From positions 58,827,121 to 58,891,120 of the forward strand of contig NC_134846.1 of assembly GCF_965363235.1 (NCBI RefSeq): DNA of 64,000 nucleotides. The letters are read 5' to 3'. The DNA comes from Mytilus galloprovincialis. Taxonomy: Eukaryota; Mollusca; Bivalvia; Mytilida; Mytilidae. Made by a program: the position numbers and the translations under genes. The notes under the pieces were generated by a model. That model had not been told where the DNA came from. It ran no database searches and saw nothing but the letters and a program-made list of their open reading frames with translations. Of this stretch, positions 1-64,000 are shown one piece after another; positions within the stretch are counted from its first letter, which is position 1; every line of letters starts with the position of its first letter.

Positions 1-66
1 TGAGCTGATGATACCCTCGGGGACTGATAGTCCACCAGCAGAGGTATCGACCCAGTGATGTAAAAA
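1..66. repeat. Fragment of dispersed repeat family R1
   Basis: The opening bases (dinucleotide-rich 'ataccctcgggga...ccaccagcag...tcgacccagt') match, in diverged form, the start of the R1 copy at 9060-9130 in this window. Only the end of the repeat lies inside the window. No coding is visible. Confidence 0.5.
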
Positions 67-329
67 TATAAATCAACACGTTTTATAATTTATTGCGTCC
101 GAAGCGCTTTTCTGGATTTACCTTCATCAGGAACGCTCAAAGCCAAACATTCAAAGTAACCTTTGCGTGACCCTCTCATAAAAATCCGGTGATCGCAATA
201 CACATGGATCTGTCAATGAAAAAAACTTTATTCTGATTATACATGTTATACACGTGCTTCTTTGTTGATTGTTTACTTTAATCTTTACTACAATCGGTTA
301 ACTACGGCGTCAAAACTCGACAATTAATG

Positions 330-510
330 AGCTGCCATATTTTTACTTCATAACAGACAGAGAGAAAAAAATGACGATTAAACGATATTTTTGCACAGAA
401 GACTAAGTTTATGATATATGCATGCATTGGTTCAAGAATTGTATAAACATTATTTTTCACCAGTCACTCAATTTCATCATATGACTTTAAAGTGTTTTAA
501 AATAGCATCT
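330..510. repeat. Inverted copy of a repeat also at 26045-26275
   Basis: Read on the reverse strand, this stretch matches 26045-26275 with scattered differences. Shared blocks include the CACCAGTCACTC motif, 'cacagaagactaagtttatgat' (in part) and 'gagctgccat'. It is a dispersed non-coding repeat of unknown class. Positions 511-1195 between this and the next repeat show nothing I can identify. Confidence 0.6.
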
Positions 511-1195
511 TTACATGAAAGCCTTTTAGAAGCTACAAACTGATATCCAAGCAAGTCTGGGAAAAACCTGATTATCTATTGGTTAAAATTGGCTTTAAAC
601 TATCTTTCTTTACATAAATAGAAGTACTATTAGAAAGATACGTCGTGTGTTTTCTATTGCACTTAAGCGGTTTTGGGTGTCAATTTGTGGTTCGTATGAT
701 TTCAGCTTGTCATTGGTTAAAATAAGATTATGACGTCATATGTTCTTGCTTTACTCTGAAATTCCTACTGTGATATCATGAAAAAAGTCAACTATGTATA
801 ATTACCTTAAATAGAAAAAACGACATTAGAATAGAAGGGATAAGATGGTCTGCATAACAGCTAAAAATCATAAGAAAAATAAACTACACCACCAAATATC
901 ATGCTTTGCGATATTTTCTCACTCTCGACAACTATATTTGAAAACTTAAAGATTTCACTTTCTCGATTGATAAAATCTATATTTATTGCTGTATGTTGCA
1001 TAATAAATGAAATTAAGACGTTTGGGATGATTACGAAATTTATCATATAAATCATATGTAAATAATGAAATTCTTCATTGAAGCAAAGTTAAGTATATTG
1101 CTGAGACTTCCTAGTTTTCCACGAAACCTCTTTCTAAATTATTAACATCTATTTTATCAGCAATCAAAGACGGGCTTTGAATAAAGGCAACAGTA

Positions 1196-1735
1196 GTATA
1201 CCGATGTTCAAAACTCATAAATCCATGGACAAAAAACAAAATCGGGGTAACAAACTAAAACTGAGGGAAACGCATTAAATATAAGAGGAGAACAACGACA
1301 CAACATTAAAATGTAACACACACAGAAACGGACTAAGCATTAGACAAAATCCTATGAGAATAACAAATATAACATCAAAACCAAATACATGAATTTGGGA
1401 TAGATAAGTACCGTGACGCGTCTTATAGTAATGTGAATTCACACTCAAAAATAAGAGAAAACAAACGACACAACGGAAACACAACGTTAAAATGTAACAC
1501 ACACAGAAACGAACTATAATATAACAATGGTCATATTCCTGACTTGGTACAGGACATTTTTAAAGGAAAAAATGGTGGGTTGAACCTGGTTTTGTGGCAT
1601 GCCAAACCTCTCTCTTTTATTACCATGTGAAATATAACATTAAAATGACAACACAACATTACAGGACTACAATAGAAATAAATAGGAGAACAATTGACAA
1701 AGAAACACACGAATAATAGCTAACAAAAGGCAACA
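1196..1735. repeat. Dispersed mussel-type repeat R2
   Basis: AT-rich sequence with blocks that recur in the window: 'gtaacaaactaaaac', 'aagaggagaacaac', 'gacttggtacagg' and 'aatggtgggttgaacctgg'. Partial copies lie at 18530-18645 (first block), and at 4035-4190, 5795-6010, 12715-12815, 21965-22045 and (reversed) 35050-35245 (second block). The open frames inside are short and unlike any protein I know. The class of element is unknown. Confidence 0.55.
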
Positions 1736-1905
1736 GAAGTGCATTTTGTCCACACAAGACTTACCAGTGACGCCCAGATACAAAAGTTTGAAAGCCGGAA
1801 CAAGTACAAATTTGAACAGCATCGAGGACCAAAAGTTCAAAAAGGTTGTGCCAAAAACGGCCAGGGTTTTCTGTTAGGTACCAGAACATCCCTATTATTT
1901 AGAAT
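1736..1905 (+). repeat. R1-related repeat fragment
   Basis: The block around 1815-1870 ('ccaaaagttcaaaaaggttgtgccaaa...') is a diverged plus-strand version of the sequence coding KFQKVVPNTAK in the R1 copies at 9069-9302 and 9673-9945 (minus strand). It is degraded, but the reading direction is consistent. Confidence 0.5.
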
Positions 1906-2064
1906 AATTTATACTTTTGCAAACAATAGATTTTATAAAATGACTATACAAAAGATATATGATAAAACTGAAGTATTAACTAATTACAGGAAACAACCGA
2001 AAAATATTACATAACCCGACAAAATGTACAAAAAATAGACACATCCGAATAAGTTAAAACCTCA

Positions 2065-2195
2065 ACGCCAAGTGACGTCATATTTGAAATTGTAAAAAAA
2101 TGACAAAAAAATTACGTCACATTTGAATTTGTAAAACAGATCATCAAAAAATGAAAAATGACGTCACATTTGAATGAATAAGATAGTTTAAAGTT
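2065..2195. repeat. Short tandem repeats carrying TGACGTCA-like motifs
   Basis: Three imperfect units of about 45-55 bp, each with a (T/A)GACGTCA(C/T)ATTTGAA core followed by an A-rich stretch. TGACGTCA is the CRE palindrome, but here it is part of a repeat next to the retroelement fragment. No gene-regulatory role is implied. Confidence 0.6.
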
Positions 2196-2224
2196 ATTGT
2201 AAAACTGCCTATTCTAGAGGTGGC

Positions 2225-3560
2225 GTGAATCAGATGTGGATTCTTAAAAATTCCAAAGACCTTTTGGAGTACATACAATTTAACTCTCTTTCATCTTTTA
2301 ATAGTATTAAAACATTTGACTTTTCTACACTTTACACAAGTATTTCACAATCAAAACTAAAAGACAAATTGAAAGAGTTGCTATTGCTTTGTTTAATAAA
2401 AAAGAATGGCCAACGTAGATACAAGTATCTTGTCTTAGGGAGGGATATATTCTACTTTGTAAAGAATCACTATGATTCAAACAAAAATTCTCTGAAACTG
2501 ACATTATCAAGATGCTAGATTTCTTGATTGACAACATATTATTTGTTACATTCGGAGGACGTGTTTTTTTCAACAGTCTGTCGGCATTACAATGGGAACA
2601 AATTGTGACCTTCTTCTTGCCGACTTATTTCTTTATTATTATGAGGCGGACTTCATACAGGAACTTCTTAGGAAGAAAGATAAGAAGTTAGCTGTATCCT
2701 TTAACTCTTCTACCCGCTATATAGATGGTGTTCTTTCACCAAATAATTCAAAATTTGGTGACTATGTTGAACGCATCTATCCTGTCGAACTAGAGATAAA
2801 GGACACAACAGATACAGTTAAGTCGGCCTCATATCTTGACTTACATCTAGAATTTGACAATAGGGGTCGGTTGAAAACAAACTTTACGACAAAAGAGATG
2901 ATTTCAGCTTTCCAATTGAGAACTTTCCATTTCTAAATAGCAACATTCCAGCAGCACCTGCATACGGTGTATATATCTCCTTATTGATACGATATTCCCA
3001 TTCTTGCATTTCCTATCATGATTTTCTTGATAGAGGGCTGCTGCTGCTCACAAGGAAGCTATGTAACCAAGAGTTACAAATGGTGAAGTTGAAATCGATC
3101 TTTCGTAAATTTTACGGACGCCATCACCAGTTGGTTGACCGTTATGGAATAACCGTTTCTCAAATGATATTTGATATGTTCCTTACATCGTAACTGCAAT
3201 CCCTTTCCTTTTCATGAACGTGACCTATCGAATAAGACTATTTACCCTTTTTGTTACAATATGAGCAACACGACGGGTGCCACATGTCGAGCAGTCTGCT
3301 TACCCTTCCGGAGCAACTGAGATCACCCCTAGTTTTTGGTGGGGTTTCTGTTGCTTATTCTTTGGTTTTCTATGTTGTGTCATGTGTACTATTGTTTGTC
3401 TGTTTGTCTTTTTCATTTTTAGCCATAGCGTTGTCAGTTTATTTTCGATTTATGAGTTTAACTGTTCCTCAGGTATCTTTCGTCCCTCTTTTATGATATT
3501 TCTTGCTATTGAACAATTTGCTTCTGGATCTCTTGTGTGGTGCCAACAGCTTTTCTGGAT
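2225..3560 (+). mobile_element. Penelope-like retroelement fragment (reverse transcriptase and 3' tail), decayed
   Basis: Reverse-transcriptase-like peptides appear in order in different frames: FDFSTLYTSI (about 2310-2345), then GTNCDLLLADLFLYYYEADF (about 2592-2650), then a YIDD-box-like RYIDGVLSPNN (about 2720-2755), then SASYLDLHLEFDNRGRLKTN (about 2825-2885) and FRKFYGRHHQLVDRYGI (about 3105-3160). The FDF-TLYT block with the LADLFLY box is typical of Penelope-like reverse transcriptases. The frame is broken more than once and no endonuclease domain is seen, so this is a dead copy. The tail 3250-3560 recurs at 17195-17350 and 18385-18480. Confidence 0.65.
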
Positions 3561-4675
3561 GCGTAAGCTTTAATCTTAAAAATTACAGAGACATTTGACA
3601 ATCACATTATGCAAGAACAAATTGCAAAGATAAATCCTGTGATTAGAAAATTATTCAAAGAAAGAATTCGAACTCATAACCGCAGAGATGACAAACAAGT
3701 CTTTATTTTGAAATTGGTTATTTTTAATTTGGTTTTTTTTTTGTTAACATTTATAGATTATAGTGAGATATTTCAGCTGTAATCAATGAATATTATTTTC
3801 ACAATTCAAACCTAATTCCAGTTTTCTTTACAACCGCCCCTTTAAAGATAATTCTTTTTTAAATAAAAAGTATATCTTTTTCAATTTTAACTATCCATCT
3901 TTTTTAACCCGCTATTGATTTTGATATACATAACAACCACCCATGTGACTAATATAATTGTGTAAGATTTAAACATAATAAAAGTCGAAACTGTACATAT
4001 GACTTTTAAAGTGACTTTCATGGGAATAACTTACAAAAAAGTAAAATCACTGAACTCCGAATTCAAAAAGAAAAGTTTCTAATCAAATGGCATCATCAAA
4101 AGCTCATACACATCAAACAAATGAATAACAACTGTCATATTTCTGACTTGATGCAAAGTGTGTTATAGAAAGTTTTTTGAAATACAATACAACGACAAAA
4201 ATAAACAAGTAAGTTTTCTTTCCAATATAAAATTAACTTTATACTCTAATATTATTAGAGGTATTCATGTACTAAGGAAACTTTTACAGAAAACAACAAG
4301 GGAACACGAATATTAGGCCAACGAGACCCCATCACAAAAATGCATGTTAATATAAACAGGAAACCTCTGACAAAAATACACTATTATTGCCCATAATAAT
4401 ATATCCGACATCATATACTACAAAACAGATTTATGTCATCTATATCAATTATAATATTTAAATACAAAATACTACGGAAACTGAGTACAGTTAACTAAAA
4501 CAAGGAAACTTGATTTCATCAATCTATTTTTATTGATATTTTAATCGATAACATATGACTTTAATCATACATTTTAGCATGTGATAACAAAATTCCAAAA
4601 ACTATAAGCTATAACATTGGAAAATCCAGTCCATTTGTTGTTAATGGAGGGACAATACATCTGCTAATAAAAAGA
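3561..4675. other. Intergenic upstream of SLC15A4, with R2 fragment
   Basis: AT-rich, no open frame of note. Positions 4035-4190 hold an R2 block ('aaatggcatcatcaaaagctcatacacatcaaacaaatgaataacaactg', in part). The SLC15A4 promoter and 5' UTR should lie near the right end, but I see no clear TATA box. Confidence 0.5.
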
Positions 4676-7600
4676 ATGTCTTCCATCGTACAAAATAATG
4701 CCACAGAACCATTGTTGGCAGGTACTGAAGATAATGGTGAAGGAAATCCTGATTCAACTGGATACGGTTCTATCGAGGAAAGACCTCGTTTTACAAGGAA
4801 TAAGCTGTTCATAGTTGGATGTATTCTGATGACCGAATTATGTGAACGTTTGACATATTACAGTGTGATAGCCAATTTGATATTGTTTTGTACTTCTACT
4901 TTGGATATTTCTTCGACTGGTGCAGCAAGAATCAGTTTAATATTTTCTGGTTCGTTTAATATTACATTTCTTGATGCTTTTTAAGATAATGAAAGATATC
5001 AGCTCAATAGATGCTTAACACTATATGTTTGTTTTCTAACCACCTATTGCACAAGTATAAGTATAGGTGTGTTTTGTTCAAGAAAATATTTTCATGTTGT
5101 CTTCTTTTTGCTATTTATTAAAAAATTTCTTTCTTTTTCAGCTTTTCTAGGTGTCACATCACCAATTCTTTAAATAAAATTTAGTTCACATGTTAAGCTA
5201 GTCGCACTTTGACAGAAATAATGTGCTCAGCGTTGCTGTTATCTAAATTAGCAAGCTAATTTTCAAGAAGTAATTTGTGGCTGCATTAGAAATTTAAATT
5301 TATTTTGACAATTTTGAGTAGAAATGTCCGAGAAGTGCTTAAACTTTCATTACAATTTTTCTGTAGATGTGCTATATAAAAGGCTGATTTTGATTTTCAG
5401 AAAACCAGGGTCAATTTAAGTAGTTAGTCACTTCCGAAAGGTTAAGTTAGAAGATGATATTATACAATTCAGAATATATAAGATTTTCATAAAGTCAATC
5501 TTAAGGGTGATTTTTTAAAGAGGTGTGAAAAGTGAAAAATACATAGTTGAAAATATAAGGGTCTGAATGAGATATACAGAATAGAGTATAATTGACAAAA
5601 TAATTAAAAAAAAAATGAAAAAATTAAGCATAGAGAATTTACCAGTGATAAAATATAAAGAATAATATGCATTAACAATTAAAAAATATAAAAAGGAACA
5701 CAAACAAATCCAGACCCTTTTACACAAATATACATACTAACTGAATTGATAGCATGGCATAAAATAAAGGTAATACCGAACACAGAGAAATATTCAAAAC
5801 AGAAAGTCATTAATCGAATGGCAAAATCAAAAGCTCAAACACATCAAACGAATGGATAACAACTGCCATACTCCTGACTTGATACAGACATTTTCTTATG
5901 TAGAAAATGGTGGGTTAAACCTGGTTTAATCTAGCTAAACATCCCACTTGCATGAGAGGCGCATAAAATTACCTTACATTTACAATGATGTGTATAAACA
6001 AACCGAACAGACATAAAATGTAATTTGTCAAAATAGTGATACAACAGTCAACATAATGATTGTGTTACAATCTTAATCACTCTAAAATAAACAAATGTGT
6101 GAGAAAAAAACAAAAAGGCATATAAACGAATAACATAAGTAGTAGATGTATTGTGATGTTTGGTAAATTTTAATCTATAAACATCATTATTAATTTAGAA
6201 TAAACATCAATTTTCTGTTGAACTATTGTGCTCGGTAGTTATTTTTGGAATACATTTCAATAATCGTAATTTTTAAAAAAATATATCGTAATATTAAAAA
6301 AAAAACAATTCAGGCTGGTTGCAATGGTTCAGATTTATTGAGGTTTGTTGCGATACAAAAGAATGTTTTTTTATATATATTTCAGGTTCGGTATTCATTG
6401 TGCCAATTTTTGGAGGATATGTGGCAGACGCTTTCGTTGGAAAGTTTAACATAATATTAGGATGTGGACTAATTTACGTCATCGGTGAGTATTTATATTA
6501 AGTTGTCAAATGTAAGGGTAATGTGACAACCATGATCCATACTTGTAATTACATTTGTGGAAATAAAAGGATAGAAAATACATTTTGGAAAAGTATAACA
6601 AATTAAATCATACATTTTTTAAGGTCCACTTATCCATCGTATTTGCATATCTTACACAGATTTAAATACTTTCTTTTTTATAATGTTTGATATTCTTGCA
6701 ATTAAGAAAAAAATGGCTTATGCACAGATTTCTTTCCTAATTAAAGATTTAGAAGGCTTTATTTGGATTTGCTATATTGTTCTATTTGATTTTTTTATGG
6801 AATTTTCATGCCATATCTTTGTTTTTCCCATATTAATTTTGTCACAACTTTTCTTAGTGGCATTATTAGGAAGCTCGATTTCTTCATTGACAACATATAT
6901 TTATGCTTGGAGAACGAGTTTTTCAATTTACAATCGGCATTTCCACGGGAATCAACTGTGTACATCATCTTACCGTACCGATTTGTTCCTTTATTTGTAC
7001 GAGGCAGACTTCCTACAGGAGCTTCTTTTGCATTCCCCTATATGGATGAAGTTTTCTTACTTAGTAATTCAATGTGTTGCGACTATGTTGAGCGCATTTA
7101 TCCCATCGAACGTGGGATAAAGTACAAATACAGTTAGCTCTACCTGGTATATTGACTAACATCTAGAAATTGAAAACAAGGGTCGGTTGATACTTTCAAG
7201 AATAACTTGTTTAAGCGATTATAGACAACACTATGGCAATAGAGGAAATGACGAATGACGAAAAACAAAAAAATTCCAAAACCAACATACTGTGGATTCA
7301 TTTATTTTCGTGGGTATCAATTTTTGTGGATTGCTGAAAACTTGCATATTCATGGATATTTGATTTCGTTGTTTTGTCGATCTCTGTATACAAAGCATAT
7401 TGGAAAAATGTTTCCGCGCCTAATAAGATAAGATTCATAATTTCTTTTGAAGTTCTCATAACATAAAAGCAAGGTCAAACATTTCGTAAATCACTTACCT
7501 AAAAGTTTAAGGTTACGTATAAAACGGGAAGATAGGAAAGCCGACACCATGGCGTTTGTCATAAACTGTTCTGGTTGATGTGTATTGAAATTTATTAAAA

Positions 7601-10600
7601 ATTGTATTTTGTAGACTGTTATTGGTCTGTTTGTCAAATTATTTTTGCCATGACATTGGCAGTCCGTTGTATGATTTTCACTATCCCTTCAGTATCATCT
7701 GCCTCTGTTTTAGTCAAATTAAGACATTAAACTTTATGCAAGCTTCTTGTCGCTTTAGATTCTGAACTTCATCTAGATATGAAGGATATATAAGCACTGA
7801 CGGGTGTAATGAAAATAACAGAATAAATATAACAGTATGAGAAATTGAAAAAAAAAAGGTTGAATATTTTTTTTATTCTTTTCTTTTTGTGTTATTTTAT
7901 AAATTCTGTTTTATGTGAGTTCTCGAAGGTGTCGTATAGTATGCTTTCACAAATGTGACATGTTACTGAAAGAAAATCCAACTGTTATTTGTATATAAAA
8001 CAAGCAATACCTTGAACTATCCATCATGATATCCCTAATTATGTATCTTGTTCTCAATGTCTTTTATAGGATTAGTTTTACTACCAGCATCGGCTGTTGA
8101 CTACAAGAATAATTGGTTTGGACTTCATAACAAAATATCTACTGTAAGTATTCCAAATACTGGGACAATGTAGTGAAAACAGGTCCCCTTCACAGTTCAT
8201 AATAAACGATTCCAATGTTAAAAACATGAATAGATCAATAATACAAATTGAAAAATATCATGGTTTTGTTTACACACTATATTGTTACAAAATGCAAATG
8301 TTGGTAGGAATGTTTTATAATCCAAATGTAATGTATCTCACCAAAATAACAAATTAAATATATGAAATATTGTATCGTTTAAATCACAATTTTTGTCGAG
8401 AACACAAATAGGGTTCTGCAGATCAAAGACTTCATTGTAGTTTTACTAGACATGTTAGAATAGCTATTTAGCTTACATGGTTAACAAAAATCTTTTATAA
8501 TATCACAGGAAACAAGAAGAGGATTGTTCTTGTCATCACTTGTCCTAATTGCTATAGGGACTGGAGGTATAAAATCTAATGTTGGACCATTTGGTGCTCA
8601 ACAGGTTGAAAATCTGGGACCAAAAGCTGTGCAATCTTTCTTTAATTGGTAAATGTCTAACTATAAGTCAAGTCCTAGTTTTAGGGGTAAAATGTGTATC
8701 GTTATCCAGCATCTACAAATATAAAGCAGTTCTAAACAATAAAAAAAGTATTATACCAAATATTAAATTCTAAGCATTCCAGAGTCTAAACTTAACAAAA
8801 ACTACGCAATATTTGTCAATTAGTTTAAACAACTAAAACTAGTAACTTCAGGTACAGTAACACTTGCCAGAGTTAAATCAATAATAGTGCAATAATAACT
8901 AGTTTAATACCCGCTAAAACCCTTAACTCGAGCGAGACCTGCTCTTCACAACAGAGTGCATGCACCACCGCCGCCAGACTTAATCCAATAAGTAACAATA
9001 CGGTATATAACAAAATTGTTAAATTTACTGATCAGACGACTTTTATGTACCTTTGATAACTATTTACACTACTGGGTCGATGCCACTGCTGGTGGACGTT
9101 TCGTCCCCGAGGGTATCACCAGCCCAGTAGTCAACACTTCGGCCTTGACATGAATATCAATAATGTGGTCATTTTTATAAATTTCCTGTTTACAAAACTT
9201 TGCATTTATCGAAAAACTAAGGGTTTTCTTATCCCAGGCATAGATTACCTTAGCCGTATTTGGCACAATTTTTTGGAATTTTGGTTCCTCAATGTTCTTC
9301 AACTTTGTACTTGTTTGGCTTTATAAATATTTTGATATGAGCGTTACTGATAAGTCTTATGTAGACGAAACGCGCGTCTGGCGTACTAAATTATAATCCT
9401 GGTACTATGGTATTATGTTGTCCTAAGCTCTAAGACCTCGAAACACGTCTCTTATGAATTTGTAAAGTAACGATCAACGAAAATATGGTAATCGTAAAAT
9501 ATCTGTTGAGTGGTTTTCACTCTTTCTTCTTTTACATAAAATAGATCTTTACCAAGAGGAGCACATATAATGTATAATTCAAGGCCAGTAGACAATATTC
9601 AAGAGGCAAAGAAACAGTTGCTACTGAGAATTGGAAAGTTACAATATATATTAGTAGATGTATTCAGCTAAGTCATGAAAATTGCCAAAATAACGATTGT
9701 ATTGCAATATTCAAGTACCCAAGCTTAAGGCTAAATAAGGACATATACTCCGAGGGTATCACCAGGCCAGTAGTTAACACTTCGGGGTTGACATGAATAT
9801 CAATAATGTGGTCATTTTTATAAATTTCCTGTTTACAAAACTTAGAATTTTTCGAAAAACTAAGGATTTTCTTATCCCAGGCATAGATTACCTTAGCCGT
9901 ATTTGGCACAACTTTTTGGAATTTTGGATCCTCAATGCTCTTCAACTTTGTACTTGTTTTGCTTTATAAATATTTTGATATGAGCGTCACTGATGAGTCT
10001 TATGTAGACGAAACGCGCGTCTGGCGTACTTAATTACAATCCTGGTACTTTTGTAACTATAAACATAAACATTCTAACTTTTTATTATAAATTCGATCAA
10101 TGTCCGATCAAAATGGCTAACAATAGCTAACTATCATAGAATATTTATTGTAGTCAGACTTATTGTATTTTCGAATTATCATATTTTATTTATGTTATAG
10201 GTTTTATTGGTTTATAAATGTCGGTGCTATAATTGCCTACTCCGGTGTAGCAGCCGTACAACAAGACGTTGGATTCGATGTTGGTTTTCTCATACCATTA
10301 ATAAGCATGATACTAGCACTTGTTATTTTCGTGCTGAATAAATCAAAGTATATTTCTTTGCCTGTTAAAGGTAACAGCGATATTGTTATCTCTCGTATAT
10401 ATTGATACAAACGTATATTAAGATGAACTTTACGTATTGCATTACGAAAATAAAGTATGCTACTTATTTCTATGGGAAAGACACATATTTTGGGATAACA
10501 AGAGACGGAAGATTCTAAGTAGTCATTCATAACTAATAAGTCGAATTAAACAGACAAGGAAAGGTGACGAAAAGGCGTTCAAGTACACACAACAATAAAA

Positions 10601-13600
10601 AAAAAACCAGAGTAAGCAACACGAAATCCAACTAACAATAGAGTTGATATCAGATAGTCTGGAAGGTTAAAATCGAGCAAAAAAAGACAGGATTATGGCT
10701 TTTGAATGACAAACAATGATAGCTTTTAATATCATAAAACCAAAACTCACTTAAAGTTGAATTTTACCTAATGGAGTTGCAACCAATGTTATGTAAAACT
10801 ATGTAGTTGATCAATTAGGAATTAACAAGAAAAAAGTATCAGTTCTTTCAAACTACTGCTGAAACATTAGCTACCTTATGAATGGTACATTCGGGCCCTT
10901 GTAATCTAACAGCGGCGCTACCTGTCTGGTCGTAGAAAAAAAAAGTTACGTAGATACCATTTGGTCAACATAAATTCTGGTTTGAAGTGATGATGCCTTG
11001 GTGGTTCATCAAATATTATATCATGTACAATACAAATAAAAGTAAGGGATAAGAAAAATGGTATACAAGGATAAAAAGGGAATGTTTATCCATGCAAAGA
11101 TACACTTCTACAGCAACAACATTTTATCTTTGAACATTTTACCATATATAAGCATGACTGTGCAACTTTGTCATTATGCCAACGGTAAAAGTAGATGGGT
11201 CGAACGGATGCATTTTTTTCCTATTTTCTATGCAGACGTCCGATGTTTTTTCATAGTACCTATCATCAGTAATAAAATATAAGAGCTAAAGGCTGATTCA
11301 TTATATAAGGAAATACTGTGGATTCCTTATTTTTCGTTGGATACCAATGTTCGTGGGTTTCGTTGGTACAGGTGAACCACAAACTTAAACGTTCAACGAG
11401 ATACAAATTTCTACAAGGTTGTATGCAGACTTTAGCACAACCACGAAATCACAAATAAACGAAAAGGCCAGTTTTCGGCAATCCACGAAAATTGGTATCC
11501 ACGAAAACTACATTAATCCGCAAAATTTAAATTTATTTTAGGCAGTGTTCTCAAGGATACCATTGGTGTTTGTTGTGCTACCAGATGTAAGGGTTTCGAC
11601 CATGCAAGGGAAGATGAAGGTGGTCCATACAGTAATGAGATGGTAAACGGTGTAATAGCAGTTCTGCGTATTCTACCTGTATTTTTATTGATTATTGTGT
11701 ATTGGGCAATTTATTCACAGGTAAGTTTACAGAAATGAGTATTGCAAGAACTGCATTTTCCTAGCTAATCGAGTACAACTGACGATCTAACAATTTGAGA
11801 AATCATATTATAAAGGGTCTCACGACGTTTTATAAATTTCAGCAAATTGGATCTAAAATGTTCCTTAATCATTAGTCAGTATAACAGTTTTTGTGCCGTG
11901 TTCAAAAGTCCCATTATCGGAATTTTGAATCAAATTATAGTGTTACCTGGTGCAAAAAGTACTGTTATTTTTATTTACCCCTCTCTCTCAAATATTTCTC
12001 GTTTTAATATGGGGTTTTTTTATCAACAAAAAATTATCGATGTTACATGTCAAACACTCAGCATAATAGCTTTGTCTTTGATGATACAACTGTAATATAC
12101 AACAGTACCTGTTGTCGTTTACCTTCTAATGTGTATGTTGATATTACTTTTCAAACGGTGCAATATGTCATGAAATTTAAAATTTGAAGTATATATTGTG
12201 TAGAATTAATTTAAATCACAGTCTTGTTTATTGTCATCTGCAGCTATAGTTAATAATGATCATATCTTTTTAGATGGGTACAACATTTTTCTTGCAAGGT
12301 GAAAGAATGGATCTCAAAGTAGGGTCCGGCAATGTACCTGTTGCAGTGCTTAACATATTTGACACGATCATAATTATAGTTTTAATACCAATAATGGAAT
12401 CGTTGGTGTATCCATTTTTGACAAGGATCAACAGATCACCTTCGCATTTACAAAGAATGGGTAAAAGGACATTATGTATTTGATTATTAAGCATAACCAT
12501 ATTTTATACTTTATATGTTATTCATTCGATATTGAAGAACTTCCAGATGCTACTCAGTCTTTATAAAACGTCGCCAGTGTCTAAGTACAAAGTTTATGAA
12601 CCAGGGTACTGTTAAAGAACGTTTAGTTCTTTTTCTTAAAAAAAAGTTCATCGTAAGATACCAAGACTTTGTTGATAACAATTGCGTATCATTTTTACAA
12701 ATAGTACATGACAGTGTTCAAGAAAAGATTCAGTAATCAAAACGCAAAATCAAAAGCTCAAACACATCACACAAATGGATGGATACCAACTGTCATATTT
12801 CCTGACTGTGAACGGAAAAGTCATTGTAGTGTATATTCTGAATTTTATTAGTTATATATATTTCACATTCTTTTTAAGGAATTGGAATGATTTTCGCTGC
12901 AATGGCAATGTTTGTGGCAGGTATTCTGGAAATTTACAGAAAGAAGGATATAAGTATTATAGGCCAAAAACTTGCTGGTAACACATTTAATGCGTCATCT
13001 ATATCAGTATTTGCTCAAGTACCACAGTTTACCTTGATAGGTGCCAGTGAAGTGTTTACAAGTATATCAGGTAATTGTATTCATAGTATACATATACTTA
13101 CTTTGTTAAAACCTTTAATTTGAAAACTAGTAACTGGTTTCTTCAAACAAACATTTGGCTTTGAACGTTCCGATTGAAGGTTAACCTAGAAATGCGCTTC
13201 GGGCGCATTAATTCGCAAAGATTCTAGTCCATAGCTGGGTCAATATTGGGGGTAAGATCAAGATATGAGGCAGTACTTCTTGTTTTGGTCCATTCCTTAT
13301 CTCAAGTTTCCTGAGATATATTAGATACAAACATTTACAGAAAAGGGGTTTATTGAGTGACGAGAAATATTGTGTTTGTGTATGCCTGAAATATCACCTT
13401 TAAACAATACAATTTGTTCCTGATTGACCTATCGGGCCTATTTGACACGACACTGTCAGTGTATTTGTTATTCAGATTCTATTCTCAAATTTTACAAGAA
13501 AACGGTTTATTTTATGTGTTGCAACTGCTTTACCCTTACTTTAATTTCATAATTTTGCGAGATACGTATTGCTTTTACCATTTTTGTCACATTGATGCAT

Positions 13601-16600
13601 AATGACACTCTGACATCATTTTTCATCTCGCTCTTAATGTTTGTCCTTTTTCTCTGTATATATTTTTATAATATTATTATGCCCAAATTGAATGACAAAG
13701 AGGTCTAGGCCATTTTTCAATGGTGTCGTAATCGTAAGATCCTTTAACTGCAATAAGCATGCAACATCTTGAATAAATTTTGAACTTATAAAGCAACCAA
13801 TTAATATAAATCAACAGGATTGGAATTCGCTTATTCTCAAGCACCAGTGTTTATGCAGGGAGTGTGTATGGGGTTGTTTTTGGCGACCTCTGGAATTGGT
13901 GGTTATGTAGCTGAACTCATTTTAGTTATTGTAGATGCTGTGACCGGATCCAAGCCTCCAGGTATATCTTTACTAAGTAAACATTTCATCGCGAAGTAAT
14001 AATCAAGGACTTTAATTCTGTGATTTATAAGCGAAACTATAGCAAACATTCTTTTTTTTTGTAAACACTCTATTATGATATTATGTGTTAACCAGATATC
14101 TGGAAAGAGAAATATTTAAACGTCGTTATTTATTTTATTCTATCATATTCCGTTAGTTTACATCAATGTTCATTGATCTTCATTTTAATGAGCAGTCTAT
14201 TTTTCACCTATTTTTCGATAAATCATAATACCTGAAGCCTATGAAATACTGTAGAGCCTTCTTGAAAATTGTTTTAATCCAAATTAGTTACTCTCTTTGA
14301 ATAAAGATATTTTATTATATTTATTAGTCTATAAAATCTAAATAAAAAATCATCAAAGATACAAGGCTTATAATTGTTTACGCGTGTTTCTTCTTAAACA
14401 GGATCATCGGTGATCATTGAATAAAAAAATTTAAAAGCCAAATGAAGTACGGTGTTAGAAGAGTGTTGAAGCCTGAAATTCTGTAACGTTTTGTCAAATA
14501 CTACTTAAGTAATATATGCCTACTGTTGTATGTAACTATCCTTTGTTTAAATTTGCTGATGTGTGCAATTCATCTTTTTTTATATTTGATTCTTTGTTTG
14601 TTGTTTTTTTTAGCCAAATTAGAACTAAATTGGAAATATCAATATTGTGTTTTTTTTATTTTAATGAAGAGGCAGATTTTCTATGCCAAATTGTAATACT
14701 AAACATCCAGCCTTTTAAAAATGAATTATACGGTTATGCTTCAAAGGCACAGGCACTGGTCTCAGAAATTTTATATACCTTAAGGTGTTGTTAAAAAATA
14801 TTCTGAGACAAGTGCCTGCTTTCAAAGGGCTATGATGTTATGATATCGTAGTAAATTAAATTGTAATTTGCTGCGAACAAGTGAAAGAGCATCCTCCTTT
14901 TATTCATTCGGTGTTAGTAAATAGCTTGTTTCGGGATCTTTATAAACTTCAATCTTAATCGTTCCACCATATATCATTTTATACCTTTCAAAGGATTATA
15001 TTTATTTTGCTGTACGTGTGATTAAAAAGTGTTATTGTGGATTTTTTTTTTAAATCAAGATCAATGGTCATCGATAAAGTCATAGATCCTGAATGTTAAA
15101 CTACATGTTGGTTCCTACTACGGGGCGCCGAATGGGACTCTTGTGGTTTTGTACAAAATTCAATTCTGTCATAACAAAATCATGTTTGTCTTACAAAACT
15201 ATGTGAAACAGACTTGTTTTATGAGAACTTCAATTTTGTAATGACAAAATTCATTTTGTCAAAAAGGTATGCACATATAAACTTATTTGCATACAAAATT
15301 GACTTTTGTTACCTGATATGGAAATTAAAACACACAGTCAATTGTGTGAGACAAGATTCAATTTTGTGAGACAAATTGACTTTTGTGAGACAAAATTGAC
15401 TTTTGTGAGACAAAATTGACTTTTGTGAGACGAAATTGACTTTTGTGAGACAAAATTCAATTTTGTAAATTTTTGTCTCACAAAAGTCAATTTTGTCTCA
15501 CAAAAGTCAATTTTGTGACGACAAATTTCAATTTTGTGACAACAAAATTGACTTTTGTGAGACAAAATTGACTTTTGTGACGACAAAATTGACAAAATGT
15601 GAGACAAATTTGACTTTTGTGAGACAAAATACAATTTTGTGAGACAGAATTGACAAAATACAATTTTGTGAGACAGAATTGACAAAATACAATTTTGTGA
15701 GACAGAATTGACAAAATTCAATTTTGTCTCACAAAAGTCAATTTTGTGTCTGACTTTTGTAGGCAAATTAGTTCACAGAATCCAAACTAAACTAATTTGC
15801 ATACAAAATTGACTTTTGTCGCCCAATTTTCAAATTAGGTAACAAAAGTAAAGTCTGTGTTACAACAATGAATTTTGTCATGACAAAAGTAACTTTTGTC
15901 CACTGAAAGATAATTTTGTATGACAAAATTTTAGATTTGTAGTATGCCACAAATTTTGTTAAACTGAACTCATTTTTGTGGAACAAAGGTCACTTTTGTC
16001 CGTACAAAATTGAATTTCGAGTACAAAACCACAAGAGTCCCATTCGGCGCCCCGTACCTACATCTTAAGTATTGTGAAAGAAAATCTGTTTTCAGTTTTT
16101 GAAAATTAGGTAAACCATGCAGATTGAATTAATTTGCCTTTGTATTTATGAACGGCTGGCTCAGCTTAAGAGTGATGCCGTATACAATCAAAAGGTACTA
16201 AGAAGATGTATAAGATCATTTACTTTGATTTTAAATCAGAATTCTAATCAAATCATTCCTACATTTTTACTTTCTTTAAACTGTTATGTGTATTATGTTT
16301 TTCCAACTAACAAAAGTTGATATAAGTGAAACATCTGTATTCAACGGTTCTTTATTTCTTTCTTGAAATTTTTTTTTGGGTTTTGGGTTTTATGATTATT
16401 CGTTAGTTATCGATAAATAATTGATCGAAGTAATATAATGAACATATTTTTTTCAGATTCTTGGTTTCCCGATGAAATAAATGATGGAAAAACAGAATAC
16501 CTTTTCTTCTTGCTGGGAATTTTAATGATTATTAACTTTGTGATATTTGCTATTGTTGCATACTTTTACAAATACCGGAACCGAGACAACTATGAAATTT

Positions 16601-16614
16601 CCGTTACCGCTTGA
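4676..16614 (+). CDS. SLC15A4: SLC15A4-like proton-coupled peptide/histidine transporter (10 exons, 538 aa)
   Basis: Predicted POT/PTR-family transporter. The family's SLC15A3/A4 branch moves histidine and di/tripeptides with protons out of endolysosomes. Exons: 4676-4949, 6386-6484, 8070-8143, 8509-8648, 10201-10370, 11542-11720, 12274-12460, 12879-13070, 13818-13961, 16457-16614. All introns are GT-AG, phases agree, and the joined CDS is 1617 nt with no stop before TGA. Visible marks: a dileucine (EPLL, residues 11-14) in the cytosolic N-terminus, which in this branch serves lysosomal sorting; the proton-coupling ExxER motif (TELCERLTYY, E54/E57/R58); the first PTR signature (IFGGYVADAFVG) in exon 2; the second (FFNWFYWFINVGA) across the exon 4/5 junction; and hydrophobic helices throughout, consistent with 12 TM segments. 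The final exon gives one TM and a short basic tail. Exon 9 (GLEFAYSQAPVFMQG) is highly family-typical. SLC15A3 or a lineage-specific paralogue is possible; the family call is firm. Confidence 0.93.
5795..6010 (+). repeat. R2 block in SLC15A4 intron 1
   Basis: Contains the shared blocks 'aatggcaaaatcaaaagctc', 'atggataacaactgccat' and 'aaatggtgggttaaacctgg' found in the other R2 copies. The rest of intron 1 (4950-6385) is AT-rich with nothing identified. Confidence 0.6.
6860..7200 (+). mobile_element. Penelope-like RT fragment in SLC15A4 intron 2
   Basis: Frame-broken copy of the middle of the element at 2225-3560: FIDNIYL..., a LADLFLY-like stretch (about 6980-7020), and CDYVERIYPIERGIK (about 7078-7125), matching GDYVERIYPVELEIK in the first copy. 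It sits in sense orientation within the transporter intron. Confidence 0.6.
7280..7385. repeat. Partial copy of the MITE at 11318-11521
   Basis: 'tactgtggattcatttattt' and the following 'cgtgggtatcaatttttgtgg' match the left arm of the palindromic repeat in intron 5, but the partner arm is missing. Remaining intron 2 sequence (7386-8069) shows only AT-rich DNA. Confidence 0.5.
9050..9410 (-). repeat. Dispersed repeat R1, copy 1 (open frame of 77 codons)
   Basis: Near-duplicate of 9745-10060. On the minus strand, 9302-9069 is an open frame starting MKNIEEPKFQKIVPNTAKVI. The far end carries 'gacgaaacgcgcgtctggcg' followed by an 'aatcctggta' tail. Copies lie at 9745-10060 and, more diverged, 51360-51530; the tail also appears at 62606-62640. 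Class unknown. It is in SLC15A4 intron 4. Confidence 0.65.
9745..10060 (-). repeat. Dispersed repeat R1, copy 2 (same frame kept open)
   Basis: The minus-strand frame starts MKSIEDPKFQKVVPNTAKVI and runs through DIHVNPEVLTTGLVIPS. It matches copy 1 at nearly every residue across about 65 aa. The same tail with 'gacgaaacgcgcgtctggcg' follows. The two copies lie 0.7 kb apart in direct orientation within SLC15A4 intron 4. Confidence 0.65.
11318..11521. mobile_element. Palindromic MITE in SLC15A4 intron 5
   Basis: The ends pair as an imperfect inverted repeat: the left arm 'gttggataccaatgttcgtg' matches, reversed, the right arm 'cacgaaaattggtatccacg', and both outer parts read GGATT. About 200 bp, no coding capacity. 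A half copy is at 7280-7385. The precise termini and target duplication are unclear. Positions 10371-11317 between exon 5 and this element show no further feature. Confidence 0.6.
15119..16056. mobile_element. Foldback element with perfect 36-bp inverted ends and TTTTGT/ACAAAA core array
   Basis: Begins TACGGGGCGCCGAATGGGAC and ends with its exact reverse complement; the perfect match runs 36 bp. It is flanked by CCTAC on both sides (15114-15118 and 16057-16061), a 5-bp target-site duplication. The interior is a degenerate array of about 20-bp units built from TTTTGT and its complement ACAAAA, best formed at 15340-15760, with units in both orientations, so the element can fold extensively. 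There is no transposase, so it is non-autonomous. It lies in the last SLC15A4 intron. The 13962-15118 part of this intron has no other feature I recognise. Confidence 0.85.
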
Positions 16615-18803
16615 TCTTAACCTGCTAAAATGATATAGGTTTACATAACTAATCAGGTCGTGACGTCTATACAGTTGAGTCTTATTGGATCTTATTGAGT
16701 TGTATAGAGACGTATTTGTTGTCAACAATTGCAAATTATATTTAAAAAACAAACATGTCTTTATATTCGATGCATTGCAAGCAGATATATTATGAATTGA
16801 TATCCTGTTTGCGCATAAAAATATGCAAAATATTCTTTGCGTGGCTCTGCTAGCTTCCTTAATCTTGAATGTAAAATAAGTTTCTGTTCGTGATCAGACT
16901 CATACATATTAATGATGTAATGTTATTTGTGTATCATTTGTTTCTATTAGATGTAATTAAGACTCCTTTTTTATTTATGTATATATAAGATCATCATATT
17001 TATAAATAACATTTGGTTGGTTACCTTCTTTTGTAAAATATTCATATAGCAATATTTATTGACTGAAAATCAAACAATCAAGCCACTCCTTGTGATCGAT
17101 TCTCCTTCTCGCCGGGTAGCCATCGTAAAGTAGCAGAATATGACGTTTACATTATTCGGGCTTTTGTTTGAAAACTTTTTTATCATCCCCAGAGTTTGAT
17201 TGGGTTCATGATCGGTGCTCAGTCTTTGGTTTTCTATGTTGTGTTTGGTGTACTATTGTTTGTCTGTTTGTCTTCTTTTTTTTTTGGGGGGGGGGGGAGG
17301 GGATGGTCATCGTCAGTTTATTGTCAAATTTCGTATTGTTCTCCCTCTCTTAGGAAACATACTGAACTTGATTGAAGACTACTCATCAAGGTCATGTAAG
17401 CTCGTCATCTTATCTCTTTTTCCCTCAAGTATACCAGTATATGGAAACCATGACGACGACTTGGGTATACCTCCCATGCCAAGTTGAACCCTATTAGCTA
17501 TGGCTGCATGCCTTTTTTTTGTGCTTCAAAACTATGGCCAATAATGCAGCCATATATATATCCTTACCATCAATAATACTTCTTTTAAGGAGTCTGCAAT
17601 TTCTTAGATTTTTTATGGATTTTGAGCTGGAAAATGGTTGGAATCACTGTTGGCTAAACACAAGCTTTCATAAAATATGCATCAACATGGTGTCTTGCCT
17701 ACTCTAAATTATATTCATCTCTATTTTCCATATAATTCGGTCTTCTGTGTACCACGGTTACATGAAGTTCCATTTTGTGTCTGAATATCCATAAGACTAC
17801 ATGCACCAGAAATTTGAAGATCACTATATTCAATGATTAAGTACTTTCCTTCCCAGAATCTATTCGATTTTGCGGTTTGCCTTGATCACTGTATAACAGG
17901 CTTTGTAATCAAGGATTGCCAGAATGTATGATTCTTTTCAGTAATTTTGCTGATTATACTACCTAATCTGTAGTTACCTTATATCTGTATATAGCTTATA
18001 TATAGCTGTTTTAGACAGATTTAGGCAGACTATTTGACTCTTTTTTTACTCTTAAACTGAACTTGTGAAGTTCCACGGTATCCTTAGATAAAATTAAAAG
18101 GGTAGAACTACAGCCTATCTCCTGATCATTTTTTTACAAATCAATGATGATAGATTCCAAGAAAATTGTAAATATTTGTAAAAAAAAATCATACAAAAAT
18201 ATTGAATAGCCAGAAAAGTGTAGAAAAGTACGAAAACTAAAACACATACTAAAAAAGCAGGAAAATGTGAAAAGTGAGGGAAACATATACAGATACTGGA
18301 TAAAAAGGAAATGTACAAATTGAGGTCATACGCATCCAAAAACATAAAATTGAAATCACAAAATGTCTGAATCTTAAGAGATGATAACTGTTTGTCTTTT
18401 TCATTTTTAGCCATGGCGTTGTCAGTTTATTTTCGATTAAGAGTTTGACTGTCCCTCTGGTATCTTTCGTCCCTCTTTTAAAACCATCAGATCTCTTTTA
18501 ATTTGTTTGACACAGCTGTAAATAAAAGTACCAGTAGTATACCGCTGTTTGAAAGTCACAGATCGATTGATAGAAAAGAAATCCAGGTTACAAACTAAAA
18601 CCAAGGGAAACACATCACCTATAAGAGGAAAACAACAAAATAATAGAAACTATTGTCATAAATGGCCCATGATCCAACATGAACACTTTAATTCTCTTTC
18701 TTTTTGACATTCTTTCAAATATCTGAGTATCTGTCACATACAGAAGTTTAAATAGTGAAATACAATTTTTGTCATTGTTTTCTGCAAAACATCACAGTCT
18801 TCA
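16615..18803. other. Intergenic between SLC15A4 and BOLA1 3' ends, with Penelope-tail fragments
   Basis: The genes converge here. 17195-17350 and 18385-18480 repeat the 3' tail of the Penelope-like element ('tctttggttttctatgttgt', 'catggcgttgtcagtttatt'). 18530-18645 is an R2 piece. A T-run followed by a G-run sits at about 17277-17300. 17360-18110 has no recognisable gene. I found no canonical AATAAA soon after the SLC15A4 stop. Confidence 0.6.
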
Positions 18804-21800
18804 TCACAATCCAGAACCTCCTTGGCATGGTGGAGATTTACCAACATTCTGACCTGAATCTTCCCATTGTTTGGTGTTTTTGCCTACAAATAGGACATAA
18901 AATACAATGTTATATGTATATATGGAAGTAAATATTACACATGTTAAAACTTATATCTATTTAGTACTGCCGACCAAACTGTTGTTTTAAAAACAAGAGG
19001 CTCATAAGACTGAATCACTCATTCAAGAAAATATGTCATTTTGAAAATATTATTTTTTAATTGATACGGTTGTGTTTGCTATTTTGTAGATCTTATTTAG
19101 TGGTCTTTTTGTGGATCTTTTAACTGGTCATAGTTTCTTCTTATCTAAAATTGATTTTTTTAGATCATTGGCAAAATTATAGAATCAGTAAAACAAATCT
19201 TCTTTTAAAGGCAATAACTCCCAGATAAAGTCATCTTATTGTTCTTGTTCATCAGTATATTGTAGATCTTGTGATTTAATATTCATGTAGTTGAACACCA
19301 TACTTATTATCAATTGTAGCCTTCCATGGTAATTGCAAAATAAAACGAAAATTATACAAAATTGTCATTTAAGGACAAAAACTCCTTTTTAGGAGTCATC
19401 TAAAGATAACTCCCCTTTTCGCCTCTCTTTTCCACTCATTGACATTTCCTGTTGCCTATCCTATCATTAATGCTGTTTACAGTTTTATATTTAGCTATTA
19501 TAGTTTTTTGAGAAAATTGGCAAACACTTGATAATTAGACAAACATGGTCATTCAAGGGCAATAAGTTGAAAACCTCCTTCAAGAGACATCCAATGGTTT
19601 TCCACATATTGATTTTTGTGTAGCTCTTGTATTGAGGATCATTTTTTTTTGTGTTCAGTAAATACCTTTCTATTATAGATTTTGAGATGAAAGACAATCT
19701 CACAAAAAAATAATACAAGAGGCTGTCACAACGACAGCAAACCGGATTTATTAACATTTATTTGTGTCCTGGCAATATCACAAGAACCATAACTGATGAA
19801 TGCTGAAAGTGAAAATCGTCAATATCAAATTTGAACTCCATTTTGTAGTCAGTATCAACATATTAAAATTTGAAAAGCTTAGATTGAATGGTTCATTAGT
19901 AAATGCAACAACGTGAATGGAAACACCATTTTATGATCTTTCAAGAACCATAACTCCTGAACGGTAAAAGTCAAAATCGTCATTATTGAACTTGACCTCT
20001 ATTTTGTCATCAGTAACAACATATAAAAATTTCAAAAGCTTTGGTTGAATGGTTTATGAGAAAATGCACGGACACGACTGGAAACACCATTTTTCAATCT
20101 TTCAAGAACCATAACTCCTGAACGGTAAAAGTCAAAATCGTCATTATTGAACTTGACCTCCATTTTGTCATCAGTAACAATATATTAAAATTTGGGAAGC
20201 TTAGGTAGAACAGTTCATGCATAAATGCACGGACATGACAGGAAACTCCATTTTTCAATCTTTCAAGAACCATAACTCCTGAACCGCCGTACATTCCCAA
20301 ATCAATAACCGACATTTTTGTCACAAAAATCCGGTTAAAAATCCATAATTTAAGGGAAGTAGCTCTTGTAAAGAGTCCCTAATACTTTTAATTAAAATAA
20401 GAAGTAGGAAGATCTTAATTGCTGAACATTTTTGCCCAGTAAGGTTTTCTTTATCTTTTAATGTTTTCAAGATATAAAGACATTTGATGCATTTCATCCT
20501 TCTGTTTTATTTTAACAATTGGGCCATATAAGTTGACTGACAGGAGAAAAAAAACAAAAACTGTGTACTAAGGATCATTATTTTTTAAGTTCAGTCAAAA
20601 AAGATCTTGTAGTTTCAGAGCAGATTTTTTTCAAACAATTAAAGATAGTAACGACCTTGCACGAGATTTAGGTGTGGTTGAGAATTTGAACTTAGTTAAT
20701 CAGATTTTTTTTTTAAATGTGAAAGGAATTATTTTTGGTTATTTTCATACCTTCTACTATGATCAAATAACTGGTTTTTTTTCCAAATTGTGGTAGCTAA
20801 TAAGACATAGCCCATTCAAAACAAATTATTACCCTGGTATCAAGCTATATGGCATTATTGTATGAGATCCATGCTATGATGAGTTCCCTTCCTACATCTC
20901 TATAAACAACTAGAGAACAAGATGACAATATCAAGTGGGAAACCTCTCACCTCATTTGTTAATATTTATAGATACAAACTGAACTATTAAGAAATCATGT
21001 GACAAGCCATAAAAAAATAGCATGTCTATAACATAACTTTTGCCATCATTTTACAATGCAAGTACATTTGTACTAAGAAATATTGTATGTCAAAACACTG
21101 TGTATCTATACTAAATTTTCAAAATTTTCAAATTCAAAATCTTTTTAATTACTCACAATTATTGAAAGTGCATGCACAGATCCTTGGAGTTCATCTGCTA
21201 AGTTTTCATTGACCATTCTATGTCTCTACAAAATAAGATTCAACTATAAAACATTTTTTGTTCATCATAACTACAATTTCATAAAGACATCAGCCTGTAG
21301 ATGTGATGTAGCTGAAAATCACAGAATCCAACAAAAGACACTAGCAAAGTGACAACAAAGCAATGATGGTCAGATAAACAGACTGCCAGATGAAAAGAAG
21401 GAAAATATTCTATACTTGGGAAGTCCCTTGTGTGGGGTACTAAATAAAATAAACTTCTTTTTTTTTAAATGAACAATGAGTAAATTATTTTTTACAAACT
21501 ATATCTGTGAACATTTATAATTCTCTTCTCCATATTTTATTTTTTAACATATCAAATCTTTGCTATCTTTTTAACTGATGTTCATTATGTGATTTACGTA
21601 ATTTCAATATGTAAATGAAAGATAGAACATAATATTTTGATATTTTTTGTTTACTCTGCAGCAGTTGTTAACAACACAAATATGAGATATCTGCATAAAA
21701 TTTTCATTCTCTTTTTATAATTGCGTTGCTTTCAAACTTAACTTGCAAATACAAACATTAATGTTAGATACTAGTAGTTCATTTAAAAATATCTCAACAT

Positions 21801-24800
21801 ATTTTCAGTGAATTAAAGTAATGAATATCTTTTTTAATAAATATTTTGCCATTTGAGACAAATTCAAAGATTCATAGGTTTTCTGTATTGGGGTTTTGTT
21901 ACACTTTGCACATTAAAAAAAACAATAAAGGAAAAAGGAAAATCACAAAAATACTGAATTCCTAGGAAAATGTAAAACGGAAAGTCCCTAATCAAAATGG
22001 CAAAATCAAAAGCAGTCACACATCAAAAGAATGGATAACAACTATCGAAAGATAGTTTTCAATTTGCATTTTTATTTCTGGGCTTAAAAGCCTTACAATC
22101 AATAGAATTTTTTTATTTTTTTTTATAATACAAACCTTAATAAGTGGCTGGCCTTCAAACATATCTGATATTACCACAACTTTAAAATGACTTTCAGATC
22201 CTACAATTGTAAAAAAGACATTTCATTAAACACACTATACAAAAATATAAAATTCAAGACCTGCAACAATCAATTGACTATCAAAACATATAAAGACAAA
22301 AAACAAAAGTTGTAATGACTCTCAAAACCATAAATATCAATGGACATTCAGAACTTATAAAGATAAAAATTTATTCAAGGACATTCAAATCAGTTCTGTA
22401 TACAAGTCCCAAGTCGGCAGCCTGTAATTCAGTGGTTGTCATCTGTTGCTGTGTTACATATTTATTTTTTTTCGTTTATTATTTTTTAAATAAATCAGGC
22501 TGTTAGTTTTCTTGTTTGAATAGTTACATTTGCCATGTTGGGGCCTTTTATGGCTAACTATGCAGTATTGGCTTTCCTTTATGTTACAGGCCGTACAGTG
22601 ACCTATATAATTTCTATGTCATTTGGTCTCTTGTGAATAGTTGTCACATTGGCAATCATACCACATTTTCTTTTTATGCCCCATTTATGGGCATTATGTT
22701 TTCTGGTCTGTCCGTCCGTCCGTCCATTTCTTCGTCTGTTCGTTCGTTTGTCCGTTCGACTGTTCGTCACGTTTCAGGTTAAAAGTTTTAGTTAAAGTTT
22801 TTGGTCGATGTAGTTTTTGATGAAGTTGAAGTCCAATCAACTTGAAACTTAGTAAACATCTTCCCTATGATATGATCTTTCTAATTTTAATGCCAAATTA
22901 GAGATTTTATTCCATTTTTACAGTCAACTGAACATAGAAAATGATAGTGCAGATGGGGCATCCATGTACTTGGGACACATTCTTCTATATATATCATTAT
23001 TTCCAAATTCCAGATTATAACTCTCAAAACATTCCATGTCAGATGAGAGTCTCATCCTAGTTTTGTTGGTTTTGTATAAAAATAAAAAAAAAATATCTTA
23101 CTAGTAGTTTGACCTATTACCTTTAGGTACATTGTGCATAAAACTTTCATTTATAACTTCTAGATACTGTGGTTTAAGTCCTTCTGTTAATTTCTTGGTA
23201 ATTGAACTTTCCACTGGTTTCTTCAAAAAAATAATATTATTCTAAAAGATAGGGATCACATGCTGTAAATAAGAATATTTATATTTTATTGGTTTTAAAG
23301 GAGTATGTTTGGTAAGGTCCTAAAATGGCCCCCATTTGTAGCGTAAATTTCAAATTAGAATTTATTGACTAATATCACAATGAATTATAGCTAATAAATG
23401 TTCCTGAGTTTTATAATGACGTCACAAGTTGTACTCATATTAATTTTCAAAAAAAAAATCAAAGAAAATGGGTAAATTTCCATTGATTATCGGACAGGAA
23501 ACATAGAGCGCATACATCGCAACAAAGATCTTTTGAAATAATGTTTATGAAGACATTTTACATGTTTTAATTGAATATTTAGCTTGTCGACGGCTGCGCT
23601 CTATGTTTCCTTGTCCTAAATTTGGTTGAAATCCAGCCGATTTTGCCAAATTTCACAAAAATCTCTTATCTTGACCTATTTGTGATGTAAAAATCAACGT
23701 GTTAGAATTAAACTTTGACAAAAATAGTTCTATTTAACTTTCTCTCATGTCTTTAAGTCAACTTAAATATTTTTTGTCTTGTCACATTGAACTTTATAAT
23801 CGGGGCCAAATATGGCCCTTACCGAACTTACTCCTTTGTGTTGTTTAAGTAACAGAACACTCCAATTGTACACACAAATACATTAATAATATAATTTGTG
23901 TTTCTTTTTCTTATCAGGAAAATTGAAATGATATATTTTAACTGTTGGTCATCTTATAATTTTCATCATGAGTCTCTGTGACCTATACGTTTCTTGCCAT
24001 CAGGGATATTGCCATCTACATCTAATGGTTTGTTGGAGTATTTCCGTTTATTCATTTTCCTTGAGAGCTTTAACTGAGGTGGAAAGCTGTATCAATGGCA
24101 ATAACATGAACTCCTTTTCTTTTAATATGACTTCACAATTATTAATCATTTTATGATTTTCAGTGCCGGCTTACATTGAGTTAATCAGTTAGAAACTAAA
24201 CATTTAAACAGCCATGCATAAAAAGGGAATTTTGAATTGTTCCATTAAAACAAGTACTTAGATAAAATGTCATGAATAATTATAATAAAATGTTAACAAT
24301 AAAAATTCCAAAAGGAACAACTAATTTCAAGAACAAAATGAAGCATGTAAAATTGTATATGGTTAACTGATTCTGAAACAGAAAAACCTTTAAAATGTTT
24401 AGAAAGAATGAAATATCTACAACATAAAACAAGAGAATACATTAACCATTAACAACAAAAACCTCAAAATAACACATTTACAAAGACATAAAAAACATTA
24501 AAATATCACACATAGTCCAAATACCCTGCTTGGTATAGGTAACAATTTGAAGAGGTTATTATAAACAAGAAGATGTGGGTGGTATCAGTGCACGGATTAG
24601 AAGTTCCTTCATAATATAGGTTCAAAGTGGAAGAAATTTTCTGTATTATTATTTCCAATGGAATAAATATAATAGTATTTGTTTCTTACAGAATAAGGGG
24701 TATAGAATATTTGTTTCAACAGGAACAGATATTATGACATTGTACACTAAAAAGTTTCCAGGAGAAATTCTGTTAGTCAGAACAAATATACCCTTTGTTT

Positions 24801-24912
24801 TACAACATGTCAACTGTTTTTTTATAACAAAAAGTTACCTGCACAGCAGAATCAGCCATTTGTGACATACGACAGAAATTCAACTTGTAATTCTGCGACA
24901 ACCTCCTTATTC
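18804..24912 (-). CDS. BOLA1: BOLA1-like mitochondrial BolA protein (5 exons seen, first exon missing)
   Basis: BolA-family proteins of the BOLA1 type work with monothiol glutaredoxin 5 in mitochondrial Fe-S cluster handling. Exons on the minus strand: 24912-24839, 23220-23121, 22200-22136, 21225-21157, 18883-18804. The first visible exon reads IRRLSQNYKLNFCRMSQMAD, a basic, acid-poor stretch suited to a mitochondrial presequence; an upstream exon probably supplies the start, or an internal Met is used. Then come [30 protein letters not shown], the glutaredoxin-facing core ISDMFEGQPLIKRHRMVNE and ADELQGSVHALSI. The last exon gives KQWEDSGQNVGKSPPCQGG, as in BOLA1 C-termini (QW...SPPCLGG). Joining it by the strong GTGAGT donor puts the conserved tail one base out of frame; a weaker donor 4 bases on (GTAATT, exon end 21153) restores frame. 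The family call is firm. Confidence 0.88.
19765..20290. repeat. Tandem array, 161-bp unit, about 3.3 copies
   Basis: The block 'caagaaccataactcctgaa' or a close variant recurs at about 19780, 19942, 20103 and 20264, a steady 161-bp step. The units share 'gaacttgacctccattttgtc'. It lies in BOLA1's last intron. Flanking 19020-19760 contains weaker related AT-rich repeats ('ggcaataactcc'). Confidence 0.8.
22535..22680 (+). repeat. Dispersed repeat R4, copy in BOLA1 intron
   Basis: Contains 'ggccgtacagtgacctataт'-like sequence (plain: GTACAGTGACCTATA), 'catttggtctcttgtgaata' and 'cattggcaatcataccacat'. Related copies lie at 55735-55860 and, partly, 30985-31050; 44925-45030 looks like the opposite end of the same family. 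Class unknown, non-coding. Confidence 0.55.
22676..22995 (+). repeat. Dispersed repeat R5 with GTCC microsatellite, inverted relative to 51725-52005
   Basis: Starts 'gccccatttatgggcattat', followed by a CTGTCCGTCCGTCC run (about 22708-22770), then 'aagttgaagtccaatcaact' and 'gatagtgcagatggggcatc'. The same sequence runs in reverse at 51725-52005. Confidence 0.7.
23297..23837. mobile_element. Palindromic MITE with AAAGGAGTA ends, BOLA1 intron copy
   Basis: The ends are inverted repeats (AAAGGAGTATGTTTGGTAAG against reversed CTTACCGAACTTACTCCTTT). A second inverted pair lies further in, around 'aggaaacatagagcgca' and its complement 'tgcgctctatgtttcct'. About 540 bp, no coding. A copy in opposite orientation is at 47735-48317. 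It sits between BOLA1 exons. Confidence 0.75.
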
Positions 24913-27460
24913 CTACAAAAAAGGAAAAATATAGTACACTGGTATAGGTATCACTGTAGTGATGTGGAATGTTAAATGTGAATATGGCAAACAAGAACCC
25001 ACAAAACATCTGAATAAGTTAACAATATAATTGATTGATTTGCTTTGACATGAATGAATAGTATAGCATTTTTCCCTTTATACTTCAATTATTATCAAAA
25101 TAAAATCAGGATGATTACTAACAAATCTAGCTTAATCTTGCTACATGCTAATGAGTCTGTTCAAAATCAGAAATTCTGTCAGTGTTTACATGGCTATTAT
25201 TTCATCATGGTTTTTTTTCTAATTGAGAGTTAGGTGTTTTTGTCATATTTTTTTTCATCTCTAATCAAATTATTCACAACAAGACTAATAACCTTTTAGA
25301 ACAGATTGTACTGTGTAGGTGCTCATATGTTAATTTGGGTGTGAACTGGAGTCATGTTACTAGGATGTTTATATCAGAGCTGAGATGATACTTAATTTAA
25401 AAAATTGTTGGATAGTTGTTAAATTGTTAGGCTGTATTGATGGGTTTTTTTTCCAGATCTCCATGTATTCACATAGCGATCCATGTCATCACATGACAGA
25501 AGTTAAGTTGTCACAGAAAATATTATATTAGATGTCCTTAAAAACTACATTAGTTTTGGCTAAAATGAATTATTCACAAGTATGAACTTATGAGAAAATA
25601 GCTACATAGTATTTTAAAAATATTACTATTAGAACTTCCTTTCTGGTAGACTTTGAATACTTAGTGTCCAGTGGGAAATAAAGCATGCAAACAGGATGTT
25701 ATAAGACAAGGCAAAACTTAACAATTCAAAACCTGCAATTATCATGATGAGCATTATCTGAGATGAACAATAAATATTATAACAAACTTATTTCAAGATT
25801 ATACTGGTTAGAAAAAAAGGATTCATATTTTAGTGAAAAGTGTTAAAGCATCAAATAATAATTTGACAAACCAGAGTTATGCATTGGAAGACATCCTTTA
25901 TCTTTTATTACATGATAGAATTATATTGGTCACAAGTCGTAACAAAACAAAATAGGTAAATTTACTGAACATTCCTTATTCAATTTCGATTATCTTGAGT
26001 TATCTCCCCTTATTTTACCAAGTTAAATAAAAAATTATTCAGTATTAGTGAAAACAGATGTAATACAATAATTAAAGTCATTTAAAATGAGTGACTGGTG
26101 AACAGTAATGTTAATCAAATTCTTGAGCAAATGTATGCATACATCATAAACTTAGTCTTCTGTGCACAATTTCATCATTTTTACACATCCATATAGTATA
26201 ATCGTTAAAAATAATTTCTCTTGGTCTGTTATGATGTGAAAAGATGGCAGCTAAATACTTTGTTGTGTTTTGAAGACGTAGTTTGCCTATTGTCACCTTT
26301 ATAGTAAAGGTAAACAATTAACAAAGAAGCATGGATATTGAGCATATGTATAACATGAACAATAAGATAATAGTTTATTTCAATGACAGATTTATGCGTA
26401 TTACAATCACTGGATCACTTTTACAAAAAAGGTCACACTGAGTTCACTGCATACATGATACAGAAAACATATCTGTGAATTGTTAACTGGAAGCAAGCAA
26501 TTTAAAAAATAGTAAATTTATTCTAAATTTGGATGAACTATAGGATTTTCTTGAGAAAAAAGCAAATATACAGTACATAAGTTTTTTTTAATAAAAACTA
26601 GCCATTTAGTTATATTAAAAAAACATATGAATATTTTTTTTCAATTTGAAGTAACATAATTTTTCTTCTGACATCTATTATACAAAAGCTTACAATTGAA
26701 TTGCATTCCTTTGACCGACTTTATTTAGGTTTTTATTCAGATGATTATCCTGTTTATATTTATGACACTGGTACAACTTTTAAGGGGATGCTCGGTCAAA
26801 TTTTTATGCTTTTTGTTTTTCATTCAATTTTACTGGGAAATATTTTTTTGTTATTAAACTACTTTTTACATTCATCCATCTTCCATTACATTTCACAATG
26901 CTTATACAAAATATCTGACGCCACAATGGAAAAGAAATTGTTGTACAATAAAATTGAGAATGGAAACGGGGAATGTGTCAAAGAGACAACAACCCGACCA
27001 AATAAAAAACAACAGCATGTTGACGTCAATAGTTCAAGCAGTACAGATTCTCTGGTCAGCCGTGAATATCAATAAGGTGTATCATAGCAAGCTATTCATA
27101 ATTAAGAACTAGAAGGAAAAGAAAGAAACTCTTCCTAAGTTGTCAGCAAATGTGTGATTTATATTTGATTTGTTTATTTTCTGTATTTTAATTTCACTTT
27201 TCAATTTTGATTGTTTGTTTTGACAAAATGTTAACTTTTGGGGGAATTTGAGGGGGTGATGGGAGGGAAGGGGTTAATTATATTGGTAGATCTTTTTCAT
27301 AGTCTTATAGTTTACCTTTCAGCATTTTAAAAATTAACATTCCACATTTCCTTCTCTGTCATGTCTCTTTTGACAATGACGACCTATAATTTGACCTGGT
27401 ATGGGTTTAAAAGACACTATTTTATTGGCTCATACAAATGTCATTATCTAGAACGTCAGC
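24913..27460. other. Intergenic between divergent BOLA1 and METTL23, with repeats
   Basis: The genes are transcribed away from each other. The missing first exon of BOLA1 and both promoters should lie here. 26045-26275 is the inverted partner of 330-510. 26945-27030 is a copy of repeat R3 ('ggggaatgtgtcaaagagac', 'aacaacccgacca'). An ATTGG (reverse CCAAT box) lies at 27424-27428, 33 bp before the METTL23 ATG. 27238-27275 is G-rich. Nothing else is identified. Confidence 0.55.
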
Positions 27461-30400
27461 ATGTCTTCTTCCAAGAGGCAGAAAATTGAAAAATTCTTCA
27501 AATTCAGTAGTGATTCAGAAAACTGTACAGTTTGTATTCCTGAGGTATCATTTCTGTGTTCTGTATTATTTGATTTGCATACCATGTTCTATATAACAAT
27601 TCTGTATAATTTAGCACCCCCTTTTTCACTTATAATCACTTATTTTACTTTTAGCACCACAGTGACCAGTATTGATAGGCTTATGAATACAATTTTACAT
27701 TGTTAATATATTATTAAAACAAGAAACATATACATAAATGAACATTTTTTATTTGATATTTATATTTGATATTAACTATCATTGACTATTATGATATATA
27801 TATACAAAGGAAACGAGATAAAGACATGTTTTAAATCAAATTTGCTAGCTCAAAAAAATCTGCAAATATAATTTAAGCAAAAAAAACTGCAATACCATTT
27901 TCTTTGTAGTGACATGAGTGAAGAAATTTATAATTAGTTAAGCAAAAATTCTTTTATTGGAATTATCACATGTAATGATTTAGCTTACATGGCTTAGCCT
28001 TACTTCAATGTACTTGGTATCAATTGGGATATTGGTTATAAATACTTGTCAAATTCTCTTTCATCAGAGTTAATAAAAAAAATGATTGATGTCCTGGTGT
28101 GTACTATGAAATTTGCAATAAGGATAACAAAAATGTTGACATCCCTTGCTATTCTAACATTGGTATTCATGTTATTTGGGTTCTTGAATTCTTGGTTTAA
28201 ATCCCCAGGTCTTGTGTGTTTTGGGAGTCAACATGATCGATATGGTGCTCTTGAAAATAATTTTTCCTGACATAATTGAAAGTGCAGCAAAATGATGAAA
28301 ATACAGGATTTCAATTGCAGATTGTCTTGGGGCATTCACCATTGTGAAGCTCCTAGAAGCCCTCTGCTGTAAAATCATCTCTGCAGAGTCAGTTCAAGTC
28401 TCTTCAAAATTTGTGTTATAAAGTTCACCACACTTTACTATTGTATCATCTGTTACAGTAATTATAATTCACAGATTAGCAACCCTCCCATGTATGCATG
28501 TTCTTGAATATAGATATTCATTATAGAGTTCAATTGAAGTTCTCATACACATATTGTCATTCTGTAGTCCTACCAGCAAACCATGTACTAACTTTTTTAT
28601 AAATTAGTTTTAGAAACTTGATTGTATTATTATCATGATTATAAAGCAAATATATTACAATTTGTGTGTACATTTTATTTTTGGCTACCCACCCAACTGG
28701 CAAACCCTCATAAATTTTGTATATGTGAGAGACAAAGTCACATTCACATTTTAATAAAATATAGCACATACCCAGTAATTTTTATTTTAGGTTCTTGATG
28801 GTAACTATGGGATGTATGTGTGGCCATGTTCACCAGTATTAGCACAGTATATATGGTACCACAGAGCATCACTCAAAGGCAAAACTATACTTGAGGTCAA
28901 TATATTAGATGTGTTCCTTTTGGGGATTGTTTTCTGAAGAAAAAAATCTTTGATATCACAATTGCAACTACCCCAAATGATTTGAAATGAAACATAAAAC
29001 AAACATGTAGCAAATGCTACCTTGTGCTGATAAACAGAAGATATGAACTACTTGAAAAGATATGTTGTTAAAATTTGTATAGAATAATAGAAAAGTTTGT
29101 TAACAATACATGCATATGAGAAGATATTATTAATGGTCAAATTGACCCTACTATCAAATTTATGTATTTCGAATTCATGCAGTCCTAAATTTTGGTTTAA
29201 AAAAAAAGTCTTTTGATTTGCACATGACATGCTTAGAAGTAATATGGAGCAAAATCCTCTTTACCAAAACAATATTCTCAGAAAGTATATTATTATATAT
29301 ATTTATCTGTTCATGCTTTTGCACCATGTTTCAAGATGGAAAATATTCCTGAAGTGGAATATTTTTGCTAAAAAAAAAAAAGCAACAAAAATATATCCTT
29401 CAGGTGACATAATCAAATCATTTGAGCTAAGATTAAATTGACGTTTTCTGAAAGCATCTGAAGTTTCATCTGAATTATAAAAAATGTGATTGATAATGCA
29501 TTTTTTTTTTTAAAGTGCCTCTCTACTTAAAATCATACAAAAGATGATTAATGGTTAGAAAGTGTACACAAATTTAGCTCAGATATTTTGATAAGAATAA
29601 AGATAATTTTTGAAAAACTTAATTCGAAATTTATACTTTTAGCTTTTATCATAGGTGGTAGAAATTAATGAAATGAGATATATTAAAAGGGAGATAACTC
29701 CATTATATGCAGTGTATCCCATTGTCTTTCTGTTTTTATCAGCAGACAGTTTGCAGGAAAATATTTAAACTTTTATTACCATGAAGACATGGATAACTGT
29801 TGGTGATTAAATAATTTTATCATTGAAAAAAAACCAATTAAATATTTAATTCAATTTGCTATTTAGTTAATGCTGTTAAGAATTTAAACAAATATTAAGT
29901 TGCACATTTGGTTTTTTATGGATTACAGATTGGTGCTGGAACTTCTCTTCCTGGGATAGTAGCAGCTAAATGTGAAGCCACAGTCATTCTCAGTGATAGT
30001 TCTGAATACCCACAATGCCTTGCGAATTGTGCTGCATCATGTGAAGCAAACAATCTGTCCAATATAACAATAGTTGGTATAAAATGGGGACAATTCACAC
30101 CAGAATTACTCAATCTTCAACCTGTTGACATTATCTTAGGATCTGACTGTTTCTTTGATACTAAAGGTTAGAAATTAAATTGAAAAATAGTATTCATACT
30201 TTGAGCCATTATCAAATACCATACTGTAATTTGGGGTGATATTGAAAGTGGATTACAACATTAATTACAAACTGGTATGAAAACATAACTGAATTTAAAA
30301 TATATATGCAAAATATTTATTTCAGGGAAAGACATATTTTCCAAAAAGTTATTGTTATCAGCTTAAGTATGCATACACATTCCTATTGAGTTTTTGTCTA

Positions 30401-31319
30401 TCTTTCTGGCAAATAAAATTGTGAGTAGCAAAACTTTGAAATTGGTGCTGATGTCTTGTGATATTTGCAATTGACATAATTTTTATGTTTGTTTTATTGT
30501 TTCCAGACTTTGAAGACATCATAGTTACAGTAGCATTTATAATGAAGAAAAGACCAAGTACAGAGTTTTGGTGTACTTATCAAGAAAGAAGGTCAGGAGT
30601 GTTTAAATCTGTTAAAAAGACAAAACATCAGCAAAATAAGAAAATATGTTGTTGTCTGATCTACTAAATCTTCTTGGAAAGACACTAAAAGCTGCTAACA
30701 TGGATGAAGATGAACAACACCAAGGAAACAGATAAAAACATGTGGCTGCATAAATTGAATTCATTTCAAAATTCAATTTAATAATAAAATTGTATTTTAT
30801 ATTTGGAAAAGGATATTATATTTATCTGCAATCCTTGTTCTGAGAAAAAATAGAGTAAATTAAGAGTAAGAGGTGCTCAGAGACCATTATAAGCACATCT
30901 CAATCTCTTTTGATAAAGGGAAGTCATGGTCAGTTGACAACATATTCATATAAGTATATTTGTCTGAAGACAGAAGCCTTGAATCCAAATGGTTTATGTT
31001 GGGTTCTTTCTGTTGTAATTGTTGTCTCATTGGCAATCACACACATGACAAGTACTGTTTTACATGACAATATATTATCATATGTGAATAATTGAAAGTT
31101 CTGTGTAAGGTTAATTTGTCTATGAAATACATGTCAATTTATGATTACAGTTCCTCTAGAAGTATTGAGTACCTACTGTTAAAATGGGGATTAGAGAGCA
31201 GAGAGATTGATTTAGAAACATTTGAAGCAGACTCACCAACCTTAGCAGGATCTACATTACCTGGGAATCATACCATTCACATGTTCATTATGAAAAAGAA
31301 AAAATCAACTGACAGCTAG
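27461..31319 (+). CDS. METTL23: METTL23-like methyltransferase (5 exons, 226 aa)
   Basis: Class I SAM-dependent methyltransferase of the METTL21/METTL23 group; METTL23 in mammals is a nuclear protein reported to methylate histone H3 arginine 17. Exons: 27461-27544, 28791-28895, 29929-30166, 30507-30591, 31151-31319 (TAG). All introns are GT-AG, phases close, CDS 681 nt. The family-typical N-terminal block GNYGMYVWPCSPVLAQYIW is in exon 2. The SAM-binding motif I, LEIGAGTSLPGIVAAKC, spans exons 2/3 (residues 62-78). The acidic loop VILSDSSEYP follows (D86), then DIILGSDCFF (130-139), corresponding to the ASDVFF-type motif IV, then DFEDI in exon 4. The C-terminus has TFEADSP and GSTLPGNHTIHMFIM, matching the conserved STLPGRHTVEML. 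The start ATG is the first in-frame one and gives a basic N-terminus (MSSSKRQKIEKFFKF). Introns hold fragments of dispersed repeats (R4 at about 30985-31050). Confidence 0.93.
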
Positions 31320-33524
31320 ATTTATAAAACTTCATGTATAATGGACCTTTTCAGAAATGCTAGTTCCATTATCATAAATTATGTTGCACAGTCCTAGTGT
31401 CCTGATAGATTTTGTCAGGGCCTTCCAGTAGCATTTAGAATAAGGTGTCCACAATGCAACACCATTTTGTATGGTCCCATAATACTGCATACTGCTTACA
31501 CATTACATATTTGGAAGAGGGAATGTTTATATGTGGTTATACAAAATGAATAACCAAAAGATGTCGGAAATTAAATTACCAGTAATTGATATTAAGTTCA
31601 AAATATGTGACAAATACACTTCTCGTACTTTGATAAAAGCAGCCACTGATAATGTGATGTTCAGAGCACAGAGTAAGTTGACAATATCAACATGATGAAA
31701 TGATGACTCAAAGAAGTTTGAATTCCTGTTGACAGGTAGAAAAATTTACTGATATTTTTAAGATCTGTTTTAAACAAAGGAGAAGGTTCACGAAGGGTTA
31801 AAATTGACCCTAAATTTTTTATATTTTTTTAAATCGGGGCAAAAAAATACAAATTTCACATGGAAATACTAGTGATAATACTATTAAGACAAAAATATAT
31901 TTTCCAGCACTTTCCTTTACAATTTATGAAGATATGACCCCTTAAATAAACATTATTTGTATTTAAAGGTCAAATTTGGATACTTTTTTCCCATAATTTT
32001 AATTGTTTTTGGCCTAGTTAACCTTGTCAGCCATCCACGATCCAAAAAAGCTTTTATATTGATGAATAATATATTAAAATGGAATCTTTTGGTTACAACA
32101 CATTTTTATCATAGGTGATGGCCAATGTGTTTCCAAAGCTTTTAGGTCTGAAAATAGCACAAAATCATGATATTTTAACAAAATGTCCAAAATCAGCTTA
32201 TTTTGTGGAATATTTAAGTACTTTTATTAAAAGAACTGATGTATTTAACATTAACACTTTTGAAATGGACCCATTTACGAACCAAATTGTGACCTTTTTG
32301 GTGTTTTATGATAAAGGATATTTAAGGCTATTTTGTGCCAATAGTGAACCTTGTCCTTTGTTACCCAATTTCTACATAAAGAAATAGTTTTTTATATGTC
32401 TTCTATGTAAACTGTTTCTTTTTGTCCTGAACCTGCATGGTCTTCGAAACTAGCACAGGACAGACAGGACATGTCTTGTAAAAATATATTCAGGTCTGTT
32501 GTAGAAAGAAATGAAGAATTATTAATTCCGTCCTGTAATTGCCAAGCCCCAATTTCTTTGACTGCATGCATGAAATATTTGTCAATGGACATTAAGCAAT
32601 ATTAATGTATTAAAGACTAACAACTTCAGAAAAAATAATGTTGTAATTTTTGAAGTGATTGTTGATTATGCATTATTAAAAATATGATTATGAGTTAACA
32701 TTGGAAACTTTACCTTAGTTTTTCAATGTATTAAAATGTAGGGTATGCAAAATAATTTTTTTTTTTTCATTTTCAGGAAAAAGGAAAAGAAGAAAAGCAG
32801 ATGAGAAAATAATGACAATGATGATTTTAAACAGAATCTTGGGCAAATGTGCAATACAAAATAGAAAGAATAAATAAAATATTCAGAATATTTTTTCTTT
32901 AGTTCAGAGAACTAAAATGAGCTTTTCTCGTCACTTGTCGCACATCTTTGATGTACATTAACTTTTACAAAAATCTCCTCTAAAATTATATAGGAGTTTC
33001 TAGTTTTAAAATGTGTTTGCTGACCCTGCCTGCCAACCAACATGGCTGACAGGGCTAAAAATTTAACAAATTGGATAAGTGTAAGGTTGACAATTATCTT
33101 TAAAACACATATAGACAGATAAAAAATCTGACAAGGGCAGAATTTTTCAGAATGTTCAGATCTTCAAATTATTCATTTAAAACAAGAATTCTGTGAGTAT
33201 TGCATGGAAAAACATATTCCCTACTGGTTAAAAATTTGTTGTATAGGAACAAAATTAGAACTAGATCTATAACTTGTAATGGTGTAAACTATATAACAAA
33301 TATAAGGTCAATATCTTCAAGCATGATGAAAAGGAAAACTGATTATTTAAATGAATTTTGTAAGTCAAGGACCATAACTCTGCACATATTCATCAAATGG
33401 AACAAAGTTCGAAACTAAATCTGTTGAAGATAATAGTTGGAACCTAAATGACCTTAAGTCATCTGTATACAATGCATTTATTATCAACCTCTCCTTTGAT
33501 TAGAAATAAGCTTTAGAGAAAAAG
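31320..33524. other. Intergenic after METTL23, no convincing gene
   Basis: AT-rich. A clustered AATAAATAAA at about 32871-32880 could serve as a distal poly(A) signal. 31783-32353 is bounded by short inverted words (AAGGTTCAC ... GTGAACCTT) and may be an old MITE, but the arms do not pair further in. The minus-strand frame 32592-32392 (66 codons, MSIDKYFMHAVKEIGAWQLQ...) is open but matches nothing I know. Confidence 0.4.
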
Positions 33525-34580
33525 TCCAAGCTGTTGGTGCTTGCCTTGCATACCTGTCTTGCTTACTGGAACATTAGTTACTGACAGGACAAAAATAACA
33601 CAATTTTCAACAGTCCCGTCACCTTAGAATTTATACGAAAGTGCACACGCTGAAATGTTTTGCCTTCTTTACTAATAATTGATATTATGTTGATAGTCCT
33701 AAATATAAAGCTATACTACAACTATCACATAAACTTAACATGATCCAAGAAAATAAGAAATACATGTACACCTTCAATCATTCAATAAACTAAATATAGT
33801 TGATGTTAACCAAGAAAACTAAACATTGACCAATGAACCATGAAAATGAGGTCCTGGTCCGATGAACCATGCCAGGCAGACATGTATAGCTTACAATCCT
33901 TCCATGCAACAAATATTGATGACTTATTGCTTATAGCTTAAGAAAACCAAGACCAAAACACAAAAACATAACACTGAGCAATGAACTGGGAAAAATGAGG
34001 TCAAGGTCACATAAAACCTGTGAGACTGACATGTACATCACTAAATATTTCCATACATCACATATAATTGACCTATTGCATATAGTATTGGAAAAACAAA
34101 CCAAAACTCAAAAACTTAACTTTGACCAATGATGTTTCCATTTAAATGAGGTCAAGGTCAGATGACACCTGCCAGTTAGACATGTACACCTTACACTCCT
34201 TCCATACACCAAATATACCAGACCTATGGCTTATAGTATCTGATATATGAACTTTGTCCACTGATCTATGAAATAAGGTCAAGGTCAAGTGAAAACTGTC
34301 TGATGGGCATGAGGACCTTGCAAGTTACGCACATAGCAAATATAGTTATCATATTACCGGTACTCATTATAAGAGAAAAATTAACCTTACAAAATAATTT
34401 AACTCTTATTTTAAGTAGTCACTGAACCCTGACACTTAGGTCAGTGACAATGTACATCACTGTAATACTTGGGACAGACGGAAAACTTGTAACATAAGTC
34501 ATCTTTATACAAATTATGAAGCATCCAGGTTTTCCACTTTCTAAAATATAAAGCTTTTAAGAAGTTGTTAATGCCACTGC
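33525..34580 (+). repeat. Dispersed tandem array (about 130-180-bp units with 'aatgaggtcaaggtcag')
   Basis: Units share a 'gaccaatgaaccatgaaaat' and 'gaggtcaaggtcagatgaca' core, followed by 'catgtacaccttacaatcct' and 'ccaaatata...gacctat'. At least five diverged units are present. The array starts near the 'agtgcacacgctgaaatg' word and ends at 'aagcatccaggttttccact'. The same start, core and end are seen at 58640-59600 (about 1 kb), so the whole array has moved as one block. Shorter pieces are at 34970-35050, 35245-35600 and 42815-42900. Confidence 0.75.
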
Positions 34581-35049
34581 TTGATCACTATCCCTATGTC
34601 GAGCTATCTGCGACAAAAATGGAGTGTTTTGTTTTAGATTTCTCTACACTATTTTTCTTACTGGGTTTTTAATTTTCTGTGCATATGTTTCAGTGACCTC
34701 TTGATAAATATTGGATAAGTTAAACCCTGCAATGATTGTTCAAAGACATCATTGCTAATGTATTGCTGAAGTTGGCTTGTTGGTTATAAATGATGAAAAA
34801 CAATTGTTAAAGAGTTTTTAACGGATTTACAATATACGGGTACCTCATTGTACTTGATGCCTCAGAGAGGTTTCTTTTTCTTCTGGTTGGCTTTTGTTGT
34901 TCTCGAACCTTGTGGAAGTTTGTTTGTCATATCACATTGGGCTTGTGGTCAGTTTCCAAGGATAGATCACAAAGATGTCCATTAACGATGAAAATGAGAT
35001 CAAGGTCAGATGAACTCTGCCAATTATTTCATGCGACTGTCATAAAAGT

Positions 35050-35245
35050 GAGAGTTTTGGCGCTATGAAACTAGGTTCAATCCACCATTTTCTACATTTG
35101 AAATTGCCAGTAACAAGTCAGGAATATGACAGTTGTTGTTCATTCGTTTGATGTGTTTTATCCTTTGATTTTGCCATTTGATCAGGGACTTTTCGTTTTG
35201 AATTGTCCTTGGAGTTCAGTATATTTGTGATTTTACTTTTCTTTT
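35050..35245 (-). repeat. R2 fragment, reversed
   Basis: Contains reversed R2 blocks: 'ccaccattttctacatttga', 'gtcaggaatatgacagttgt' and 'gatgtgttttatcctttgat'. It is inserted within diverged units of the 'gaggtcaaggtcag' array. 35600-36078 has nothing else I can name. Confidence 0.6.
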
Positions 35246-36078
35246 ATGTGTACACCTTACAATAATTCCATGCACTAAAGCATTTGACCTACTTAATATA
35301 GTATCTATGAAATGGACCTATCATGTAACATAAAATTGACAAAAGTGAGGTCTAGGTCAGGTGAGCACTGATTGACAGACCATGCAAGGATCCTATATAC
35401 CAAACACAATTCTCCAATTACTTTTAAATAAGTGCGAAATTCATATTACAAAAAATACATATTCTTTTTCAATTGGTCGCTTAGCAATGAAAATGAGGTC
35501 AAGACTAATGGATCTATAAGAGATAGAAATTTCTTAACATTAGGTATATAAATACAAGGTATGAAGCATCCAGGATTCTGAAATATTAAGCTTTATACAA
35601 ATAGTGTATGTCACTGCAACCAGTAGCGTGCCTCTAATTTGGGAATTTTTGTCACAGACCAACAAAAAAATCAGAAAAAAGATTATTGCCAATCAGAAGT
35701 TATATTAATATTTTAAATTGTTAAGTTGGAATGGAATAGACCTGAGGCTGTGTACAATGTGGGTCTCATTGGAGTCTAAGTGTGACGCAGGATTGCGGAA
35801 TTTTGTAAGCGTGACACATGAAAGTCAAATTATTGTGCCATGAAAACAGGAAATGAAGTCTAGAGGGACACAGGAAATAACAAATTACTAAGAATTGCTT
35901 TCGTACATAGTGTAAGCGGGATACAGGATCAGAACCCCCAATGAGACCCCCTATTATATGTGAAAACAATATGGATACTCAGATGGACAAACACATTGAA
36001 CAGAAATAATATCAGTAGTATTTTATTGACATAATAGGTACCATTTTCATCTTCAAATTGACTGCTTAATATTAAATA

Positions 36079-36284
36079 CTGTAAATTCAGAAATTATTGC
36101 GTGCATTTATTATTGCGATTTTGACAGTTTAGACTTAAATGCGATTTTAATTTTTACGATTTTGAGAAAAATCCTGTTTAATTCATATAAAATATTTCAA
36201 AATGCGAGTTTAAATTATTGCGTTTACAACTCTGTCGCATTTTTCGCAATAATAAAAACCTCGCATTAATTTCTGAATTTACAG
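36079..36284. mobile_element. TA-flanked palindromic MITE (CTGTAAATTCAGAAATTA ends)
   Basis: Left end CTGTAAATTCAGAAATTATT and the reversed right end agree over about 25 bp with few differences. TA lies directly outside both ends (36077-36078 and 36285-36286), the target duplication expected for Tc1/mariner-type elements. About 206 bp, no coding. The interior repeats 'attgcg' words in both directions. Confidence 0.8.
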
Positions 36285-36764
36285 TACATGATCTCAGTAA
36301 CAAATATTAGAGCAAGATAAATACTTAAGTGAAATAAATATCTTTGAACCATGGTTGTTCATTAAGTCAGCTAATCTGTTTATTAATGAACATAAATCTT
36401 CAGAAACATAAAAATACTTGATTATAGAGATAATGTTAATTTAATTATTCATATAAATGAGTATTAAAGATCAATTTAGCTCTGACTACATAACTTTTTT
36501 AGGTATACAATTGTTCAAAAAACAAACCTTAAAAAGTATGCATTAAATTACCATAATAATTATGTCTGAATAAAAAGATATCCGAGACAAACATGAATGT
36601 AACAGCAACACAACAATACAATATAAAAAGAACAAGTAAACATAACACTTATTTACCGGCCAGGAGAACATTAGAAAGTTTATTGTCCACCAAGGCACCA
36701 ACTAGTTCTCCGACAAGAAGCAGATTTCTTCAAATTCTAATTTTGATATATTGACTGACCAGGG

Positions 36765-36925
36765 ATGGGCACCATTACTGACAAATGTAATCGATTAATA
36801 ATCGATTACATGAAGGATTTTTGTGCAATCGATTAATAATCGATTACTCAAATTTTAGTATGTAATCGATTACAATCGATTACTTTATCAAAAGTAATTA
36901 CATTACTTTTCGATTACTGTCAATT
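36765..36925. repeat. Cluster of AATCGATTA palindromes, possible DNA transposon end
   Basis: Begins 'cagggatgggcaccattact', an hAT-like terminal look, followed by at least five 'aatcgatta' motifs within 130 bp. A smaller cluster of related 'taatcga' words is at 41395-41475. No transposase frame lies between them, and the opposite terminus is not recognised. Confidence 0.45.
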
Positions 36926-37771
36926 ACATACTTCAACATTTCAACAAAAAATAACATGAGTAAAACACAATTATATTGCTCAACATTTGTATATATAGTT
37001 GAAATTAAGATATTTACCTAATGTACCATTCAAAGCATTGTTTCTAAATTATAAGTTAATAGCTGCTTTTTAGATCAAATCTCTTGATGAAAATTAAAAA
37101 TATTTAAAAAATCTCGTAATTTTTACTTTCAACATATATGAAAGATGTCATCGCATTGCAATAATCACTTATTCATAAGTAATTGTTTTTCAAAAAATTA
37201 GCTTTCTTACTGACACGTTAACTTTTTTGTTTTTACTCTTTAACAAAAAAATATTTTAGCATAGTTAATTACAATGTTTAAGGAAATATAAAAAAAAGTA
37301 GAATAATTAATTAGTTCAGGTAATTTTTAAGATAAAAATTTATTTTTATAATGACATGCATGTTTTAAAACTTTTGTTTGGATAACCACCCTAATTACAG
37401 ATTATTTAACTGCCACTGGAGTACAATTTATAACCTGGGGCTAAATATTGTAAATTTCCTTCTTTATTAGACATAAGATAATTGAAATAATCAAAGAGCT
37501 GAAAGCTCTGAGGAAAAATGACGCCACTGTCTCTAATATTGGGATAGTTTTTATGCAAGTCTTGATTTTCACATACCTTAATTAGTTTAACAATGCAACA
37601 TGTCTCGTAAGCATATAATTGATATTTGTATATGTGTGTGTGTGAAGTGAAGGTGACAACTGGCTGTGTTTTTTTTTTTAAGACAAATGAATAGGTCAAG
37701 ACTACCTGAATGGTACAAATAAATACCGTAGAAAGGCTTGTATATTTCTCACTGGTACATAGTCTGAATCC

Positions 37772-38483
37772 GTGTCCGTTCGCGCCCATTCACGTTTGCG
37801 CCCACTCATGTTCGCCCCCTTTCACTTTCACACCCTATATGTTCGCACCCAATCTTAATTGGTTTTGTGTTTAATAACTCTGTAAGCAAGTGTTTTCTTA
37901 TAAGTATAATTGTTGTCATTGTCTCAAAAATAAAGTGTTGAATAAATCTTAATCATGTTTTGGATAGGGTATTGTTAAAAATAATAATAATCCTTTCTAA
38001 ATAAAGCGGTATTTTGTCAACGTTTTATTTTGTGTTGAATAACTCTTAATCATGTTTTTGTTAGTGTATTGCTATAACTTTGTTTCATTGACTGTTTCAA
38101 AATGAAGTGAGATTCTGACTATGTTTTTTTCTGTGTGTTGAATAAATTTTATCATGTTTTGGTTATAATAGTGGATTGCTATATTTTAGTTCCTATATTT
38201 TATTGCTTTGTTGTTTCAGATCAAAGGGACCAAGCTGTTAAAAACAATTATCTTTTGTGTTTTTCCTTTAAAATCTTCAATGTTTTACTCATACCAAGCT
38301 ATAAATACATTCAGTATTTACACCAAACCAATTTAAAACAACAATCATGACTTTCAAATTATTCAACTTGAATTTGAATTAAAATTGGGCGCGAATGAGT
38401 AGAGTGCGAACGGACCTTGGGTGCGAACATGCGAGCTGCGAACATGCAGGGTGCGAAAGTGTATTGGGCGCGAACAGACCTGA
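37772..38483. mobile_element. Foldback element with ends made of GTTCGCRCCCA repeats
   Basis: The left end has about five degenerate copies of GTTCGCGCCCA at 15-18-bp spacing (37777-37855). The right end has about six copies of the complement (TGGGCGCGAAC; about 38385-38478). The two arrays are inverted to each other but are not simple copies. The core 37865-38220 has three or four diverged units of 80-100 bp containing 'gtgttgaataa' and 'aatcatgtttt'. No protein is coded. Confidence 0.7.
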
Positions 38484-39262
38484 GCTGTCATCAATAATTT
38501 CCATCTATCTTTCATTTTTGTGTTCTTTATGATCAGCAAGATAATTCTTTACTGACTGTAAATTAACAGTGACAGACCTCCACTTTTTGAAACTAAGAAA
38601 AAACGAAAATGTTTCTAATAATATACATAATTATAAAAAAGAAGACGCGGCATGATTGCCAATTTTGACAATTCTTCACACGAGAACAATGACACAGAAA
38701 TTAACAAGTTTAGGTCACAGTACGCCCTTTAGCAATGAGTAAAGCCCATACCGCATATTCAGCTATAAAGGCCTCAAATATTTTCATCATGTTCCTTAAT
38801 ATGTTCACAGATAGATTCAACTTTTTTTCTACAAAGTGAAAGACTTGATATCCGTATCAGTCTGAACCCCCTTCTCCCACAAAATATTAAGTAAATAATC
38901 TTTTTGTTACTGTTATCAAAGGTCTAATGAAACTCAGGTAATTTCAAACATTTGTCAAAGAATTCTAGTCAAACCGGTACCTGGTTAAATTGGCACCTGG
39001 ACAAATCAGCACCTGGTTAAATCGACACCTGATATAGTCAATTCGTCACCCATGTTAAATATATATTTTTAACAGTATTTTAAGCAAAAAGAGTAAAAAT
39101 AAGAAAGGGGTTGCCAGAATTTTTTTCAGTATTGAAGCAAAAAGAGTTAAATTCTAACTTTCACATTTTTGGGTGTTCATGTACATTTTGTATATATTTA
39201 TTTTTCTCAACTAAATGACTTTTTTGGTGTATTTTTAATGATATATAATGTATATATGAGTA

Positions 39263-39404
39263 GTCCAAATAGTTATTACGTCTGGCAAGGCTTTTTTTTA
39301 TTTCATTCTGGGACACCTTCCTATGACCGCAAGGCTATGTTAATTTTTTTCTGGGATGCCCAGAAAAAAAAAATATCCTACCCAGACGTCATAATTATTT
39401 GGAC
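39263..39404. mobile_element. Small TA-flanked MITE nested in the 38968-40066 element
   Basis: The ends GTCCAAATAGTTATTACGTC and the reverse of GACGTCATAATTATTTGGAC pair with two or three differences, with TA outside both (39261-39262, 39405-39406). About 142 bp. The interior is T-rich then A-rich, so it folds into one hairpin. Confidence 0.75.
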
Positions 39405-39638
39405 TAATACATGAGATATTGGATATTTTTATGCATTATTTTAACCAGTTGAGCATTTTACAGGATTGTTGGTTTAATGCTGTTTAAATTTTACTGAAAA
39501 AACACCTTAAATTTGCTAATTATTTGGCATGAAAGTTTGATTTATTATTGAAAGGGACTCATAGTTTTCCATTTTATTTTAATAATTGTCTAATTGTTAA
39601 AACAACAGTTGGGTAAGGGATTCGTTGTTTACCTTTAT

Positions 39639-39869
39639 GAGGCCCCTCATGGGGGGGGGGGGGGGGTCCTAGTAATCACATAATCACCATTTTTTTGCCA
39701 ATATAATCACATAATCATTAAATATTTGCTTATCTTTAGTAATCAAATAATCATAAACTAAAAATACAGTCCTAGGTAATCAAATAATCATGAAATATTT
39801 GGCTTAATAATCAAATAATTAAAAAAACGGCCAAGTAATCACATAATCAAAAACCCCATGAGGGCCCTC
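39639..39869. mobile_element. Small palindromic element with GAGGCCCCTCATGGGG ends, nested
   Basis: Left end GAGGCCCCTCATGGGG; reversed right end GAGGGCCCTCATGGGG. CTTTAT flanks both sides (39633-39638, 39870-39875), a 6-bp target duplication. The interior is a degenerate array of 'aatcacataatca' words plus a G-run of about 17 at the left. Confidence 0.75.
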
Positions 39870-40474
39870 CTTTATACACAACAACATATTCACTTTGGTT
39901 TCCTTATTTACCTAAATACACAACAACATATTCACTATGTACTTGGTAACAGTTATTAATTAATTGAATAGAAAATATTATAACAAATATTATTGGATGC
40001 CGAATTGACGTCAAATAGGTGCCAATTTGACTAGATGCCAATTTAACCAGGTGCCGACTTAACTTGTACGTTTCAATTCCTCTGCGATCGTTTGCGGTAT
40101 TTTCTTGAGAAAACCTATTTTCCATCATCAAAGAGAAGAAGAAACTGCTTGAAAATGATTCTGGAACGCTTCATGATTGTTAAAATAAGTTTAATTCACT
40201 CAAATAACAATTTTGAAACTTGCGATGTTTATACAGGAAGTTTCAAAAGCACGTGTAAAAGAAGAAATTAACCGGTGAGAGTGGAAATCCGTACATGACA
40301 GATATCACTATAGTACGACTTTGAAAGTAAAACAGTTCCATCCTTTTGTAAAACAGTCTTTAATATACCTATCACATTAATGTTTGAAGGGTCTTAAGCT
40401 TATTCAAACCATATAAGTCGGTATGAAACACCAAAACGGAATGAACAATAACCGATTACGTTTTGTAGTTTACA

Positions 40475-40680
40475 AATTCTAAACTGGTTCCCGTCAAACT
40501 ACAACACTTTGTTCGAGTGTAGTGGAATACAAGCAGGAACCAGTTTGTTTGTATAGTAAATTATGAAACCGAGTCTAAACTGGTTCCTGGCTGATAACTA
40601 CACAATGATCATGCATAATGATAACACAAGCAGATTCCAGTTTGTATGGAAAATAGTAAATACGAAACCAAGCGCGGTAG
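40475..40680. repeat. Two tandem hairpin units with AAACTGGTTCC / GGAACCAGTTT arms
   Basis: Each roughly 100-bp unit opens with 'taaactggttcc' and later carries its inverse ('aggaaccagttt', 'agattccagttt'), then 'gtatagtaaattatgaaacc'. Class unknown. The rest of 40067-41777 is AT-rich with only the weak 'taatcga' cluster at 41395-41475. Confidence 0.55.
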
Positions 40681-41677
40681 GCAGAGAAATGTTATGAAGT
40701 TCAGGTCGGCAGTTATGGAACAATGACTGCGTCATTTTCCAAAAACAAAGTATGTTTGTTATTGATTAGAAGACTTTGATCATCTCATTAGTAAAGGCAA
40801 GAATGTTGTTCACTTCTCCAATCAAATTATATACAAAATATATTTATAGTGTCAAAGGGATACATGTATCTATTTCTAAAAAGAATTGCTATGCATTGCC
40901 ATTGGTTCATTGTTAAAAGGATTTTGTGTTCTTTTTTAATTTAATCTATATACATGTATATATATCATAACATTTAAGAAATCAACTGTTTATGTATTCT
41001 AAGCTTTAATTTCAACTCTGATTGAAAATGATGTTTTCAGGAAATTTAATACAAATAAGCTTACTACTTTTAAAAAATGTAGTACAGAACTTAACGAAAG
41101 ACAGACACATTTCTTATTTAAGATCTATTTTATTTTTTCAAATCTATTTTCTATTTAAATATTAAAGCTCTTAAATTATTGACAAGCACATACATCCATT
41201 TGTTTCAAAAGCTAGATATAAAGTATATTTAGGTAGGGGAAGGATCTGGTTACTCATAATGCAGCTAGAGACAATAGATAGAAATAAGGCAGTTGCTTAA
41301 ATCTCAAGTATTGTTAATGCATAATATTTTATCTGTACTACAAAGTGATAACATACATATTTTCCTCTGAAATAGGTTATTTTTCATCAAACTATTTTAC
41401 TAAAATAATCGAAATGTAATCGAAAAGTAATCGATGATTACATCCAAATTTTTGCTGTAATCGACAAAGAAATGTTTTGAAAAGATAAAACTACTAATCC
41501 AAACTTTTTCTAGGAATACATAAATTATGTTTGATATTAAACTGGCAACTTTTAAAAAGACTGCATTAACTACTTCAAAAGCATTTAACCTGTTTTTATA
41601 AATTCAGCAATGGTTCCATGCTTTTGGATAGAAATAGAAACATTAAATTTAGCCTATTTAAATATGTTTCCAGTATA

Positions 41678-41683
41678 TTTATT
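41678..41683 (-). terminator. Candidate IVD poly(A) signal (AATAAA)
   Basis: TTTATT on the plus strand reads AATAAA on the minus strand, about 95 nt past the IVD stop codon at 41778-41780. It is the nearest canonical hexamer I found downstream. Confidence 0.5.
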
Positions 41684-41777
41684 CCCTGAGATGATTATTT
41701 TTTCAAGTGATTAATACTCCTTACAATGCTCAACATTTAATTCTTATCACAGTTGCTTACAATGAATTGTTCACACA

Positions 41778-44700
41778 TTATTTATAGTGAGCATTAATAG
41801 CACGTCCAATAATCAGTCTTCTAACTTCACTCGTACCAGCTCCTATTTCATATAATTTGGCATCTCTTAAAAATCTTCCTGTTGGATAATCATTGATATA
41901 ACCATTTCCACCTGAAAATTTACAAAATATGTTGGCCTGAAATCAATTACGTTATTTCTCATACAACAAGGAAACAATTAGCATTTGTCATTATTTTGAG
42001 GTTCTCATGCCACTTTTTTCAGCTATTTAAATCTTTTGTTAAAAATTATTAAATAAACATACTAAGACAAAATGTATTTGTTCATTGCTTTAAAAAAACC
42101 ATTAGTAAAATGCTTATGAAATTTCAGAATTAGAAGGTTTTTCGTTTTTGCCGTATAAAACTTCATGTCTATTTAAGTTTTCTCACCTAGAATCTGTATA
42201 GCATCCAGTGCTGTTTTAGTAGCTGCCTCTGCTGTATACAAAATTACAGCTGCACAGTCCTGTAGCATGTAAAAAAATAAAAAATTAGTGAGTTTAGCTC
42301 TGCTACTTAGCAATTGTTGGACTGAATGGATAACAAACATCTTTGCGATCAAAATTTGAAATAATATTAACTTGCATTTAAATTTTAAATCACATTAATC
42401 ATTTAAAAGGCTATTATATGGATATCTCAAGCCATCTGAATATTGAACAAACAAAAATGAGAAGCATTTAAACATCCACTGATACAATAAAAAAAATTGT
42501 GAAACAGACACATGCACGTATAAATGTATGTATTTTTACAATACTATATAGTTTGGCTTTACAAACTTGAAATGTGGAGAAATTCATTCCAAAACATGAG
42601 TCTTGCACGCAGAATCTCATGTCATAAATTTTTGTACATACATTTGGTTGTCGCTCCCCTCTATCTAATGCCCTAGCTACATTATAGACATATGAACGTG
42701 ATGCATTCAGTGTTGTATACATGTCGGCCATCTTGGCTTGGATCATCTAAAATGTTAAACACAAAATAATCATATAAGTAAAGAAATATCCTATGAAAAG
42801 TTTTGCACAGAAAAATAAGAGTGCACACACTGAAATATCTCTCCTGCTTTATTGACCATTATTTTTATGTAGAAAGTCGTAAAGACAAGTGAAACTGCTA
42901 GCTACTGCTCACTGATGATACCCCTGCCACAAGTGGATAGTATTAATAGTGTAAGAATATGCAAGTTTTCGGTAAACAGGATGTTGTTGAGTGATGAATC
43001 TGAAAACGCATTACACGGTATAGCTGACTTATTTTAACCCTGAAACCAAATTTCAGAAATCCTTGTATTGTAGTTCCTGAGAAAAATGTGACTAAAATTT
43101 TCAACTTGGCTGTCATGTGTAAAATCATACAAATGTTTGGTAAACAGGAAATTGTTGTGCGATGAATCTGAAAATGCATCACACGTTATAGATGACTTAT
43201 ATTTACCCTAAAAAACAAATTTCAGAAATCATTGTATTGTAGTTCCTGAGAAAAATGTGACGAAAATTTTCAACTTGGCTATCATGTGTAAAATCATACA
43301 AGCGTTCAGTAAACAGGAAGTTGTTGAGTGATGAATCTGAAAACGCATCACACGTTATAGCTGACTTATATTAACCCTAAAAACCAAATTTCAGAAATCA
43401 TTGTATTGTAGTTCCTGAGAAAAATGTGACAAAAATTTTCAACTTTGCTATCATGTGTAAAATTATACAAGCGTTCAGTTAACAGGAAGTTGTTGAGTGA
43501 TGAATCTGAAAACGCACCACACGTTATAGATGACTTATATTTACCCTAAAAAACAAATTTCAGAAATCATTGTATTGTAGTTCCTGAGAAAAATGTGACG
43601 AAAATTTTCAACTTGGCTATCATGTGTAAAATCATACAAGCTTTGACTAGCTGAACAGTGAAGTCATTATAAGGCATAATACTACCATTTTATATAGCTT
43701 ACTTATATAAACCCTGAAACCAAATTTCAGAAATCCTTGTATTGTAGTTCCTGAGAAAAATGTGACGAAATATATTCATAAGACGGACGGTCTGACGGAA
43801 GGATGGATGGATGGATAGACAGAGGTAAAACAGTATACCCCCCTTTTTTAAAGCGGGGGTATAATAAAGGTTATCTGACTATATTTAAGAAAGTAAAGAT
43901 TGATAACAGCATTACAGCAAAATGCATTGATTGTGTAGATGAAAGTAACTAGCTTGCTTGCTAACTGAACCATGAAGTCATTATTAAGTTAGGTACATGT
44001 ATACTACCCTCCTTTAAGATTAGACTAGTCCGACAGATAACCGATCTATCTGTCTGTAAGACTAGACTACTCCGAAAGGAGGGTAGTATTATGCCTTATA
44101 ATGACTTCACTGTTCAGCTAGTCAAAGATATTGCCTTAATTTACACACTCAATGCATTTTGCTGTAAAGAAATTGTTTTGACTGCTATCCTCTATCCTGA
44201 CCATTTGGGAAAAAAAGTCTGAACTGAGTGACACTAACACTTGCACTGTATTCTATTGGACGATGAATATAAGCTTAGAAAAAAAAAATCTTCACTGGGA
44301 ATTTTTTAAAGATCTAAAATATAGTACCTTATTCTTAATATGGGTTCGCTCTCCGTATATAAAAAGTGAATTTGCGTTTGGTGTATTTTAGCTAGAATTT
44401 TTTTTAAGCACAGAAAGTTTAACATAAGTATTTCTTTTCTTGATTGAAATTAATGAAATATTTATTAATACAAAAAAAAGTATAGTTCATCATGTGCATA
44501 TAAAGTTATGTGACATTTTTGTTTTCTTTCAGATGATATATATATACACTTTTAGAAAATTATTTATTTGGTATATATATAAAATATTTAATGGCTGTGT
44601 TGTTCAGTATAATAAAACACCTAAAATTGCCTCGAGCAATAGTTGGTACCTCAGGGACAACAAACTTGCTATTACCCTCACACCCAGTCAATAGGTGTAT

Positions 44701-47700
44701 AATATTATCTCTCTCATTTGTAACAATAATATTACTTTAAATACTGTACTAACCTGAAATTCTCCTATCTTTGTACCAAATTGCTCTCTAACATGAGCAT
44801 AATTAAAAGCAACATCACAACATGCTTGCATTATTCTGAAATAAATCATTATATGATTTTAAAATTTTATAGCACATCAAAAAGAAATTATAAACTGAGC
44901 ATTCAAAATAGATACAAGAAGATTAGGTATGAGTGCCAATGAGACAACTTTCCATCCAAGTCACAATTTGAAAAAGTTAACCATTATAGGTCAAAGTACA
45001 GTCTTCAACACGATCCCATTATGGATTTTTGCTTTAATACATTGAAAAATAGCAATTTTATAATACATTTGTGTATTCTGTTGCTGCCTTTGTGGATTTA
45101 GAATGTCTTTGCAAATATAGATAACATCGAATTTTTCTGACAGTATATATTAACATATATCAGAGTTTAAAAGTAATGGGCCTTTAACAAATTTTAAAAT
45201 GCATATGTAATGAAGTTACCTGATGCTTAAGTATTGTCCAGTGTGGCCTATGCAAATTTAAGCCAACACTTTGAACTTACCCAAGTGGACCTGCAGCCAA
45301 TACTAATCTCTCAATATCTAGACCACTAAATAGTACATACACTCCCCTGTTTAATGCTCCCATCATATTCTCAACTATCAAGGAAAGAAAGGGGTGTTTT
45401 CATCAGTGCTAAATTTTCTTGAATGTCTTATTGGTGCCATATATATAAATAAAGTGGCATTTTCACTCTGGAAAACATTTGGAAAACCAGAACACAAAAT
45501 GCTTTCAATAGCTCTGGTGAACAAAATGTTTTCCATGGAAAATCATAAAGCTAAGCAATTTTATGTTTATGACCACAAACTATTTAGAAATTTCACATTG
45601 ACTACAAATAATCATAGCCATTATGTTGGGAATACAAAATACAGCTATTTTATGGTGGTCAGTTTTTATTGGTGGAGGAAGCCAGAATACAACAATTTAA
45701 CATTCCTTCTTTAAAATGACATTCTAAATATAGTTTGTGGTCATTAGTGAAGCTGTACTCCTTGAGGATAAGTGTCGAAATTAGTGAGAATATATCTAAG
45801 ACATTACTTCAATCATAATTTTGTAAAAGATGACCATTTTTAAAAATGCTTCATCAAAGAAGACTGAAAACTGCAAATGCATAATATCAAATTATTTACT
45901 CAATGAATAACTCTACCAATTTATTTTCAAACTTTTAAACATGGTAGTGTCTTCAATATATTCTCATTACCTGTTGCTTTATAATCATACAGTTTAAAAT
46001 ATATATATTCCATTGCAATACACCATGTATGTCATGTATGTAGACAATTTGTATTCACACCTTTATCCATTTCATTAAATATGGGCTAAGTGTGTTGAAA
46101 TACTGCTGCTATCCAAACCTTAAACATGTCAACACCAAATATAATTTCATCTCCTAGAATTTTCAGATAAAATCACAACTGATGATGCTTAAATGAGATT
46201 TACAATAATTTGAAATAGAATTTAATCCCAAATACATGTTGTAGTGCCCAATGGACTAGCGAAATAAAGAATGTGTTGTCTACATAAGAATCACACAAGC
46301 AAATGTCACTTAAAAAACATTGTTCAAAATGAATTACAGCAAAATGCATTGTGCGTGTAGGTAAAGGTAATATCTTTGGCTAGCTTGCTTGTTAGCTGAA
46401 CCCTGAAGTCATTACTAAGTTAGGTATACAACCCTCCATTAAGACTAGACTAGTCCGTTAACAAATCCATCTGTCTGTAGGACTAGACAACTCAGATAGA
46501 AATGTAGTATATTTGACCTTATAATGACTTCACGGTTCAGCTAACATACAAGCTAGCCAAAGACATTACCTCTAATTACACACTCACTGCATTTTGCTGT
46601 AATACAAAGAAAGACTTCTAAAGATTTCTCAACATGAGAAGGTGACAGTTAAACATTTATTGTAATCAAAGAAAAATAAAATGGCTTCTTAAATGATAAA
46701 CTCATTGCTGTATAATTCTAGAAAATAAATTATCTGATTGGTTGATCATGAAAATACAAAACTGTTTTAAATAAATTTATCATAAGCCATGTCTGATTCT
46801 TATATAGAGTTGTAAAATAGGAGATTAAAGTCTCACCCTACACATCCACTACTTCCAAGACCTCTCTCTATATCTAGTCCAGACATTAGAATATAGACAC
46901 CTTTACCTACACCACCAATTATATTTTCTTCTGTAAATATAATTTTTAATTTTACAGAAATGGTCAAAGATTCAAACGGCTAGGTTGCAATGTGTAAGGC
47001 CTGTAACTCGAAAGACCATACAAATGACAGTAATATTTGATACAGTTTGGGGAGCATACAAACAAAAAGCAATACCTCCATAAAAAAGTTGCTAAAAAGA
47101 TACTTTACTGTTGTCTGCTCTATGGTCGGGTTGTTGTCGCTTTGACACATTCCCCATTTCCATTCTCAATTTTATTGATTACATCATTTGAAAAGTCTAA
47201 TAATCATTTTTCTATAATGAATAATAAAAAATGGGTATTGTGAGCTTCATCCTTCATTGTCATGTCCTTGAACCACTGACACAAAAACTGCAAAGATATG
47301 GTTTCTACCTTTTTTCTAAGCTACCTTTACTAAGAGTGGCTGAAAACTAACTCACTTTCAGAATTTGGAAATAACCTAAATATGTGTTCATTTTTTTGGC
47401 ACATATGCAATGTTATTCAATCATAATAAATAGACAATGTTTCAGTATGATGGCTTTAGATATTTTAATTACAAAATAGATACATGTTGTATTGCAATAA
47501 AACACTTTCTAGCTATGAGGCATTTTCTTGTGTGTATAATCTCACCCTGGAGCACAAGCTGCCACTATAACCCTTTCAATATCTAACCCAGACATCAGCA
47601 CATAGACACCTTTATTATTACCACCTAACATATTCTCAGCTGAAAGTATTTGAGAATAGTCTTGGCATGTAACTAATTTTTAAACATACGGTATATAACA

Positions 47701-50700
47701 TGCATCTTTATCTGAAAGCTTGAAGATTGAAATAAAAGGAGTAAGTTCTGTAAGGGCCATATTTGGCCCCGTTTATAAAGTTCAATGTAACACTATAAAA
47801 AATGTTTAAAGTTGATTTAGAGACACATGTGAGAAAGTTAATAGAACTATTTTTGTCAAAGTCTAATTCTAACACATTGATTTTTACATCCCAAAAAGGT
47901 CAAGATAAGAGATTTTGGTAAAATTTGACAAAATCGGCTGGATTTAAACCTAATTTAGGACCAGGAAACATAGACCGCAGACATCACCTCACTAAATATT
48001 CAAATAAGACATGTGAAATGTCTTCACAAACATTATTTTCAAAAATCTTTGTTGTCTACGTTTGCGCTCTATGTTTCCTCTCCAATAATCTATGGAAATT
48101 TACCCATTTTCGTTGATTTTTTCGTGGAAAATAAATATGAGTACAACTTGTGACATCATAATAAAATGCAGGAAAGAAATTGTTCAACAAAATGGCTTAT
48201 TTTCTATCTGGTCATTGTATTAGCTATAATTTATTGTGATATTGGTCAGTAAATCCTAATTGGAAATTTATGCTAAAAAAGGGGCCATTTCAGGACCTTA
48301 CCTTACCTTACTCCTTTACAGTGAAATGTAAAGTTGATTGAAACATAAAAAATGTTCAATGTAATTTTCTTGACCTAATAGTATTATCTATGTACCTGAA
48401 ATATTTAATGTTTTTTAATTATGTTTACATCTGGGTATTGTGAAGTCTTACCCATTGGGTTAATAGTTCTATATTACAAGACAATAAAACTAAAGCAGAC
48501 TTTACACAGCCATCTTGAGATGCATACAGGTTTGCTTCCAATACTTTTGAGAATAACTGGCATTAAATTGACATATACATATATATATATGAAATATTTC
48601 ACTAACTAAATATTTGTCTAAATATGATCTAATGTTTGAAATAAAATCAGTAAATTGTATTTTTTATTTTTTACCAGTAAACCATATTAGGTGATTGCTT
48701 TCTAATCACTGGTGCCCTTTACTGTATTGATGTTCTAACAACCATAAACATACAGCCGTATAATTCGGAGTGAAGATAATTCAAGAAGTTCAAGGAATTC
48801 ATGCCTTACTGGCTATTTTAAAGCATGTTTAAGTTTATGTTATTGATGAAAGCTTTGTCATCCTTTTTTTTTTTTTTTTTTTTTGGGGGGGGGGGGGGCA
48901 AAAATGCATAGGTTTATTTTAGAAATCATCATACATATATATTAATGTGCATGTAATGCTTACCTGGAACTTTACAATCTTCAAATATTAATTCAGATGT
49001 GTTGGAACCTCTCATACCAAGTTTATCTAACTTTGGTCCAGCAGAAAATCCTGGCATTCCCTACAAAATGTATTCAATACAAAGAAATTGAACATACATA
49101 TACTGAAATTTAAAAGTTTTAAGTTCAAATCAACACAGATAATCCTAAAGACTGTCCATTCAAAACACAATTAATGCTTGAAAGCTCTACATTTTGTAGC
49201 AACTGAATTAAAGGGGCATTAGCTGTCAAATTCATGGTCACCGATTTGACTCAAATTCTCATATTTGATTTATAACAATGTAAAACATTTATCCAAACTA
49301 TCAAAAGTCCAAAATAAACAGTTTACAGAGCATGGGGTAGATAAGTCCAGACGCCATCTAATTAACTATCAATTTGACCTCAGATGACCATATAAGCGAT
49401 GTAAACATAAATAAAGATATGAATAGATTAAACCAACACATGCAATTGGATTTTTATAGGGCTGTTTGGTTTTATTTTATAGATTAAAAATAGATGTTTC
49501 TCATTGTTTTTAACCGTATAAGAATGATTTTATGTGCATCGAATTGGTAATGAAATGATTTACCGTAGTTTCACTTTCATTGTTGACATTCTTTTTCTTT
49601 AAATAACCAGTACACGTACAATGCATGCGTTGTCAATCTCCAGCTAGGGGTTAAATTGAAGTTCACATGAATACGGATTTCAAGAGGTCGACTCATTCAC
49701 TTGCAAGTGAATAACTATTATCAATGTTTCTTAGCGTAATTTGACACAATTGAACCTTTTTGGCTGCAAAAAGTGAATTGTTATTTCACTATTTCACTTT
49801 CATTATCGATTGAACAGAAAAAAATCAAACTTTAGATTTTTTATATATCTCGTAGCTAGTGCCCCTTTCAGTAATTTGGGACTTTGAAAGTTAAAGATTT
49901 TCATCTCATCGAAACCAATGAATCATCTTTATTCCTGTAATTTTTGTAAGTTCAAGTAAGAACATAAAAATAAGATTTCAGACAGGGTGTATGTCCTCAG
50001 TCAATTTGAGACCATTTTATGGTTACCTTTTCTATAAGGAAAGCTGTAATACCATGTTGTGGTTTATCTGAAGTGATATCTGTTTTAGCATACACTACCA
50101 GTACATCAGCATCAGGACCATTTGTTATCCAGAACTTATTACCATTTAATACATAGTGATCACCTTCAAGTGTAATGAAATTTAATTTAATTTTAATTTT
50201 ACTATATAATCACTATGAGACAGTGCAAAGGTAATATCTGATACTGTACTGCCTTCAAAAATATCAGGGACCCGTACCATGAGGCATAACAAAATTACTC
50301 CAAAACTTTCTATGCTGTTATTTATTAACTGTGTGTATGTTTTTTTCCCCGAGTATTATCAAGTTTTAAAATTATTTGATCCTGTGTGGTTTGTATGCAT
50401 GGCTATACAAAAGACACTTTATTCACGATTCATGGAAATGTGGAAAAAGAATGCACACCAGGTCATGCAGTTCATTTAAAATATTGAAAATTTTAAACAT
50501 CATTCCTGCCTACCTCTGACAAAATTAAAAGACATTCTATTCAAACAGACTAACAGATAACATGAAAGTATTATAACCCCATGTATAATAATAATTTTAC
50601 CTTTCTTTTCAGCTTTCAATTTCATTGATACAACATCTGATCCTGAGTTAGCCTCACTCATAGCTAATGCCCCTACATATTCTCCTTTAATTAACTGAAA

Positions 50701-53700
50701 CAAACATACCAATTTGTAATGTTAGTATCAATGCTTCTGTCAGTTCATAATAAGCATTGCACATTTTCAACTTGTATTTTAAATACACAAAACAGAGGTA
50801 GATTTAGGGATGCAGGGGGCTACTCCCTTTTCTTGAGAGAAATTTTGTTAATTATATTGGGAATCACTGAAGCATGACTGAAGCGTGCCCACTCTTAGGC
50901 AGTCAGTGGGCCCCCACTTATGAAGATTTCTGGAATAATCTGGATCCTCCACTGCAAAATACCACTCAACTCCCATATCCCTAATCACCCACAATATATT
51001 TTTATATTAATTTTATTTATTTATTTAAATAATAAAACCAAAACCCTATTACACACACACACACAGGTTCAATTATGGATTTGCCCTAAGAATTACTATC
51101 AATACACATACCTTAGGTAGATATTTGTCCTTCTGTGCCTCTGTTCCATTTCTGACAAGCTGATTGATACATAAGTTTGAAAAAGCACCATAACTGAGAG
51201 CTATGGCTGCTGAAGCCCTGGACATTTCTTCCATCACAAGACAGTGGTCTAAATAAGACATTTCTGATCCACCATACTTAGCTAAAATTAAATATCCAAG
51301 CTGAATATCAGATCAGTAAGAACCACTTACTTGGTCTCTTTTATATCCTAGTAATAGATTATCCTAGCTGTATTTGACATAACCTTTCAGAATTTTGGGT
51401 CCCAAACACTCTTCAACTTCCTGTTTTATTTATCTTTTTTAACTTTTCTTTATTTGAGTGTTACTAATGAGTCTTTTGTAGACGAAACATACATTTGGTG
51501 TACAAAATTTTAATCCTGGTGTCAATGAGTTTATTTGATATATAGCTCAAAAATTGACTATGTTGCTACAATTTAATAAGTGTATTAATTTAAGGTAAAT
51601 CTAGGAAAAATAATTTTTTTGTACATCTTCTTCTGATTAAGTGTAGGACTCATTTTGAGTATAGTCATACATGGTGTGTATAATTGTCTTTTTCTGAACA
51701 TTTTAACAACATATTGAAAATGTATTAAACAAGAATGTGTCTCCAGTACACAGATGCCCCATCCACATTATCATTTTCTATGTGGACCGTGAAAATTGGG
51801 GAAAATCTCTAATTTGGCATTAAAATAAGAGAGATTATATCATAGGGAAAATGTGTACTAAGTTTCAAGTTGATTGGACTTCAACTTCATCAAAACTACC
51901 TCAACCAAAAACTTTAACCTGAAGCAGGACGAAAGAACAAACAAATGAACGAACATATGGACACACATACCAGAAAACATAATGCCCATAAATGGGGCGT
52001 AATAAATAGGGTATTAAAATGAAAAGTTTCCTATTATATAACAATCAAAGAGCTGATAGCTCTGAGGTGGAAGAAGGTGAATAAACATGATAAAAGGTAA
52101 TTTGAATTACCATAAAAGCAGCCCCACTAACCCAGGCTGCTTTGTTCCATTTATTGTTTTTGAGATACGGAGGGATATATGAAACCATCCCCCCCTCTTT
52201 TTTCTTCAAAAAAACTAAATATCACTAAAATAAAATTTTGAATCAAAACCAAAAAGTATACAGATCTTCAGATTAATATAACAAAGAAGTGTGTAAAGTT
52301 TTAAGCAATAATCATAAATTATTTTTGAGATACGGTGCAACATGTAAAAAAAAAACCTCCCCCTTTTTTTACAAAATACTAAATAACTGAGAAAAAAAAA
52401 TTTTGAATCATCACCAAAAAGTATACAGATGTTTAGATTAATATAACAAAGAAGTGTGTAAAGTTTTAAGCAAAAAAAAAGAGGAAGAAGAGTTTGTTTG
52501 CACTTGCAGTTTTTAAATCCTATATTTATTAAAATAAATCAAAATCAAATGTCCTGAAATATTTATGTGAATTATTATCTTCCATCCATAGTTTGTCTTT
52601 CTTTGTTTAGTAAACAAATTAATATCCATTTAGACCATAATTTACATTTTCACACAGGTAAATTAATTTGGCTATAAATAGATCAAAGCATGTCTGTGTA
52701 GAATCTCTAATCTAAAATCTTAATTGTTATAATTTTATTTCTTTAAATAATCAAATTTAAATTTATGAAAATAATCATGATTGATAAAATAGTATTGCAT
52801 AAAGTTTGCGTTTTCGGAAGACTATTTATGTTTAGGTCATGGTTCTAGAGGCTTCTTCACATATTTGTAAACAAACCAATATGGCTGCCACATGTGATTA
52901 CCTTGCACATGTGAAACAAATATTTCAGACAAAAGTTAGATTACTCTTGTCAAAAGGGATTTAAATTTATATTGCAATAAATTATTCAGAAGGAGGTACA
53001 TTCAGTTTAGATTATATTTCTTCTTCTATGAGCATTTAGAGTTTAATCAAAATTCTCCAAACAGCAACGTACTGCTCTTGTCAACTGAGTCTTGAATAAT
53101 TTTATAAATACATTCAAACCATTTGAAGTAAAAAGGCATCTAATTCACAGGACAAAGGAAAACAATGAATAAAGACAACAATTTAAAGAGAAATAGATCC
53201 CTTCTATTTATTAAAAACAAAATCTTCTTGTCTGCAAATACGTAACTTCAAGGGCGAACGTGTAAATAGGGCGAGTTGTCCCGATACCAAATTCACGCAT
53301 GCGTACTTCAAATATCTACATTAAAAACATCCGGTTACAAGTAAACAAATAACGTTCATGTAGATGAGATGAAATCTAATAATTTACATAAATAAAAGGG
53401 TACATATTTACGATAGTGATTATTTTTCAATCCTAATTTACAAATTAAATGATTCAGATGCTTAATCATGTGTAAAAATCGGTGTCAGGAAGTTGTTATG
53501 AAATTGTAATACACAGAAACGAATGGGGCATACGGAGAATTCAAAGATTTTAAAGTCGGCACCATTGGCCTTCAGAAGACTTGAAGTCTTCTTTCACCAA
53601 AAACTAGCCACCTAACCTTCATAATAGTTATTTGAAAATGTAACTTTATTCTGATGTTAGAACAAACCTGGTGCTGTTATGCCAAGTAATCCCATCTCTC

Positions 53701-56700
53701 CACATTTTTTCCAGAAATCCTAAATACAAAGATAAAAATCTTGGAGTAGATAATAAAACAGACACTCTTGCAATAAGGCATTATAAGAAAAACAATAGCT
53801 TAAGGAGGCTCGCGGGTACAAAAATTCCAGCAAAAAATCAAACATTTTTTTTTTTCATTATAAATTTTATTTATTACACTATTAGTTATTTCTTTATAAT
53901 ATGGTACAAAAATCAACCAAAATCAGGTGCTCCACAGGGCGCAGCTTTATACAACCCCAGTGGTTGAACCCTGAACAGTTGGGGCTAATTTGGTCACAAT
54001 ATTCAAGCTTGATTCTGTCTGAATTTGGATTGTGATCAAATTTTTTACATAATATAGGTTTTTGTCACAAAATTAATGTGGTCAAAGATCTAACAAATCT
54101 ATTGCACAATACTGTGCAATTGGAGATTTCTTCTTAAAACTTTTCAAAATTCGAAATTCGAAAAATTTTGAAAAAAAGGAAGCCCTTCAAAAAATGGTAA
54201 ACCCCTCCCCCCCCCCCAACTTTTTGAAACCCCCTTGGAGCATAAACCCTTAAACTCAATCCCATGCTTTCCATTGCAGTATTGAACCTTGTAGTACAAT
54301 TTCAGAGAGATCCAAGACCATACACTTAAACACAAGTTATTGTCATGATTGTTTGGAAACTAGAAACATGCTTCTTTTTGGCCCCTAATTCCTACATATT
54401 TTGGACAATTAACCCAAAACTTAATCCCAGCCTCCCCTTTGTTATATGGTACATTGTGGTACAATTTCAGAGAGATCCATACAATTACACATAAGCTATT
54501 GTCTTGAAACTAGAAAAATGCTTGTTTTTACCCCTTTTTGGCCCTTAATTCCTAAACTTTCGCCCCATAACCCCTCAAATGAATCCAAACCTTCTACTTG
54601 TGGTTTTAAACATTGTGGTATGATTTCAGAGCAAATGAAATACTTCTACACAAGTTATTATCCTGAAACTAGAAAAATGCTTGGGTCCCTTTTGGGACCC
54701 TAAATCCAAATCGGTTGGGACCATCATCCCCAAAATCAATCCCAACCTTTTGTGGTATTGAATCTTCTGAAAAATTTCATGAAGATCTATTAACTTAAAC
54801 TAAAGTTATTATCCGGAAACCAATGTGTCTTCGGACGACGACGACGCAGATGACAACATCATACCATTATACGATCCCAAAAATTTTTTGGGGTCGTATA
54901 AAAAATTGATTTAGTTTGGCCCCAGATATAAAATGTTTATATTATTGAAAAAGCTCCAAATTATCTCCCTTTGGTGCAAAAAAGCATTTTTTTTGGCATT
55001 AAAATTGAAACATCTTTTTAAACTCATCTGTGACCTATATTTTTTATTATTGTTTTCAAATAAGCTGTACGTAAACTAAATAATGGTAAAATTTAAGCAA
55101 TTTCTGCAGTTTTGTTCTTTTTTTATTTCTATATTACCTTTATTTCTTCTATTAGTTCAACAGAGAAAAAAAAGTTAACAAAAATGTATGCTTCTTTCGT
55201 AGGCAGATTGTGAGCTTAAATGAACGGTAACCCCATTTTTTTATTTCATTTTTCTGTTAAGTATATGATAAAGTTGTGAGCTTAAATGAACGGTGACCCC
55301 ATTTTTTTATTTCATTTTTCTGTTAAGTATATGATAAAGTTCTTTTATAAAAAAATATAGGGAAATCCTATATTAGAAAAAAATCGAACCCGTGAGCCCC
55401 CTTAATCCCTGCTTTTTAGGAGTGGAAATTTGATAATAAAAGTCTGTATGTCAGTTATTTTTACATAATTTTCATAGTACAAAGCCTGTAATTTAGACAA
55501 AATCAGAAGAGCTTTACGAAATTATCACTCAATCTGTAACTCGTCATAGTAGATTCACATACTTAAAATCAGCTCAATATGTGAAGGAGTTTAGAAAAAA
55601 GTCTGTAAAACTGTTTATTGGGAATTGACAGAATGATGGACAAGGGTAAAACTATATGGCTGCAACCACTTTGTGCTTTTTTTTCATATAACTACAAAAG
55701 AGTTTCACAAACTTCAAGTCTTACTTGGTATGGACTCTGCTCATTATTGAAGACTGTATGGTGACCTTTAGTTGTTAACTTCTGTGTCAAATGGTCTTTT
55801 ATAAATTGAGAATTGTCTCATAGGCAATTATACCATATCTTCTTTTTATATTTACAAGACACTAAGCCAAAAAGATATGAACAAAGGCTACCATTGTTGA
55901 TGTGTGTGACTAAGGACAGGCAATAATCTTTTTTTTATGTGTACAAGATAAATGGAAATATTCCAATAATAATGTACTTACTCTTAAATCTTTAAATTCA
56001 TTGTTATGATCAATTTCTTGTGCTTTTGGTGCTAGTTCTTTTTGACAAAACTGAAAAACTGACTGTCTCAACTGAAAAATAAACCATGAATTGTGCTAAC
56101 ATACAAATATCTATTAAATTTAATTGTATTACAATAAACACATAAACACTAAATGTGTTCAAAGCTAAGATGACCGGTACAAAATCTTATAATGCTACTT
56201 AAACACTTACAATCTTACAACTATTACATACTCCAAATATAGTTGACTGTTTGCTAAAAGTACATCTGAGAAACAAATGATTAAAAACACCCGTGAAAAT
56301 AATTTAGTTTTAAGTCTTTTATATTATGGTAATTATCCACCAGTTTTAATGTTTAATTTTGTAACCTTGTCCAAAGGTTTGGTGTCATGGATGTTAGAGT
56401 TAAGATTTTAACTTTATCAAAATAAATAAACAATTGTTTTGATAAAAAAAAACATAATGTACGTAAGTTTAATAAACATGAACAATGTTACAATGAGATT
56501 TCTGTCTAATTTCTTGAGCATACTTGTTTATCTTTTTTTAAATTATATAATTTTAAATTGAATAATACATGTCTTTTAATATAAATATAAAAAATCCTTC
56601 AAAATGAAGGAACATAAACTTTGTTTACACTGAAAGATGTCTTGAACATATAATTCCTAACAATGTACATCTACATTTCCATATTTTTTTAAGGTTGAGT

Positions 56701-57927
56701 CAGTAAGTGATGATATTGTTAAAAATTAGATGTTTTAATATTTTGATACTGATGAATTAAACATCTTTTAGATATTATAGTTAAGATTTGAAGGTTTACA
56801 TCTTTTAGAGAATGAGGTGATATTTTGTCTGGAATTATAGCTATCTATAGATCTATAGGTTTATGTTCCCCAATAGGCTATTTGCCAATTCCCGCTATTG
56901 ACCCTGTAATTACATACCTTTTTTTTTAGTTGTCTCCCTTATGAGGGACATTAATTTTTATTTACAACGGAGAGCTAGCAGAAAGAGCAAATTTACCTGT
57001 GCGTAATGTGAGTAATCTTTAAGGTTTACAAATCTTTTAATTACATTAATTTGTTGCTTTCAAGCTTAATACTTTTGACATCTGAAATTATTTTTCATGA
57101 AAGATTAGTTAAACCGCCGAAACATCACTTTCAACTCATCAAGCCAATTTTGTCCTGTATGGAACCAGTCTACGAATCTAACAGAATCAAATCGGTAATT
57201 GGCAAATGGACCATTATGGTAGAAAAAAAATAATAGGGAAAATTTCCCGAAATTTTCATTCTACTAATGAACTCAAAATCGTTAACCTTTTTTTTTCAAG
57301 ACTTTTTTAAATCCCAGCATCAGCGCAGATACTTACTTCCTTTTCCCAGTCTTGTTTGCATGAGACTTTGAATAACATATTTGTTTATCACTCTAGTAAA
57401 CTAGGAAGGAACTCAATAACGGCATTTCTGTTTCTTTTTTTTCAAACATCATGAACATGTTAAAAAAAATTATACAGACTTTGTCCCCTTTCACAGGTAA
57501 TGCCTGCCTCACATTATACATATTAAGATGACATGTAAATGTATGAATAACATAAACCAAAATTTTTCTCAACAAAACAATAGAGCAAATTACATTCCCA
57601 ATTTATTATGGACTTTAACAAGCAACGCTTCGAGTAAAACTCATCTGGTGGTGCTGTCAGTCTGGGTTGCTTTGTAATCATTACATCCATGTTAACTAAT
57701 AATTTTGGATTAGAACCATGTTAATAGTCAATTTCATATTAGGATCACATAAATTTGTTATGTAAACATCCCAAGCTTCATACCTGTTTTTGTTCTTCTG
57801 TCAAGCCAAACAATGAATCGTTTACAGGATAATACGAACAACATTTTGAACTTTTTATGTTGAACTTATGTTTTGGTGTGTTTAGTACTCTTTTTAAGAG
57901 TCCCCTGTGTAAAAGTTTCAGGGTCAT
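41778..57927 (-). CDS. IVD: Isovaleryl-CoA dehydrogenase, mitochondrial (12 exons used, 423 aa, exon 8 in three versions)
   Basis: FAD enzyme of the mitochondrial matrix that oxidises isovaleryl-CoA to 3-methylcrotonyl-CoA in leucine breakdown, passing electrons to ETF. Exons, minus strand: 57927-57784, 56071-55982, 53719-53668, 51281-51112, 50694-50601, 50163-50027, 49060-48964, exon 8 (one of three), 44835-44754, 42746-42642, 42259-42187, 41911-41778. With any one exon 8 the CDS is 1272 nt and open to TAA. The N-terminus [20 protein letters not shown] is basic and acid-free, a mitochondrial presequence. Acyl-CoA dehydrogenase signature 1 is [12 protein letters not shown] (exon 5); signature 2 is [20 protein letters not shown] (exons 11-12); [11 protein letters not shown] and [18 protein letters not shown] are IVD-typical. 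The catalytic base is E283 in exon 8, the helix-G glutamate characteristic of IVD. It aligns almost end to end with vertebrate IVD (423-426 aa). A reverse CCAAT box lies at 58025-58029, about 100 bp before the ATG. Confidence 0.95.
42950..43790. repeat. Tandem array, about 168-bp unit, 4-5 copies, IVD intron 9
   Basis: 'ttgttgagtgatgaatctga' or variants recur at about 42983, 43153, 43321 and 43490, and 'tgtagttcctgagaaaaatg' recurs with the same step. The array ends in a GACGG/GATGGATGG-rich piece and a C-run (43785-43860). 43641-43690 holds a scrap of the MITE at 43915-44164. Confidence 0.8.
43915..44164. mobile_element. TA-flanked palindromic MITE, copy 1 (IVD intron 9)
   Basis: Ends CAGCAAAATGCATTG and its inverse, with TA directly outside (43913-43914, 44165-44166). 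Most of its 250 bp folds back, e.g. 'tgaagtcatta' against 'taatgacttca' and 'agactagactactcc' against its partner. The class is probably Tc1/mariner-derived, judged from the TA duplication. Copy 2 is at 46336-46599. Confidence 0.8.
44925..45035 (+). repeat. Dispersed repeat fragment (R4 family, other end)
   Basis: 'atgagtgccaatgagacaac', 'ccatccaagtcacaatttg' and 'accattataggtcaaagtac' form a block that looks like the complementary end of the R4 repeat (which has 'tgtctcattggcaatcat'). Non-coding. Confidence 0.5.
45281..45374 (-). CDS. IVD: IVD exon 8, version C (canonical, catalytic Glu)
   Basis: 94 nt, entered in phase 1 and left in phase 2. The acceptor is CTTTCCTTGATAG, the donor GTAAGT. 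With the split codons it reads [20 protein letters not shown] then [12 protein letters not shown]. The LVLAAGPLG tail is the same as or close to vertebrate IVD, so this is the ancestral-type exon. The catalytic glutamate is in LDIER. It is the version nearest the common exon 9. Confidence 0.92.
46336..46599. mobile_element. TA-flanked palindromic MITE, copy 2, between IVD alternative exons C and B
   Basis: Same ends (CAGCAAAATGCATTG / inverse), same internal stems, TA outside (46334-46335, 46600-46601). 264 bp, diverged from copy 1 mainly in the loop. It lies in the interval separating exon versions C and B. Confidence 0.8.
46837..46930 (-). CDS. IVD: IVD exon 8, version B (alternative)
   Basis: 94 nt, same phases as C and A. 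The acceptor is TATTTACAG, the donor GTGAGA. It reads [20 protein letters not shown] then [12 protein letters not shown]. The first two thirds match IVD well. The segment after the catalytic glutamate is unusual: rich in glycine and serine, with no LVLAAG. The frame and both splice sites are intact, so it does not look dead. It could still be a rarely used or decaying copy. Confidence 0.85.
47546..47639 (-). CDS. IVD: IVD exon 8, version A (alternative)
   Basis: 94 nt, same phases as B and C. The acceptor is ATACTTTCAG, the donor GTGAGA. It reads [20 protein letters not shown] then [24 protein letters not shown] is closer to vertebrate IVD than version C is (which has [12 protein letters not shown]), while the tail VIVAACAPG departs from LVLAAGPLG. 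It is the first version met by the transcript after exon 7. Confidence 0.88.
47735..48317. mobile_element. Palindromic MITE with AAAGGAGTAAG ends, IVD intron copy
   Basis: Reverse-orientation copy of 23297-23837: 'aaaggagtaagttctgtaag' at the left, 'cttaccttactccttt' at the right, and inner stems around 'aggaaacatagaccgcagac' and 'gtttgcgctctatgtttcct'. 583 bp. It lies 96 bp upstream (in transcription terms) of exon version A. Confidence 0.75.
48864..48899 (+). repeat. Long T-run joined to a G-run
   Basis: About 20 T followed by about 14 G. On the IVD sense strand this is a C-run followed by an A-run, about 65 bp past the exon 7 donor. Homopolymer lengths of this kind are prone to assembly error. 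Confidence 0.75.
49210..49868. mobile_element. MITE-like element with AAAGGGGCAYTAGCT ends in IVD intron 6
   Basis: The left end AAAGGGGCATTAGCTGTC and reversed right end GAAAGGGGCACTAGCTACGA pair over about 15 bp. About 660 bp, no coding frame. The target duplication is not clear. Confidence 0.6.
51360..51530 (+). repeat. R1 tail fragment in IVD intron 3
   Basis: A diverged copy of the R1 tail: 'tttcagaattttgggtccca', 'gtgttactaatgagtctttt', 'gtagacgaaacatacatttg' and 'ttttaatcctggtgtcaatg'. Confidence 0.6.
51725..52005 (-). repeat. R5 copy, reversed, in IVD intron 3
   Basis: Matches 22676-22995 in the other orientation: 'gatgccccatccacattatc', 'agtttcaagttgattggact' and 'cataatgcccataaatgggg'. 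Confidence 0.7.
52095..52495. repeat. Two tandem units of about 165 bp
   Basis: 'acaaagaagtgtgtaaagtt' recurs at about 52281 and 52446, with shared 'gagatacgg', a C-run and 'accaaaaagtatacagat'. The rest of this intron (52496-53667) is AT-rich and featureless to me. Confidence 0.7.
53804..55401. mobile_element. TTAA-flanked element (piggyBac-type MITE) with internal tandem units
   Basis: TTAA lies at both edges (53800-53803, 55402-55405). The inverted ends read GGAGGCTCGCGGGT and, reversed, GGGGGCTCACGGGT. Inside are three to four units of about 160-167 bp (54220-54800) sharing 'acaatttcagagagatcca' and 'gaaactagaaaaatgctt', then an inverted 'acgatcccaaaaa'/'tttttggggtcgta' hairpin (54870-54900), then a two-copy 66-bp direct repeat (55206-55338). 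No transposase frame. It is in IVD intron 2. Confidence 0.7.
55735..55860 (+). repeat. R4 copy in IVD intron 2
   Basis: 'gaagactgtatggtgacctt', 'ttctgtgtcaaatggtcttt' and 'caattataccatatcttctt' match the R4 copy at 22535-22680. Confidence 0.6.
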
Positions 57928-58639
57928 TTTTCCAAAAAATATAGCGGAAGTATTTGATTTAATATAAATTCGGAATCAACTTCGGATAAAGTGGACATTC
58001 CGTTTTTACGGATATTGATAGTTGATTGGTTGCAATTTGCTTAACGTAAAATGGCAAATGATTTCAAGTACTAGTGATATGATTTATATTTACTGAGAAC
58101 AAAAACACTTTTACGGTTACTCATCTTGTTTTGTCTTTAATTAGATCCATCCTATATAAGGACCAACTCCTAACGAGAGTAATAGTTAAGGATACAATGT
58201 ATCAACATTTGATGAAATGAAAAATGAACTCTATAGTGGGGCTTTGTCTTGTAAATAAAGACTGTTAAGTTTGCTGACAATTTAAATCAATTATGAAAAA
58301 ATAGTTTCATGTCCAAATTTCAGTCGATTAGAACTTTCTGTAGAGACATTTCCTAGGACCAATTGACCTAAAAATCTACACGTGGCTTTTTTTTTTACAT
58401 CCGTGCGCTAAATCCAACAATTGTTAGAGATCTGATTTATTACTCATTTGGAAACGAAACTATCACACGCACTGGTGTATCTCTGATTTGACACGCTACT
58501 TTTTTCAAACGTATAAGTTTTAATTTACTCTCTCCGTACGTCTCAGATCTGATAAAAAGATGTTTGAAGGTTAAACCTAATTAAGGTATAGCATACATTA
58601 ACATGTTTTATTATTTTTTTTTTGTGATGTTTGATAAAA

Positions 58640-59600
58640 CAAGAGTGCACACGCTGACATGTCTAGTCTTCTTTCCTAACCATTGATTGTATGTTGATAG
58701 TACTAAATGTAAAGTTTTACTTCAAATAACAGGATTCAAGAAAACGAGGTCAAGGTCAGATAAACCGCAAATGAGAAATATATGTACACCTTGCATTCAT
58801 TCAATACACCAAATATAATTGACCTATCGCTAATAGTTTCTAAGAAACAGCCTTAACTAAGAAAACTAAACATTGACCAATGAACCATGAAAATGAGGTC
58901 AAAGTACGTAAGATGATACCTGCCAGACAGACATATACACTTTACAATCCTTCAATACAACACATATAGTTGACCTACTACTCAGTTTAAAAGTTTAAGA
59001 AAAAAAAAAAAACACAAAACCTTTAACATTGAGCAATTAATGAACCATGAGAATAAGGTCAAGGTCAAATAAAACCTGCGAAACTGACATGTACATTAAA
59101 AAATAGTTGAATTAACCAAATATTGTAGACCTTATGCATACAGTATAAGAAAAACAGACCAAAACACAAAAACTTACATGTAACTATTACTCCTGAACCA
59201 TGAAAATGAGGTCAAGATCAAATGACACCTGTCAGTTGGATATGTACACCTAACAGTATCTGTGATATGGACTTGACCACCAAAACTTAACCTTGTTCAC
59301 TGATCCATTAAATGTGGTTGTGGTCAAGTGAAAACTGTCTGATGGGCATCAGAGGCTAACAAAATATAGTTCTGACATTACTCAAAATTAGAGAAAAATT
59401 AACATTTCAAAAAAATCTTAACATTTTTTCAAGTTGTCATTGAACCATGAAAATGAAGTCAAAGACAATTTACATATGACAAACTGAAACTTCATAACAT
59501 AAGGCATCTATATACAAAGTATGACGCATCCATGTCTTCCACCTTCTAAAATATATAGTTATTCAAAATTTAGCTTATGCTGCCGCCGCCGCCACCGAAT
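58640..59600 (+). repeat. Second copy of the 'aatgaggtcaaggtcag' tandem block
   Basis: Same start ('agagtgcacacgctgacatg'), same units ('gaccaatgaaccatgaaaat', 'atgaggtcaa') and same end ('gcatccatgtcttccacctt') as 33525-34580, in the same orientation. 57928-58639 upstream of IVD shows only the reverse CCAAT box at 58025-58029. 59601-60480 holds no recognised feature. Confidence 0.7.
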
Positions 59601-60483
59601 CACTATCTATATGTCGCGCTTTCTGCAAAAATTGCAGACTCGACAAAAAAACGAAGAAATGAATCTGAACCCCTGGGCTCGTCTCCTCTATTATACTAGT
59701 AAGTCTTTTACAAAATGTGCAGGTAAAATATTTAACTTAGAAAAAAAAGTTTAATATGGTTGAAAAATAGATAATTTGAAGTTGAATTGGATAGAAATTT
59801 TAAAAATGTATACATATTAATGTGTTTAATAATTTCTTTAATTTGCATGTGTAATGTCAGTGAGTATTATGTCCATCTGGATTGGCCCTTTGATTCTGCT
59901 ATGCCCATTAATATGATAAGAGCTTCGGTGAGTAATCGACTTACTGATAAATCTCAATTTTATATCTCTACATTTGTTATTAACTATTACTTTTCCTGCT
60001 ACTTTAAATCTATCGAACCAAAAAGCTTGTATTAATTGTCTGATTTTGTTTGCTTTACCGTAATAACGCACAGTGACAATATTTCATCAATATTCCATGT
60101 TGAGGAAACGACCAACCTAACGATAGTAAGTAGGTCTACAAAGTAGGTTGACCAAGATAAAGCGAGGTATATTTAGAAATCCTGTGAAATAAGAAGGTAA
60201 CACTTTGGGTGTACACAATTAATAAAATATATAAAAGGAGATGATGGTTAAAGTTCGATGAGAAATCAACCAAGTAACATGGATTGACCAAACTTGACGT
60301 ATATATATGAATCAAATGTACTTATAAAGCGCAGGTATAGTTTACTAATTGAAACGGGTGTCAGTATATTTCAAAAGCACGATCTCAACTATTTAAATGA
60401 AAGAAAATCAACTTCATACAAGAAAATTGTTTAACCAATATGGTTTCGCTTTTCCCTAAAATCGGGAACAGGTGTGGTATATA

Positions 60484-60830
60484 TTAAAATACCTTAGACT
60501 GTTAGTAGCATATTAAAATACCTTAGACTGTTCGTAGCATATTAAAATACCTTAGACTGTTAGTAGCATATTAAAATACCTTAGACTGTTCGTAGAATAT
60601 TAAAATACCATAGACTGTTCGTAGAATATTAAAATACCTTAGACTGTTCGTAAAATATTAAAATACCTTAGACTGTTCGTAGAATATTAAAATACCTTAG
60701 ACTGTTCGTAGAATATTAAAATACCTTAGACTGTTCGTAGAATATTAAAATACCTTAGACTGTTCGTAAAATACCTTAGACTGTTCGTAGAATATGTAAA
60801 TACCTTAGACTGTTCGTAGCATATATCAAG
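60484..60830. repeat. 29-bp minisatellite, about 12 copies
   Basis: The unit is 'ccttagactgttcgtag' plus 'aatattaaaata'. Most copies differ by one base, chiefly a C/A in 'ttcgtag'/'ttagtag' and A/C in 'gaata'/'gcata'. The last units are shortened. It is a simple head-to-tail array without unique spacers. Confidence 0.9.
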
Positions 60831-61913
60831 CCAAATTTGAAAGTCAAACACTGTATAAATTTCCTCCGACGCATATCAGTGTGTGTTAAAAAAAAATATT
60901 ATTGGGTCCCCTTTTTCTGTGTAACGTTTATCGTTCATCCATTATAGACTTTACTACTTCATTGTCTAATAAACATTTTGCCAAAAATGAATTACAATTT
61001 TGATTAGTGGTGGATATATACACGGCCGACACTCGGCTAACCGAGAGATAGGTCGGTTAATCTATATTGAGTATCCGGCTATATCGGCGGTGGGTCTGTT
61101 AATCGGGTTGGTTATACGTCTGTTAAGAGTAAAACTCACAATTTAATGTTAAACTCTGTTAGATATACAGATTTTTTGGCACATTATGAGAATCACATCA
61201 AAAAAAGAAAAGTGTCTGACAAAATGATATCTATCATAGAACATTTTCCACCATTAAAAAAAATGCATAGCCTGCGCAATTTTAAGTAAAACGAAAAGGC
61301 GTCGCGCAAGTATGTGGTTTTTATGCTTGTACGCATAGCAATATTTTAGATAAAAGGCCAAAAACCATTTTTAGATATGATTTAAAGGACACAAAGTACT
61401 AAAAAATCAATTGTCATTGATAAAAATTTCATAATTGTTATATAAGTTGAGTTATACCACATTTTAATGAATAATAGGGGAATACAGTCTGTTAATGGGT
61501 TGGACAATTCAAATCGTGTCAGTTAAGAGTTATTTAGCCACGACAATAGTCTTACTACCTTGAGTTTATATTTTCACATTGAAAAAAATGAGATGTACTA
61601 ATGACGAAAAAATTACAATACGGTGCAACAGTATCCTTATAGAAAGAGCACTTTTATTTTAATTTTTTTTTCTCTGCATTTCATTAAAAGGGTGTGTCAC
61701 TTCAAATTAGCTTTATATGGACTGATTGGCCGCTCGAATTCGCATGAATTTATTATTTACGCCAAGTTATCAATCAGCCTTATTTTTTTGTCTGTTCAAA
61801 GTCTGTAACATCTATGAATCTGTCATGTGTTGCAATTCAGCTGGTTTAAGTCCATGCGTTGTCTTTGGAATACTAAGGCTTTTCTACCTTAGGAATAGAT
61901 TACCTTATGCCGG

Positions 61914-62608
61914 CGTCACACTTTGGCGGATAGACCAGCGTGCACCAAACGTACAGAGAAAACTGACAAAGTCGGTATACGTTAGTTGAACGCCATAGGA
62001 ACGCTTAGCAATCGTTCAAAGCGCGTTGCGTAAGTTTGAAGTACGTCGAAATACTTTCGGTAAAATTGAGAAAGGAAATGGGTAATGTGTCAAAGCGACA
62101 ACAACCCGACCATAGAACAGGCAACAGACAAAGACCACCAATGGGTCTTCAATGTAGAGAGAAACTCCCGCACCCGTAGGCGTCCTTCAGCTGGCCGCTT
62201 AAAAAATATGCATACTAGTACAGTGATAATGGATGTCATAATAAACTCCGAATTATACACAAGAAACTAAAATTAAAAATCATATAAAACTAACAAAGGC
62301 CAGAGGCTCCTGACTTGGGACAGGCGCAAAATTGCGGAGGGGATAAACATGTTGATGAGATATCAACCCTCCCCCTATACCTCTAGCCACTAAAGGAAAG
62401 TAAATACGCTTGATGAACGCTACAACCCGAGGAAATTTTTATGCAGCATAAAAAACATACAACATACGCCAACATACGTTTCTTGAACGCTGGATAAACG
62501 CTTAGCCTTAAGTACGCTTCTAGTACGCCCAATACACGCTTAAAGCATATTGGCAGCGTAACTGATTTTTAACACGCCGGAGCTATACGCTGATGTGTGA
62601 TATCAAAT
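61914..62608. mobile_element. Nested element with reiterated (A/T)ACGC words, itself interrupted
   Basis: The left part (61914-62060) and right part (62405-62608) both carry many 'gaacgct', 'tacgc' and 'aacgcttag' words in mirrored orientation. The outer edges share a weak TCACAC...GCG..ATAG inverted match. A copy of R3 (62065-62400) splits it, and an R1-type tail ('tttcaatcctggtatctatg') follows at 62606-62640. Confidence 0.5.
62065..62400 (+). repeat. R3 dispersed repeat, longest copy
   Basis: 'aatgggtaatgtgtcaaagc', 'gacaacaacccgaccatag', 'caccaatgggtcttcaatgt', 'cagaggctcctgacttggga' and 'tatacctctagccac'. Fragments of the same family are at 26945-27030 (+) and about 47105-47175 (-). The short open frame across it is not convincing as a gene. 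Confidence 0.65.
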
Positions 62609-63879
62609 TTCAATCCTGGTATCTATGAGGAGTTTATTTCCGGTATGTATTTTCCTTTGAACCGAGTCATCATTCTCATTTTCTGCCGCCTAAGGAAATG
62701 TCTGTACTAAGTTCTAAACCGTGGTTCTAAACAAGAAATAGACATTAGTAAGTTTTTTTTTATATTAGTGTTGGGTGCTGATTTAATGTGTAACAACAAG
62801 ACAATTTTATATTCCTGTAAATCACAATAAATGCATAATATTAATTTTATTTTTCGAGTAATGATGTATTCCTATGATATCGTAAGTTATTAGCCGACTC
62901 GCAGTTCGCAAACGTGCTTGTTTTTTCTATCGAGTGACCTTCAAGATGGTGTAGAGAAAGGTTGATGTTGAAAGGTTTGTCTATATTTGTTTGCATTATA
63001 AACATATTTCAGTTCATTTGATAAAAAAAATAAAAACATTACGAAGTTTATCTCTGATTTATGTACTTGTTAACTATGTAAATGACAAATTGGTGCCATT
63101 CATATCAATGAAACAGAATCCACATGATATATGCGACCATTCTTTGATGAAATTAATATTACTTTGATTTTACACTTTTTAAAATCATTTCTATCAATTT
63201 TCAGATTCCATTGTCTAAACTTATGTTTCATTGTTCATGTGTTGTTTCCATTTATTCTAGCCACTAATCTTGTGCCTATCTCTTTATTCAGATAACACCC
63301 CTTATAGCAATTAAATTATACTTGTAATGTCATTCATAACTCTTAACAGACCAATTAACAGACCGAGTTTTATACATCCGACCCATTAACAGACCATATT
63401 TTTATCAAAAATTGATTTATGTCACCAAAATACAGTTTTTCGTGTAGATTTTTCACATATTGATGTTAATATGGTAAACAAACATAATGCCAGTCTTTTT
63501 TCGATGTTCAAAAGATTGCATGCAAGTAAACTCAACCAACTTGTCATTTTTATGTACATTTTGTGTGTGTAAAATGTGTATAAATTTACTGATGAGTAAC
63601 TCGCGTTTCATTTTATAGATCGTTTATTGCAGGTAGAAAAAAAAAATTACACCACTGGATTCAGTACTCCAAATCATTTTGTCAGACATGAATAGTTTTT
63701 ATGATATAAATATAATTAAAAAGTTATACAATGAAACATGCTGACCTTGCACTGATTTTCACGATAACACCTGATTAACAGACTTTAGCCAACCCGATTA
63801 ACAGACCCACCGCCGATATAGCCGCATACTCAATATAGATTAACCGACCTATCTCTCGGTTAGCCGAGTGTCGGCCGTG

Positions 63880-64000
63880 ATATAATATGCACAAAAAGGA
63901 AATATGCCATATCGTTGCATAGAAACAATCGGATTGACCGACATATTTCATGTTTAATGCTTTTGTTCATATAAGGGTTTATCATGCAATTAAATTATAA
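63880..64000. other. Window end, nothing identified
   Basis: AT-rich flank outside the inverted-repeat element. No feature seen. Confidence 0.6.

Follow-up and report, generated by a model that had tools for sequence, protein, structure and literature searches.

The IVD gene and its exon 8 copies

The window analyzed here, a 64,000-nt stretch of Mytilus galloprovincialis contig NC_134846.1 (positions 58,827,121 to 58,891,120), contains a complete isovaleryl-CoA dehydrogenase (IVD) gene on the minus strand. The gene comprises 12 coding exons with GT-AG boundaries, extends from 57927 to 41778 in window coordinates, and encodes a product of 423 residues when a single copy of exon 8 is used. Coding exon 1 (57784–57927) begins with the ATG at 57927, a start codon picked by homology and identical to that of P0001, an NCBI protein model described below. 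Exons 2 (55982–56071), 3 (53668–53719), 4 (51112–51281), 5 (50601–50694), and 6 (50027–50163) lead to exon 7 (48964–49060), the constant exon preceding the exon 8 cassette; exon 4 encodes L124, which corresponds to human L127 and forms the constant half of a barrier in the acyl pocket. The cassette is followed by the constant exon 9 (44754–44835), by exons 10 (42642–42746) and 11 (42187–42259), and by exon 12 (41778–41911), which includes the stop codon. All of these exons lie on the minus strand, as do the copies of exon 8.

Three copies of exon 8, each of 94 nt, occupy the cassette in the transcription order C (47546–47639), B (46837–46930), and A (45281–45374), and by coordinates the introns between them measure 615 nt (C–B) and 1462 nt (B–A). 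An earlier note on this DNA had placed the three exons at these positions, and they are indeed found there, on the minus strand. All three are open in the frame that the gene requires, with an AG before and a GT after every copy as that note had described. A repeat finder grouped the copies into one three-member family of direct repeats, 77 nt long, in which two copies are 62% and 74% identical to the reference; the remaining direct repeats in the examined stretch are 16–21 nt long. The coding length upstream of the cassette is 784 nt, so that every copy is entered in phase 1 and a single 94-nt exon is left in phase 2, in agreement with the phases given previously. The sequence GVY(V/I)L(M/F)SGLDIER, also reported in the earlier note, is indeed encoded by all three copies.

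The reading frame restricts how these copies can be combined. When the eight possible inclusion patterns were translated through the whole coding sequence, three read through, each containing exactly one copy and yielding 423 residues. Premature stops arise at residue 263 without any copy, at 294 with C+A or B+A, and at 302 with C+B or with all three copies. Only the single-copy products are thus productive, since all other combinations shift the frame and stop early, and the transcripts of those combinations would presumably decay. The earlier expectation that two copies together would shift the frame is confirmed by these stops. The companion statement that including all three (282 nt) would preserve it is incorrect, because an insert length of 1 mod 3 is required and 282 is divisible by 3. 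As the three-copy product is also out of frame, the case for exclusivity is stronger than was originally claimed. The copies lie next to each other, are homologous, and share length, phase, and GT-AG splice sites, the arrangement expected of mutually exclusive exons, and the frame admits one exon per productive transcript.

Among the 20 genome matches to IVD that were listed, 11 show at least 78% identity and the other nine are 30–47% identical. Separate paralogous genes or retrocopies were ruled out as a source of the isoforms, because all listed matches with at least 78% identity fall at the window locus. The scan scored 40 candidates in the 1.38-Gb assembly, which makes the locus count a lower bound; among these candidates, IVD is single-locus and no IVD retrocopy was found. 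The DNA of exon A has a single match in the genome, which is exon A itself. No Rfam families were found in 41000–58500.

Exon 8 versions in database models

A full-length protein search (best 120 of 7995 proteins listed) was combined with searches using the exon 8 regions of version B (best 120 of 825) and version C (best 120 of 309). The pooled set contains 301 distinct proteins; it is biased toward the queries, and the 90%-identity clusters of the database hide close isoforms. P0001, a model of M. galloprovincialis labeled "isoform X2" in the naming style of NCBI RefSeq predictions, is identical to window isoform B, letter for letter over 423 residues. An X2 model of M. edulis (P0002) likewise carries B, with one difference in exon 8 (Val to Ile). 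Version A is carried by one M. coruscus model, by another M. edulis model, and by P0005, which is probably a cDNA because it presents a complete 423-residue frame on a 1,888-base contig. Two entries of the set show irregular structures: P0003, an IVD model from M. coruscus, bears about 120 extra N-terminal residues that by eye resemble an unrelated membrane protein and is probably a fused gene model, and P0121 from Tanacetum coccineum (689 residues) contains two IVD catalytic helices, probably from two genes fused in annotation.

The X1 and X2 models of C. virginica (420 residues each) differ at 12 positions, all within 259–289, and those of Mya (422 residues each) at 13 positions, all within 261–291. 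In both species this interval lies in the exon 8 block, the two isoforms are identical outside it, and the X1 and X2 models lie on equally long contigs. One Plakobranchus gene model includes both a B-like copy and, downstream of it, a canonical one, which is the order found in the mussel. Ten molluscan models among the 301 listed proteins carry B-like versions, as do one model from a bryozoan and one from a priapulid. Version C of the window was found in none of the 301 retrieved proteins, a set in which 90%-identity clustering would hide such a protein. Hence, the proposal that the gene makes three IVD isoforms through an exon 8 cassette stands with respect to exclusive choice, on the basis of the frame and of the database models for A and B, whereas its third member has no counterpart among the retrieved proteins. 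A splice switch between versions A and B is well supported, and version C would form part of the same switch.

The three copies show signs of constraint. Out of 94 nucleotides, 59 are identical between C and B, 59 between C and A, and 51 between B and A; the corresponding numbers out of 32 residues are 18, 20, and 16. The differences are in excess at third codon positions for C–A (one-sided Fisher test, p = 0.0008) and B–A (p = 0.0026), and the bias is not significant for C–B (p = 0.09). The Nei–Gojobori dN/dS is 0.22 for B–A and 0.40 for C–B, and synonymous change is saturated for C–A. Conserved columns of exon 8 were defined by at least 93% conservation in 285 canonical IVD rows, namely the 301 rows minus 13 with Gly or Ala at the position four residues after the catalytic glutamate (hereafter the gate), two with Val, and one with a gap. 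Of the 14 columns so defined, 12 are retained in B and likewise 12 in C; both versions have lost the gate column, together with a Val-to-Ile change in B and a Gly-to-Cys change in C. This retention exceeds chance: when copy A was randomly mutated to the same nucleotide divergence, none of 50,000 draws preserved at least 12 columns at the divergence of B, and a fraction of 4e-5 did so at that of C.

These values bear on the alternative that only A is used, with B and C being exon 8 copies that are dead or dying. The pyrimidine-poor acceptor of B (9 of 20 bases) and the lack of a C-containing protein among those retrieved are in line with such decay. However, B is present in NCBI isoform models of two Mytilus species, B-like forms recur in eight further molluscan models and in two other phyla, and both B and C remain open with the conserved columns retained as above. 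The chance that they are defunct appears very slight.

The acyl pocket and the consequences of exon choice

The catalytic glutamate of helix G (human E286) is retained as E283 in A, B, and C. The earlier note had emphasized this residue; it does reside in exon 8 of all versions, but it is constant, and the variation falls on the helix that follows, including a barrier residue of the acyl pocket. After the Glu-Arg pair, the tail reads LVLAAGPLG in A, the canonical IVD form, VIVAACAPG in C, and GLGSSGCVG in B, the latter being identical in P0001. According to the accessible text of a cryo-EM study of human IVD (PMC12369846), L127 and L290 bound the acyl pocket at its bottom as a barrier that is proposed to exclude chains of at least C7, and the residues at these positions in medium-chain acyl-CoA dehydrogenase (MCAD) are T121 and V284. 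In our alignment, human L290 corresponds to E286+4, which is the gate position of exon 8, and the barrier partner, L124 in the mussel, is invariant in 44 aligned sequences. The gate residue is Leu in A, Val in C, as in MCAD, and Gly in B. Accordingly, the exon swap alters a residue of the substrate site, and Leu occupies both barrier positions in A, with the second replaced by Gly in B and by Val in C. The position of the change in the pocket is assigned by alignment, and an effect on the substrate would be expected from it. As far as the portion of PMC12369846 available describes the comparison, the L290 site that distinguishes human IVD from MCAD is the one also switched in the mussel, where version C has the MCAD residue; the human difference lies between separate genes, whereas the mussel difference lies between exons of one gene.

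Across the 301 rows, the gate residue is Leu in 282, Gly in 9, Ala in 4, Val in 2, Ile in 2, and Met in 1, with one gap. Of the 13 rows with Gly or Ala, ten are molluscan: Mytilus (2), Haliotis (2), C. virginica, Plakobranchus, Ruditapes, Dreissena, Mya, and Tegillarca. The other three come from the bryozoan Watersipora (X2) and from Priapulus (X3), a priapulid, with the 385-residue protein P0182 as the last. The altered gate form is thus spread over molluscs and is also found in two further phyla. P0182, encoded on a 5.9-kb contig with the tail VIASSQCVG, is the only non-animal-looking row with an Ala gate among the 301, and judging from this row, bacterial relatives of IVD may show the gate change as well. 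The two Val gates belong to Ostrea edulis X3 and to a protein of the hemichordate Ptychodera; the tail of the latter, LIVAACAVG, is similar to that of window C.

The best PDB match of the A form is human IVD (8sgr, 647.7 bits), against which the B form P0001 scores 633.3 bits; the next family follows at about 302 bits. Structure prediction for isoform B (P0001 with 43 relatives) gave a mean pLDDT of 84.1, an intact helix at 272–308, and a TMt of 0.98 to 8sgr. For the A-type Mytilus protein P0004 (43 rows), the pLDDT was 85.6, with predicted helices at 272–277 and 280–308. In overall sequence and predicted fold, the A and B forms are IVD. Since B and C lack the second barrier Leu, they are classified here as isoforms of the IVD gene, not as enzymes of proven IVD specificity. 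No NCBIfam family, in a prokaryotic library, reached the cut-off for four proteins. Exchanging the exon among versions A, C, and B changed the score to 118.1, 111.5, and 103.3 bits for human IVD (8sgr), 42.0, 47.4, and 47.1 bits for MCAD (2a1t), 37.0, 39.0, and 40.0 bits for VLCAD (2uxw), and 39.1, 46.9, and 35.1 bits for LCAD (8w0t). The shifts toward longer-chain dehydrogenases are small and mixed.

We propose, with a probability of roughly 60%, that a single IVD gene employs a three-way mutually exclusive exon 8 and that splicing resets its acyl pocket to graded depths. Exactly one of C, B, and A would be spliced between exons 7 and 9, and each choice would produce a 423-residue acyl-CoA dehydrogenase with an unchanged catalytic glutamate. 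The rest of the catalytic helix would change, above all the residue four positions after the glutamate, which together with the constant L127 would constitute the floor limiting acyl-chain length. In this arrangement, A with Leu would be an ordinary IVD, C with Val would resemble MCAD at this residue, and B with Gly would have its floor opened. One gene would thereby supply enzymes of graded pocket depth, of which the B and C forms may oxidize longer or bulkier acyl-CoAs. The Gly in the B helix could also simply lower activity.

A related possibility is that the exon choice is real and that B and C serve regulation, either as weakly active tetramer subunits damping leucine oxidation or through altered stability. 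The location of the swapped exon within the catalytic helix, where B places two glycines, is compatible with such a role. In contrast, the catalytic glutamate and 12 of the 14 conserved columns persist in both versions, the predicted fold of isoform B is that of IVD, and the recurrence of a Gly or Ala gate in 12 animal models fits a tuned pocket better than a loss of function. We consider a regulatory role for B and C unlikely on balance.

Mutually exclusive exons that rewrite an enzyme active site constitute a small known class, for which coq-2 and CYP4F3 are the examples in the accessible text of PMC7434440. Exons 6a and 6e of coq-2 are found there in nematodes, flatworms, annelids, and molluscs. 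Like exon 8 of mussel IVD, they are equal-length exclusive exons that remodel the enzyme core beside the substrate, across phyla that include molluscs; unlike it, they belong to another enzyme and number two instead of three, and their substrate switch and use were proven by experiment (PMC7434440, in the part available). CYP4F3, named in the same part of that paper, has alternative exons whose splicing alters the substrate preference of a lipid-oxidizing enzyme, which parallels what would occur in IVD. It differs from mussel IVD in being a mammalian cytochrome P450 with tissue-specific splicing, and its exons are not known to occur across phyla. Splice events rewriting an active site are rare, and the IVD switch would act on the residue proposed as the chain-length barrier in humans (PMC12369846, as far as its accessible text goes).

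The unusual part of the mussel gene is the presence of three graded versions at a specificity gate. A search of the open-access literature, without preprints, found no description of IVD with mutually exclusive exons, exon duplication, bivalve splicing, or Mytilus isoforms. Similarly, no acyl-CoA dehydrogenase with mutually exclusive exons changing its specificity was found in the open-access literature and few subscription journals. Among the titles listed by broader searches (20 each of 149, 1,779, and 5,350 hits, and 8 of 280), none reports such a case. The isoforms are already present as automatic database models, for which no published account was found. If the proposed tuning by splicing holds, the existing X1 and X2 labels conceal a functional switch, and leucine and fatty-acid oxidation in bivalves would not be readable from gene content alone. 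Mussel IVD provides a ready test of whether a central catabolic enzyme is tuned by exon choice in animals.

Molluscs, bryozoans, and priapulids are often low-oxygen animals, and in some worms relatives of acyl-CoA dehydrogenases serve as anaerobic reductases. B-like IVD was found in hosts from these three groups. The B or C form might be anaerobic, for instance reducing enoyl-CoA with rhodoquinol-derived electrons, and be chosen at low oxygen in parallel to coq-2. According to the accessible text of PMC7434440, helminths, annelids, and molluscs possess an exclusive coq-2 exon pair that switches the substrate, and parasites change over to the e-form when their life becomes anaerobic. However, no expression or biochemical link was found, the open-access literature contained no paper on Mytilus, anoxia, and isovalerate, and the 301 listed proteins include no B-like form from an annelid, a nematode, or a flatworm. 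An anaerobic function is thus quite improbable, and graded pocket depth remains the preferred reading.

Age of the cassette and control of exon choice

A tree of 43 exon 8 peptides was calculated from 31 columns, with the gate column left out. In C. virginica, Mya, Plakobranchus, and Mytilus, the B-like copy clusters with B-like counterparts from other species, not with the canonical copy of the same species. The B-like rows form two supported groups (96/87 and 96/89) instead of one, and a single clade is not rejected (p-AU 0.38). Window C groups with Ptychodera (92/87). Shuffle tests of clustering were not significant, as 76 of 500 shuffles for the B-like rows and 66 of 500 for the C-like rows were as low as observed. 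With 31 columns, the tree is only suggestive of the ancestry of the cassette, and the B-like copies may have converged on one function. The distribution of B-like versions over bivalves, gastropods, a bryozoan, and a priapulid indicates that the cassette is old, whether through common descent or repeated origin. Greater depth is hinted at by Priapulus, with its B-like tail, and by the C-like tail of Ptychodera, a hemichordate. It is conceivable, though doubtful, that the protostome or bilaterian ancestor already possessed the cassette, so that one gene would act as several acyl-CoA dehydrogenases, with the acyl range set by splicing through a Leu, Val, or Gly floor and perhaps linked to oxygen like coq-2.

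The splice sites of the three copies differ in quality. The 20 bases before the AG contain 17 pyrimidines in A, 13 in C, and 9 in B, compared with 12–15 in the constitutive exons of the gene. The donor is GTAAGT in A and GTGAGA in both B and C, the latter being the same as in the constitutive exon 11. These sites suggest that A is the default exon and that B is the copy most in need of help. Enforcement of exclusivity by different spliceosome types was ruled out, because all sites are ordinary GT-AG sites by eye.

A candidate RNA pairing spans exon B on the minus strand. One arm, at 47480–47498 in the C–B intron, is complementary to an arm at 46012–46030 in the B–A intron, for which a weaker competitor exists at 46232–46250. 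The local pairing scan gave 18 of 19 paired bases and −20.8 kcal/mol for this weak candidate, which was matched by 0 of 60 and then by 8 of 1500 shuffles of its own intron pair and was the best of six pairs tried. Whole-intron duplex folding placed the energies of five intron pairs all inside the shuffled range. The pairing element has 19 genomic matches with at most one mismatch, two of which are the pair itself, and a reversed control had 0. A 16-base form, chosen post hoc, has three matches in the window, a number reached by 2 of 100 shuffles. The element may be a dispersed repeat sequence, and the pairing carries little weight as a splice-control element. As far as the accessible text of PMC6071210 describes the docking site and selector sequences of Dscam exon 6, their geometry resembles that of the exon B-spanning pairing with its weaker competing partner; unlike those clusters, the mussel element has near-copies elsewhere in the genome.

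Several repetitive elements lie in the introns and flanks of the gene. The B–A intron contains a 277-nt palindromic element at 46330–46606 (127-nt arms, 78% complementary), with a 76% identical copy at 43911–44167 in the intron between exons 9 and 10; it looks like a small terminal-inverted-repeat transposon. In the same exon 9–10 intron, a stretch of roughly 200 bases that includes TTTCTCAGGAACTACAATACAA recurs, by eye, several times on the minus strand at 43050–43760. Upstream of the IVD gene, a tandem array with a unit of about 30 bases (…ACGAACAGTCTAAGGTATTTTAATATTCT…) was noted by eye on the minus strand at 60480–60860. On the plus strand, a 114-residue open frame at 2592–2936 resembles by eye the active-site region of a reverse transcriptase (FNSSTRYIDGVLS) and is likely a mobile-element remnant.
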